From the NCBI GenBank assembly GCA_947468665.1, contig CANILH010000023.1:1-39513 (forward strand): 39,513 nucleotides of DNA, given 5' to 3'. A program made the position numbers and the translations under genes. This DNA is from Oligoflexales bacterium (lineage in GTDB: Bacteria; Bdellovibrionota_B; Oligoflexia; Oligoflexales; RGVZ01). How positions within the stretch are numbered: position 1 is the stretch's first letter; every line of letters starts with the position of its first letter. Positions 1 to 39,513 of the stretch are shown here, piece after piece. The notes beneath the pieces are model-generated. The model saw only the letters and a program-made list of their open reading frames with translations, did no database searches and was not told the origin of the DNA.

Positions 1-2
1 CC

Positions 3-149
3 CCTTATGAGCTCAAGGCTGACAACTTAAAACTTTTTTGGGAGATTTTGCCAAGCGCGTGGAAAAAAATGAAGTCCGACGCCGAGCGCAACTACAAAGG
101 GTACATGGCCCGCTGCGGGCATCTCCTCACGAAAAAATCAGCGGCGTAA
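3..149 (+). CDS. 3' end of an unknown gene, paralogue of 618-1160
   Basis: The window opens inside a reading frame that ends in TAA at 147-149; only the last 48 codons are visible. About 33 of the 48 residues match the C-terminus of the protein at 618-1160, including the shared ends WEILP, AERxYK, ARCGH and LTKKSAA. The similarity continues a few bases past both stop codons. The function is not recognised. It is the left copy of a duplicated gene family in an accessory region, and the start lies outside the window. Confidence 0.7.
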   Translation, partial: PYELKADNLKLFWEILPSAWKKMKSDAERNYKGYMARCGHLLTKKSAA

Positions 150-167
150 CGCGAAAGGTACACTCTG

Positions 168-578
168 GTGAGGCCATCAAGACACATCAGCATTGGCGAA
201 AGTCCTGACTTCGTGATGAGGCGCGGAGAGATGGAGCTGAATCATCAGGCGGTGCTGAAGGTTTATCTTTTCGATAGCGGCATCCCAACGCTCAAGGATT
301 CTAAGGCGCCTTTTGACAGGAGTCTGGCCGTTGTTGTTGAGGATCTGCGGCAGAACTTGGAGGCCTACGGATGGACTGCGGAAAGTTATATCTCACGCAT
401 GGAAGATACGCCGTTTATGATGATAGTCCAGATCGGCAGGTACATGCTTCGTGTTGTCTATAAGTTAGAGGCTAAATTAACAGCGGAACAGCGCGACGAG
501 CTAACTCGCGAATTTAACAAATCATTCGATGAAAATTTTACGAAAAACACACGCCCGAACTCTCCGGGCTCTAAATAA
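168..578 (+). CDS. Hypothetical protein
   Basis: A GTG start at 168 has a GAAAGG stretch about 9 bases upstream; an in-frame ATG at 216 is an alternative start. The product is about 136 residues, soluble and charged, with no signal peptide or membrane segment and no family I recognise. It lies between two members of a paralogous family and reads in the same direction, so the three may form one transcript. The C-terminus is polar (NTRPNSPGSK). Nothing else supports it beyond the open frame, the ribosome-site-like sequence and the compact spacing to the next gene. Confidence 0.5.
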   Translation: MRPSRHISIGESPDFVMRRGEMELNHQAVLKVYLFDSGIPTLKDSKAPFDRSLAVVVEDLRQNLEAYGWTAESYISRMEDTPFMMIVQIGRYMLRVVYKLEAKLTAEQRDELTREFNKSFDENFTKNTRPNSPGSK

Positions 579-617
579 ACAGCAATGCCAACCGAGGGCC
601 TGACCAAAGGAGTTCAT

Positions 618-1160
618 ATGATCAAAGTTTCTCAAAAAAAGTCGAAAGATTTTTCCTGGACGTTTGAGCAGTTCAGGAAACGGAAAATTTCCGAGCCCTA
701 TGATTACCTGATGATCGGCGCCTCGTACGAACTCGACACTCCAGACAGGTCTACCACCTTCCTGCTTCTTTTTGGTGGCTTTGACGAGAATACGTTTCAC
801 ACGACGTTCTACGGATTGGAGGCGCCAATAACCTGCCCCATGCGGCAGGCGTTCGAGCGTGGTGAAATAAGCTGGGAGGATTTTTGGACCCGCGAGGGAG
901 AGATATATAGATTTCTTGTCCCATTTAACCCGGGACCTCTGAGGATAGACATCATTCCGACGTCTCAAATGAATCAAACAGCAAGAGCCGCGTTCCATTA
1001 CGGGATAAGATCTCCCTATGACATCAAGCACGACCAATTAAAAATTAGCTGGGAAATCTTGCCAGACGTGTGGAAAAATAAAAAATCCGCAGCCGAACGA
1101 AGCTACAAATCATATCTTGCGCGCTGCGGGCACCGCCTCACGAAAAAATCAGCGGCGTAG
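618..1160 (+). CDS. Hypothetical protein of a locally duplicated family
   Basis: The start is set at the ATG at 618, which has AAAGGAG 5-6 bases upstream; an upstream ATG at 585 in the same frame has no such site. The product is 180 residues, rich in aromatic and charged residues, with no signal peptide or membrane segment. Its C-terminal third is clearly paralogous to the partial frame at 3-149. The stop codon is 5 bases before a copy of the tRNA-Leu 3' end, so the gene sits at the edge of an integrated element. I do not recognise the family and infer no function. Confidence 0.65.
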   Translation: MIKVSQKKSKDFSWTFEQFRKRKISEPYDYLMIGASYELDTPDRSTTFLLLFGGFDENTFHTTFYGLEAPITCPMRQAFERGEISWEDFWTREGEIYRFLVPFNPGPLRIDIIPTSQMNQTARAAFHYGIRSPYDIKHDQLKISWEILPDVWKNKKSAAERSYKSYLARCGHRLTKKSAA

Positions 1161-1165
1161 CGCGA

Positions 1166-1196
1166 AAAGTGGTTCCGACCAGACTTGAACTGGTAC
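1166..1196. repeat. att-like direct repeat: 3' end of tRNA-Leu, copy 1
   Basis: These 31 bases match 2353-2383 in the same orientation with one mismatch (T at 1174, C at 2361). In the second copy they form the T arm and the 3' acceptor strand of tRNA-Leu. Here the rest of the tRNA is missing, so this is not a tRNA gene. A duplicated tRNA 3' end next to a recombinase remnant is the classic footprint of a tyrosine-recombinase element; that reading is an inference from the repeat and its context. Confidence 0.8.
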
Positions 1197-1228
1197 GGAG
1201 GTCATCAAGCGGATTCCTCGCGTCATAG

Positions 1229-1414
1229 GTCCCCCCGTGGCTTTTCCCGGCAGTCAACCTGCGCCGGAGCCTTAAAGGGCAAAATCACTTAAAGGTGCTG
1301 AATCACTCCAGCCCGGCGGTGACGGCGGAGCATTACGCGCACTTTGACGACGCAAGCCAGCGGGAGGCATTAAACCGCCATGCGGCGAAGGTAATCGCTC
1401 TCCAGAAATGGTAA
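1229..1414 (+). pseudogene. Tyrosine recombinase (integrase) C-terminal remnant
   Basis: An open frame from 1229 to the TAA at 1412-1414 ends with L-N-H-S-S-P-A-V-T-A-E-H-Y-A-H. This is the box around the catalytic tyrosine of phage-type integrases, with the tyrosine codon at 1334-1336. There is no start codon, no N-terminal domain and no complete catalytic set. An LRRS stretch upstream resembles the Arg box of the family but lies too close to the Tyr box, so there may also be an internal deletion. Its place beside the tRNA-Leu att copy fits an element that has lost its integrase. Confidence 0.7.
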
Positions 1415-1422
1415 TAATTTTG

Positions 1423-1462
1423 GGCAATTATAAATTTACATAAGTTTATGTAAAAAATTGCC
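1423..1462. promoter_or_regulatory. Long palindrome upstream of hicA, probable HicB operator
   Basis: The inner arms TTTACATAA (1435-1443) and TTATGTAAA (1446-1454) are perfect complements around a 2-base centre. Outer arms GGCAATT (1423-1429) and AATTGCC (1456-1462) extend the symmetry. It lies 26 bases before the hicA start and overlaps a possible -35 (TTATGT at 1446-1451) paired with TATATT at 1469-1474. HicB antitoxins with a C-terminal HTH autoregulate through palindromes in this position. It could instead act as a terminator of the integrase remnant, which stops at 1414. Confidence 0.6.
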
Positions 1463-1488
1463 GATAAGTATATTATAAGGGGGCGGGG

Positions 1489-1674
1489 ATAAAACGTCGG
1501 GACTTAGAAAATGAACTTAAAAAGCTAGGCTGGCGTTTGCTCAGAAACGGCGGAAATCACGACGTATGGACAAACGGGAAGGAACAAGAATACGTACCTC
1601 GTCATAACGAGATAAACGAATTAACAGCTAAGAAGATTTTAAAAAAAGCAAAGGATAGCCAATGCAAGTCTTAG
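1489..1674 (+). CDS. hicA: HicA-type mRNA interferase toxin with ATA start
   Basis: The 61-residue frame has the HicA pattern: a KRRDLExELKKLGW opening, G-G-N-H with the catalytic histidine as residue 24, and the V-P-R-H-N-E-I-N segment before a C-terminal helix. HicA has a dsRBD-like fold and cleaves mRNA. The frame contains no ATG, GTG or TTG before codon 17. The codon where family members begin (Met-Lys-Arg-Arg) is ATA, with AAGGGGG five bases upstream. Its last 13 bases overlap the start of hicB, the usual arrangement. The gene is intact apart from the start codon, so the toxin is either translated poorly from AUA or silenced. Confidence 0.8.
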   Translation: MKRRDLENELKKLGWRLLRNGGNHDVWTNGKEQEYVPRHNEINELTAKKILKKAKDSQCKS

Positions 1675-2084
1675 GAAAAATTTGGAAGGACGGAAAGTTT
1701 TGGGTTATTGATTGCCCAACCATTGACGCGTCAACTCAGGGTTTCACAAAAAAAGAGGCCCTATCCATGATGGTGGACTTAGTTCAAACCATGGTTAATG
1801 ATCCGGATTGTGAGATTGAAATTTCATCCGTCGGCAATGTGTTTTCAATGAGTTTCAAAAACGTCGTCCCTATTCTTTCACTCATGGTGAAGCGTCTACG
1901 AAAAAAATCAAAAAGAACTCTTCTGGAAACCGCCAAGGAAATGGGGATAAAAAACCATAACTCAGTTTATCAATACGAAACTGGCAAACATGCGCCAGGA
2001 TTTGAAAAGTTAGATCAATTGCTGTCCGCCATGGGATATGAATTGGTTGTTTCAATCAAGGCTGAAAAAAGAAAAGTCGGCTAA
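1662..2084 (+). CDS. hicB: HicB-type antitoxin with C-terminal HTH
   Basis: This 140-residue protein starts at an ATG inside the hicA 3' end. Residues 1-60 (GKIWKDGKFWVIDCP, then the TKKEALSMM helix) match the degraded-RNase-H-like HicB fold that covers the HicA active site. Residues about 70-125 form an XRE/Cro-type helix-turn-helix (TLLETAKEMGI, SVYQYETGK, LDQLLSAMGYEL) that would bind the palindrome at 1423-1462. The pair is expected to be autoregulated. Its stop lies inside the 3' end of the truncated ParB-like frame on the other strand, suggesting a recombination junction here. Family assignment is firm; activity against this HicA is inferred. Confidence 0.85.
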   Translation: MQVLGKIWKDGKFWVIDCPTIDASTQGFTKKEALSMMVDLVQTMVNDPDCEIEISSVGNVFSMSFKNVVPILSLMVKRLRKKSKRTLLETAKEMGIKNHNSVYQYETGKHAPGFEKLDQLLSAMGYELVVSIKAEKRKVG

Positions 2085-2268
2085 TCAGCGTACCAGCGTC
2101 ATCCTTCCAAACGAGGAACGGTTTTTTAAACCCCTCGGTGAGAATTTCTTTTTTGAGCTTCTCGAAGTTTTCTAGGCTGAGGTCTTTGAGGTCACGCTGG
2201 AAATGTGTGAGCTTTGAAATGTCTACCGTGTCGGCGGCAGTACACCGAACGCGAATGGCGAGCGTCAT
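2056..2268 (-). pseudogene. ParB/sulfiredoxin-like nuclease domain, truncated
   Basis: The start at 2268 has a strong AGGAGG site five bases upstream. The first ~56 residues resemble the start of phage and plasmid ParB-like domains (ISKLTHFQRDLKDLS, then a helix and GFKKPFLVWKDDAG). Such domains continue with a DGHQR-type box, but here the similarity stops near 2098 and the frame runs into the hicB 3' end. The protein is therefore a 70-residue fragment. In mobile elements this domain often precedes a DNA methylase. The truncation suggests a deletion or an insertion of the hicAB segment. Confidence 0.55.
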
Positions 2269-2352
2269 CCTGGCCTCCTTCGCCGCCGTCCTGGCAGCTG
2301 GGAATATGATGCTTTGCGCGCTGTTACGCCGTCAATGTAATTTCAAGAAAAG

Positions 2353-2383
2353 AAAGTGGTCCCGACCAGACTTGAACTGGTAC
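2353..2383. repeat. att-like direct repeat: copy 2, inside tRNA-Leu
   Basis: This is the intact-tRNA copy of the 31-base repeat at 1166-1196, covering the T arm and acceptor 3' strand of the minus-strand tRNA-Leu. The 1.19-kb unit between the two copies carries the recombinase remnant, palindrome, hicAB and the truncated ParB-like gene. Confidence 0.8.
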
Positions 2384-2439
2384 AGCTTTTGGCCGGGGGA
2401 TTTTAAATCCCCTGTGTCTACCGATTCCACCACGGGACC
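2357..2439 (-). tRNA. tRNA-Leu, anticodon UAA
   Basis: Read on the minus strand, the 83-base gene has a 7-bp acceptor stem (GGTCCCG with CGGGACC), discriminator A, an anticodon stem GGGGA/TCCCC around the loop TTTAAAA (anticodon TAA), a long variable arm and a T arm with TTCAAGT. The long variable arm and the A discriminator fit tRNA-Leu. The CCA end is not encoded: CTT follows the discriminator. Its 3' end serves as the attachment site of the element to its left. A promoter lies directly upstream at 2451-2478. Confidence 0.93.
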
Positions 2440-2450
2440 GAAGGCAATGT

Positions 2451-2478
2451 TGTATAGTAATTCATATGGAATTGTCAA
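2451..2478 (-). promoter_or_regulatory. Promoter of tRNA-Leu
   Basis: On the minus strand, TTGACA (2473-2478) and TATACA (2451-2456) are separated by 16 bases, and a start near 2444 would be about 5 bases before the mature tRNA. The -35 box lies within the first codons of the opposite-strand gene at 2466. Confidence 0.65.
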
Positions 2479-2855
2479 AAGACAGCTTGGAAATATCGGC
2501 CGCGGCGGCTCACATTGATGCTCCGCGGGCGTTGAACGTGGTTGTGCATTATGATTCAGCCTGTTCTTTATGCACCACGCTGGCGGGTTTTATGGGTCAG
2601 CGCGTTCCGAAGGAGCAAATGACCTTTGAGCCGAGCGAGACGCCACGTCCTGAGCAGTTGACGATTGAGATGATGATAGAGGGTCAAAAGGCGGAATTAT
2701 CCGGAAAAGAAGCGTGGCTCTGGCTTACCGAACACCATCCCTCACTGCGGGAGGTGCACTGGCTTGCTCAAAAACTCGGCATCACCGAGGTTGCCGCCGG
2801 CGCGATGATGCGCGGCGCTGACGTGCTCCGGAGATTTTGCTTCCGTTGTCGCTGA
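2466..2855 (+). CDS. DUF393 / DCC-family thiol-disulfide oxidoreductase-like protein
   Basis: Residues 24-40 read LNVVVHYDSACSLCTTL. This is the YDxxCxxC signature of the DCC (DUF393) family, a thioredoxin-like group whose members are thought to handle thiol-disulfide chemistry; substrates are mostly unknown. The protein is about 129 residues, a normal length, and later has the LTEHHPSLREVHWLAQ region typical of the family. The start at 2466 lacks a clear ribosome site and overlaps the tRNA promoter, so translation may begin later, near the VVVHYD strand. The last 114 bases overlap the end of rlmJ on the opposite strand. Confidence 0.75.
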   Translation: MELSKDSLEISAAAAHIDAPRALNVVVHYDSACSLCTTLAGFMGQRVPKEQMTFEPSETPRPEQLTIEMMIEGQKAELSGKEAWLWLTEHHPSLREVHWLAQKLGITEVAAGAMMRGADVLRRFCFRCR

Positions 2856-3662
2856 ACGGATCGCCATCTCACCGCCTAAGGCCTCTGCAAGGTTTTTCAG
2901 CATGCCGGGTTGGTATTTCAGAAGTTCGGCGGTCTCGCCGTCTGCCAGCATCCCGCAGCCTTTCATGACCCAGCCCGGAGCGTCCTGGGCCCAGGTTAAC
3001 TCAAAGCTCGTTCCGCCGGACATGTTGATGAGTGTGTCGGGCTCTTCGCGGCGAAATATTGGATACCAAACCATCCAGCGACCACCCAAAGTCTTCGCCT
3101 TGGTGACCGCGTTCATGACCTTGTCCCAGTCGTCGGCGGAGCCGTCACTACTGCGGTAGGGAGGGTCAATCAGCACAAAATCGGCCTGCTCCATGCGGTG
3201 CAGGGCGTCATAGCCGCTTTTGGGCTCAAGCCGAACCCATGTAGAGAGCTGTCCTTTGCGGATCGCGCTGCCGGCCATTTTTAAGGTGTCGGCGTTGATC
3301 TCGTGGACGGACAGATTGAAGTTCATGTGGCCAATATTTCTCAAAAACTCGGCTGCCAGCACCCAGGAGCCTTTGTAGAGAAAATTCTCGATCATGGCCG
3401 GGAGTGCCAGGGCGAAGTAGGGGTGATCGATCAATTTAGCTGTACCGTTCATAAAACGACCGATGCCGCGCTTCCAGTCGCCGTTCTCGCCAAGGCGTGA
3501 GTAGCCGGGACCGGCGTGGGTCTCGACGTAATGAAAGGCTTTGTGTCTGAGGGGTGCAAGGTGTCTGAGGACTTCAATCAGGAGGACATGCTTCCAGACA
3601 TCACCGTTATTGCCGGCGTAGCGGCAATGGTTGTAGGGACGCTTGGAAACGTTCTGCTGCAT
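2742..3662 (-). CDS. rlmJ: 23S rRNA A2030 N6-methyltransferase RlmJ
   Basis: The N-terminus has the RlmJ signature YRYAGNxGDVWKH-like segment (HCRYAGNNGDVWKH) and VETHAGPG, the SAM-binding loop. D-P-P-Y near residue 165 is the catalytic motif of N6-adenine methyltransferases. RlmJ methylates A2030 of 23S rRNA before ribosome assembly. At 306 residues the protein is about 25 longer than usual. The extra C-terminal part (after the ALGGEMAIRS region) is the section that overlaps the DUF393 gene at 2742-2855 and may be a read-through extension. There is no strong ribosome site before the ATG at 3662. Confidence 0.85.
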   Translation of the reverse strand: MQQNVSKRPYNHCRYAGNNGDVWKHVLLIEVLRHLAPLRHKAFHYVETHAGPGYSRLGENGDWKRGIGRFMNGTAKLIDHPYFALALPAMIENFLYKGSWVLAAEFLRNIGHMNFNLSVHEINADTLKMAGSAIRKGQLSTWVRLEPKSGYDALHRMEQADFVLIDPPYRSSDGSADDWDKVMNAVTKAKTLGGRWMVWYPIFRREEPDTLINMSGGTSFELTWAQDAPGWVMKGCGMLADGETAELLKYQPGMLKNLAEALGGEMAIRSATTEAKSPEHVSAAHHRAGGNLGDAEFLSKPVHLPQ

Positions 3663-3822
3663 CGTATTTACGAAACCTTTACAAAGTTTGGAGGGCAGGA
3701 TTTAGCACAGGACGAGGGGCATCTCAAGGCGCAAAAATGGGTCTTTTATAGGCATAATTAACCCATTGGTTTTAGGGTGTTAGGGGGTCACAATAATAAA
3801 TGAAGCCATTAGGAGGTGCCTG

Positions 3823-4719
3823 GTGAAATTAGCGATTTTGAGTCAGGACGCGGGACTGTATTCAACCTCAAGACTGAAAACCGCCGCTGAGGAGCGGGGC
3901 TATCAGGTCAAGGTTGTTGACTACATGCGTTGTTACATTAACGTTTCTTCAGACAGCCCTTGTGTGATGTACGCTGGGAAGCGTCTTGAGGATTATGACG
4001 CCATTATCCCTAGGATCGGCGCGTCCAATACTTTTTACGGCACAGCGATTGTCCGTCAGTTTGAGCTAATGAATGTATTGAGCGCCAATGGTTCTCAGGC
4101 GATCTCACGGTCACGGGATAAACTTCGCTGCATGCAGATTCTCGCTAAGGAGAAAGTGGGCCTCCCCATCACGGGATTCGCGCACAGTACGCAGGACACC
4201 GATGGACTGCTCAACATGGTGGGCGGAGCTCCTGCTGTCATTAAACTTATCGAGGGAACCCAGGGTATCGGTGTGGTGCTCGCCGAGACGCACACGTCGG
4301 CAAAATCCATGATTGAGGCGTTTCGTGGGCTTTCCGCCCATATTCTCGTGCAGGAATTTATCAAAGAAGCCCAGGGCGAGGACATCAGGGCATTTGTTGT
4401 GGGTGATAAAGTTGTGGCCGCGATGAGACGTAAGGCTGCGAAAGGCGAGTTTCGCGCCAACATTCATCGGGGCGGAAAATCAGAAAAAATTGATTTGACA
4501 GACGCGGAAACAGAGACAGCACTGCTGGCAAGTCGGGCCGTCGGTCTCAATGTCGCAGGCGTCGATATGCTAAGGTCTAACACAGGACCAAAGGTTCTTG
4601 AGATAAATTCATCGCCAGGTCTTCAGGGAATTGAAGGAGCGACTGGAATTAACATCGCCGGTCTGATCATGGAGTATCTGGAAAAGGCTATGACTGTTGG
4701 GCGGAATTTTAACGGTTGA
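3823..4719 (+). CDS. rimK: RimK-type ATP-grasp alpha-L-glutamate ligase
   Basis: This is a 298-residue ATP-grasp ligase of the RimK family. It starts at GTG 3823, with a perfect AGGAGG six bases upstream. The N-terminal domain ([11 protein letters not shown] near residue 65) precedes the ATP-binding core: [11 protein letters not shown] (glycine loop), [27 protein letters not shown], and the metal-binding [13 protein letters not shown]. RimK adds glutamate residues to the C-terminus of ribosomal protein S6; relatives make other glutamyl peptides. A deacylase gene follows after 28 bases, very likely in the same operon. Conservation of that pairing in other bacteria suggests a shared pathway, so the true substrate may not be S6. 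Confidence 0.88.
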
Positions 4720-4747
4720 GTTTTTCCCTGGGGGGATTTTACGCCAC

Positions 4748-5737
4748 ATGAACCGTACCCGTTCACACAAACCTGACGACGATCTCATCATTGGTGGGAT
4801 TGAGATCAGTCGTGGTGACCAGTTGAGAGTCGAGATTCCCATCACAATGCTCGCGACCCAGGGCGCCCTCACCATGCCGGTCGAGGTGATCGCCGGCGAC
4901 GAGCACGGTCCCATACTCGTCGTGACCAGCACCATTCACGGGGATGAACTAAACGGGATTGAGGTCATCAGGCAGCTGATTCCGTTACTTTCCCCGCAGT
5001 CGTTATCCGGCACATTTATCGCGATCCCGATTGTTAATGTGCCGGCGTTTATGACCCAAAGCAGGTATTTGCCCGATCGCCGTGATCTTAACCGGTCATT
5101 TCCTGGCTCAAAAAGCGGGAGTCAGGCATCCCGCATCGCGCACACTGTCATGGAACAAGTCATCAGTCAGTGCACCCATCTGATTGATATTCACTCGGCG
5201 AGCGCGCATCGCAGTAATGCGCCGCAGGTGCGGGCAAGCTTAAACAAGACAGCTGCCGCCGCGTGCGCGAAGGCGTTTGGCGCGCCGTTTATTATTCATT
5301 CTGCGGAGAGGGACGGGTCGCTCAGGATGGCGGCCACCAATCTCGGTATTCCGAGTATTGCTTATGAGGCCGGTGACGCAGGGCGTTTTGACCGCGACGC
5401 CATCGATACAGGTCTGATCGGGGTCCTTGGTGTCATGCATCATCTGGACATGATTTCTGCCAGGGACATTCACGTCAAAAAAATCAAACGCGTCAAACAC
5501 GAAGGATCGAGAACCTTTGAGTCCTCCAAGTGGATTCGCGCCACCAAGGGCGGACTATTTCGCTCCCATGTGACTCCGGGGCAGGATATTGAGCACGAAG
5601 AGTTCATTGGGTTCATCGCGGACGCGTTCGGCGAGGGTATGACAATCATTCGTTCGCCCCTTGCCGGGGTGGTCATCGGCCTGACCAGAAACCCAGTCGT
5701 CGGCCACGGGGACGCGTTGGTTCATATAGCGTACTGA
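4748..5737 (+). CDS. M14-family succinylglutamate desuccinylase/aspartoacylase-like deacylase
   Basis: The product is about 329 residues from ATG 4748, which follows a GGGGGGA tract; a TTG at 4697 inside rimK is less likely. It has the zinc site of the AstE/ASPA branch of the M14 family: HGDELNG (first His and Glu ligands), LNRSFPG (substrate binding), IDIHSA (third ligand) and the YEAGD catalytic glutamate. The C-terminal part (GVVIGLTRNPVVGHGD) is a beta-rich domain common to the family. Such enzymes remove acyl groups from amino acids or peptides. Next to rimK it may process a glutamyl or N-acyl product, which is an inference from context. Confidence 0.85.
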   Translation: MNRTRSHKPDDDLIIGGIEISRGDQLRVEIPITMLATQGALTMPVEVIAGDEHGPILVVTSTIHGDELNGIEVIRQLIPLLSPQSLSGTFIAIPIVNVPAFMTQSRYLPDRRDLNRSFPGSKSGSQASRIAHTVMEQVISQCTHLIDIHSASAHRSNAPQVRASLNKTAAAACAKAFGAPFIIHSAERDGSLRMAATNLGIPSIAYEAGDAGRFDRDAIDTGLIGVLGVMHHLDMISARDIHVKKIKRVKHEGSRTFESSKWIRATKGGLFRSHVTPGQDIEHEEFIGFIADAFGEGMTIIRSPLAGVVIGLTRNPVVGHGDALVHIAY

Positions 5738-5886
5738 GCAGAACTATTCGGACTTTTTGCCTGACATAGATTTAGCGAAGCCAGTGTGATGATACTCGTG
5801 GGCCATGGAGCCTATTATAGCGACAACTATATATTTGGTGTTGCTGAGGCAATTTACCTATAAATGCAATCATTTTATTACGATTG

Positions 5887-5895
5887 TGTTACAAT
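5887..5895 (+). promoter_or_regulatory. Extended -10 promoter of the FixJ-type regulator
   Basis: TG at 5887-5888, one base, then TACAAT (5890-5895) makes an extended -10 about 38 bases before the ATG at 5933. No good -35 is visible. The rest of 5738-5886 is AT-rich with no coding frame or terminator I can support. Confidence 0.45.
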
Positions 5896-5932
5896 TTGCT
5901 TTCAAGAAATTTGAGATTTTAGGGAGTTCCGC

Positions 5933-6583
5933 ATGACACGACCGATCGTTTATGTCCTCGATGATGAAGTCGATATGGTCGACTTGGTTGAGTTTTTTTT
6001 GAAAGATCAGAATGTTGAGTTACGAAAATTTACACGTCCAGACGATTTCTTGGCCGACTTCGACGGCACTCCTGAAGGGTGTCTGGTTCTGGATATTCAA
6101 ATGCCAGGACTTAACGGCGTCCAGGTGCTGGAGCGAATTAGTGGATGGCTGCCGGTGTTCCCTGTTGTATTTATTTCCGGTCACGCGAACGTGCCGATCG
6201 CAGTGACTTTGATGCAGCAAGGCGCGTTTGATTTGATTCAAAAACCATTCGATCGTGAAGAGTTGATTACGAAGACGAGGCGAGCGCTGGATTGGTCGAA
6301 AGACATTCGCGTAAAGTACAAGGAGTCCGCTGAAGTATGGTCCGGTATGCAGACGCTGACTCAACGGGAGTGCGAGGTTATGGATTTGCTTCTCGCTGGA
6401 ATGTCCAGTCGTGAGATCGCGGGGAAGCTTGATATCAGTCGTTTCACGGTCGATCATCACCGTGCTCATATTTTGGATAAATTAAAGAGCCCATCACTGA
6501 GTGGTCTTACCAGCGTGGTCTCCCGCGCCAAATCAATATTTGAGAGTGGAAGCAACCTTGTTCGCCTTGGCAAGACGCCTTGA
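5933..6583 (+). CDS. FixJ/NarL-type response regulator (REC-LuxR HTH)
   Basis: Residues 1-115 form a receiver with the acidic pair D10/D11, phosphoacceptor D54 (LDIQMPG) and K104 (QKPFD). Residues about 145-205 form a LuxR-type HTH (LTQRECEVMDLLLAGMSSREIAGKLDIS, given here in two parts: LTQRECEVMDLL and REIAGKLDIS). This is the layout of FixJ and TodT regulators, which act as transcription factors once phosphorylated by a PAS-type kinase. The ATG has AGGGAG six bases upstream. No histidine kinase lies beside it, so it is an orphan. Its TGA stop directly abuts the stop of the convergent EamA gene. Confidence 0.9.
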   Translation: MTRPIVYVLDDEVDMVDLVEFFLKDQNVELRKFTRPDDFLADFDGTPEGCLVLDIQMPGLNGVQVLERISGWLPVFPVVFISGHANVPIAVTLMQQGAFDLIQKPFDREELITKTRRALDWSKDIRVKYKESAEVWSGMQTLTQRECEVMDLLLAGMSSREIAGKLDISRFTVDHHRAHILDKLKSPSLSGLTSVVSRAKSIFESGSNLVRLGKTP

Positions 6584-7447
6584 TCAGGCCATCGCTACGC
6601 CGATAATTACGAGCGCCGCGAATAAGTAACCCTGGACGGAGAATAACTCCCCCCACATTACCGCTGCGATCGCCACGGATACGACAGGTTCGACCATGGT
6701 CATGATGGCAGCCCTACTTGTTTCAACAAGCTTGAGGCCGGCGCCGTAGAGCAGATAGGGGAGATAGGTGCATACCAAACCCATCAGCAGACTTGCGGTT
6801 ATGGTCTCTGCTTTGAGACTCACAAGATGGCTGACCGTTTCTGAAACTGACGAGGGACTTGTTATCAAAATAACCGACAAAATCGCGAGTGACGCCACGG
6901 GAAACGCGATCATGTAAACCACAACTGGGTGGGTGTGACGAAAAAAAACTTTTCCAGAAATATAAAAGCTCGCGTAACTCAGTCCGGACAAAAGTCCCCA
7001 CACCAGGGCGGGCGCGGAAAAGTCCGCGTTCCCACCCCAAAGACAAATTCCCAAAACACCCGAGAATGCCAGTGAAAGTGACAGACGTTGCTTCAGCGGG
7101 ATTGATTCTTTAAAAAACAGAACACCAGCGATGTTCACCCAGATGGGAGCACTGTAAAGAAGAACTGACGCAAGCGCGGCGCCGCCGTAGCTGACCGCGT
7201 AGACAAAACTTCCCTCAAGAAGGGCGACGCCAAATAGCCCGAATAAAACAATGGCCGTGATTTGTTTCAGGCTGCAGGGTAGGGGGTGGCGATTGAACAG
7301 CCAATGAATGAAAAACGCGAGACCAGCGAAGGATCCTCTCCAAAACGCCGTTTCCAGAGGCAGCATGCCGCCAGCGAAAATAAGTTTACTCAAGGGGCCG
7401 ATGAGTCCCCATAAAGCGGCCGCGGAAAAAAGTAAAATGGGACCCAT
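6584..7447 (-). CDS. EamA-family (DMT superfamily) transporter
   Basis: The 287-residue protein consists almost entirely of about ten hydrophobic segments arranged as two five-helix EamA repeats. The first repeat begins ALWGLIGPLSKLIF with ETAFWRG. The second begins LVWGLLSGLSYASFYI and ends with the MVEPVVSVAIAAVMWGE box near residue 255. The DMT superfamily exports metabolites or amino acids at the inner membrane, but the substrate cannot be read from sequence. It lies 41 bases downstream of the carbonic-anhydrase-like gene on the same strand, so the two may be co-transcribed. The C-terminus is short and ends in VIIGVAMA. Confidence 0.85.
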   Translation of the reverse strand: MGPILLFSAAALWGLIGPLSKLIFAGGMLPLETAFWRGSFAGLAFFIHWLFNRHPLPCSLKQITAIVLFGLFGVALLEGSFVYAVSYGGAALASVLLYSAPIWVNIAGVLFFKESIPLKQRLSLSLAFSGVLGICLWGGNADFSAPALVWGLLSGLSYASFYISGKVFFRHTHPVVVYMIAFPVASLAILSVILITSPSSVSETVSHLVSLKAETITASLLMGLVCTYLPYLLYGAGLKLVETSRAAIMTMVEPVVSVAIAAVMWGELFSVQGYLFAALVIIGVAMA

Positions 7448-7488
7448 GAAATCGATTCCCTGTGGGCTTGCTTTTGTTGGTTTTGATT

Positions 7489-8433
7489 TTAGCGGTTACT
7501 GCGGCCAAGTACCCGTTTACCCAGGGAATAGACGGGACGCACGTTTGATTTTTGCAGCAAGACGAGTTTGTCGATGGTTTTTTTGGAGGTGGTGATTTGA
7601 TCGGTAAAAATAATCCATTTGGCGTCAGGGAGGCAAGGCGGCGTGGTGGTTGAGCCGGTATAGGTCCAGTAGGTTCGCTTCGCTGGCAGCAGGCCCCCCC
7701 AGTTAACACGCTCTATGTCTTTAACCTCACCCTCCATGCGGGGCAGGTCAGTGGTAAGGTAGTTGATGAGCTCTGAAGGCTTGCCTGGCGTTACAAGAAA
7801 GGACAATAAGATTATTTTGCCTGTCACGGCGACATGCTCCAGCTGAATCTCCATCTCCCATGGCAGGGAGTTAACTCGGTGCTCGGATGGTGTTCTGAAC
7901 ATCACGTGGTGAAGGTCATAACGCTCGCCGTCCCATTCCATATAGCTGCCGTGATCAACTTCGCCCTGGACCGTCTCGTGGAGAAGTGTCATGTGCGTGA
8001 TGCCGTGGGTATAATAGAACTTGAGAGATTTCAGACTTTCGTCCAATTTCGCTCCGCTGATATCGATGGGGGATTGTCCTGTCTTTGCCCCGCAGGCCGC
8101 CCATTTTGTATTCAGGCCATTCCAATACCACGGAGCGAGATTACCCGTGTAACCCCAGTGTTCAAGGGGCTCGTTTTGTAATTCGTGGTCTGTCACATGT
8201 TGGGTGGATGCTTCGGACTTAGAGGAGGTTTGGCTCTCATGTTCCGCGGGAGTGTCGTTGCGGAGGTTTTTTAGGTCATGCTGGGCCGCGGCGGCGCGCT
8301 GCTCATCGGCCTCGATCGCGCGATTTGCCATATATTTGCCAGCGTACCAGACCCCGGTAAAAATCAAGCCGGAAATCGCCGCGCCACTAATCCACGCGGT
8401 GATTTGGTCAAAACCTGTAATTTTCATGCCCAT
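7489..8433 (-). CDS. Membrane-anchored alpha-carbonic-anhydrase-related protein lacking zinc ligands
   Basis: The start is set at ATG 8433, with GAGG 8 bases upstream; an upstream ATG at 8517 exists. The 314-residue product has a membrane segment near residues 12-34, a charged linker to about 88, and a full alpha-CA fold: HWGYTG, QSPIDI, RTPSEH, MEIQLEH, YTGSTTTPPC. In active enzymes zinc is held by two His of QFHFH and one in MExHLVH. Here these are Met (codon 7900-7902), Arg (7894-7896) and Gln (7843-7845). Hydration of CO2 is therefore not expected. This resembles the eukaryotic CA-related proteins that kept the fold as a binding domain. Its ligand is unknown; the anchor suggests the periplasm. 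Confidence 0.85.
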   Translation of the reverse strand: MGMKITGFDQITAWISGAAISGLIFTGVWYAGKYMANRAIEADEQRAAAAQHDLKNLRNDTPAEHESQTSSKSEASTQHVTDHELQNEPLEHWGYTGNLAPWYWNGLNTKWAACGAKTGQSPIDISGAKLDESLKSLKFYYTHGITHMTLLHETVQGEVDHGSYMEWDGERYDLHHVMFRTPSEHRVNSLPWEMEIQLEHVAVTGKIILLSFLVTPGKPSELINYLTTDLPRMEGEVKDIERVNWGGLLPAKRTYWTYTGSTTTPPCLPDAKWIIFTDQITTSKKTIDKLVLLQKSNVRPVYSLGKRVLGRSNR

Positions 8434-8578
8434 GGGCACTGCCTCACGTCGTTCGCTCAAAGGTTGGGTGAAGTTACTGCGGGGAGCGATTGGTACCAGT
8501 CTAATTTTCCTGCGCAATGCGGTCAGATGTCAACCAATAACCATTCTTTCTTTGGGAAATATTGTTTGGGATTGGTTA

Positions 8579-8587
8579 TGCTATAAT
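8579..8587 (+). promoter_or_regulatory. Extended -10 promoter of the REC-CheX gene
   Basis: TGC followed by TATAAT (8582-8587) is a consensus extended -10, 43 bases before the ATG at 8631. The block TATGCTAYAAT recurs upstream of the double-CheX gene (30955-30965). Confidence 0.6.
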
Positions 8588-8630
8588 GCGCCGATAAGGT
8601 TTTTAGGATGGTGCTGAGGGGAATATCAAA

Positions 8631-9554
8631 ATGGCAGACGCATTTCGAGTTTTGTTGGTGGACGATGAGCCTGAGATTGTCGAATACCTGAAAGTTGTTT
8701 TGGAGGGTCACGGTTTTGATTGTCTTGGAGTCAGAACTCCTGAGGAAGGCGTCGCCGCTGCGAATAAAGAAGCCTTCATGGCCATTGTTTCTGACATGAA
8801 AATGCCAAAGATGACCGGTCTTCAGATGATCGCCAAAATCAAGACCAGTACTCATAACGCGAGTACTCCGGTAATCATGCTCTCTGGGCATTTGACTGAT
8901 GATATGATGGCTGGTCTTGAGAAGTTGGGCATCATCAATGTTATGAGTAAGCCACCGGACATTGATATTCTGGTGCGGATTATACAAAAGACTTCCAAAC
9001 ACAAGACCAAAAAAACGGGCAAGATATATAATCCCGCAATCGTCAAATTGTTTCATGATGCCTTCGTTGGCACCGTAAAAGGCCATCTTGCTGAAAAGGT
9101 TATAGTTACAGCCTCTGAGGTCAATGAGTCCGCGCTGACGAATATTGAGTGCTGCGGTATGATTACGCTTTTGGGGCGACGTATGAGTGGTGTGTTGACT
9201 GTCTCATATGAGATTGGCTTTACCGCTGAATTCGCCAGGATTATGCTGGCCCGGGAAGTCGCTGCTCAGGAGCTGGAGATTTTCGAGACCTGCGCCGGTG
9301 AGATGGCGGAGCAGGTGGTACAGACATTTATACCAGGGCTCAAAGCACTTGGCCTTTACATTGAGCCCACCGCCCCACTTATCGTGCCTGGTCGTTATGC
9401 GGGGATTCCGCTGGCGGGAACTCAGCCACGGATTGTCGCGACAGCGACTTTGAATGGCAAAAATTGCTATCTTGAGTACGCGTTGGTGGATCTTGCGTCG
9501 GATTTCGCCGGCCAGGCGGACTCATCCGACGTTAAAATCATCCAGGATAGTTGA
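8631..9554 (+). CDS. Response regulator with C-terminal CheX-like domain
   Basis: Residues 5-120 are a receiver with D11/D12, phosphoacceptor D55 (SDMKMPKMTG) and K107 (SKPPD). Residues about 135-290 resemble CheX, the CheY-P phosphatase fold. CheC/CheX phosphatases use an ExxN motif; the aligned site here is E222-M-A-E225, so the asparagine is replaced by glutamate and phosphatase activity is doubtful. The domain may instead be regulatory or a dimerisation unit. The gene has its own extended -10 promoter and no kinase beside it. The last 17 bases overlap the end of the O-methyltransferase gene on the other strand. Confidence 0.8.
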   Translation: MADAFRVLLVDDEPEIVEYLKVVLEGHGFDCLGVRTPEEGVAAANKEAFMAIVSDMKMPKMTGLQMIAKIKTSTHNASTPVIMLSGHLTDDMMAGLEKLGIINVMSKPPDIDILVRIIQKTSKHKTKKTGKIYNPAIVKLFHDAFVGTVKGHLAEKVIVTASEVNESALTNIECCGMITLLGRRMSGVLTVSYEIGFTAEFARIMLAREVAAQELEIFETCAGEMAEQVVQTFIPGLKALGLYIEPTAPLIVPGRYAGIPLAGTQPRIVATATLNGKNCYLEYALVDLASDFAGQADSSDVKIIQDS

Positions 9555-10224
9555 TTGCTACGAGCATGCCATCTGCTAGGGTGGCGATGTATGAGAACAC
9601 GCGGTTATCATTCAGGACCCGGGCGTTAAAGTTTCGTACGGCGGCGACATGCCCGGCTGCGTCAGCGGACTTGTCCAGGATCTCGCCTCGTGCCAGCGCG
9701 TTATCAAAAATAATCAAGCCGCCCGGTCGCGAGAGCCGCATAGCCGCGTCCCAGTAAATATCAAAATGCCTTTTGTCGGCATCGACAAATATCATATCAA
9801 AAGACTGAGGCGCGTGAGTTCTCTCAATGTCAGGCAACACCACGGGAGCCTCCCCGGTGACCACATCGACCAAATGCCCGACGCCGGCTTCTGTCATGTG
9901 TATTCGCGTGACAGCTGCAAATTTTGGATTGTGCTCAACTGTGATAAGTTTCCCATCCGGGGGCAAAGCAGCTGCTATGGCCAGGGTACTGTGGCCATAG
10001 AAAGAGCCCAATTCAAGGATTTTACGGGCTCTCATGGTGAGAACTTGGGTGTACAGAAACGCCGCCTGGTCGCGGGTCGTAAGCATGAAATTCCATTTGT
10101 GCTCCATACTTCGCGCACGGATGGTGGCCAGAAACGGATGGGGGTCTTTGGCGTTGTCATCGATATACGAACGCAACTGGCCGGTTGCCAGTTGTGATTT
10201 AATCTGTCCGCGTGTGTCGTTCAT
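9538..10224 (-). CDS. Class I SAM-dependent O-methyltransferase (family 3)
   Basis: The 228-residue protein matches the catechol/caffeoyl-CoA O-methyltransferase family. It has ILELGSFYGHSTLA (SAM motif I), TVEHNP, FVDADKRHFDIYW (metal-binding aspartate) and IIFDNALARG (metal-binding Asp-Asn), and ends in YIATLADGMLVAI. Such enzymes methylate hydroxyls on small aromatic molecules with a divalent metal, but the substrate here is unknown. It begins 8 bases after pstB stops, so it is the last gene of the pst operon, where phoU usually stands. Expression under phosphate starvation is inferred from that position. Confidence 0.85.
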   Translation of the reverse strand: MNDTRGQIKSQLATGQLRSYIDDNAKDPHPFLATIRARSMEHKWNFMLTTRDQAAFLYTQVLTMRARKILELGSFYGHSTLAIAAALPPDGKLITVEHNPKFAAVTRIHMTEAGVGHLVDVVTGEAPVVLPDIERTHAPQSFDMIFVDADKRHFDIYWDAAMRLSRPGGLIIFDNALARGEILDKSADAAGHVAAVRNFNARVLNDNRVFSYIATLADGMLVAINYPG

Positions 10225-10232
10225 AGTGGGGA

Positions 10233-10985
10233 TCAGCCGAAGCGACCCATGATGTAATCCTCGGTGAGCCGCTGTTTCGGGGCGTTGAATATTTGTTTGG
10301 TATTGGAGTACTCGACCATCTCGCCCTGGAACATGAACGCGGTGTTTTCAGATACCCGGGCAGCCTGTTGCATGTTGTGGGTTACGATCAGTATTGTGTA
10401 GCGGTCACGGAGATCTGTCATCAGATCCTCGATACGCGCTGTAGACGCCGGATCAAGAGCCGAGCATGGCTCGTCCATGAGGATCACATCGGGGTCCATG
10501 GCGATGGCGCGTGCTATGCAAAGCCGCTGCTGCTGACCGCCGGAGAGAGCGAGCCCTGAGGAGTTTAGTTTGTCTTTGACCTCATCCCAAAGCGCGGCGC
10601 GGCGGAGCGAACTCTCGACCAGTTGATCGTAATCACCGGTAAAGCCGTTGATAGACGGCCCCCATGTGATGTTTTTGGCGATGCTGGACGGGAATGGATT
10701 TGGCTTTTGGAAAACCATGCCGACCCGCCTGCGGATATAGACCGGGTCAACTTTTTCAGAATACACGTTGAGGTCGCGGTAGTTGATCTCGCCACTGACA
10801 AGGCGAAAGCTCGGCACGAAGTCATTCATGCGGTTGAAGGTTCTGAGAAGCGTGCTTTTCCCGCATCCGGATGGGCCGATCAGGGCCGTGACAGTTCTCG
10901 GACCCACAGCCAAAGATACGTTTTTGACGATGTTTTTGTCACCGTATGCCAAAGTAAGGTTTTTTGCCGCGATCACTATGTCCAT
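10233..10985 (-). CDS. pstB: Phosphate ABC transporter ATP-binding protein PstB
   Basis: The 250-residue ATPase has the Walker A motif GPSGCGKST near residues 37-45, the PstB-type stretch [14 protein letters not shown], the signature LSGGQQQR, Walker [14 protein letters not shown] and the H-loop VTHNMQQA. PstB energises high-affinity phosphate import through PstCA. Its ATG lies directly next to the pstA stop, a spacing that suggests coupled translation. Length and motifs are normal for the family. Its C-terminus ([11 protein letters not shown]) matches other PstB proteins. Confidence 0.95.
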
Positions 10986-11909
10986 TTACCACCTGTTCCT
11001 GTTCTCGAGCCGCGCGCGGATCAATATAGCTACGCCGTTGGTCACCAGCACTAAGGCCACAAGCACGATGATGGCTGCGGCCGCGATGGCCTGGAATTCC
11101 TCCTGAGGACGACCAGCCCAATTAAATATCTGAATCGGAAGCGTCGTGAAAGAATCAAAAAGCGAGTTTGGCAGAAAGGCGATGTATGTGACACCTCCAA
11201 CCATGATCAAAGGAGCGGCCTCGCCCATGGCTCTGCTGACAGCGAGAATAATCCCAGTCAGGATTCCTGGGGATGCCGCTGGTATGACGTGATGCCAGGT
11301 GGTTTGCCATTTGGTGGCCCCGAGCGCGAGGGCCGCGAGTCTGATGCTGGGGGGGACGGTTCGCAGGGCCTCCCGGCTGGAGATGATAATAATTGGTAGA
11401 ATCATCATTGCCAGGGTACACGCGGCAGCCATAATGCTGCGGCCAAAACCGAGCAGCCGGACAAACACGGCGAGTCCAAGCATTCCGTAAACCAGTGACG
11501 GAACCCCGGAGAGATTACTGATGTTGAGCTCGATGAATTGACTGAGTTTGTTTTTTGGTGATAGTTCCTCAAGGTAAATTGCGGCGCCAACACCAAGCAT
11601 TACAGCGAATACAACAGTTAGTAAGATGATCGTGGCGCTGCCGACCAAAGCGCTCAAAATTCCAGCCCGCGCAGCCACCCGGCTGGGGAAACTAGTCATA
11701 AAATTCCAGTTGAGCCAGGCCCAGCCTTGGGCGCTGATACGCCAGACCAGGGTGGCGAGAATCGCCATCGCGAAAAACGTCGCCAGCAAGATTACCGCTT
11801 TAAAAATGGCCGCTTCCACCCGTCTGCGGGCGAGATTATCCTTGAACGAGGTCTCCAGTTCGGCCTCATGGATCGTTGTGCCACTTATATTTTCGGGGGT
11901 TGTTGACAT
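10986..11909 (-). CDS. pstA: Phosphate ABC transporter permease PstA
   Basis: The 307-residue inner-membrane protein has about six membrane segments. It carries the PstA/PstC-type cytoplasmic EAA loop (EALRTVPPSIRLAALALGAT), which contacts the ATPase, and the later SRAMGEAAPLI segment. A first hydrophobic segment near residues 37-57 precedes the permease domain. The ATG at 11909 has GAGGG about 8 bases upstream and lies 10 bases after pstC. The FTTLPIQIFNWAGRPQEEF region near the end is typical of PstA and supports the assignment over PstC. Confidence 0.93.
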   Translation of the reverse strand: MSTTPENISGTTIHEAELETSFKDNLARRRVEAAIFKAVILLATFFAMAILATLVWRISAQGWAWLNWNFMTSFPSRVAARAGILSALVGSATIILLTVVFAVMLGVGAAIYLEELSPKNKLSQFIELNISNLSGVPSLVYGMLGLAVFVRLLGFGRSIMAAACTLAMMILPIIIISSREALRTVPPSIRLAALALGATKWQTTWHHVIPAASPGILTGIILAVSRAMGEAAPLIMVGGVTYIAFLPNSLFDSFTTLPIQIFNWAGRPQEEFQAIAAAAIIVLVALVLVTNGVAILIRARLENRNRW

Positions 11910-11919
11910 AGTATTGCCC

Positions 11920-12873
11920 TCACTCCCACTGCCGCGCGAAGCGGCGGACGATAAACTGACTTAGAAGATTTAAAATCAGCGTCATTACGAAAAGTGCCGC
12001 GGCGACCGCGAAAATTGACTGGTACTCAATGGTGCCGTGCGGCACGTCACCCATGGCGACCTGCACAATATAACCAGTCATGGTCTGCATGCTGATGAGT
12101 GGATTAAGTGACATGTTTGGCGTGCTTCCCGCGGCCAAGGCGACAGCCATGGTCTCCCCGATAGCCCGTGAGAATCCAAGGATAAAGCTTGCCATGATGG
12201 CGCTCATGGACGCCGGGATCAGAATTCCGATGGATACTTCTGCTTTGGTGGCGGCCAACGCGAAGCCGCCCTCACGCAAGGTCCTCGGCGCGGCGCGAAT
12301 CGCGTCATCACAAAGGGATGTGATCATCGGAAGCACCATGAAGCCAAGAACGATAGCGGCACTCGCGGCGTTAAAGACCTCAGTAGACGGGAATATTGCC
12401 TGGAGAAAAGGCGTCACCGTGGTCACGGCAAAATAGCCAAAGACAACTGAGGGAATGCCGGCAAGCAGCTCTATCGTTGGTTTTATAAATCGGCGTGTGG
12501 TCGGGGACGCGTATTCAGCAAGGTAGATCGCGCTTCCGAGGCCGATCGGTACCGCGATCAGCGAAGCCCCCAGCGAGACGACAAGAGTTCCTGTGATGAG
12601 TGGTAAAACACCAAATGAGCGGGGGTCAATAAGTGGCGACCAATTTGTTCCTGTAAGAAAATTCCAGACAGGAACCACGGCGAAGAAGGCGCTTGATTCA
12701 AGGACTAAAATGGCGACGATCGCGATGGTTGTCGCAACCGATATCCAGGCGCAAATCTGCAGCCAGCGTACAACTGCCAGCTCATGCCAGCGGATTTTGA
12801 GGCGCGCGTCACCTGTTCGGGTGATGGCACTCATGTCAGAGTTCGCGATTGCGGTGGTTGTTGACAAATTCAA
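11920..12873 (-). CDS. pstC: Phosphate ABC transporter permease PstC
   Basis: The product is up to 317 residues with six membrane segments. It has the PstC marks NWSPLIDPRSFGVLPLITGT, the AEYASPTTRRFIKPTIELLAG stretch in two parts (AEYASPTTRRF, IELLAGIPSVVFG) and the GFSRAIGETMAVALAAG loop. It pairs with PstA to form the phosphate channel. The start is uncertain: TTG 12873 has GGGA a few bases upstream, while the first ATG, at 12834, lacks a ribosome site. It lies 57 bases after pstS in the operon order pstS-C-A-B. Confidence 0.92.
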   Translation of the reverse strand: MNLSTTTAIANSDMSAITRTGDARLKIRWHELAVVRWLQICAWISVATTIAIVAILVLESSAFFAVVPVWNFLTGTNWSPLIDPRSFGVLPLITGTLVVSLGASLIAVPIGLGSAIYLAEYASPTTRRFIKPTIELLAGIPSVVFGYFAVTTVTPFLQAIFPSTEVFNAASAAIVLGFMVLPMITSLCDDAIRAAPRTLREGGFALAATKAEVSIGILIPASMSAIMASFILGFSRAIGETMAVALAAGSTPNMSLNPLISMQTMTGYIVQVAMGDVPHGTIEYQSIFAVAAALFVMTLILNLLSQFIVRRFARQWE

Positions 12874-12930
12874 GGTCCCAGAAGAGCCGGATCACGGCGA
12901 TTTATTTGAACGGACGGGGGGGCGGGAAGC

Positions 12931-13866
12931 TCAGCCCTTCTTAGGCCCTTTCTGTGCCGCGCTGCCGGTTACGCCTTTGGCGAAACGGTCGGTCGCTGCT
13001 TTATAAGCGTCGTCTTTGACAGGAAGATATCCCGCCTCACGGGAAAGGGCCTTGGCGTTTTTGAGGTAAAACTTAATAAATGAGTCCACCTGAGGCTTCT
13101 TAGCGGAGGTGGCGTTGACGTAAATGTAAAGCTGGCGGGACAAAGGGTACGCGCCGCTCGCGACGTTGGCGTCAGTTGGCTCGACAGGTCCTTTGCCGCC
13201 GTCAATGGGCAGGGCTTTGACTTTGGTTTTGTTGGCCATGTAGTAGCCATGACCGAAGTAGCCCATGCCGAAGACGCTCGCGGCAACGCCTTTTAGCAGC
13301 ACGTTATCGTCCTCAGACGCTGTGAAATCTGTACGTGACGCCTTAGCTTTGCCGTTAATTTCCTCGGTGAAGTAGTCAAAGGTGCCACTGTCGGGGCCGG
13401 GGCCGAATAACGAGATTTTCTCCTTGGGCCATGACGGGTTGACATCAGACCAGAGTTTTACCGTGGAGGCGGGCTCCCAGATCTTCTTGAGTTGGTCTTT
13501 CGTTGCGAAGGTTATGAATTTATTGGATGGGTGAACCACGACGGATAGCCCGTCGAGGGCGATTCCGAGCTCAATGAATTCGATGCCTTTTTTTTTGCAG
13601 TCGTCTATTTCTGAGGATTTGATGGGACGTGACGCGTCGTTAACATCAATCTCACCTGCACAGAATTTTTTGAAGCCGCCGCCTGTTCCGGATGTACCCA
13701 CAGTCACTCGTACCGACTTCTCGACAGCGCCGAACTCCTCGGCCACGGCCTCACTGATAGGGAAAACCGTGCTGGAGCCATCAAGGCGAACTTCACCGGA
13801 GAGTGGCGCGGCAAAAGAACGGACGGAGAATAGACCTGCAACAACAACTAAGTTCATGATTTTCAT
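12931..13866 (-). CDS. pstS: Periplasmic phosphate-binding protein PstS
   Basis: The 311-residue protein begins with a signal peptide ([19 protein letters not shown], cleaved near residue 19-20). The mature part has the family signature [18 protein letters not shown], the phosphate-binding loop [17 protein letters not shown] with DASRPI, and [13 protein letters not shown]. PstS captures phosphate and delivers it to PstCA. The ATG has AGGAG 6 bases upstream. The C-terminal tail is lysine- and glycine-rich ([11 protein letters not shown]). It is the first gene of the operon and is divergent from phoB, a standard arrangement for PhoB control. Confidence 0.95.
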
Positions 13867-13931
13867 GACAAACTCCTGCGCAAATGGGGGGCTTTATCGT
13901 TTAACTTAAGCATAGAATCGAACTGACTCAC

Positions 13932-13937
13932 ATTATA
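13932..13937 (-). promoter_or_regulatory. -10 element of the pstS promoter
   Basis: On the minus strand TATAAT lies 66 bases before the pstS ATG. The -35 position (CCTTTA) is poor, as expected for an activator-dependent PhoB promoter. I could not point to a convincing pair of Pho-box repeats in 13938-14121, although the region is AT-rich. Confidence 0.5.
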
Positions 13938-14121
13938 GATATACAGGCATCACTTAAAGGGTTCGAGGAGTTTTGTGTAAAGATCTCTTAAACGCCCATG
14001 AAACCTATTAAATTTAACCGATTTATTCTTGATATTTATCAATTATTAACATAGTTAAACTACTGTCTCTGACATCTATATTTTTAGCAATTTCTGGTTT
14101 ACCAAACGCTGGAGGGGTCGG

Positions 14122-14871
14122 ATGCTTCAAGGATCATTAACAGGCACTGGTGATGTTTTAATCATTGAGGATGAGGCAGATATCCGGGAATTGATTCAGT
14201 TCAATTTGGAACGGGAGGGTTTTAAAACCCGCACCGCAAAAAATGGCGATGAGGGATTGAAATCCGCGTTGGCCAATCCCCCCGGCATGATCTTGATGGA
14301 TATCATGATGCCGGTTTGCGATGGCATCACCACTCTGAAGAAAATGCGCGAGTCATCAAGTCCCCTCAAAAACACTCCAGTGATCATGCTGTCGGCCAAA
14401 GGCGAGGAAAGCGATATTGTCGTGGGCCTTGAGCTTGGAGCCGATGACTATATTTCCAAGCCGTTCAGCCCAAGAGAGGTTGTGGCGCGGATTCGCGCTG
14501 TAGCCCGCCGCGTAAGCGCTGAATCAAGATCTGGCGCGACGGTGACAGATGTCGCGACAGCCGCGCCCGGGGCGACCAATCGTCTGAAGGTTGGACCCGT
14601 GGAAATGGATCTTGAGAAACACGAGGCCTGGGCTCTGGGCAAATCTCTTGTCCTGACGCTCGCGGAGTTTAATCTCTTGAGGACTCTTATCAGCAAACCA
14701 GGTCGGGTTTTCACCCGTGACCAGATTCTTGAGAAGATCGCCGGCACCGATACGTTCGTGATTGACAGGAATGTTGATGTCCACGTTCGCGCGGTCCGCA
14801 AAAAGCTCGAGGATGAGGCCGAGTTTATTCAGACAGTTCGCGGAGTAGGGTACAAGTGCAGAGACGTTTGA
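14122..14871 (+). CDS. phoB: Phosphate regulon response regulator PhoB (OmpR family)
   Basis: Residues 10-125 form a receiver with E16/D17, phosphoacceptor D60 (MDIMMP) and K114 (SKPFSP). Residues about 155-247 form a winged-helix DNA-binding domain (LTLAEFNLLRTLISKPGRVF, VDVHVRAVRKKL, VRGVGYKC). An Ala/Thr-rich linker of about 25 residues joins them. The ATG at 14122 follows GGAGGGG. The gene is divergent from the pst operon and its end overlaps phoR by 16 bases, so the pair is translationally coupled. The assignment as PhoB rather than another OmpR-family member rests on this context. Confidence 0.92.
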   Translation: MLQGSLTGTGDVLIIEDEADIRELIQFNLEREGFKTRTAKNGDEGLKSALANPPGMILMDIMMPVCDGITTLKKMRESSSPLKNTPVIMLSAKGEESDIVVGLELGADDYISKPFSPREVVARIRAVARRVSAESRSGATVTDVATAAPGATNRLKVGPVEMDLEKHEAWALGKSLVLTLAEFNLLRTLISKPGRVFTRDQILEKIAGTDTFVIDRNVDVHVRAVRKKLEDEAEFIQTVRGVGYKCRDV

Positions 14872-16298
14872 CAAAAAATCCAGTGATGAGCGTTCGCGCG
14901 GTTTTTCGCAGCCAGTTTCTGTGGAAGATTTATGGCGCGACGTCCATGACGGTTCTGGCGGCCTTGTTGACCGTCGCAGCTGTTTTTTTGACGCGTTCCC
15001 CGGTGCTCGAGGTCGCTCAGGCCTATGAACTCATTGGCTCTCTGGCGGTGGCTACCTTGGCTGGCGCCGTTGTGGCGCTTTGTTTTGGGTATCTGCTGGC
15101 CCGTGGAGTGCAAAAATCATTATCTGAGATTACCCGTGTGGCGCAGAGCCTGACATGCGGTGATTTCGGCGCGCGTGTAAAAAAACTCAGTGATGATGAG
15201 TTTGGGTTGCTCGGGTTGACGCTAAATCTCCTCGGTGAGGAGATTTCTGAGCGTATGGCGACACTTTCCCAGGAGCGGACACAGCTTGCGGCCCTATTCG
15301 CCGGGATGGTTGAGGGTATTGTAGCCATCGGTGATGATGACCGGATTTTGTTTGCCAATAGCGCGGCTGACCGTTTGCTCAGAACCCAGGCGAGTCTTTC
15401 CCGTGGTAAACAGATCAATGACGTCCAAGGTCTTGGGCTATTGCTTCCGGTTGTGATCCAATGTCGAACCGAGAAAAAACGTAAACACCTGGAGCTGACT
15501 CTTGGTGATGGCGAGAACGTCTCGTCCCTTGAGACTCACGCGTCGCCATTTAAAGGCGAGCAGACAGCGGGGGTGGTCGTTGTACTTCATGATGTCACGG
15601 AACTTCGGCGTCTGGAGCGTGTGAGGCGTGATTTCGTCGCGAATGTCAGCCATGAGCTAAAGACTCCTCTTACCAGCATCAAAGGTTATGTTGAGACCTT
15701 GCAATCGGGCGCGAAGACGGAGCCTGAGTTGTTAGACAGATTTCTTCAACGCATTGATGTGAACGCCAGCAGACTGGTGGAGCTCGTGCAGGATATTCTC
15801 TCGCTTGCCCGTGTTGAGAATCAGGATGGCCGTCTCGGTAAGACCGCCGTGGACCTTACGACCCTTGCCCGCACCTCGGTGATTCATCACGAACATGCGG
15901 TCATGACCAAAAATATTTCATTGCAGGTTGATGTTAGTGATCAGGTTGTGGTGCAAGGTGACACTGAGGCGATGCGTCAGGTCATCGATAATCTTTTGAC
16001 TAACGCGATTAAATATACTCCTGATGGAGGCTCTGTTCGGCTTACTATCGGCCGGGATGGATCACAAGCTGTGCTTCGAGTTCAGGATACCGGAGTTGGT
16101 ATCCCGACAGAGCATCACGCGAGGATTTTTGAGAGATTTTACCGCGTAGATAAGCATCGCAGCCGCGAAGATGGCGGGACAGGTCTTGGACTTTCGATTG
16201 TTAAACACCTTGTTCATTCCATGAACGGTAAAGTCTCTGTTTCAAGCGCTCCTGGGCAAGGCAGTACATTTGTTGTGCAAATGCATCTGCATAGCTAA
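14856..16298 (+). CDS. phoR: Phosphate regulon sensor histidine kinase PhoR
   Basis: The 480-residue kinase starts at GTG 14856 inside phoB, behind GGAGTAGGG. Two membrane segments (about 31-46 and 60-82) are separated by only about a dozen residues, so it has almost no periplasmic sensor, as in PhoR proteins that sense through the Pst complex. A HAMP-like linker (83-135) and a PAS domain (about 145-250) follow. H266 (VSHELKTPLTSIKG) is the phosphorylation site. The ATPase domain has the N box NLLTNAIKYTPDGG, DTGVGIP, FERFYRVD and GGTGLGLSIVKH. With no PhoU in view, how Pst signals to it is open. Confidence 0.93.
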   Translation: MQRRLTKNPVMSVRAVFRSQFLWKIYGATSMTVLAALLTVAAVFLTRSPVLEVAQAYELIGSLAVATLAGAVVALCFGYLLARGVQKSLSEITRVAQSLTCGDFGARVKKLSDDEFGLLGLTLNLLGEEISERMATLSQERTQLAALFAGMVEGIVAIGDDDRILFANSAADRLLRTQASLSRGKQINDVQGLGLLLPVVIQCRTEKKRKHLELTLGDGENVSSLETHASPFKGEQTAGVVVVLHDVTELRRLERVRRDFVANVSHELKTPLTSIKGYVETLQSGAKTEPELLDRFLQRIDVNASRLVELVQDILSLARVENQDGRLGKTAVDLTTLARTSVIHHEHAVMTKNISLQVDVSDQVVVQGDTEAMRQVIDNLLTNAIKYTPDGGSVRLTIGRDGSQAVLRVQDTGVGIPTEHHARIFERFYRVDKHRSREDGGTGLGLSIVKHLVHSMNGKVSVSSAPGQGSTFVVQMHLHS

Positions 16299-16363
16299 TC
16301 AATCTAACTGATTAATATAACTAACCATAACCAGAGCCATAGCGATATAACTACCGAACTATC

Positions 16364-16457
16364 CGCGGTTTTTTTTCGCGCCTGAAAAACCGCGTGTGAT
16401 TTTTTGGCCGAATGGCCAAGGTCGGAGTAGAATAGGTCTACTGACGCGAAATCACAC
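16364..16457 (+). ncRNA. Candidate structured RNA / attenuator between phoR and the aminopeptidase gene
   Basis: Two alternative folds are visible. Fold A is a 10-bp hairpin, CGCGGTTTTT (16364-16373) with AAAAACCGCG (16385-16394), followed by T6 at 16400-16405, like a phoR terminator. Fold B is a 9-bp stem, GTGTGATTT (16394-16402) with AAATCACAC (16449-16457), closing two hairpins: TTGGCC-GAAT-GGCCAA (16404-16419) and AGTAGA-ATAGG-TCTACT (16426-16442). The folds compete around 16391-16402. The region ends 44 bases before the AGGAGA site of the next gene, so it may be a leader regulator. It matches no riboswitch class I know. Confidence 0.4.
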
Positions 16458-16511
16458 TGTCCGCGTTTACTTGTTGGCATGACGCCCTCAAACACATCTC
16501 AGGAGAAAGCC

Positions 16512-17822
16512 ATGAATACATCAAAACGATTTTTAATGATCGCCGGCGCGGGACTATCAGCGTTTGTACTTATGGGTAACGGCCGCGAGCGGATGCCGGT
16601 TACGGTCATTGCGTCCAACTTTGTCTCAGGCCTGGCGTCTCAGGGAAACTCACTGCTGTTTGAGGAAAATGGCATGTCCATCATGCGTCGTCAGGACGCG
16701 GTCGATGGTGACTTCGATCATCTCTATGTTGTCCGTATGCCGGGTAAGTCTACGCCCCCATTTTTCCTGGAGCGACTGGGTGAGGTCATGCATTTTGAGC
16801 CTGGGCAGTTCGCGGTGATCCGCGTTGTGGACGAATACAAAGTAGCCCAACTCTCACATCTGATGCACCACGAGGGCATCGCATGCGGAGCGTTGATGCG
16901 TCTTGAGGGCGACGAGATGACTCGTGAGATTATGGGCAACGTCGGTGAGCCGTTAGTGCCTGTCACCACCGATATTCAGGCGGTTCGCGACCTGACAAGT
17001 CAGGTGTCCCAGGACAAGATTCGCGGGATGATCAAGGAGCTGAGTGATATCACGACGCGCTTTCACTCATCGCCAACAGGCCGCGGGGTACCGGCGGAAC
17101 TCAAACAAAAGTATGAGGCACTTGCCTCCGGACGCAGTGATGTCACTGTGCGGTTATTTGATCATGGTGGCAGAACCTCGCAAAATAGCGTCATCGTCCG
17201 CATTGAGGGGAAATCTCTTCCAGATGAGATTGTTGTGCTTGGCAGTCACATTGACAGCGTCAACTGGTCAGATGGCTCGTCCTCCCGCTCTCCGGGCGCT
17301 GATGATAACGCCAGTGGAACGGCGACAAACTTTGAGATTTTCCGTGTGTTGATGGCGAATGGTGTTCGTCCGGAACGCACCATTGAGATTCACGGCTACG
17401 CGGCAGAGGAGATGGGGCTGGTCGGAAGTCAGGATGTGGCAAGGAATTACAAAACCGCCGGGAAGAATATCATCACTATGGTTCAGCATGACATGAATCT
17501 CTACAAGGACGCTGGCGCGCCGGATAAAATCTGGTTTGTAACCAATAACACAGTGGATACATTCAACGATGCCCTGGGTGCATTGATCGATAAATATGTT
17601 GGTGTGCAGTGGGGCAAAAAAGGTCTTTCGGGCGGAGATAGTGATCATACGTCATGGCGACGTCAGGGTTTTGTGACATCGTTCCCATTTGAGAACCCGA
17701 GCTCCTACAACCACCGGATTCACACCAGCAGTGACTCACTGGACAACGCAGGCGCGATGACCCAGGTGGCCGCTTTCGCCAAGCTTGGTATCGCTTATCT
17801 GTCACACTACGCAGGCATATAA
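16512..17822 (+). CDS. M28-family zinc aminopeptidase, secreted (Vibrio Ap1-like)
   Basis: The 436-residue protein starts at ATG 16512, behind AGGAGA. An N-terminal hydrophobic segment (about 6-22) acts as a signal peptide. An N-terminal propeptide-like region of about 150 residues precedes the M28 catalytic domain. That domain holds the co-catalytic zinc ligands H246 (GSHIDSV), D264 (PGADDNASGTA), E299/E300 (AAEEMGLVGS), D327 (QHDMN) and a C-terminal His in YNHRIHTSSDS. Leucyl aminopeptidases of this type trim peptides outside the cytoplasm. It is expected in the periplasm or medium. A candidate RNA regulator lies upstream, and the helicase gene follows after 27 bases. Confidence 0.88.
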   Translation: MNTSKRFLMIAGAGLSAFVLMGNGRERMPVTVIASNFVSGLASQGNSLLFEENGMSIMRRQDAVDGDFDHLYVVRMPGKSTPPFFLERLGEVMHFEPGQFAVIRVVDEYKVAQLSHLMHHEGIACGALMRLEGDEMTREIMGNVGEPLVPVTTDIQAVRDLTSQVSQDKIRGMIKELSDITTRFHSSPTGRGVPAELKQKYEALASGRSDVTVRLFDHGGRTSQNSVIVRIEGKSLPDEIVVLGSHIDSVNWSDGSSSRSPGADDNASGTATNFEIFRVLMANGVRPERTIEIHGYAAEEMGLVGSQDVARNYKTAGKNIITMVQHDMNLYKDAGAPDKIWFVTNNTVDTFNDALGALIDKYVGVQWGKKGLSGGDSDHTSWRRQGFVTSFPFENPSSYNHRIHTSSDSLDNAGAMTQVAAFAKLGIAYLSHYAGI

Positions 17823-17849
17823 AAACTCAGAGAATTAGGGTTCCGGGTT

Positions 17850-20189
17850 GTGGCCGAGATAAAAATAAGAGAAAATACCCAGATTCAGACTGGGGGTTAC
17901 GTGGAGTTGAGCGAGGTAGAAAAGAAGTGGATTGACGAGGAGGAAGACCTTCTTCGGCAGGTTTTGGACGGTCTAAGGATCGCCCGTGGAAAGTCACGTC
18001 TTGATTTGCACGATGTAGGGCACAGACTGACAGAATTACGCGAACAGGCGGCATCTGCCCGGGCAGAGGATTTACCCGCGCTGTTTGACCTGATGAATAA
18101 CCAGCGGGCTCTTATTGAACAGGCGCAATCAGACGAGCTGCCCGATGCCCGTGCTCCATATTTCGCACACATGCAGCTTGAGGAAAAAGGCCGAATAAAA
18201 GATATTCTTTTGGGATACCGGAGTTTTCTTGATGTCACTGGCGCGCCTGTTAATGACTGGCGGAACGCGCCGATCGCGGCCGTATTCTTTAATTACCGGC
18301 AGGGTGAGGAGTATGAGGCAGAGCTCCCTGGGCGTATCGCGCGGGGGACTGTCCGTAAACGTTTTCTTTTGACGATCAAGGATGGCTTGCTCGTGTTTGT
18401 TGGTATGCCTGATAAGGCATTCCGTAAAAACGATCAGGGCCTCTGGACGGTTGATGAGGGGGCTCGCACCCCCAGACTCTCCGGTGGCAGCGGCGTGGCC
18501 AGTCGCGGATTTTCGCTTGGTACAGGTCAGAGTGGCAGGCCGTCGCCTGAGGTGTCGGCCTTGCTTGATTCGAGTCAATATTCAGCGCTTTCAAGCCATG
18601 AAGACGACCCAGTGCTGGTATTAGGTGGTGCAGGATGCGGCAAAACAACAGTCGCTTTGCATCGTCTTGCTACACTTAATTACCGGGACCGGGAGCGATT
18701 CGCTCAACATAAAATGGCGGTCATTGTGCCGGACGAGGGGCTTGTGCGCCTCAGTCGAAAGCTTCTGGATAGTCTGGGACTTAGTCGGGTTCTGGTAAGC
18801 TCTTTTGATAAGTTTTTCCCGGAGCGGGTTTTAAAGGTCATCAAGAGGCTGCCGCGCAAAATTTGTGACTCCGCGCCAGGCTCGGTCACTTATTTTAAGC
18901 GGCATCCGGCTTTGCGCGAGGTTTTGCGGGAATTTATCGAGGTGCAGGCAAGAGAGTTCGCCCATGAAATACTCGCAAAAATCCCGGACGGTGCTGAGTC
19001 CGCGCGGGTGCTAACCAGCGAAATCAACCTGCCGCTTAATCGCAGGCTCGCGAAAGCAAGAAAAATCTACGAGAAGGATATGGATCCCTCGGTCGCGCGG
19101 GGCGATATCAAAGTATTTCCGGACCTTGAGCGGCGTTTGATGGACTTCGCCAAAGACCGCGTTGATTTCTTCATGAATAAAGACCTTTTAAAGCGGGTCG
19201 CCGAGCTGGCTCAAGGACAAATCCCTAATTCCGCTGTAGACGCGGTTTACCGGCATAGTGCCGATCAATTCGCGGACCCAGCGGCAAAGCGTTATGTTGG
19301 CGTTGACCTTGATAAACTCGAGACTCTTGACGGTGGAAGTCTGGCCAACGAGTTTGTGGATGATATCGCGCAGTCCATAGATCCCGAGGATTTTTCGGTT
19401 GTTTATGAGCTGCGCCGGCTGAAACTTGGTCTCAAACGGGGCGATGATGAGGGGCTTCATCAATTTTCCCACCTCGTCATTGACGAGGCGCAGGATCTTG
19501 CACCCATCGAACTGGCAGCCCTGGGCGCGGCCCTGACACGGGAAGGTTCTGTAACAATTGCCGGCGACAGCGCTCAGCAGATTGATCCATCGACTACCTT
19601 TGATTCCTGGGATTCGGTTCTTGATCATATCGGCGTAGCGCGGGTAACCGCTCAGCATCTAACAACAACCTACCGCTCGCCGCGGCCAGTGGCCGAGTTC
19701 GCTCATGGTGTTCTGGGGAAATTCGCTCCCCGCGAGATGCCGAAAGCCGTCAAAGAAGGGGTCCCTGTCACAGTAACGCTATGCCCTAATGAGGGACATC
19801 TGATGTTGGCCTTAGCGGATACTCTTAGTGATTTGATGGTAGCCGAGCCTCTGGCCTCGGTAGCTGTGATTACCAGAACCGTTGAGCAGTCACAGCGGAT
19901 TTTTAAAATGTTGACCGATGTTTCGAAGGCGAGACTTGTTGAGGATGGGGCCTTTGAATTCAAACCAGGAGTGGACGTTGTTGAGGTCAGCCAGGTAAAA
20001 GGTCTCGAGTTTGATTATGTGGTCATCCCTGATGCTACGCCTAACGCCTACCCTGATACGCCAGAATCACGCCGGCTTCTTCATGTAGCGTCAACGCGGG
20101 CGATTCACCAGCTTTGGGTGCTTTCTATTACTTTGATGTCGCCGATCGTTCCCAAACCCGCGCAGGAACCTTCACCAGGCGGCGCTTGA
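17850..20189 (+). CDS. HelD-like superfamily 1 helicase/ATPase
   Basis: The 779-residue protein starts at GTG 17850. An acidic N-terminal coiled-coil (about 20-120) precedes the HelD-type block DWRNAPIAAVFFNYRQ near 136-151. Walker A GGAGCGKTTVA lies at 259-269, Walker B VIDEAQDLAP near 545, the GDSAQQI motif, the TYRSPRPV motif and the C-terminal VSQVKGLEFDYVVIP and VASTRA motifs. HelD-class proteins bind RNA polymerase and release it from stalled or terminated complexes; others of this shape are UvrD-like DNA helicases. The coiled-coil and WRxPI block favour HelD. Its last 62 bases overlap the end of the matrixin gene on the other strand. Confidence 0.8.
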   Translation: MAEIKIRENTQIQTGGYVELSEVEKKWIDEEEDLLRQVLDGLRIARGKSRLDLHDVGHRLTELREQAASARAEDLPALFDLMNNQRALIEQAQSDELPDARAPYFAHMQLEEKGRIKDILLGYRSFLDVTGAPVNDWRNAPIAAVFFNYRQGEEYEAELPGRIARGTVRKRFLLTIKDGLLVFVGMPDKAFRKNDQGLWTVDEGARTPRLSGGSGVASRGFSLGTGQSGRPSPEVSALLDSSQYSALSSHEDDPVLVLGGAGCGKTTVALHRLATLNYRDRERFAQHKMAVIVPDEGLVRLSRKLLDSLGLSRVLVSSFDKFFPERVLKVIKRLPRKICDSAPGSVTYFKRHPALREVLREFIEVQAREFAHEILAKIPDGAESARVLTSEINLPLNRRLAKARKIYEKDMDPSVARGDIKVFPDLERRLMDFAKDRVDFFMNKDLLKRVAELAQGQIPNSAVDAVYRHSADQFADPAAKRYVGVDLDKLETLDGGSLANEFVDDIAQSIDPEDFSVVYELRRLKLGLKRGDDEGLHQFSHLVIDEAQDLAPIELAALGAALTREGSVTIAGDSAQQIDPSTTFDSWDSVLDHIGVARVTAQHLTTTYRSPRPVAEFAHGVLGKFAPREMPKAVKEGVPVTVTLCPNEGHLMLALADTLSDLMVAEPLASVAVITRTVEQSQRIFKMLTDVSKARLVEDGAFEFKPGVDVVEVSQVKGLEFDYVVIPDATPNAYPDTPESRRLLHVASTRAIHQLWVLSITLMSPIVPKPAQEPSPGGA

Positions 20190-20937
20190 TCAGACTCGTG
20201 ATAATTGGAATCGACAGAAACCAAAAGAGAAGTGGGGCAGTTTTGGCGCCGGCGTCGGGGCCAGCGGAAGATCCAAGAATGGAACCGCAGGCCACAAGCT
20301 CTTTTGGATGCTCCGCGCCATAGGCTGGATCAGGATAAAGATAAATCGCTCCAGCTTTGTCATCAGAGGATAAACGGTAGCTGCTTCCGCCCCGTGAATA
20401 ACTCATAATCGCACCGTAGTTGGAGTGGGGGTGTCCTAGCCCAACGCAGTGCCCGATCTCGTGAGTGACGGTCTCCATGAAACTTGAGACGGACGTTTTG
20501 GTATCATTGATGGTTATGTCACAGTCGTCAATGATCCCGTCCACGGTGACAGGATTGGCGTGGGCAGCCTCAGAGGCGTTGTTGGTTTTTTTGACGACGA
20601 TATTATTGGCCTTGTCAGTGGTGCTGAGTGGCAGAACGCCGGTGGTCGTCTGTAGCTGAAAACGCAAATATGATCCCCGGACGTTATTCCACTGGTCAAT
20701 GGCTTCCTGGATCAGCAGGGGAGTCAGCTCTTCATCACTATAACTAGCGTAAGATCCGTCTTTATATTTTTCTTTACTGGTAAGTGATGGAGCGTTGCCG
20801 TCAGTTGACCAGTTCAGGTCAATGGTGGGACTTTCCAATGACGCGCCGAGTTTCGCTTTCTCATTGCCCAAAAGGACAAAGCTTGTAAGAAGCGGCGTCA
20901 AGAGCACGCTCATCATTAATAATGGTGTTCTTTTCAT
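20128..20937 (-). CDS. Matrixin-family zinc metalloprotease, secreted
   Basis: The 269-residue protein has a signal peptide (about 1-24) and the metzincin zinc motif HEIGHCVGLGH at 159-169 with Met-turn IMSYS near 177. A cysteine pair (C139, C164) may form a disulfide. A hydrophobic segment near 232-247 followed by KRR suggests C-terminal membrane anchoring. Matrixins cleave proteins outside the cytoplasm. The last stretch of the gene overlaps the helicase end by 62 bases. Two barrel-like protein genes lie just upstream on the same strand, with only 11 bases to the nearest, so they probably share a transcript. Confidence 0.85.
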   Translation of the reverse strand: MKRTPLLMMSVLLTPLLTSFVLLGNEKAKLGASLESPTIDLNWSTDGNAPSLTSKEKYKDGSYASYSDEELTPLLIQEAIDQWNNVRGSYLRFQLQTTTGVLPLSTTDKANNIVVKKTNNASEAAHANPVTVDGIIDDCDITINDTKTSVSSFMETVTHEIGHCVGLGHPHSNYGAIMSYSRGGSSYRLSSDDKAGAIYLYPDPAYGAEHPKELVACGSILGSSAGPDAGAKTAPLLFWFLSIPIITSLIKRRLVKVPARVWERSATSK

Positions 20938-20948
20938 GGTGTCCCTCC

Positions 20949-21407
20949 TTAGAGCGCGTAGCCAATGCCGGTGCGCAGCGCGTATGGACTGATTATTCCG
21001 GAGCTGGTGAAGCCCAGAGCCTGTTTGAACTCAAAGCTAAAAACAAATGGACCATCACTTTGCCACCCAAACGACGAATACGGGCCAATACCAGAGCCAT
21101 TGGTGTCGATGATGACCCCCCCGCCCAGACCCACATAGTAATTTCCCATGTAGTGACGCTTGCCGATCAGAAGTCCGGGAACAATGGACAAACTCGTTTC
21201 CCATTTGGTGTCTGAAATCCACGCGAGCTCAATATCAGCTGGGCCCGGTGGCATTCCGAGTGGGTTGGACCCGCCATTTCCAACCGCGGCTGGACCGAAT
21301 TTGGCCAAGAGAACCCCCGCGTGCGATACGGAGGCTGGGAGCGTGGTACTGAGCGTAAATATCCAGAGAATACATGCGGGTACATTTTGGAGGACGCGCT
21401 TCATCAT
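20949..21407 (-). CDS. Probable outer-membrane beta-barrel protein
   Basis: The 152-residue protein has a signal peptide of about 30 residues (ACILWIFTLSTTLPASVSHA), then alternating hydrophobic and polar strands rich in Gly and aromatic residues (NYYVGLGGGVIID, GPFVFSFEFKQALGF). It ends ISPYALRTGIGYAL, with an aromatic residue close to the C-terminus. These are features of small outer-membrane barrels, but no named family is recognised. The start ATG-ATG at 21407 follows GGAGGTAAC. A similar gene lies 15 bases upstream on the same strand. Confidence 0.65.
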   Translation of the reverse strand: MMKRVLQNVPACILWIFTLSTTLPASVSHAGVLLAKFGPAAVGNGGSNPLGMPPGPADIELAWISDTKWETSLSIVPGLLIGKRHYMGNYYVGLGGGVIIDTNGSGIGPYSSFGWQSDGPFVFSFEFKQALGFTSSGIISPYALRTGIGYAL

Positions 21408-21422
21408 GTTACCTCCGCTCCT

Positions 21423-21986
21423 TTAAAATGTTACGCCGGCCGTGAGGCCGAGGATTTGTTTGCGCGCTGTTACCAGAACTATGATCGCGCTTCCAGCTGG
21501 GAATACATGAGCCTCCCAGGACGCAGCTAGTTTGAGTCTTTTGCTCGCGATTAAATCATAATGGAGTCCAAGCAAAAGACCCACGTTGGTACTGGTGTAT
21601 GTTGAGCTTTCCTGAGGGTATTCATCATATTTGACACTTGTTTTCTCGACCATAGCGCTGACCCCAACGACCGACCCAAAAGATTTAGAGCCAAATATGT
21701 CGTATCGTTTACCCACGGATAATATACCGTCCGTTTCTGTTACCGGTCCAAAAGACCGCCCCCATATGTAGGCTCTTGATAGATAGTTATTAGGGAAACT
21801 CATGTGAACAATCGCGGCGGGACGCACGCGGTCATCTCCCTCCTCCAGCGCGCCGGCCCCGGCTGAGATGTCGAAAGCGAATAATCTTTCCGGTATAAAA
21901 ACTAGACTAGTCGTAACTAGAAGCAGTATTCTTAAAGGTAGCGATCTCATTACCAAAGCCATTTTTGGATTGTTTAAATGCCGCAT
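21423..21986 (-). CDS. Probable outer-membrane beta-barrel protein
   Basis: The mature protein is rich in amphipathic strands (AIVHMSFPNNYLSRAYIWG, GVSAMVEKTSVKYD, VGLLLGLHYDLI, LKLAASWEAHVFP) and ends in F (LGLTAGVTF), the classic barrel C-terminus. A signal peptide is best seen from an internal Met (RSLPLRILLLVTTSLVFIP, with cleavage after FA). The true start may therefore be at 21962 or 21950 rather than 21986, which would remove the overlap with the divergent gene starting at 21978. It has no recognised family. It is the first gene of a run of three minus-strand genes that ends in the matrixin protease. Confidence 0.65.
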   Translation of the reverse strand: MRHLNNPKMALVMRSLPLRILLLVTTSLVFIPERLFAFDISAGAGALEEGDDRVRPAAIVHMSFPNNYLSRAYIWGRSFGPVTETDGILSVGKRYDIFGSKSFGSVVGVSAMVEKTSVKYDEYPQESSTYTSTNVGLLLGLHYDLIASKRLKLAASWEAHVFPAGSAIIVLVTARKQILGLTAGVTF

Positions 21987-22964
21987 GTTAATGCCTCAAA
22001 AAATTTTGTTCTTCCGAAGGATGAAGCCGCGGTAATTCCGGTGGATCAGGTCAAGGTGAATTCGGTTACTGATTTTTCGATCTACATAAATAAAGACGGT
22101 CAGTATGACCTTTTCTCTGCACCGGGTTACAAGTGGCATAATCACAACCTTGAACAGCTCGTTAAGGATGGCCACGGAGCACTCTTTTATCATACCGCAG
22201 ATTCCGCAAAAGTAGATCAGTACCTTAAAATTTCTCAGTTGCCGTCGATCGACCCAAGTCTTCCACCGACCCAACGCGTGCTCCAGATTACGGATGTCGG
22301 AGCTGAGCTGACCAAAATGCTCTATGACTCTCCCCTGACAGGCGCCAGTATCGCCAAGGGAGAGGAAATTGCGGGACACATGGTCACGTGTCTTTCCGAG
22401 GACAACACCTGCGTCGTGGCTCTTGGTAAATTAGCGAATCATCACTGGTATACCTATTATCACAGTGCCCGCGTCGCCAGTTACGCGATCGCGATCGCTA
22501 TTGAGATGGGCATGACGAATAAGGAGCAACTCGAGGAACTGGCGGTCGGATGCTTGTTTCACGATATTGGCAAAAGCAAAATCACGCTTGAAATCCTCAA
22601 CAAAAATGGCCCACTCACCAACGACGAGTGGGGAATGATCCGCCGGCACCCCGAGTTAGGTGATGAGGTGGTTCATGAGAGCCACCTTACAAGTGTGTCC
22701 CGCGATATCATTCTTCATCACCACGAGAGGCTAGACGGCGCTGGCTATCCACACAAATTAGGCGCGGCTGAAATTATCCAGGAGGTGCGGATAGCATCAT
22801 TCGCCGATACATTTGATGCTTTGACGACGAATCGGCCCTACCAACCAAGCCGCAGCAGATTTGAGGCGCTGGATCTGATTCGGCATAGGTTTTTGGAGCA
22901 GCTGGATAAAGAGTGTTATAAAATGATGGTGATGATTTTACAACGGGTAGCCAAAAACCCATGA
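21978..22964 (+). CDS. HD-GYP domain protein, probable c-di-GMP phosphodiesterase
   Basis: The 328-residue protein has an N-terminal domain of about 120 residues that I do not recognise, then an HD-GYP domain with H162, the HD pair H195-D196 (CLFHDIGKSK), RHPELG, and HHERLDGAGYP at 248-258. HD-GYP enzymes hydrolyse c-di-GMP. All metal ligands visible by eye are kept, so activity is likely. No receiver domain is visible, unlike RpfG. An in-frame TAA directly before ATG 21978 fixes the earliest start, but no ribosome site is clear. Its stop overlaps the start of the next gene by four bases (ATGA), so the two are translationally coupled. Confidence 0.88.
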   Translation: MPHVNASKNFVLPKDEAAVIPVDQVKVNSVTDFSIYINKDGQYDLFSAPGYKWHNHNLEQLVKDGHGALFYHTADSAKVDQYLKISQLPSIDPSLPPTQRVLQITDVGAELTKMLYDSPLTGASIAKGEEIAGHMVTCLSEDNTCVVALGKLANHHWYTYYHSARVASYAIAIAIEMGMTNKEQLEELAVGCLFHDIGKSKITLEILNKNGPLTNDEWGMIRRHPELGDEVVHESHLTSVSRDIILHHHERLDGAGYPHKLGAAEIIQEVRIASFADTFDALTTNRPYQPSRSRFEALDLIRHRFLEQLDKECYKMMVMILQRVAKNP

Positions 22965-23656
22965 GACAATTTTTCGCGGTGGCTTTTCCGTTGGTCTTTC
23001 TTTTGCCGATCAGCTCCGCTTCGTCGATGGACTTTGACAGCCCGGACGAGTCGTCGTTTCCGGTATTATCAGATGATCCCGATCAAGTTGGAATGCCCGA
23101 TCTGGAGTTTGAGCAGCCTGAGTTACGCACAAATAGACCTTTTTCCGTGGGACTGGGACTTGGCGAGGTAGTGCCAGGTGTAGTGACAAGCCTTGTTACA
23201 TCGCACGTTCTTGACGAGCAGCAGGCTATGGAGTTAATCATCGGGGCAGGCAATCGCCGTTCAAGCAATCAAGCCGAGGGCGGAACCTCGTCGTCAAATA
23301 AAACACTTACACTTTTGGTTGATGGCCGTTATTTATGGTGGCTGTCGCGAGAGTTTCCCATTGAGGTTGATGCTGGTCTGAGCCTCGCGCGAGTGCTCGG
23401 AAGTGTCTCGGATGGCGAGGGATCGTCAGGGTCGTATCATCTTTATTCAGTGGGTTTGGGTGCCGGCCTGGGTTTTGAGAGTGTTTCAGAGAACGGCGTC
23501 TGGTTCAGGTGGACTATTTTATCGGGTCGATATGTTAAATTATTTAACGGACACTACAGCGGTATGACGAGCGACCGCATGAGCTCAGTCATCCATGATC
23601 TGAGTGGACTGAAACTTGTTGGGGTCACCAATCTAACCCTAGGTTACTCATGGTAG
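22961..23656 (+). CDS. Probable outer-membrane protein coupled to HD-GYP
   Basis: The 231-residue protein has a signal peptide (RQFFAVAFPLVFLLPISSA), an acidic Pro/Asp-rich segment (about 23-55), then Gly-rich alternating strands (FSVGLGLGEVVPG, YHLYSVGLGAGLGFESV, VWFRWTILSGRYVKLF). It ends LVGVTNLTLGYSW, with a terminal aromatic residue typical of barrels. The family is not recognised. It begins inside the HD-GYP stop codon, which ties its production to that of the signalling enzyme. The last 9 bases overlap the end of the PLP-enzyme gene on the other strand. Confidence 0.65.
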   Translation: MRQFFAVAFPLVFLLPISSASSMDFDSPDESSFPVLSDDPDQVGMPDLEFEQPELRTNRPFSVGLGLGEVVPGVVTSLVTSHVLDEQQAMELIIGAGNRRSSNQAEGGTSSSNKTLTLLVDGRYLWWLSREFPIEVDAGLSLARVLGSVSDGEGSSGSYHLYSVGLGAGLGFESVSENGVWFRWTILSGRYVKLFNGHYSGMTSDRMSSVIHDLSGLKLVGVTNLTLGYSW

Positions 23657-24775
23657 AGAGTCTTGTGCCGCCCTCAAAACGTCATGGGTAATATTCTCGA
23701 CACGCTCCAGGCCAACGCTGAACCGGATCAGTTGATCGTCGATCTGATACTTTGCCTTCTCTTCCGCCGACATAAACCAATTGGTGCTATATGAGGGCAT
23801 AGTCGCGGTTGTTTCTGTGCCGCCGAGGCTCGGAACATTTGTGACCAGGCGCGTTTTGGTCAAAAGTTTTTTGACATCTACGGAATGCTGGAAGCGGACG
23901 GCGACCATGCCACCAAATCCCCGAGGAAAATATTTTTGGATGCTTTTGTCCGACGTCCCGTAGTTGACGCGCTCCACCAGCGCGGGCGACGACTCGAGGG
24001 CTGCCGCAAAACGCAGGCCAGACTTGGAGTGTTGCTCCATACGAAGGTCTAATGTCCTGAGCCCTCTCAGAAGCTGAGCGCATTGGCTCGTGGCGAGGAA
24101 CGTTCCGAGGTAGGCGTGAGGCGTACGAAGCGTATCCATCAGATCTTTTCGTCCCGCGATCATGCCGGCGATCACATCTGAATGGCCATTTAAGTATTTT
24201 GTAGCGCTCTCAACAACAAGATCCGCGCCGTGTGACAGTGGCTGACATAAAATAGGACTTGCAAACGTATTGTCGCAGACGCTCATGAGTTTGTTTTTCC
24301 TGGCGAACGATGTCGCCTGACCAATATCCTGCGGCAAACAGTAAGGATTGGTGATGCTCTCGAAAATTACCATGCGGGTCGCAGGTTTCAGAGACTGCTC
24401 CCAGCGATTTATAGGAGTAAAGGTCGTCTCGACTCCCCATGGTTTCAGGACTTTAGTCAGTAGATTATAAGTACCGCCGTAGCAGCCATCTTGAACCAGT
24501 ACGTGATCGCCAGGTTTCAGAAGACTGGTAAAAATAAGGTTAAACGACGCCATGCCGCTTCCAGTGACAATGGCATCTTCGGCTTCATGCAACGCGGCAA
24601 GAACGGATTCCACCTCTTTGTGGTTTGAGGTGTTGCCAAGCCGGCTATAGATCGGTGGTGACTCGGGCGTAGGGCTCTCAAAAGTGACTGACGTTTCTAT
24701 GGCGCCGAGTAAGCCGGTGCCGACCCGGTGCTCTTTACCGGTGTGCTGTAAGGTGGTTGAGTTGTCTCTGTCCAT
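23648..24775 (-). CDS. Cys/Met metabolism PLP-dependent enzyme (cystathionine gamma-synthase/lyase family)
   Basis: The 375-residue protein is of the trans-sulfuration family: YSRLGNTSN near 43, GSGMASFNLI near 72, ESITNPYCLPQD near 139, D168 (VCDNTFASP) binding the pyridine nitrogen, K193 in SATKYLNGHSD forming the Schiff base, and SLGGTETTATMPS near 315. Members make or break cystathionine or homocysteine, or release methanethiol. The exact reaction cannot be separated by eye. It follows the REC-PilZ gene after 40 bases on the same strand without a strong ribosome site. Length is slightly short but complete. Confidence 0.88.
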   Translation of the reverse strand: MDRDNSTTLQHTGKEHRVGTGLLGAIETSVTFESPTPESPPIYSRLGNTSNHKEVESVLAALHEAEDAIVTGSGMASFNLIFTSLLKPGDHVLVQDGCYGGTYNLLTKVLKPWGVETTFTPINRWEQSLKPATRMVIFESITNPYCLPQDIGQATSFARKNKLMSVCDNTFASPILCQPLSHGADLVVESATKYLNGHSDVIAGMIAGRKDLMDTLRTPHAYLGTFLATSQCAQLLRGLRTLDLRMEQHSKSGLRFAAALESSPALVERVNYGTSDKSIQKYFPRGFGGMVAVRFQHSVDVKKLLTKTRLVTNVPSLGGTETTATMPSYSTNWFMSAEEKAKYQIDDQLIRFSVGLERVENITHDVLRAAQDSLP

Positions 24776-24815
24776 TAGTAGAGCGCTACCTGCTTTGCCG
24801 TCGAGTTGGGCAATA

Positions 24816-25556
24816 TTAAGCTAAGTCCCTGGGGATGACGAAAAACGGCGTTGCTCTCTCCAGGTGGGAAATATAAAGGGGCAGGGAGTCTGGCTCCAGA
24901 TATTCCAGAAGGATCCCTGTTCCAGCGCGTGCGGGGTTTAGTGTACTGGGGCGACGGGCCCAGAGCATACGCCCGCATCCCTTGAGTGTCTTGCCGTCAC
25001 CGATATTCATTACAAAGCGAATGTTTTGGTTAGCCCGGACCCCCTCGGGCTGTTGGGTTGTGAAAAATCCTCCACGGCCAAACGCGACTTCACCAGCGCT
25101 TCCTGTTTTGAAAACGCCGGGGGCAGATATCTCGAATCCCTTGATTGCCTCGTAGTAATTCGGCCTGATGGAGAGGCGTTCGGCTATTGGCATAACCAGA
25201 CGTCCTACCTCTTTATTGAAGTCATCGCTGTTAAATGGCTTGAGAATAAAACTGTCAGCGCCACGTGCCATCAGCTCTTCGGGTGGAATATCAGAAAAGC
25301 CGGTTGCAAACATGATCGGTGGGCCGAGCTTCCGGGTTTCCCGTAGGGTATTCAGGAGTTCGTGCCCGTTCCCATTAGGCATCCGGACATCGGTGACAAT
25401 ACAGTCGTATGTCTTTGCGTTGATTAGTTCCAAGGCCTCTTGACCACTACTCGCGGTGTCAATCTCATATATCGCGGGGTCTAAGTATGACTTCATGACA
25501 TTGAGGATAAACGGTTCATCGTCTACCAAAAGAACTTTTTTATATGAGGTTGTCAT
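24816..25556 (-). CDS. Response regulator with PilZ-like output domain
   Basis: Residues 5-120 are a receiver with D12/D13, phosphoacceptor D56 (TDVRMPNGNGHE) and K106 (LKPFNS). Residues about 140-240 resemble PilZ, with GEVAFGRGGFFTT and a following beta-rich part (RFVMNIGDGKTLKGCGRM, GTGILLEYLE). PilZ domains bind c-di-GMP through RxxxR and D/NxSxxG. The second motif is changed to a G-R-G-G-F form and no clear RxxxR is seen, so c-di-GMP binding is uncertain. No kinase is adjacent. It could link phosphorylation to motility or surface control. Confidence 0.75.
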   Translation of the reverse strand: MTTSYKKVLLVDDEPFILNVMKSYLDPAIYEIDTASSGQEALELINAKTYDCIVTDVRMPNGNGHELLNTLRETRKLGPPIMFATGFSDIPPEELMARGADSFILKPFNSDDFNKEVGRLVMPIAERLSIRPNYYEAIKGFEISAPGVFKTGSAGEVAFGRGGFFTTQQPEGVRANQNIRFVMNIGDGKTLKGCGRMLWARRPSTLNPARAGTGILLEYLEPDSLPLYISHLERATPFFVIPRDLA

Positions 25557-25659
25557 CGTAGCGATGCCTTGCGATGAGAGTGAAAAAATAGACCATCACG
25601 AGTATATGTATATTTAGCCGTGAATGACAAGCAGGCGCTTTTTAAACATAATTAGATCA

Positions 25660-28254
25660 CTATCGTCGCCGCGGTGGTTTCATCGGAGGTGGTGTGGCCT
25701 GCAAAGGATCCTCAGGCCAGTAATGACGGGGATATTTGCGTTGGTACTCATTGCGTAGTGATGGGTAAATGCCTGTCCAAAAACTCGCGAGATCGGTTGT
25801 GACCTGAAGTGCCCTCATGTTGGGTGCAAGTAAGTGAATCGTAAGCGGCACCCTGCCTTCAAGGATTTTTGGTGTATGGGCTTGTCCGAAGAAATTCTGC
25901 AGGCGCGCCTCAATCCAGGGAGGGGACGATTCTGAGTAATGAACAGCCACTTTGTGCCCCGCGCCAACCGTCAGCGTCATGGGCGCTAGCTTTTGCAGTG
26001 TCGTGAACTCATCTTCGCCCACGCAGTAGCGAAGCCAGTCTTCCAGTGGTCTTTGCGTTACATCAGCAAAGGACGTCGCTTCGTCGCAAATCTGCGCCAC
26101 CAGCAGCTCCCGGAGCTCGTCTTTGTCCCAGATGTGCGTGATTAAGTTCGCGTCAAAGGCCAATTTTTGCCGCACCGGGTAGGCATCAAAAAAGTCGGCG
26201 TTATCAAATGGTTTAGGCCACTGTTTAAGAATGTTTTTGGCCAGAGTATCAGCCTGGGAGCTCGCAGCTTGATGAGTGTTGGTATCAGCGGGGCTTATAA
26301 CTTGAGATGAAACAGTCAGAACGCCATAACGGGTGACGCGCATCAACCGTGATTTACCGGCCTTCTCGTCCCACTCGCTGATATCCTCTGTTTTCAAAAA
26401 ACCCGCGGGTGCGGTGCTTAGGTCTTTAAGGGTTATCTGTGAGGCCATCGTCACTGTGGCGATGTGGTTGGATGACGGACCTTGTGACAAAGGTAAAATG
26501 CCGCCGGCGACACGAGTCGAAGATGCGTCGAGAGCAATAAGCCAGTCGCCATGGGCGGCCGCACTCTCTAGCGCGACTCTTAAATCACCGCCGCCGCAAA
26601 GAGTCGCCGTGGCCCAATTTGATTTTGGTCCTTGTTTTGACTTTGGTACCTTGTCGCGAATCAGCATCACGCGGTCAGGAAATGCGGCGAGTAGTGATGC
26701 AGCGAGCGAAAGCTCATGGGGTGGCTGGCAATTCTCAATTTCCTTGAATTTGTCAGCCCTTAGCAGGCGCGCGATTTGACGTGCTGCCCTTGTGACATTG
26801 GGGCTTTGCGCGGGGCGCGCACGAAAACTCTCGTAGCGGGCAAGCAGATCGCAGCCGAGATGTGTGTAGTCTTTGTCTGTGACGGTCATCTCGTCCGGGT
26901 TCGCCAGGATGGCAGCGAGCCATGGGGCCTCGTCGCCGCAACCATGCTCGACACAGGCCTCCGCAAATCGGGCCAGTCTCGGATGAATGGGGAGCAGGGC
27001 AATCTCGGATTTTTTTAGCGCCCCTGACTCCGTGAGAATACCAAGGAGGGCCAGAAGTTTTTTGGCGTCGTCCCACTGCTTGGGTTCTGGCGGAGTGAGC
27101 CAAGGCAGGTGATCGGGCTGCCAGTCACCGCCGGTTTTGCGAGCGAGCCAGAGAAGCGACATATAGACTTGGGAGAGATCAAGACGCAGGGTCTCAGGAA
27201 TGTCGGTATCGGGTCTTGCTGCCTCATCTTGTTTGGTAAAAAGCCTTAGGTTTAGTCCCGGGCCGGTACGTCCGGCACGACCAGAGCGCTGAATCAGTGA
27301 AGCCTTACTGACCGGTTTAGTTTCAAGAGTGCTCATGCCGGTAAATAAATTAAACGACGGGACCCGCGCCAGACCGGAGTCCACGACCGCGGTCACTCCA
27401 GGAATCGTGATGGAGGACTCGGCGATATTGGTGGACAAAATAACCTTGCGCTCCCGTGTGTCAGCGAACGCGAGATCCTGTGTGGTTTTATCGAGTGATC
27501 CCCGAAGTTCCAGAATCAGCCAGGACTCCCGCGCAAGGCGCCGTTGAAGGCCAGATTTGACCCGCACGATCTCAGCAGTGCCTGGCAGGAACACCAGGAT
27601 GTGCCCATTATGGCGTTTGTCTTCGGCAAGCTGTGCGGTCGCTGTTATGGCACGATCAACAAGGCTATCGCTGTAGTCGCCCCGCCAATGCTCAATCGCC
27701 ACCGGGTGCAGAGGGATGTCAACAGAGATAAGTTTGGCGTCTGGCATGGCTGCCGCCAATACGTCAGTGTCCAATGTCGCGGACATCACAATGATCCGCA
27801 GATCGGGGCGGGTGGTTTCTTTTAAATGGCGGCATAGGGCGAATGCCACATCTGTTTGCTGATGTCTCTCATGGAACTCGTCAAGAATAACGCAGGAAAC
27901 GCCCTTAAGAGAAGGATCCTGGGAGAGTCTGGCCGTGAACATCCCCTCAGTCAGAAAGAGCACTTTGGTCTGCGCCGAGAAAACACTCTCAAAGCGCATC
28001 TGCCAGCCGACTGTTGTCCCTGGTTTCTCGCCCATTTCCTGGGCTACCCGGGCAGCACTCATGCGGGCCGCGAGTCGCCTTGGCTCAAGCACCCAGATTT
28101 GGCCTTCAACAGTATTCATTAATGCCGGAGGCACACGGGTGGTTTTGCCGCTGCCCGGGCTCGCCTTGAGAATCACGTCCTGGCCATCCCGAATTGCCCG
28201 GCAGATCTCAGGCAGCAGGCTGTCTACTGGTAGTCTAGGCAAATTTGTACTCAT
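25660..28254 (-). CDS. hrpB: DEAH-box ATP-dependent helicase HrpB
   Basis: The 864-residue protein has Walker A ASPGSGKTTRVP near 32-43, the LEPRRLAARM motif, the DEFHERHQQTDVA box (motif II, DEFH as in HrpB), SATLD, STNIAESSITIPGV and QRSGRAGR (motif VI). It ends with the HrpB C-terminal region around APMTLTVGAGHKVAVHY and the PRHYWPEDP box. HrpB is an SF2 RNA helicase-like protein whose physiological role is poorly defined. Length and motif order match the family. It stands alone on the minus strand with its own start at 28254, divergent from the TPR gene. Confidence 0.92.
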   Translation of the reverse strand: MSTNLPRLPVDSLLPEICRAIRDGQDVILKASPGSGKTTRVPPALMNTVEGQIWVLEPRRLAARMSAARVAQEMGEKPGTTVGWQMRFESVFSAQTKVLFLTEGMFTARLSQDPSLKGVSCVILDEFHERHQQTDVAFALCRHLKETTRPDLRIIVMSATLDTDVLAAAMPDAKLISVDIPLHPVAIEHWRGDYSDSLVDRAITATAQLAEDKRHNGHILVFLPGTAEIVRVKSGLQRRLARESWLILELRGSLDKTTQDLAFADTRERKVILSTNIAESSITIPGVTAVVDSGLARVPSFNLFTGMSTLETKPVSKASLIQRSGRAGRTGPGLNLRLFTKQDEAARPDTDIPETLRLDLSQVYMSLLWLARKTGGDWQPDHLPWLTPPEPKQWDDAKKLLALLGILTESGALKKSEIALLPIHPRLARFAEACVEHGCGDEAPWLAAILANPDEMTVTDKDYTHLGCDLLARYESFRARPAQSPNVTRAARQIARLLRADKFKEIENCQPPHELSLAASLLAAFPDRVMLIRDKVPKSKQGPKSNWATATLCGGGDLRVALESAAAHGDWLIALDASSTRVAGGILPLSQGPSSNHIATVTMASQITLKDLSTAPAGFLKTEDISEWDEKAGKSRLMRVTRYGVLTVSSQVISPADTNTHQAASSQADTLAKNILKQWPKPFDNADFFDAYPVRQKLAFDANLITHIWDKDELRELLVAQICDEATSFADVTQRPLEDWLRYCVGEDEFTTLQKLAPMTLTVGAGHKVAVHYSESSPPWIEARLQNFFGQAHTPKILEGRVPLTIHLLAPNMRALQVTTDLASFWTGIYPSLRNEYQRKYPRHYWPEDPLQATPPPMKPPRRR

Positions 28255-28327
28255 GATGTCTGAAGGTTTCCCAGGGTAAAATAGGGGAGTACGAGACTAT
28301 GTGTGAACTTTCAATCTAGCTCAAAGA

Positions 28328-29482
28328 ATGGGTCGTGGGCAATCCATGTTGGTGTTTAAAACATCAAAGATAAAACATCCCATCGCGGAGGCCATCAAAG
28401 CCTATGCGAGCTATCTTGATTTGCCCGCGTCCGTCCGCAATGACGTTGATCCCATTAACGACGGCGAGATCCCGATCCAGATGATCGCCTCAGAAGCGAT
28501 GGATGCCCGGGCCATGCGGATGATTGAGCAGTTTATCGGAGATAAAATTCGTCTGGTTCTTTTGCTGTCACCAGCCGCGCATCCTGGGCCTTTGGCAGAC
28601 GCCCTGACAGATATGCCCCATGTTTTCCGAATGGATCCAAATGTTACCGCCGGGCCATTTGTTCAGAGGCTTCGAGGTTTGGTCTCGGCAATTGAGCTCA
28701 AAAAAGATTTTTATATTGACTTCATGAAAGCCGAGATAGCCATGGAGAATGGTCAGACAACGGAGGCGGTCAGCATTGTCCAGACGCTGCAGAGGGCCGG
28801 AGTGGATCCGTTTGCCTGTCACATACTATTGGCCAGGATATTATTTGCGGCCGGGACGTTTGAGGGCGCCCTCAAACAGGCGCAGCTTGCCGTAAGAAGC
28901 CGTGAGAAATCCCTTGCGGCGAGATCACTTGTGGCCGCCATCTACCAAAAAATGGGCGACAGCGCTAAAGCGGAAGCGGTCATGGAACAGTCACTTGAGG
29001 TCGCTGAGGCCAGCATGAGCTATCTCGTTCAGCTGGGGGATGTGTATTTTGAGCAGGGAAAAGTTGATAAATCAAAAGCCGCCTATAAAAAGGCCAAAGA
29101 ACTTGATCCAAATAACAAACAAGCCGACGAAGGACTTCTTGCTGTAAGTCTTCTGGAGGGTGACTTCAAGGCGGCGACAGAATCTGTTTCCGCGAAGGGA
29201 CTCAACTTTGACCTCGCAAGATTCTGCAATCTGAAGGGCGTCTCATTAAGCAATAACCGCCGCTATGAGGACGCCGAGAAAATGTATCTCAATACGATCG
29301 GGATGCTCGGAAAGTCTCCCGATGTCTATAAAATCCAGTTTAATCTTGGACTTTGTCTCAAAAAGGCCGGAAATATCGCAAAGGCCCTAAAATACTTTGA
29401 GGACTGCAAAGCATTGGCACCAGTCACGTTTACGAGAATTGACGAGCAGCTGGAAAATGTTCGCAAGAAAAAGGCCGATTGA
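28328..29482 (+). CDS. TPR-repeat protein with receiver-like N-terminal region
   Basis: The product is up to 384 residues. The start may be ATG 28346 (GTGGG six bases upstream) rather than 28328. Residues about 7-120 look like a very divergent alpha/beta receiver-type fold with no acidic phosphoacceptor pattern. Residues about 130-380 form tetratricopeptide repeats (ACHILLARILFAAGTFEGAL, SYLVQLGDVYFEQGKVDKSK, AYKKAKELDPNN, FNLGLCLKKAGNIAKALKYF). TPRs bind other proteins. The gene ends seven bases from the convergent double-CheX gene. A signalling role is inferred from that neighbour and the receiver-like start. Confidence 0.75.
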   Translation: MGRGQSMLVFKTSKIKHPIAEAIKAYASYLDLPASVRNDVDPINDGEIPIQMIASEAMDARAMRMIEQFIGDKIRLVLLLSPAAHPGPLADALTDMPHVFRMDPNVTAGPFVQRLRGLVSAIELKKDFYIDFMKAEIAMENGQTTEAVSIVQTLQRAGVDPFACHILLARILFAAGTFEGALKQAQLAVRSREKSLAARSLVAAIYQKMGDSAKAEAVMEQSLEVAEASMSYLVQLGDVYFEQGKVDKSKAAYKKAKELDPNNKQADEGLLAVSLLEGDFKAATESVSAKGLNFDLARFCNLKGVSLSNNRRYEDAEKMYLNTIGMLGKSPDVYKIQFNLGLCLKKAGNIAKALKYFEDCKALAPVTFTRIDEQLENVRKKKAD

Positions 29483-29489
29483 TCGAGAC

Positions 29490-30947
29490 TTAGGCAGGTT
29501 GTGCGTCGGCCGCTGGCGCGGCATCGGCGGGCGCGAACAGCTCATAGACGTTAAAGATCATTTCAGACGCCGCGCTCTCGACACCAAACGTCAACTCAAA
29601 AGGTCTGAGGTCAGTTTTAAACTGAAGCTTCAGGTAGTATCCACGGTTTCGCATCATATACTCAAGATTGCCCTCGCGGGCGAAGTCTCCGTGGAAGACA
29701 TGCCGGAATGGGAATCCAATGGCCTCGGCTTTAAACCGGAACGCGGCGGCGATTTGGTTTAAGAGCTCACCGCAGCTGTCGGCGATCATATCAATACCGA
29801 TTTCGGCTTCCGGCATGTAAAGCATCTTCGCCGCGAAAAACCTGGCCTCGTCCTCAAACCAACTCATGTTAAACGTGTAATTCCCGCGAGTGCCCACGCC
29901 GTGACCGCAGTGAAGTGACATCGTCTGCTGGTTGAACTCGGTTACCGGAGAGTCGGGAATGTGCTTAGCGGTAATCTGCAGGGCGCTTTGCAGTGTCTCG
30001 ATGACGGCCTCAATGGCGCAGTTTACAAGGCGAACATCGAGAAGATTTTTTTTGTGGGATTTCTCAGCGCGCTCATCGCGGTTTGTCAAAAACTCACTGT
30101 AGACGTCATAGCTGAACGTGACATCAAACTCCTGCTGCTCGCAGATAAATGGCATGTCGTAGTATTTTCCCATGGATCTCGAAAGATACAGATGCTGTTG
30201 TCCGTTGACCACCAGGAAGTTAGTGGGGTTAAGCTCATAGCCAAATTGTTGAAGCTCCTGTCGGATGGCGCCCAGAATTTGATTCAGGATCTCATTTAAC
30301 AGGTCATTACGCATCTCGCCCGTGACATTGGCGGCCTCCGCGAAGAGCATTTTCTCGGCGAACGTCGTGATTAGTTTCTCGGTAGTGGAAATAGAGATGG
30401 TGCCCTGGATGCCGTCACCCGAGAACGCGCAAATGCCTGACACATCGCGTTTCTCAGCTTTACTTTTGACAGCCTCGATCTTTTTTGGTGAAAGCGGCAG
30501 CGTCGTGTTTGTGGTGATGACACTCATCACGCTGCGCAGAATGGACGCGAGAACCCTCGGATCAAGTTTTTTGTCTTTACTGCCAAGAGCTGAGCGGACG
30601 CAGTCGTAAATAAAACCTTTTGACAGACCGTGCGGTGCCGGAACCAGGTGTTTCGCGGGAATAAATGCCTGAAGCTCGATCAGGTTCTCAGGTCCGCTGA
30701 CGACAAGCGGTTTGTCTTCGAGCTTCCCGTATGCGCCAGTTAAAACATTCATATCCTCGTTCGGGAGTTTTTGGTCGATAAAAACAAGTTTGTAAGGTCT
30801 GGAACTCCAGAAGCCCGCAGCCTGGGACGACGTCTTGGCCTCATCCAGGCTGATTTCGGCCGTGAAAATACCAGTAAACTTCTGGATTGCCTCTTTGGCA
30901 AACTCCTTGGTTTCCTTGCAGCCGCGAATGAGTAGGACGTGCTCCAT
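29490..30947 (-). CDS. Degenerate receiver with two CheX-like domains
   Basis: The 485-residue protein begins with a receiver-like region (1-120) that keeps a phosphoacceptor-like D58 (VFIDQKLPNEDM) but lacks the acidic pair after strand 1 and the lysine-proline near 105. Two CheX-like domains follow, about 130-285 and 305-470. Each keeps the ExxN phosphatase motif: E219-I-L-N222 and E394-L-L-N397. CheX removes phosphate from CheY-type receivers. A tandem pair on one chain would mimic the CheX dimer. The C-terminal tail is Ala/Pro-rich (APADAAPAADAQPA). A promoter sits so close to the ATG that the transcript may lack a leader. Confidence 0.78.
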   Translation of the reverse strand: MEHVLLIRGCKETKEFAKEAIQKFTGIFTAEISLDEAKTSSQAAGFWSSRPYKLVFIDQKLPNEDMNVLTGAYGKLEDKPLVVSGPENLIELQAFIPAKHLVPAPHGLSKGFIYDCVRSALGSKDKKLDPRVLASILRSVMSVITTNTTLPLSPKKIEAVKSKAEKRDVSGICAFSGDGIQGTISISTTEKLITTFAEKMLFAEAANVTGEMRNDLLNEILNQILGAIRQELQQFGYELNPTNFLVVNGQQHLYLSRSMGKYYDMPFICEQQEFDVTFSYDVYSEFLTNRDERAEKSHKKNLLDVRLVNCAIEAVIETLQSALQITAKHIPDSPVTEFNQQTMSLHCGHGVGTRGNYTFNMSWFEDEARFFAAKMLYMPEAEIGIDMIADSCGELLNQIAAAFRFKAEAIGFPFRHVFHGDFAREGNLEYMMRNRGYYLKLQFKTDLRPFELTFGVESAASEMIFNVYELFAPADAAPAADAQPA

Positions 30948-30954
30948 AAGTGTG

Positions 30955-30963
30955 ATTGTAGCA
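30955..30963 (-). promoter_or_regulatory. Extended -10 promoter of the double-CheX gene
   Basis: On the minus strand TGC-TACAAT ends 7 bases before the ATG at 30947, so transcription should start at or next to the start codon. No Shine-Dalgarno is seen. This suggests a leaderless mRNA. The rest of 30964-31112 shows nothing I can support. Confidence 0.5.
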
Positions 30964-31112
30964 TATTCGAGCTTCCATCCGTTTGAGCCGCGACGCGGCG
31001 CGAGGTATTAATAACGCGGCGGACCTGGGGATTTTCGGTCTTTTTTCGCTATTTCCAAAACGCAGTTACTTACTTGCGCCAACCGGTGGGTCCATATATG
31101 ACGGGGGGGCGT

Positions 31113-31151
31113 AAAAAAACAGGCGGACACCGTCTCCGGTAGTCCGCCTGT
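31113..31151 (-). terminator. Rho-independent terminator of fusA
   Basis: On the minus strand a stem of ACAGGCGGAC with GTCCGCCTGT encloses a second stem ACCG-GAGA-CGGT and is followed by seven T. It begins 20 bases after the fusA stop codon. Confidence 0.93.
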
Positions 31152-31170
31152 CTTATTTGAAACCGTAAAC

Positions 31171-33267
31171 TTACTCTTTATTGCCTTTAGCCTGATCTTC
31201 GCGGAATTTCGCGGAGACTTGCTCCTGGATGCTGGTTGGAACTGGCTTGTAGCGGGCGAATTCCATGGAGAATCCAGCTTTTCCCTGAGTCTTGGAACGG
31301 ACGTCAGTGGAGTAGCCGAACATCTCGGAGAGTGGAACCTCAGCGATGATAACAGCGTAGTCATCACGCATGTCGGAACCGAGGAGGAGACCGCGGCGAG
31401 AGGAAAGGTCACCTTGAACAGGGCCCTGGAACTCTACCGGTGTTTCAACTTCTACGCGCATAATCGGCTCAAGAAGTGTTGGCTTCGACGCGAGGAAGGC
31501 TTCTTTGAACGCGGCACGGGCAGCGATCTTGAACGCCATCTCAGAGGAGTCAACAGGGTGGAATCCACCGTCGATAAGGTCGATCTGACAGCCGATAACT
31601 TGGCAACCAGCCAGTGGTCCTTTGTCGATCGCTTCTTTAAGACCTTTTTCAACACCCGGGATGAATTCTTTAGGAACAGAGCCACCGACAGTTTTGTTGT
31701 TGAAGATAAAGGTGTCGGTGCTGCCTTCTGGAAGCGGTGTAAGTGTACCCACGATGTGAGCGTACTGACCGGAACCACCGGTTTGCTTTTTGTGCTTGTA
31801 GTCGAAGGAGCTCGCTCTGCCTGGAGCCTCACGGTAGTTAACCTTCGGCGCGCCAACAATAACCTCAGCTTTGTATTCACGCTTGATACGCTCAACGTAA
31901 ATCTCAAGGTGAAGTTCACCCATGCCTTTGATGATGGTCTCGTTGGACTCCTCGTCAACACGTACCCGAAACGTTGGATCCTCTCTCATGAAGCGGTTGA
32001 GGGCTTTGGAGATCTTAACAGCGTCATCTTGTTTTAGTGGTTTAAGAGCCAGCTCAATAACCGGTTCCGGAACGAAAATGGATTCCATCGAAACGTTGAT
32101 GCTCTCGTCACAGTAAGAGTCACCGGACGCGCAATCGACGCCGACCATCGCGATAATGTCGCCAGCGGACGCCTCGGCGATCTCCTCTTTATTGTTGGAG
32201 TGAAGGCGCACGATCCGGCCGATACGCTGCGACTTGCCCATACGAGGGTTGAAACAGGTGTCACCCTTCTTGAGAGTTCCTTGGTAAATACGGGTGTAAG
32301 TCAGCTGCCCGAACGTCTCGTCAACGATCTTAAACGCCATGGCGATGAATGGTTTAGATGGATCAGAGAACACCTCGACAAGTTCTTTTTTCTCGTTGTC
32401 TGTACCGAAGTACTGACGGTCAAGCGGGCTTGGAAGGTAGGCGCGAACGCCATCAAGAAGAAGCTGGACGCCTTTATTCTTGTAAGCGGAACCGCAGAAA
32501 ACAGGTGTTAGTATGCGGGCGATACAAGCTTTGCGGATGGTAGCTTGCAGAAGGTCTGTTGGAACTGGTTTGTCTTCAAGCATGATATTCATCATGTCGT
32601 CGGAGAACATGCTGACCGCGTCAAGCATCGCCATGCGGTACTCTTCAGCCTTGTCTTTGTAGTCGGCAGGAATCGCCTCTTCGCGGATGGTCTCACCTTT
32701 AATGCCGTCGAAGTAGTATGCCTTCATTTTAACGAGGTCAATGACGCCGTTCATGTCGTTCTCAATGCCGATTGGAATCTGGACCATGACAGCGTTGTGG
32801 GCTAGTTTTTCGCGGAGAGCTTTTGTTACGCGGAAAGCGTCGGCGCCCTGGCGGTCGAGTTTGTTGATGAACGCGACGCAAGGAACATTGTAACGCTTCA
32901 TTTGACGGTCAACAGTGATCGACTGTGACTGAACGCCGGAAACACCGCAAAGTACCATAACAGCGCCGTCGAGAACGCGGAGCGAACGCTCTACTTCCAC
33001 CGTGAAGTCAACGTGACCAGGAGTGTCGATGATGTTGACTGTGATGTCTTTCCAGGTGACGGTTGTCGCCGCGGACGTAATAGTAATTCCGCGCTCTTTC
33101 TCGAGCTCCATGTGGTCCATAGTAGCGCCGTCGCCGCCGCCGCGAACCTCCTCAATTTTGTGGATACGGCCGGTGTAAAACAAAATGCGCTCGGTTAGCG
33201 TTGTTTTGCCGGAGTCGATGTGGGCGGAAATCCCAATGTTGCGGTAGAGGCTTAGATTTTTTGACAT
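31171..33267 (-). CDS. fusA: Elongation factor G, spd/mitochondrial EFG1 type
   Basis: The start is ATG 33267 ([19 protein letters not shown]), preceded by AGGGCAG; the open frame extends further upstream without support. The 698-residue GTPase moves tRNAs and mRNA through the ribosome. Motifs are G1 [10 protein letters not shown]2 in [14 protein letters not shown]3 DTPGHVDF, G4 NKLDRQGAD and domain IV/V blocks [14 protein letters not shown] and [12 protein letters not shown]. The G1 motif with Ser (usual EF-G has AHIDAGKTT) and the [14 protein letters not shown] segment match mitochondrial EFG1 and the spirochaete/planctomycete/deltaproteobacterial EFG1 set. It stands outside a str operon: no rpsL, rpsG or tuf is nearby. 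A terminator follows. Confidence 0.95.
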
Positions 33268-33581
33268 ATAGCTGCCCTTAACTGGAAAAAGTTGTTCCCT
33301 GGATTCGTGACCTCCCTCTAATACTAAGGTGGGGGAGGCCAAATTCTGACAAATTTCTTAAAATAGTCTCAAAAAACGCAGGCCGAATTTTTAGCCCCTA
33401 GGCCCCTAAATTTCAAGAGAAAATATGGGGATTTATGATTTTTTTATTAATTTTAGGACCTACCCCCCCCCCTAGTGGCTTGGGATCCGACCCTCAGATT
33501 CCCCTAAAGATTATTTGGGAGCTGCCGAAATATAGCCCATAGCCCCTGTTAAATCACGGGGTGAGATGCGGGGGACCCATT
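33268..33581. other. Intergenic region between fusA and the unknown membrane-protein gene
   Basis: No coding frame is supported here. A possible fusA promoter on the minus strand has TTGAAA (33411-33416), a 17-base spacer and TAAAAA (33388-33393), giving a leader of over 100 bases that contains CCTCCC/GGGAGG complementary arms (33311-33338). A run of ten C lies at 33463-33472. The plus-strand promoter for the gene at 33582 is not evident. Confidence 0.4.
33463..33472. repeat. Homopolymeric C10 tract
   Basis: Ten consecutive C lie about 110 bases upstream of the start at 33582, in an intergenic region. Tracts of this length are prone to slipped-strand length changes, but no promoter spacing effect can be shown from one sequence. 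Confidence 0.7.
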
Positions 33582-34586
33582 ATGAGCGGTGAGATTACAA
33601 AATTATTGGAAATACCCGGGGGGGCACAGGGGGACGCGGCAGCTGTAGCTCTGGAGCAGCCACTGCAGATCGTAGGATTTAGCACAGGGCAGGCAGGTTT
33701 GGCAGGGGCCACAGTGCCATCGATGGAGGGGATGGGTACTACAGGGTTACGTCCTTTCATATCGCATGATGTTCATTTAATAGGCAAAAGAGCCGTGCCG
33801 ATATGGAAGAAGGCTGTTCTTGCAAGTTCCGCCGTCGTCCTTCTGGTCGGCGTCTATTTTGTGATCAATCCGGATCGGGTGAACGAGATTCTGGCGATGC
33901 TCGGTCTTGGCTCTGAGGAAATTGCGGCGGTTCCGGTACATACGCAGAAAAAGGTTGTGGCATCGGTTCAATCCGCACCTAAGAAAGCGGACGCGCCTTC
34001 TCCTAGAAATATCTGGGATTCCATAGATAATGACTACGGCGCGAAATTAGCTGATGTCACTGCACCACTTACCGCGGATCAGGAAGCTCAATTTCAGTCC
34101 AGTTTAGACTCGACGCTTACATATCAGCGTTACAAAGCCGTTCTTGATATCGCAAAGACCAGAGCCCGGGGCACCGAGGACATGCTGCGTCAGGCGCTTG
34201 AGTCCAAAAAATTCTGGACCAGGATGCGAGCAATCATCGCGTTGGCGGATATGGGAGAGAAAATTACAGATGCTGACATGAAGGCGGCGCTCGGCGAGGC
34301 TCATAGCGAGCTGAGAGCGCGGTTTTTTAAGCGTTTTGAGAAATCACCCTGTGGCACCAGTTGCTTTTACATTGCGCGGGCGGCATTGCCGCACCTTGAC
34401 GCCCTTGGACGTGAAGAGGTTATCCGCGTAGTCTCCCGCGAAGATTCAGAAATCCGCGATGTCTTCATGGCTGCCGCCACATTTGATGAGGCCCAAACAG
34501 TAAGACAGGCTGCCGCTCAATGGCTTGATGGGCACAGCGTCGAGGCGAAAATCTGGAAAGACGTCAAAGAACTTACGGGACATTGA
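33582..34586 (+). CDS. Unknown protein with one membrane segment and a helical repeat-like domain
   Basis: The start is set at ATG 33582 (GGGGGA six bases upstream) rather than the GTG at 33561. The 334-residue protein has a Gly/Ala-rich cytoplasmic N-terminus (about 1-70), one membrane helix (about 78-96) and a linker with Lys/Pro. The C-terminal region of about 170 residues is made of short helix pairs (MRAIIALADMGEKI, LRARFFKRFEKS, ALPHLDALGREEVIRVV, FDEAQTVRQAAAQWL) that look like HEAT-type repeats. Two cysteines (KSPCGTSCF) may form a disulfide, which fits a periplasmic location. No family is recognised. It lies alone, divergent from fusA. Confidence 0.65.
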   Translation: MSGEITKLLEIPGGAQGDAAAVALEQPLQIVGFSTGQAGLAGATVPSMEGMGTTGLRPFISHDVHLIGKRAVPIWKKAVLASSAVVLLVGVYFVINPDRVNEILAMLGLGSEEIAAVPVHTQKKVVASVQSAPKKADAPSPRNIWDSIDNDYGAKLADVTAPLTADQEAQFQSSLDSTLTYQRYKAVLDIAKTRARGTEDMLRQALESKKFWTRMRAIIALADMGEKITDADMKAALGEAHSELRARFFKRFEKSPCGTSCFYIARAALPHLDALGREEVIRVVSREDSEIRDVFMAAATFDEAQTVRQAAAQWLDGHSVEAKIWKDVKELTGH

Positions 34587-34628
34587 GTGCGAACGACCCT
34601 GGCCCAAATGGGTGTGCGTTGATTCATG

Positions 34629-35882
34629 CTAAGGTGTTCCAACTAAAAAGCCAAAGAGCCACATTGGAAGTACCTGTGGATCTTGGGAGATATCGACCTC
34701 ATCTTTGACGATAAATGACTTGCGATCGCCCTTGATTTGCTCTTTGCCCTTATTAGGACCCCCAATCTCAAATCCCAGTGAGCCTACGGCAAAATCCGCT
34801 CTCCGCGGGTGCACCAAAACGTCCGCCCCTGCCAAACGCATGGCTGTCAGAAACGCTGTTTCTCGCAGAGATCCCATATTCGGATGAATATCGGCGTAGG
34901 CAAAATAAAGGCAGGTGTTGCCAAGATATAGTTTTTCTGGCTTCCGCAGATTTTTAATTGATTTGCGGTCCACGGAACAGATGATCCCGGCCATTTCAAG
35001 GCAGGAGAGATAGTGCTTAAGCGTTCTGAGGTCAGCAATTTGGGCTACTTGTTTCAACGCCTCATAGTCCACCGAGTATGGTACCTGTTGCGCAATCACT
35101 TTGAACAATGACTGCAGCTTCCGCGCCATGTCAGGTCTCGAGTGCGTTTGAGCCACGACAATCTCATAGGCAATGGTATCTTCTGTGGATTGTCTCAACG
35201 TCTGCAAAAAGTCGTTGATATTCGAAAATTTGAGGCTGTAGGCGTAATATCCGCGTCGCAGGTATTCATCGAAAAGTATTGCTACAGGCTTTCCGCATGA
35301 ATTTGTCAGGGTCGACACGACGTTGCGCAGTGCATCGCGGTCAGGATTAATGATCTCTGGCAATGTGAATCCAGGATGCGAGAAATTGTAATGCATGCGT
35401 AAATACTCGCGAAACGTCAGACCAAACAGCTGGTATTTTACCATTCGTCGAGCGAGGCCACCCAAGTCTGAAAAACTCAGTATGGAGCTACCCGATGTGA
35501 TGGTTTTAATGGTCAATCGGTCCGCGATCGATTTTAGATCCGCCTTCCAATTTTGATAGCGATGAACCTCGTCAAAAATGACAATGTCCACACCTCGATC
35601 CTGAGCCGCCTTGGCTAGTTGATACATCGTATCACCCGCAAACAGGGTATCATCTAGACTAACGTACAAAATCTTTTCGTGATTAGCGCCACATACCTTC
35701 AACGCCTTTTGGCACGCCAACACGGTTTTACCTACGCCTTTCTCTCCGATAAGGCAGCTGTGGTCGGCGGACATAAAAGCGGAGTTGAGCAACTGCTCCC
35801 GAGGCGACGCGTAACGCTCAACGTCCGCCAACGTCCGCTCTGAGAAGTCTACTATTTCATAATAATGTTCGGTGGTTATCAT
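34629..35882 (-). CDS. AAA-type ATPase with DUF4143-like C-terminus
   Basis: The 417-residue protein has Walker A GEKGVGKTVLA near 46-56, Walker B VDIVIFDEVHRYQNW near 98-112, a sensor-like TSGSS near 133 and then the FREYLRMHYNF segment typical of the AAA_14/DUF4143 group. The C-terminal part (ALKQVAQIADLRTLKHYLSCL winged-helix-like, LGFEIGGPNKGKEQIKGD near 380) resembles DUF4143, a restriction-endonuclease-like fold. These ATPases are common in bacteria and mostly uncharacterised. The gene is alone, AT-richer upstream than its neighbours, and has a palindromic operator over its promoter, all consistent with an acquired, autoregulated gene. Confidence 0.75.
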   Translation of the reverse strand: MITTEHYYEIVDFSERTLADVERYASPREQLLNSAFMSADHSCLIGEKGVGKTVLACQKALKVCGANHEKILYVSLDDTLFAGDTMYQLAKAAQDRGVDIVIFDEVHRYQNWKADLKSIADRLTIKTITSGSSILSFSDLGGLARRMVKYQLFGLTFREYLRMHYNFSHPGFTLPEIINPDRDALRNVVSTLTNSCGKPVAILFDEYLRRGYYAYSLKFSNINDFLQTLRQSTEDTIAYEIVVAQTHSRPDMARKLQSLFKVIAQQVPYSVDYEALKQVAQIADLRTLKHYLSCLEMAGIICSVDRKSIKNLRKPEKLYLGNTCLYFAYADIHPNMGSLRETAFLTAMRLAGADVLVHPRRADFAVGSLGFEIGGPNKGKEQIKGDRKSFIVKDEVDISQDPQVLPMWLFGFLVGTP

Positions 35883-35888
35883 AAATTA

Positions 35889-35910
35889 ACTCCATTTATG
35901 GAGTATAACA
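35889..35910 (-). promoter_or_regulatory. Extended -10 promoter overlapped by a palindromic operator
   Basis: On the minus strand TGT-TATACT (35902-35910) is an extended -10. The perfect inverted repeat ACTCCAT-AA-ATGGAGT (35889-35904) starts within the -10 and covers the expected transcription start. Its right arm also supplies the GGAG ribosome site, seven bases before the ATG at 35882. A protein bound here would block transcription. Confidence 0.6.
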
Positions 35911-35999
35911 CACATTTTAGTCAAATAAAATGAATTGTATTACATGAATAAATTGTCGTGAAATCAGCGGGTTTTGAGCACAATTTACATAGATAGCAC

Positions 36000-37391
36000 T
36001 TACTGGCAACGAACACCCTCAGGCATCCAGAAGCCTCGTCCCACAGTGGAAAGCTGCGACAGCAGGCCCGAATTGATCCCGTAAACGATCATGTCACGGT
36101 TCTGGCGTCCGCAGACGTCCTGGAATACGGCGAGTGCCCCGGCGGCAACGGCCGCGGCGGACGAACTGCCCTTAAATCCAATGCCACCCTCGAAATTAAT
36201 CGTGGACGGAGCGACGACCTCTGGCTTTTGAAGACCAGTGGCGGTGCGACCCGCGGAGCTTGAACCCTCATCGCTCGCGCCAACAGTCAGCACGCTTGGG
36301 TTATCGGCTGGAATCATGACGGACGCGTCAGCGGATTGGTCCATGAATGAGATCCGTGCGCCGTCGGAGGCGAGTCTAATGCGGGAGTACGTATCAAAGT
36401 TCTGGCTTTTGATGTCAACGCGAAGAAGATATGTGCCCGGATCAAGTGTCGTCTCAATTGATTCCCGCGCGTGCGCGCTATATTTCGGGTCTTTACTATG
36501 ATCCTGGCCGTCTTGAATGAGGTTGCCGATGGCGACTCGTTTCATGCTTGCGTCAAGAAGCACGAGGTCCAGATCCCGTGATGTCCGCCAGTCTTTGCTG
36601 TCGGCGAAGTCGTTCCACGCCAGGGATATTTTTACTGCCGTCGACTTCTCGTTGACCACTAGACGCACGTATTTACCAAGGTAGGGAAGCAGCGCGGTTT
36701 GATCCGCGTTCGCGACGAGTGCGCCCTGCCATGCACTTTGGCCGTAGTTTCCGGCGGCGTTGACCCATAAAATCCCGGCACTTGTTGCTTTATCGACGAC
36801 AGCGTTGATAAATCCACGGCCATCGAAATTTCCGCCAAACTCCCAGACCTGCGAGTAAAGAATCATATCAACGTGCTCAGTAATGGCATTGTCTACGGCG
36901 GCACTAAAGTTTGTGAACCCGTTAGAGTTGTATAGTTTTATGGTCGGGTGTTGGCTCGCTGCCGTCCAGGCTGGAGAGCCGGAGGTCATCGCGAAAATCA
37001 CCTCGGCTAATTTTGTACCGTGCGGTGTCGTGGACTCGTTATCAATGACAGGTTTCGCAACGGCAAGGCCTGGAGGAAGACGCGTTCCAAGTGAGTTTTT
37101 AAGACCTCCAAAACCATTATCAAGAATCGCGATGGTCATGGAGCGTCCATGATGACCTGCGTTAAGCCATGAGGTTAAATTAACACCCATGATGAGCTCG
37201 TTGTTATTGACCAGGGCTGTGTTGTACGCGGGATTTTCCGCTAGACCGGTTTGGGTGACTTCAGGAGCGGAGGTGGAGTTTTTTTTGTCCTTGTCGGACT
37301 TGTCCTTGCGCAGCCAGGATGGACCGTTGCCACAGGCTGTAACCAACAATAACAGTGCTAATAAAGAACCAATAGACGATCTTAAAATCAT
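36000..37391 (-). CDS. Subtilisin-like (S8) serine protease, lipoprotein
   Basis: The 463-residue protein has a lipobox signal peptide (LLLLVTAC, modified cysteine C20) and a Lys/Asp/Ser-rich linker. The S8 catalytic residues are D91 (AILDNGFGG), H124 (TPHGTKLAE), N215 (NAAGN, oxyanion) and S410 (GFKGSSSAAAVAAG). The usual GTSxAxP box is changed to GSSSAAA, losing the proline. A beta-rich insert of about 140 residues between N215 and S410 (LVVNEKSTAVKISLAWNDF, DLDLVLLD, GTYLLRVDI) looks like a pre-peptidase C-terminal-like or jelly-roll module. The protein should be membrane-anchored at the cell surface or periplasm. It has its own start; the FmdB-type gene lies upstream. Confidence 0.88.
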   Translation of the reverse strand: MILRSSIGSLLALLLLVTACGNGPSWLRKDKSDKDKKNSTSAPEVTQTGLAENPAYNTALVNNNELIMGVNLTSWLNAGHHGRSMTIAILDNGFGGLKNSLGTRLPPGLAVAKPVIDNESTTPHGTKLAEVIFAMTSGSPAWTAASQHPTIKLYNSNGFTNFSAAVDNAITEHVDMILYSQVWEFGGNFDGRGFINAVVDKATSAGILWVNAAGNYGQSAWQGALVANADQTALLPYLGKYVRLVVNEKSTAVKISLAWNDFADSKDWRTSRDLDLVLLDASMKRVAIGNLIQDGQDHSKDPKYSAHARESIETTLDPGTYLLRVDIKSQNFDTYSRIRLASDGARISFMDQSADASVMIPADNPSVLTVGASDEGSSSAGRTATGLQKPEVVAPSTINFEGGIGFKGSSSAAAVAAGALAVFQDVCGRQNRDMIVYGINSGLLSQLSTVGRGFWMPEGVRCQ

Positions 37392-37449
37392 ATAAAACTC
37401 CCTAATGTAATAGTGGTTCTATATAATTCTAAATTAAAATGGTCAATAT

Positions 37450-37776
37450 TTAATCAGGCGTGCTCGTTGTTTTTGCTGGTGTCGGGCTAGGGGTGACAGC
37501 AGCACTGGCCCCGTCAGATGCTCCAGCGCTGGCCTTGCCGGAGGGTCCAGCCTCCGCGTCTTTGCTATCAGCTGAAGAGGGTGGTTTTGAACTTCCACCT
37601 TTAAAATCGGTAACATACCATCCTGTTCCCTTAAGGGCAAAGGACGTCCTGCTAAGCTGTTTCACCATTGGACCCTTGCCGCAGGCCTCGCATTTGGCTG
37701 GCGCCGGGTCAGTAAATTTTTGCATGAACTCGGCCTGTTTATGGCAGGATTCACAGAGATACTCGTAAATTGGCAT
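37450..37776 (-). CDS. FmdB/CxxC_CxxC_SSSS-type zinc-ribbon protein
   Basis: The 108-residue protein opens MPIYEYLCESCHK and has four cysteines (C8, C11, C29, C32) in the FmdB-type zinc ribbon, followed by QLSRTSFALKGTGWYVTDFK, the family's conserved tail. The C-terminal 45 residues are a low-complexity Ala/Ser/Pro/Thr stretch. The family is widespread and its function is mostly unknown; some members are called regulatory proteins. It sits between the HU/IHF gene and the protease gene on the same strand. The ATG at 37776 has GGAGG (GGAGGCCACTT) about 10 bases upstream. Confidence 0.85.
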   Translation of the reverse strand: MPIYEYLCESCHKQAEFMQKFTDPAPAKCEACGKGPMVKQLSRTSFALKGTGWYVTDFKGGSSKPPSSADSKDAEAGPSGKASAGASDGASAAVTPSPTPAKTTSTPD

Positions 37777-37862
37777 AATTAAGTGGCCTCCATTAGGGGC
37801 AGGAATATCTGTTTAGCAAGGGTTTTTGTCAAGCATTGCCGTGGGACTTTGAGCGGCAGGCG

Positions 37863-37900
37863 CAAAAAAACGCCCGGGAGCAAGACCCCTGGGTGTTTTA
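37863..37900 (-). terminator. Rho-independent terminator of the HU/IHF gene
   Basis: On the minus strand the arms ACACCCAGG (37888-37896) and CCCGGGCGT (37870-37878) pair over nine positions with two G-T pairs and are followed by seven T. Confidence 0.8.
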
Positions 37901-37946
37901 AAATTATTTAGAAGGATATCAATTCTTTAGTCAGTCAAAAGCAGAA

Positions 37947-38231
37947 TCAACCGAATGCGGAGTCAACGCGTTGCTTGAGCTCTTGGCCGGTTTTCCAAAA
38001 CGGCAGGCGTTTCGGTGGAACGACGATTTTCTCGCCGGTTTTAGGGTTGCGGCCTTCGTAAGTTTTGTACTCACGAACAGTAAAGGCGCCAAATCCACGG
38101 ATCTCAACGCGGTCACCGCGACACAGGGTCTCAGCGACAGAGTTAAAGAACAAGTCGACCACTTCCTCCGCCTTAGCGAGGGTGATGTCCGCGCGTTCTG
38201 CTAAGCTTTCTACAAGTTCTGATTTGACCAT
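37947..38231 (-). CDS. HU/IHF-family DNA-binding protein
   Basis: The 94-residue protein has the full HU/IHF fold: an N-terminal helix pair (KSELVESLAERADIT), GDRVEIRGFGAFTVREY, and the DNA-binding arm motif EGRNPKTGEKIVVPPKRLP, with the conserved proline that intercalates in DNA. It compacts and bends DNA as a dimer. The GRNPKTGE box fits IHF-beta/HU; which of the two cannot be decided by eye. A sigma70-like promoter lies upstream and a terminator downstream, so it is a single-gene unit. Confidence 0.93.
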   Translation of the reverse strand: MVKSELVESLAERADITLAKAEEVVDLFFNSVAETLCRGDRVEIRGFGAFTVREYKTYEGRNPKTGEKIVVPPKRLPFWKTGQELKQRVDSAFG

Positions 38232-38278
38232 GACGTACCTCGGGAAGACCGGTCCGATTATTCGGATTACCTCCTATT

Positions 38279-38308
38279 ATTTTAGCCAGATGCGGACCAT
38301 AATTGCAA
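38279..38308 (-). promoter_or_regulatory. Promoter of the HU/IHF gene
   Basis: On the minus strand TTGCAA (38303-38308) and TAAAAT (38279-38284) are 18 bases apart. An AGGAGG at 38270-38275 falls at the predicted start point, 38 bases from the ATG; a nearer GAGG serves the ATG at 38231. The arms TCCGA/TCGGA (38253-38266) form a small hairpin between them. Confidence 0.6.
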
Positions 38309-38411
38309 GAAGGTGCCTAATTTTTTTTTGTGGGGGCAGTTTGGTCTATTTCTAGGCCCAATATCTGACCGGGGTGGTCAAAAAAACAGGATTTTGCCCC
38401 AAAACTCCCTC

Positions 38412-38440
38412 GTGACAAGGAGGGGCGAATCGGACAATAT
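38412..38440 (+). promoter_or_regulatory. Candidate promoter of accA
   Basis: GTGACA (38412-38417) and CAATAT (38435-38440) are 17 bases apart, giving a start near 38447 and a leader of about 36 bases before the GTG at 38483. Confidence 0.45.
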
Positions 38441-38482
38441 GCTCTGGCATAAAAATCCACGACCATTTTGGGGGCCTAGCAC

Positions 38483-39430
38483 GTGATTCCCTTTGAAAAA
38501 CCACTTGTTGATTTAGAGCTGCGCATCGATGAGCTTAAGCGCATCGCGTCAAGTCAGCTCAAGAATGTTGATGGCGAGCTTTCGGATCTTGAAACTAAAG
38601 CCCGCGTCATCCGCAAACAAATATTCTCGAACCTGACTCCCTATGAGTGTACGCAGATTGCCCGTCATCCGAAGCGGCCAAGCTCCCTTGAGTTGATCGC
38701 TGCCATGACGACAGGGTTCATTGAGCTGCATGGTGATCGCAACTTTTTCGACGACAAATCAATTGTCGGCGGTCTCGCCCGTATGGACGACATGCCGATT
38801 ATGATCATCGGCCACCAAAAAGGCCGGGGCACCAAAGACAATATTTTCCGGAATTTCGGGATGCCCCGTCCGGAAGGTTACCGCAAAGCACTTCGCATGA
38901 TGAGCATGGCTGAGCGTTTCAAACTTCCGATCGTGACCTTGATTGATACGCCAGGTGCTTATCCTGGTATTGACGCTGAGGAACGAGGTCAGAGTGAGGC
39001 GATCGCCAAAAACATTATGGTTATGACGAGACTGCGTGTGCCGGTGGTGACAGTGGTGACAGGTGAGGGAGGAAGTGGCGGCGCGCTGGCGATAGCCGTC
39101 GCCAACCGTGTATATATGCTTGAGCATGGTGTTTATTCCGTTATTTCCCCGGAAGGTTGCGCGTCGATTCTGATGAAAAACGCAGGCGAGGCATCGCGCG
39201 CCGCTGAGATGCTAAAAATTACCGCGAAAAACGCCCTGAACTTTGGTGTGATTGACGGAATTATTCCAGAGCCCGAGGGTGGTGCACACCGTGATCTCGC
39301 GCTCACCGCTGAACGGGTAAAGACTCAGATTATGTCTGCTTTGCGTGATCTGATCTCGAAGTCAGGAGAGACTTTACGCGACGAGCGTTTCAATAAATAC
39401 CTTCAGATGGGCGCCGTTCTTGAGCAGTAA
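38483..39430 (+). CDS. accA: Acetyl-CoA carboxylase carboxyltransferase subunit alpha
   Basis: The 315-residue protein starts at GTG 38483 behind GGGGG. It matches AccA: an N-terminal helical segment (VDLELRIDELKRIA), FIELHGDR, IGHQKGRGTKDNI and FGMPRPEGYRKALRMM, followed by the crotonase-fold core LIDTPGAYPGIDAEERGQSEAIA, given in parts as LIDTPGAYPGIDAEERGQ, GEGGSGGALA and SVISPEGCASIL. With AccD it transfers carboxyl from carboxybiotin to acetyl-CoA, making malonyl-CoA for fatty acids. The length is normal. A probable aroA starts 7 bases after its stop. Confidence 0.95.
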   Translation: MIPFEKPLVDLELRIDELKRIASSQLKNVDGELSDLETKARVIRKQIFSNLTPYECTQIARHPKRPSSLELIAAMTTGFIELHGDRNFFDDKSIVGGLARMDDMPIMIIGHQKGRGTKDNIFRNFGMPRPEGYRKALRMMSMAERFKLPIVTLIDTPGAYPGIDAEERGQSEAIAKNIMVMTRLRVPVVTVVTGEGGSGGALAIAVANRVYMLEHGVYSVISPEGCASILMKNAGEASRAAEMLKITAKNALNFGVIDGIIPEPEGGAHRDLALTAERVKTQIMSALRDLISKSGETLRDERFNKYLQMGAVLEQ

Positions 39431-39437
39431 TGACTCA

Positions 39438-39513
39438 ATGGTTGTCTTGCCCCTGACGCCTCTTGCGCGGGTGGTTGATGTCACCGCGCCCGCGTCTTCC
39501 GATAAGTCATTTA
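39438..39513 (+). CDS. aroA: Probable aroA (EPSP synthase), 5' end only
   Basis: An ATG at 39438 opens a frame that runs off the window after 25 codons. The visible residues include LARVVDVTAPASSDKSF, which resembles the N-terminal strand and the xxPxxKSxxxR loop of 3-phosphoshikimate 1-carboxyvinyltransferase, where the lysine binds substrate. The enzyme makes EPSP in the shikimate pathway. The frame starts 7 bases after accA stops, suggesting one operon. The call rests on a very short segment. Confidence 0.5.
   Translation, partial: MVVLPLTPLARVVDVTAPASSDKSF

Follow-up and report, generated by a model that had tools for sequence, protein, structure and literature searches.

Introduction

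Animals, apicomplexans and viruses all have carbonic anhydrase (CA)-related proteins, whose function has long been puzzling. In vaccinia D8 and RPTP-zeta the CA-like domain serves adhesion. The CA-related proteins (CARPs) of cnidarians have been described as "reinvented multiple times", with a trend toward R-H-Q at the zinc-ligand positions and a permissive pattern of R/H/Y-H/R-Q/H (PMC4981384). TgCA_RP of Toxoplasma gondii carries the triplet F/H/Q and is inactive, restoration of the histidines having restored no activity, and PfCA carries Gln119 (PMC5437132). RPTP-gamma, which is without the histidines, is a proposed bicarbonate sensor (PMC7541084), and the human CARP-MCT1 pair is a precedent for non-catalytic aid to a transporter (PMC6609565).

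Here we describe a protein of this kind from a freshwater Oligoflexales bacterium, a member of an order within the Bdellovibrionota, encoded in a window of 39,513 nucleotides (contig CANILH010000023.1; the window is the whole stretch of DNA that was analyzed). An initial reading of the DNA, made from the sequence alone, had known of no described bacterial group of such proteins; we likewise found none in the literature searched, in which subscription journals are thinly covered, and within that literature CA-related proteins are new as a bacterial group.

Gene, fold and membrane anchor

The gene occupies positions 7489..8433 of the minus strand, stop codon included, and encodes 314 amino acids in an intact frame; an alternative start (ATG at 8427) would give 312 amino acids, and the mechanical open reading frame from TTG at 8517 is longer. 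Its product matches Pfam Carb_anhydrase (PF00194) at 80.8 bits, well above the curated cut-off of 27, and its best phmmer match among solved bacterial α-CAs is 6eki (E 1.8e-34). Ten relatives went into an AlphaFold2 model, in which the domain block has pLDDT values mostly of 83-96, the whole-chain value of 75.6 being due to the anchor and linker, and the domain superposes on the α-CA 4xz5 with a TM score of 0.89, normalized by the target. Pfam, phmmer, AlphaFold2 and Foldseek thus agree on an α-CA domain at residues 91-310 (7504..8163, minus strand), which places the protein in the α-CA superfamily and bears out the sequence-only reading that the fold is kept.

Alignment with relatives places an N-terminal membrane anchor with the family motif DQxxAW at residues ~8-30 (8344..8412, minus strand), covered in the model by a continuous helix from 8 to 59 that looks uncleaved. 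The hydrophobic helix on which the sequence-only reading had based periplasmic display is therefore present, and the membrane topology and periplasmic orientation that would follow from it are supported by the retention of the Cys pair 114/267, which is invariant in extracellular α-CAs. Between anchor and domain lies a linker of low model confidence (8164..8343, minus strand) that is His-poor relative to active relatives (5/52 residues scored), and the chain closes with an RSNR motif (7492..7503, minus strand; alignment), which reads [KR]S[NTA]R in relatives. Elsewhere in the window, positions 8631-9554 encode a response regulator whose receiver domain matched Pfam and is followed by a C-terminal domain of ~180 residues that appears CheX-like by eye.

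The zinc site and its pocket

The ligand columns could be placed without gaps through the invariant TPSEH and MEIQLEH motifs. The alignment puts Met178 (7900..7902), Arg180 (7894..7896) and Gln197 (7843..7845), all on the minus strand, in the columns of the ligands His94, His96 and His119, respectively, just as had been read from the sequence alone. No alternative register bringing histidines to the zinc site was found in the alignment, and no other histidines fill it; an adjacent His-His pair (columns 91-92) is no conserved feature of the genus, column 92 being Arg in three of the four members. The protein has neither the His triad of catalytic α-CAs nor the H/H/Q triad of η-CAs, and the column of the proton shuttle His64 holds Glu. 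With all three zinc histidines absent, it falls within the operational definition of a CARP, an α-CA homologue without at least one of them. Retained columns include Glu106, Glu117, Thr199, Trp209 and the Cys pair.

The column of Val121, part of the CO2 pocket, is occupied by Glu199 (7837..7839, minus strand; alignment), and this column is Glu in all four members of the genus, in each of which it co-occurs with Arg in the column of His96. We infer that Arg96 would take the former place of a zinc ligand and that Glu121 would replace the hydrophobic floor of the pocket, so that the two may pair as buried charges and fill both the CO2 pocket and what was once the zinc site; Gln119 would keep a polar side chain, in contact with the retained Glu117. 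Based on these substitutions, the protein is very probably zinc-free and non-catalytic as a CA.

Ligand loss among Oligoflexales CAs

An α-CA was present in 33 of the 43 Oligoflexales genomes examined, and we aligned 125 CA domains for a read-out of the ligands, the set from within the order being assembled with no selection on them. Ninety-two domains are H/H/H and 33 are changed, and within the Oligoflexales most anchored CAs have lost ligands. Position 119 is Gln in 30 of the 33 changed sequences and His in three, and in all Oligoflexales members but one (L/H/H) it is Gln; position 96 takes only two residues, His in 24 and Arg in nine; position 94 is His in only two (H/H/Q, H/R/Q) and is otherwise Asp, Ser, Met, Val, Tyr, Phe, Leu, Arg, Asn, Thr, Ala or Gln. 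Glu106 and Trp209 are kept in all 33, and Thr199 and Glu117 in 32 each. As judged from these triplets, the bacterial proteins obey the CARP substitution rule and take it a step further at position 96, so that the likeness to eukaryotic CA-related proteins noted earlier is closer than had been proposed, extending to the same rule at three sites.

Homologues sharing like substitutions were found among the nearest relatives of the window protein: three genus-mates have orthologues of 42-58% identity, also without all three ligands (F/R/Q, F/R/Q and Y/R/Q). One of these genus-mates (G004) is Oligoflexales bacterium CANJQY010000087, and the other close matches are from Oligoflexales metagenome-assembled genomes. 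The host genome holds two further α-CAs, both with intact ligand triads.

A second Oligoflexales family (L002, L139, L145, L036, L169 and L170) also displays repeated ligand loss, with the triplets H/H/Q, L/H/Q, V/H/Q, S/H/Q and Y/H/Q. In L002 the CA domain lies behind a long hydrophobic N-terminal part, and L169, which keeps His94 and His96 beside Gln119, is a possible intermediate. The CA fragments of one genome (G042) were considered as a pseudogene, but they are two pieces split by an assembly gap (NN) and read S/H/Q. Outside the order, changed triplets were found in Citrobacter (D/H/Q), a Methylophilales genome (D/R/Q), a Shewanellaceae genome (R/R/Q) and some Alphaproteobacteria, a sample skewed by the presence of Gln119 in the scan query. 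The enterobacterial and methylotroph α-CAs with D/H/Q or D/R/Q are L084, L110 (Citrobacter), L117 and L111, and an Asp-His-Gln site in these could still hold a metal.

In a survey of α- and β-CAs, three genomes estimated to be 94-96% complete (G014, G025 and G026) had only ligand-changed α-CAs, and no β-CA was found in them. A link between the inactive state and β-CA content was sought, but some inactive-only genomes have a β-CA and others do not.

Repeated loss at one locus

A maximum-likelihood tree was built from 81 rows, with no animal sequences and with the three ligand columns masked. The anchored Oligoflexales CAs, the window protein among them, form a single Oligoflexales-only clade of 29 rows (support 96/92) in which active and changed forms are interleaved. 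The window protein belongs to a clade of ten members (96/88), all changed; its nearest relatives having lost ligands as well, it is no recent decay from an active homologue. On the 81 rows parsimony requires the triad state to change 15 times, six of them within the anchored clade, and puts the number for Gln119 at 12. A single origin of the changed forms within the anchored clade was rejected when their grouping was forced (AU p 2e-7). There were thus about six separate losses within the anchored family, a count made approximate by long branches and open forks in parts of the tree; parsimony by itself sets no direction for the individual changes.

About ten genomes share a syntenic block at the CA locus (YggS, YggT, an ABC transporter and an HNH nuclease), which lies beside active copies in G029, G010, G018 and G032 and beside changed copies in G006, G008, G009, G025, G026, G035 and G014. 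The same genes beside both kinds support their orthology; as a clue to function the block was rejected, since it does not distinguish active from inactive copies. Only two of the eight single-base nonsynonymous changes of a His codon yield Gln, and by this rough argument an unbroken Gln over approximately ten origins is unlikely by chance.

Selection and the linker

Purifying selection on the inactive genes is strong: pairs near enough to be measured have dN/dS values of 0.05, 0.07, 0.04 (genus g2) and 0.06 (L025/L132), similar to those of active pairs (0.06 and 0.19). For the window protein's own pairs synonymous sites are saturated (pS 0.83-0.89, pN 0.22-0.27), and the case that changed genes are kept by selection and are not decaying is made on these sister inactive genes, at 0.04-0.07. 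Together with the triple loss in the genus-mates, these values support the earlier suggestion of selection for a non-enzymatic role, and the window protein is very probably kept by selection for some role. The ten-member changed clade has 33 invariant columns, 32 of which hold residues also found in active enzymes; the sole exception is Gln119, which is absent from all 92 H/H/H enzymes.

The linkers of active and changed anchored copies differ in composition. All ten scored linkers of active copies contain 13-21% His, for example in HEEHGAKGE repeats, whereas 15 of 17 scored linkers of changed copies have <10%, the exceptions (L025 and L132) being recent losses. The difference is pronounced by a Mann-Whitney test in which rows are related by descent (p 6e-5); a comparison of phylogenetically independent pairs, of which there are only three, on starred branches, did not confirm it (p 0.5). 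Long His-rich repeat linkers were seen in the active anchored CAs L013, L019, L021, L022, L001 and L125-L127. The His-rich linker can reasonably be read as an aid to zinc loading or proton buffering that disappears after loss of the zinc site.

Frame-split relatives

In four relatives, L016 (R/H/Q), L030 (T/H/Q), L011 (M/H/Q) and L018 (V/H/Q), the anchor and linker are in a different frame from the CA domain. The frames meet at a run of ten A (nine in L030), at L016:1479, L030:1521, L011:343 and L018:1515 (minus strand); the L011 contig starts inside the linker, so its anchor lies outside the sequence. Positions L160:7663, L165:7390, L155:338 and L162:8087 (reverse complement) were also noted for this feature. 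Runs of at least nine A or T number 14 in 292 kb of surrounding DNA. The CA frames of the split genes are open and conserved (pN 0.22 and pS 0.84 for L011/L018; pN 0.35 and pS 0.88 for L016/L030), and bacterial transcriptional slippage is known to occur at runs of nine A (PMC1088944). Programmed slippage at the A9-A10 run in two lineages is the likely explanation; the alternatives are internal initiation giving a soluble CA domain and an assembly error in each of the four genomes.

Possible roles of the protein

Directly downstream, after a gap of 41 bp, lies a gene of the EamA family (drug/metabolite transporter superfamily; 6584..7447, minus strand; Pfam 121 bits). This pair of genes is kept in the host and its three genus-mates (G000, G001, G004 and G005), with gaps of ~41, -1, 4 and 21 bp, and the outer neighborhoods differ among the four; pst-type transporter genes precede it in G005, reading in one direction. 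No orthologue of either gene was found in the two other members of the genus, G002 and G003, the latter genome being only 66% complete. The pairing is confined to the window's genus, within which common ancestry could alone keep two genes adjacent, and inactive members elsewhere have other neighbors (a subtilase in genus g2). Nevertheless, adjacency and joint presence and absence favor a non-enzymatic periplasmic partner of the EamA transporter, on which the domain would most likely act by protein contact as an accessory. The transporter partnership taken by itself is tentative, with chances clearly below even. Human CARPs, which aid the lactate transporter MCT1 in a non-catalytic way, are comparable in principle.

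Our best explanation draws, at the level of sequence, on the ligand loss, the predicted fold, the repeated origin, purifying selection and the gene pairing. We give a probability of roughly 0.6 to the whole of it, namely that an α-CA scaffold has been rebuilt into a membrane-anchored, zinc-free, non-enzymatic binding module of the periplasm, a step with strong sequence support, and that this module, with a refilled pocket, serves as an EamA accessory.

The domain might instead bind peptidoglycan, glycans or an envelope protein, as a scaffold or adhesin independent of any transporter. The adhesive CA-like domains known elsewhere and the subtilase or other genes adjoining some members are consistent with such a role, but members have no neighbor in common and no extra binding domain, and we consider it rather unlikely. 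The putative Arg96-Glu121 plug favors surface contacts, in a scaffold or binding role, over an anion sensor, in which the pocket would bind bicarbonate/CO2 or a small anion without catalysis and the anchor would relay its state to membrane partners. Thr199, Glu106 and Glu117 persist in almost every changed member, an anion could be held by the pocket Arg, there are response-regulator genes in the vicinity, and RPTP-gamma offers a CA-like domain without histidines proposed to sense HCO3- (PMC7541084). However, Val121 to Glu adds negative charge to the pocket in this genus, the short N-terminus brings no cytoplasmic signaling domain, and the nearby regulator is common only with G004, so that a sensor is the less probable of these two roles and unlikely overall.

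A different or metal-independent catalysis in the same cavity, possibly zinc-free CO2 hydration, is very unlikely. Thr199 and Glu106 are kept, and genomes having only changed α-CAs and no β-CA, such as the three noted above, could be taken to favor it, but the CA survey covered α- and β-CAs in genomes that are not complete, both residue 121 and the proton shuttle have changed, and TgCA_RP (F/H/Q) stayed inactive even with its histidines restored (PMC5437132). The weakest alternative is a functionless, decaying duplicate of an active periplasmic CA, which the two intact α-CAs of the host might suggest but which is most improbable given the low dN/dS of inactive lineages, a triple loss common to four genus members at identities down to 42%, and the intact reading frame, disulfide, fold core and C-terminal motif.

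Comparison with known systems

The Oligoflexales are a natural experiment, with active and inactive orthologues at one locus and many losses under one rule, in which bacteria can be used to test what the CA fold does apart from catalysis and why Gln stands at position 119. It is conceivable, at odds a little short of even, that bacteria repeatedly made a tethered periplasmic α-CA into a zinc-free accessory by a fixed path (Gln119, loss of 94, Arg96) leading to the same end state as in animals and apicomplexans, and that slippage at A9-A10 runs controls anchored display in two lineages.

The active bacterial α-CAs 6eki, 4c3t and 4xz5 share with the window protein the fold, the disulfide and Glu106, Glu117, Thr199 and Trp209, but they have the zinc triad and His64 and have no anchor or linker. 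The RPTP-gamma and RPTP-zeta ectodomains similarly display a CA fold without the full His triad at the membrane; they are animal proteins fused to phosphatase domains, whereas the window protein has no intracellular domain. The Plasmodium falciparum η-CA, PfCA, has Gln119, and L169 from the Oligoflexales has the same H/H/Q triplet, but PfCA binds zinc because positions 94 and 96 are His, and in the window protein all three ligands are gone. TgCA_RP is membrane-anchored, and its F/H/Q resembles the bacterial x-H-Q forms; it differs from the window protein in being a eukaryotic, η-class-like protein with a GPI anchor and His96. The animal CARPs VIII, X and XI and the cnidarian CARPs have the α-CA fold, have lost zinc histidines and occur in secreted or anchored forms, with repeated origin and a triplet trend in cnidarians as in the bacterial proteins. 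In contrast to these, the window protein is bacterial, has an N-terminal membrane anchor and belongs to a genus in which all three ligands are lost, and the bacterial forms arose separately, within one bacterial order. Taken together, these comparisons support the view that the window protein is a putative bacterial counterpart, one of many, of the animal and apicomplexan CA-related proteins.
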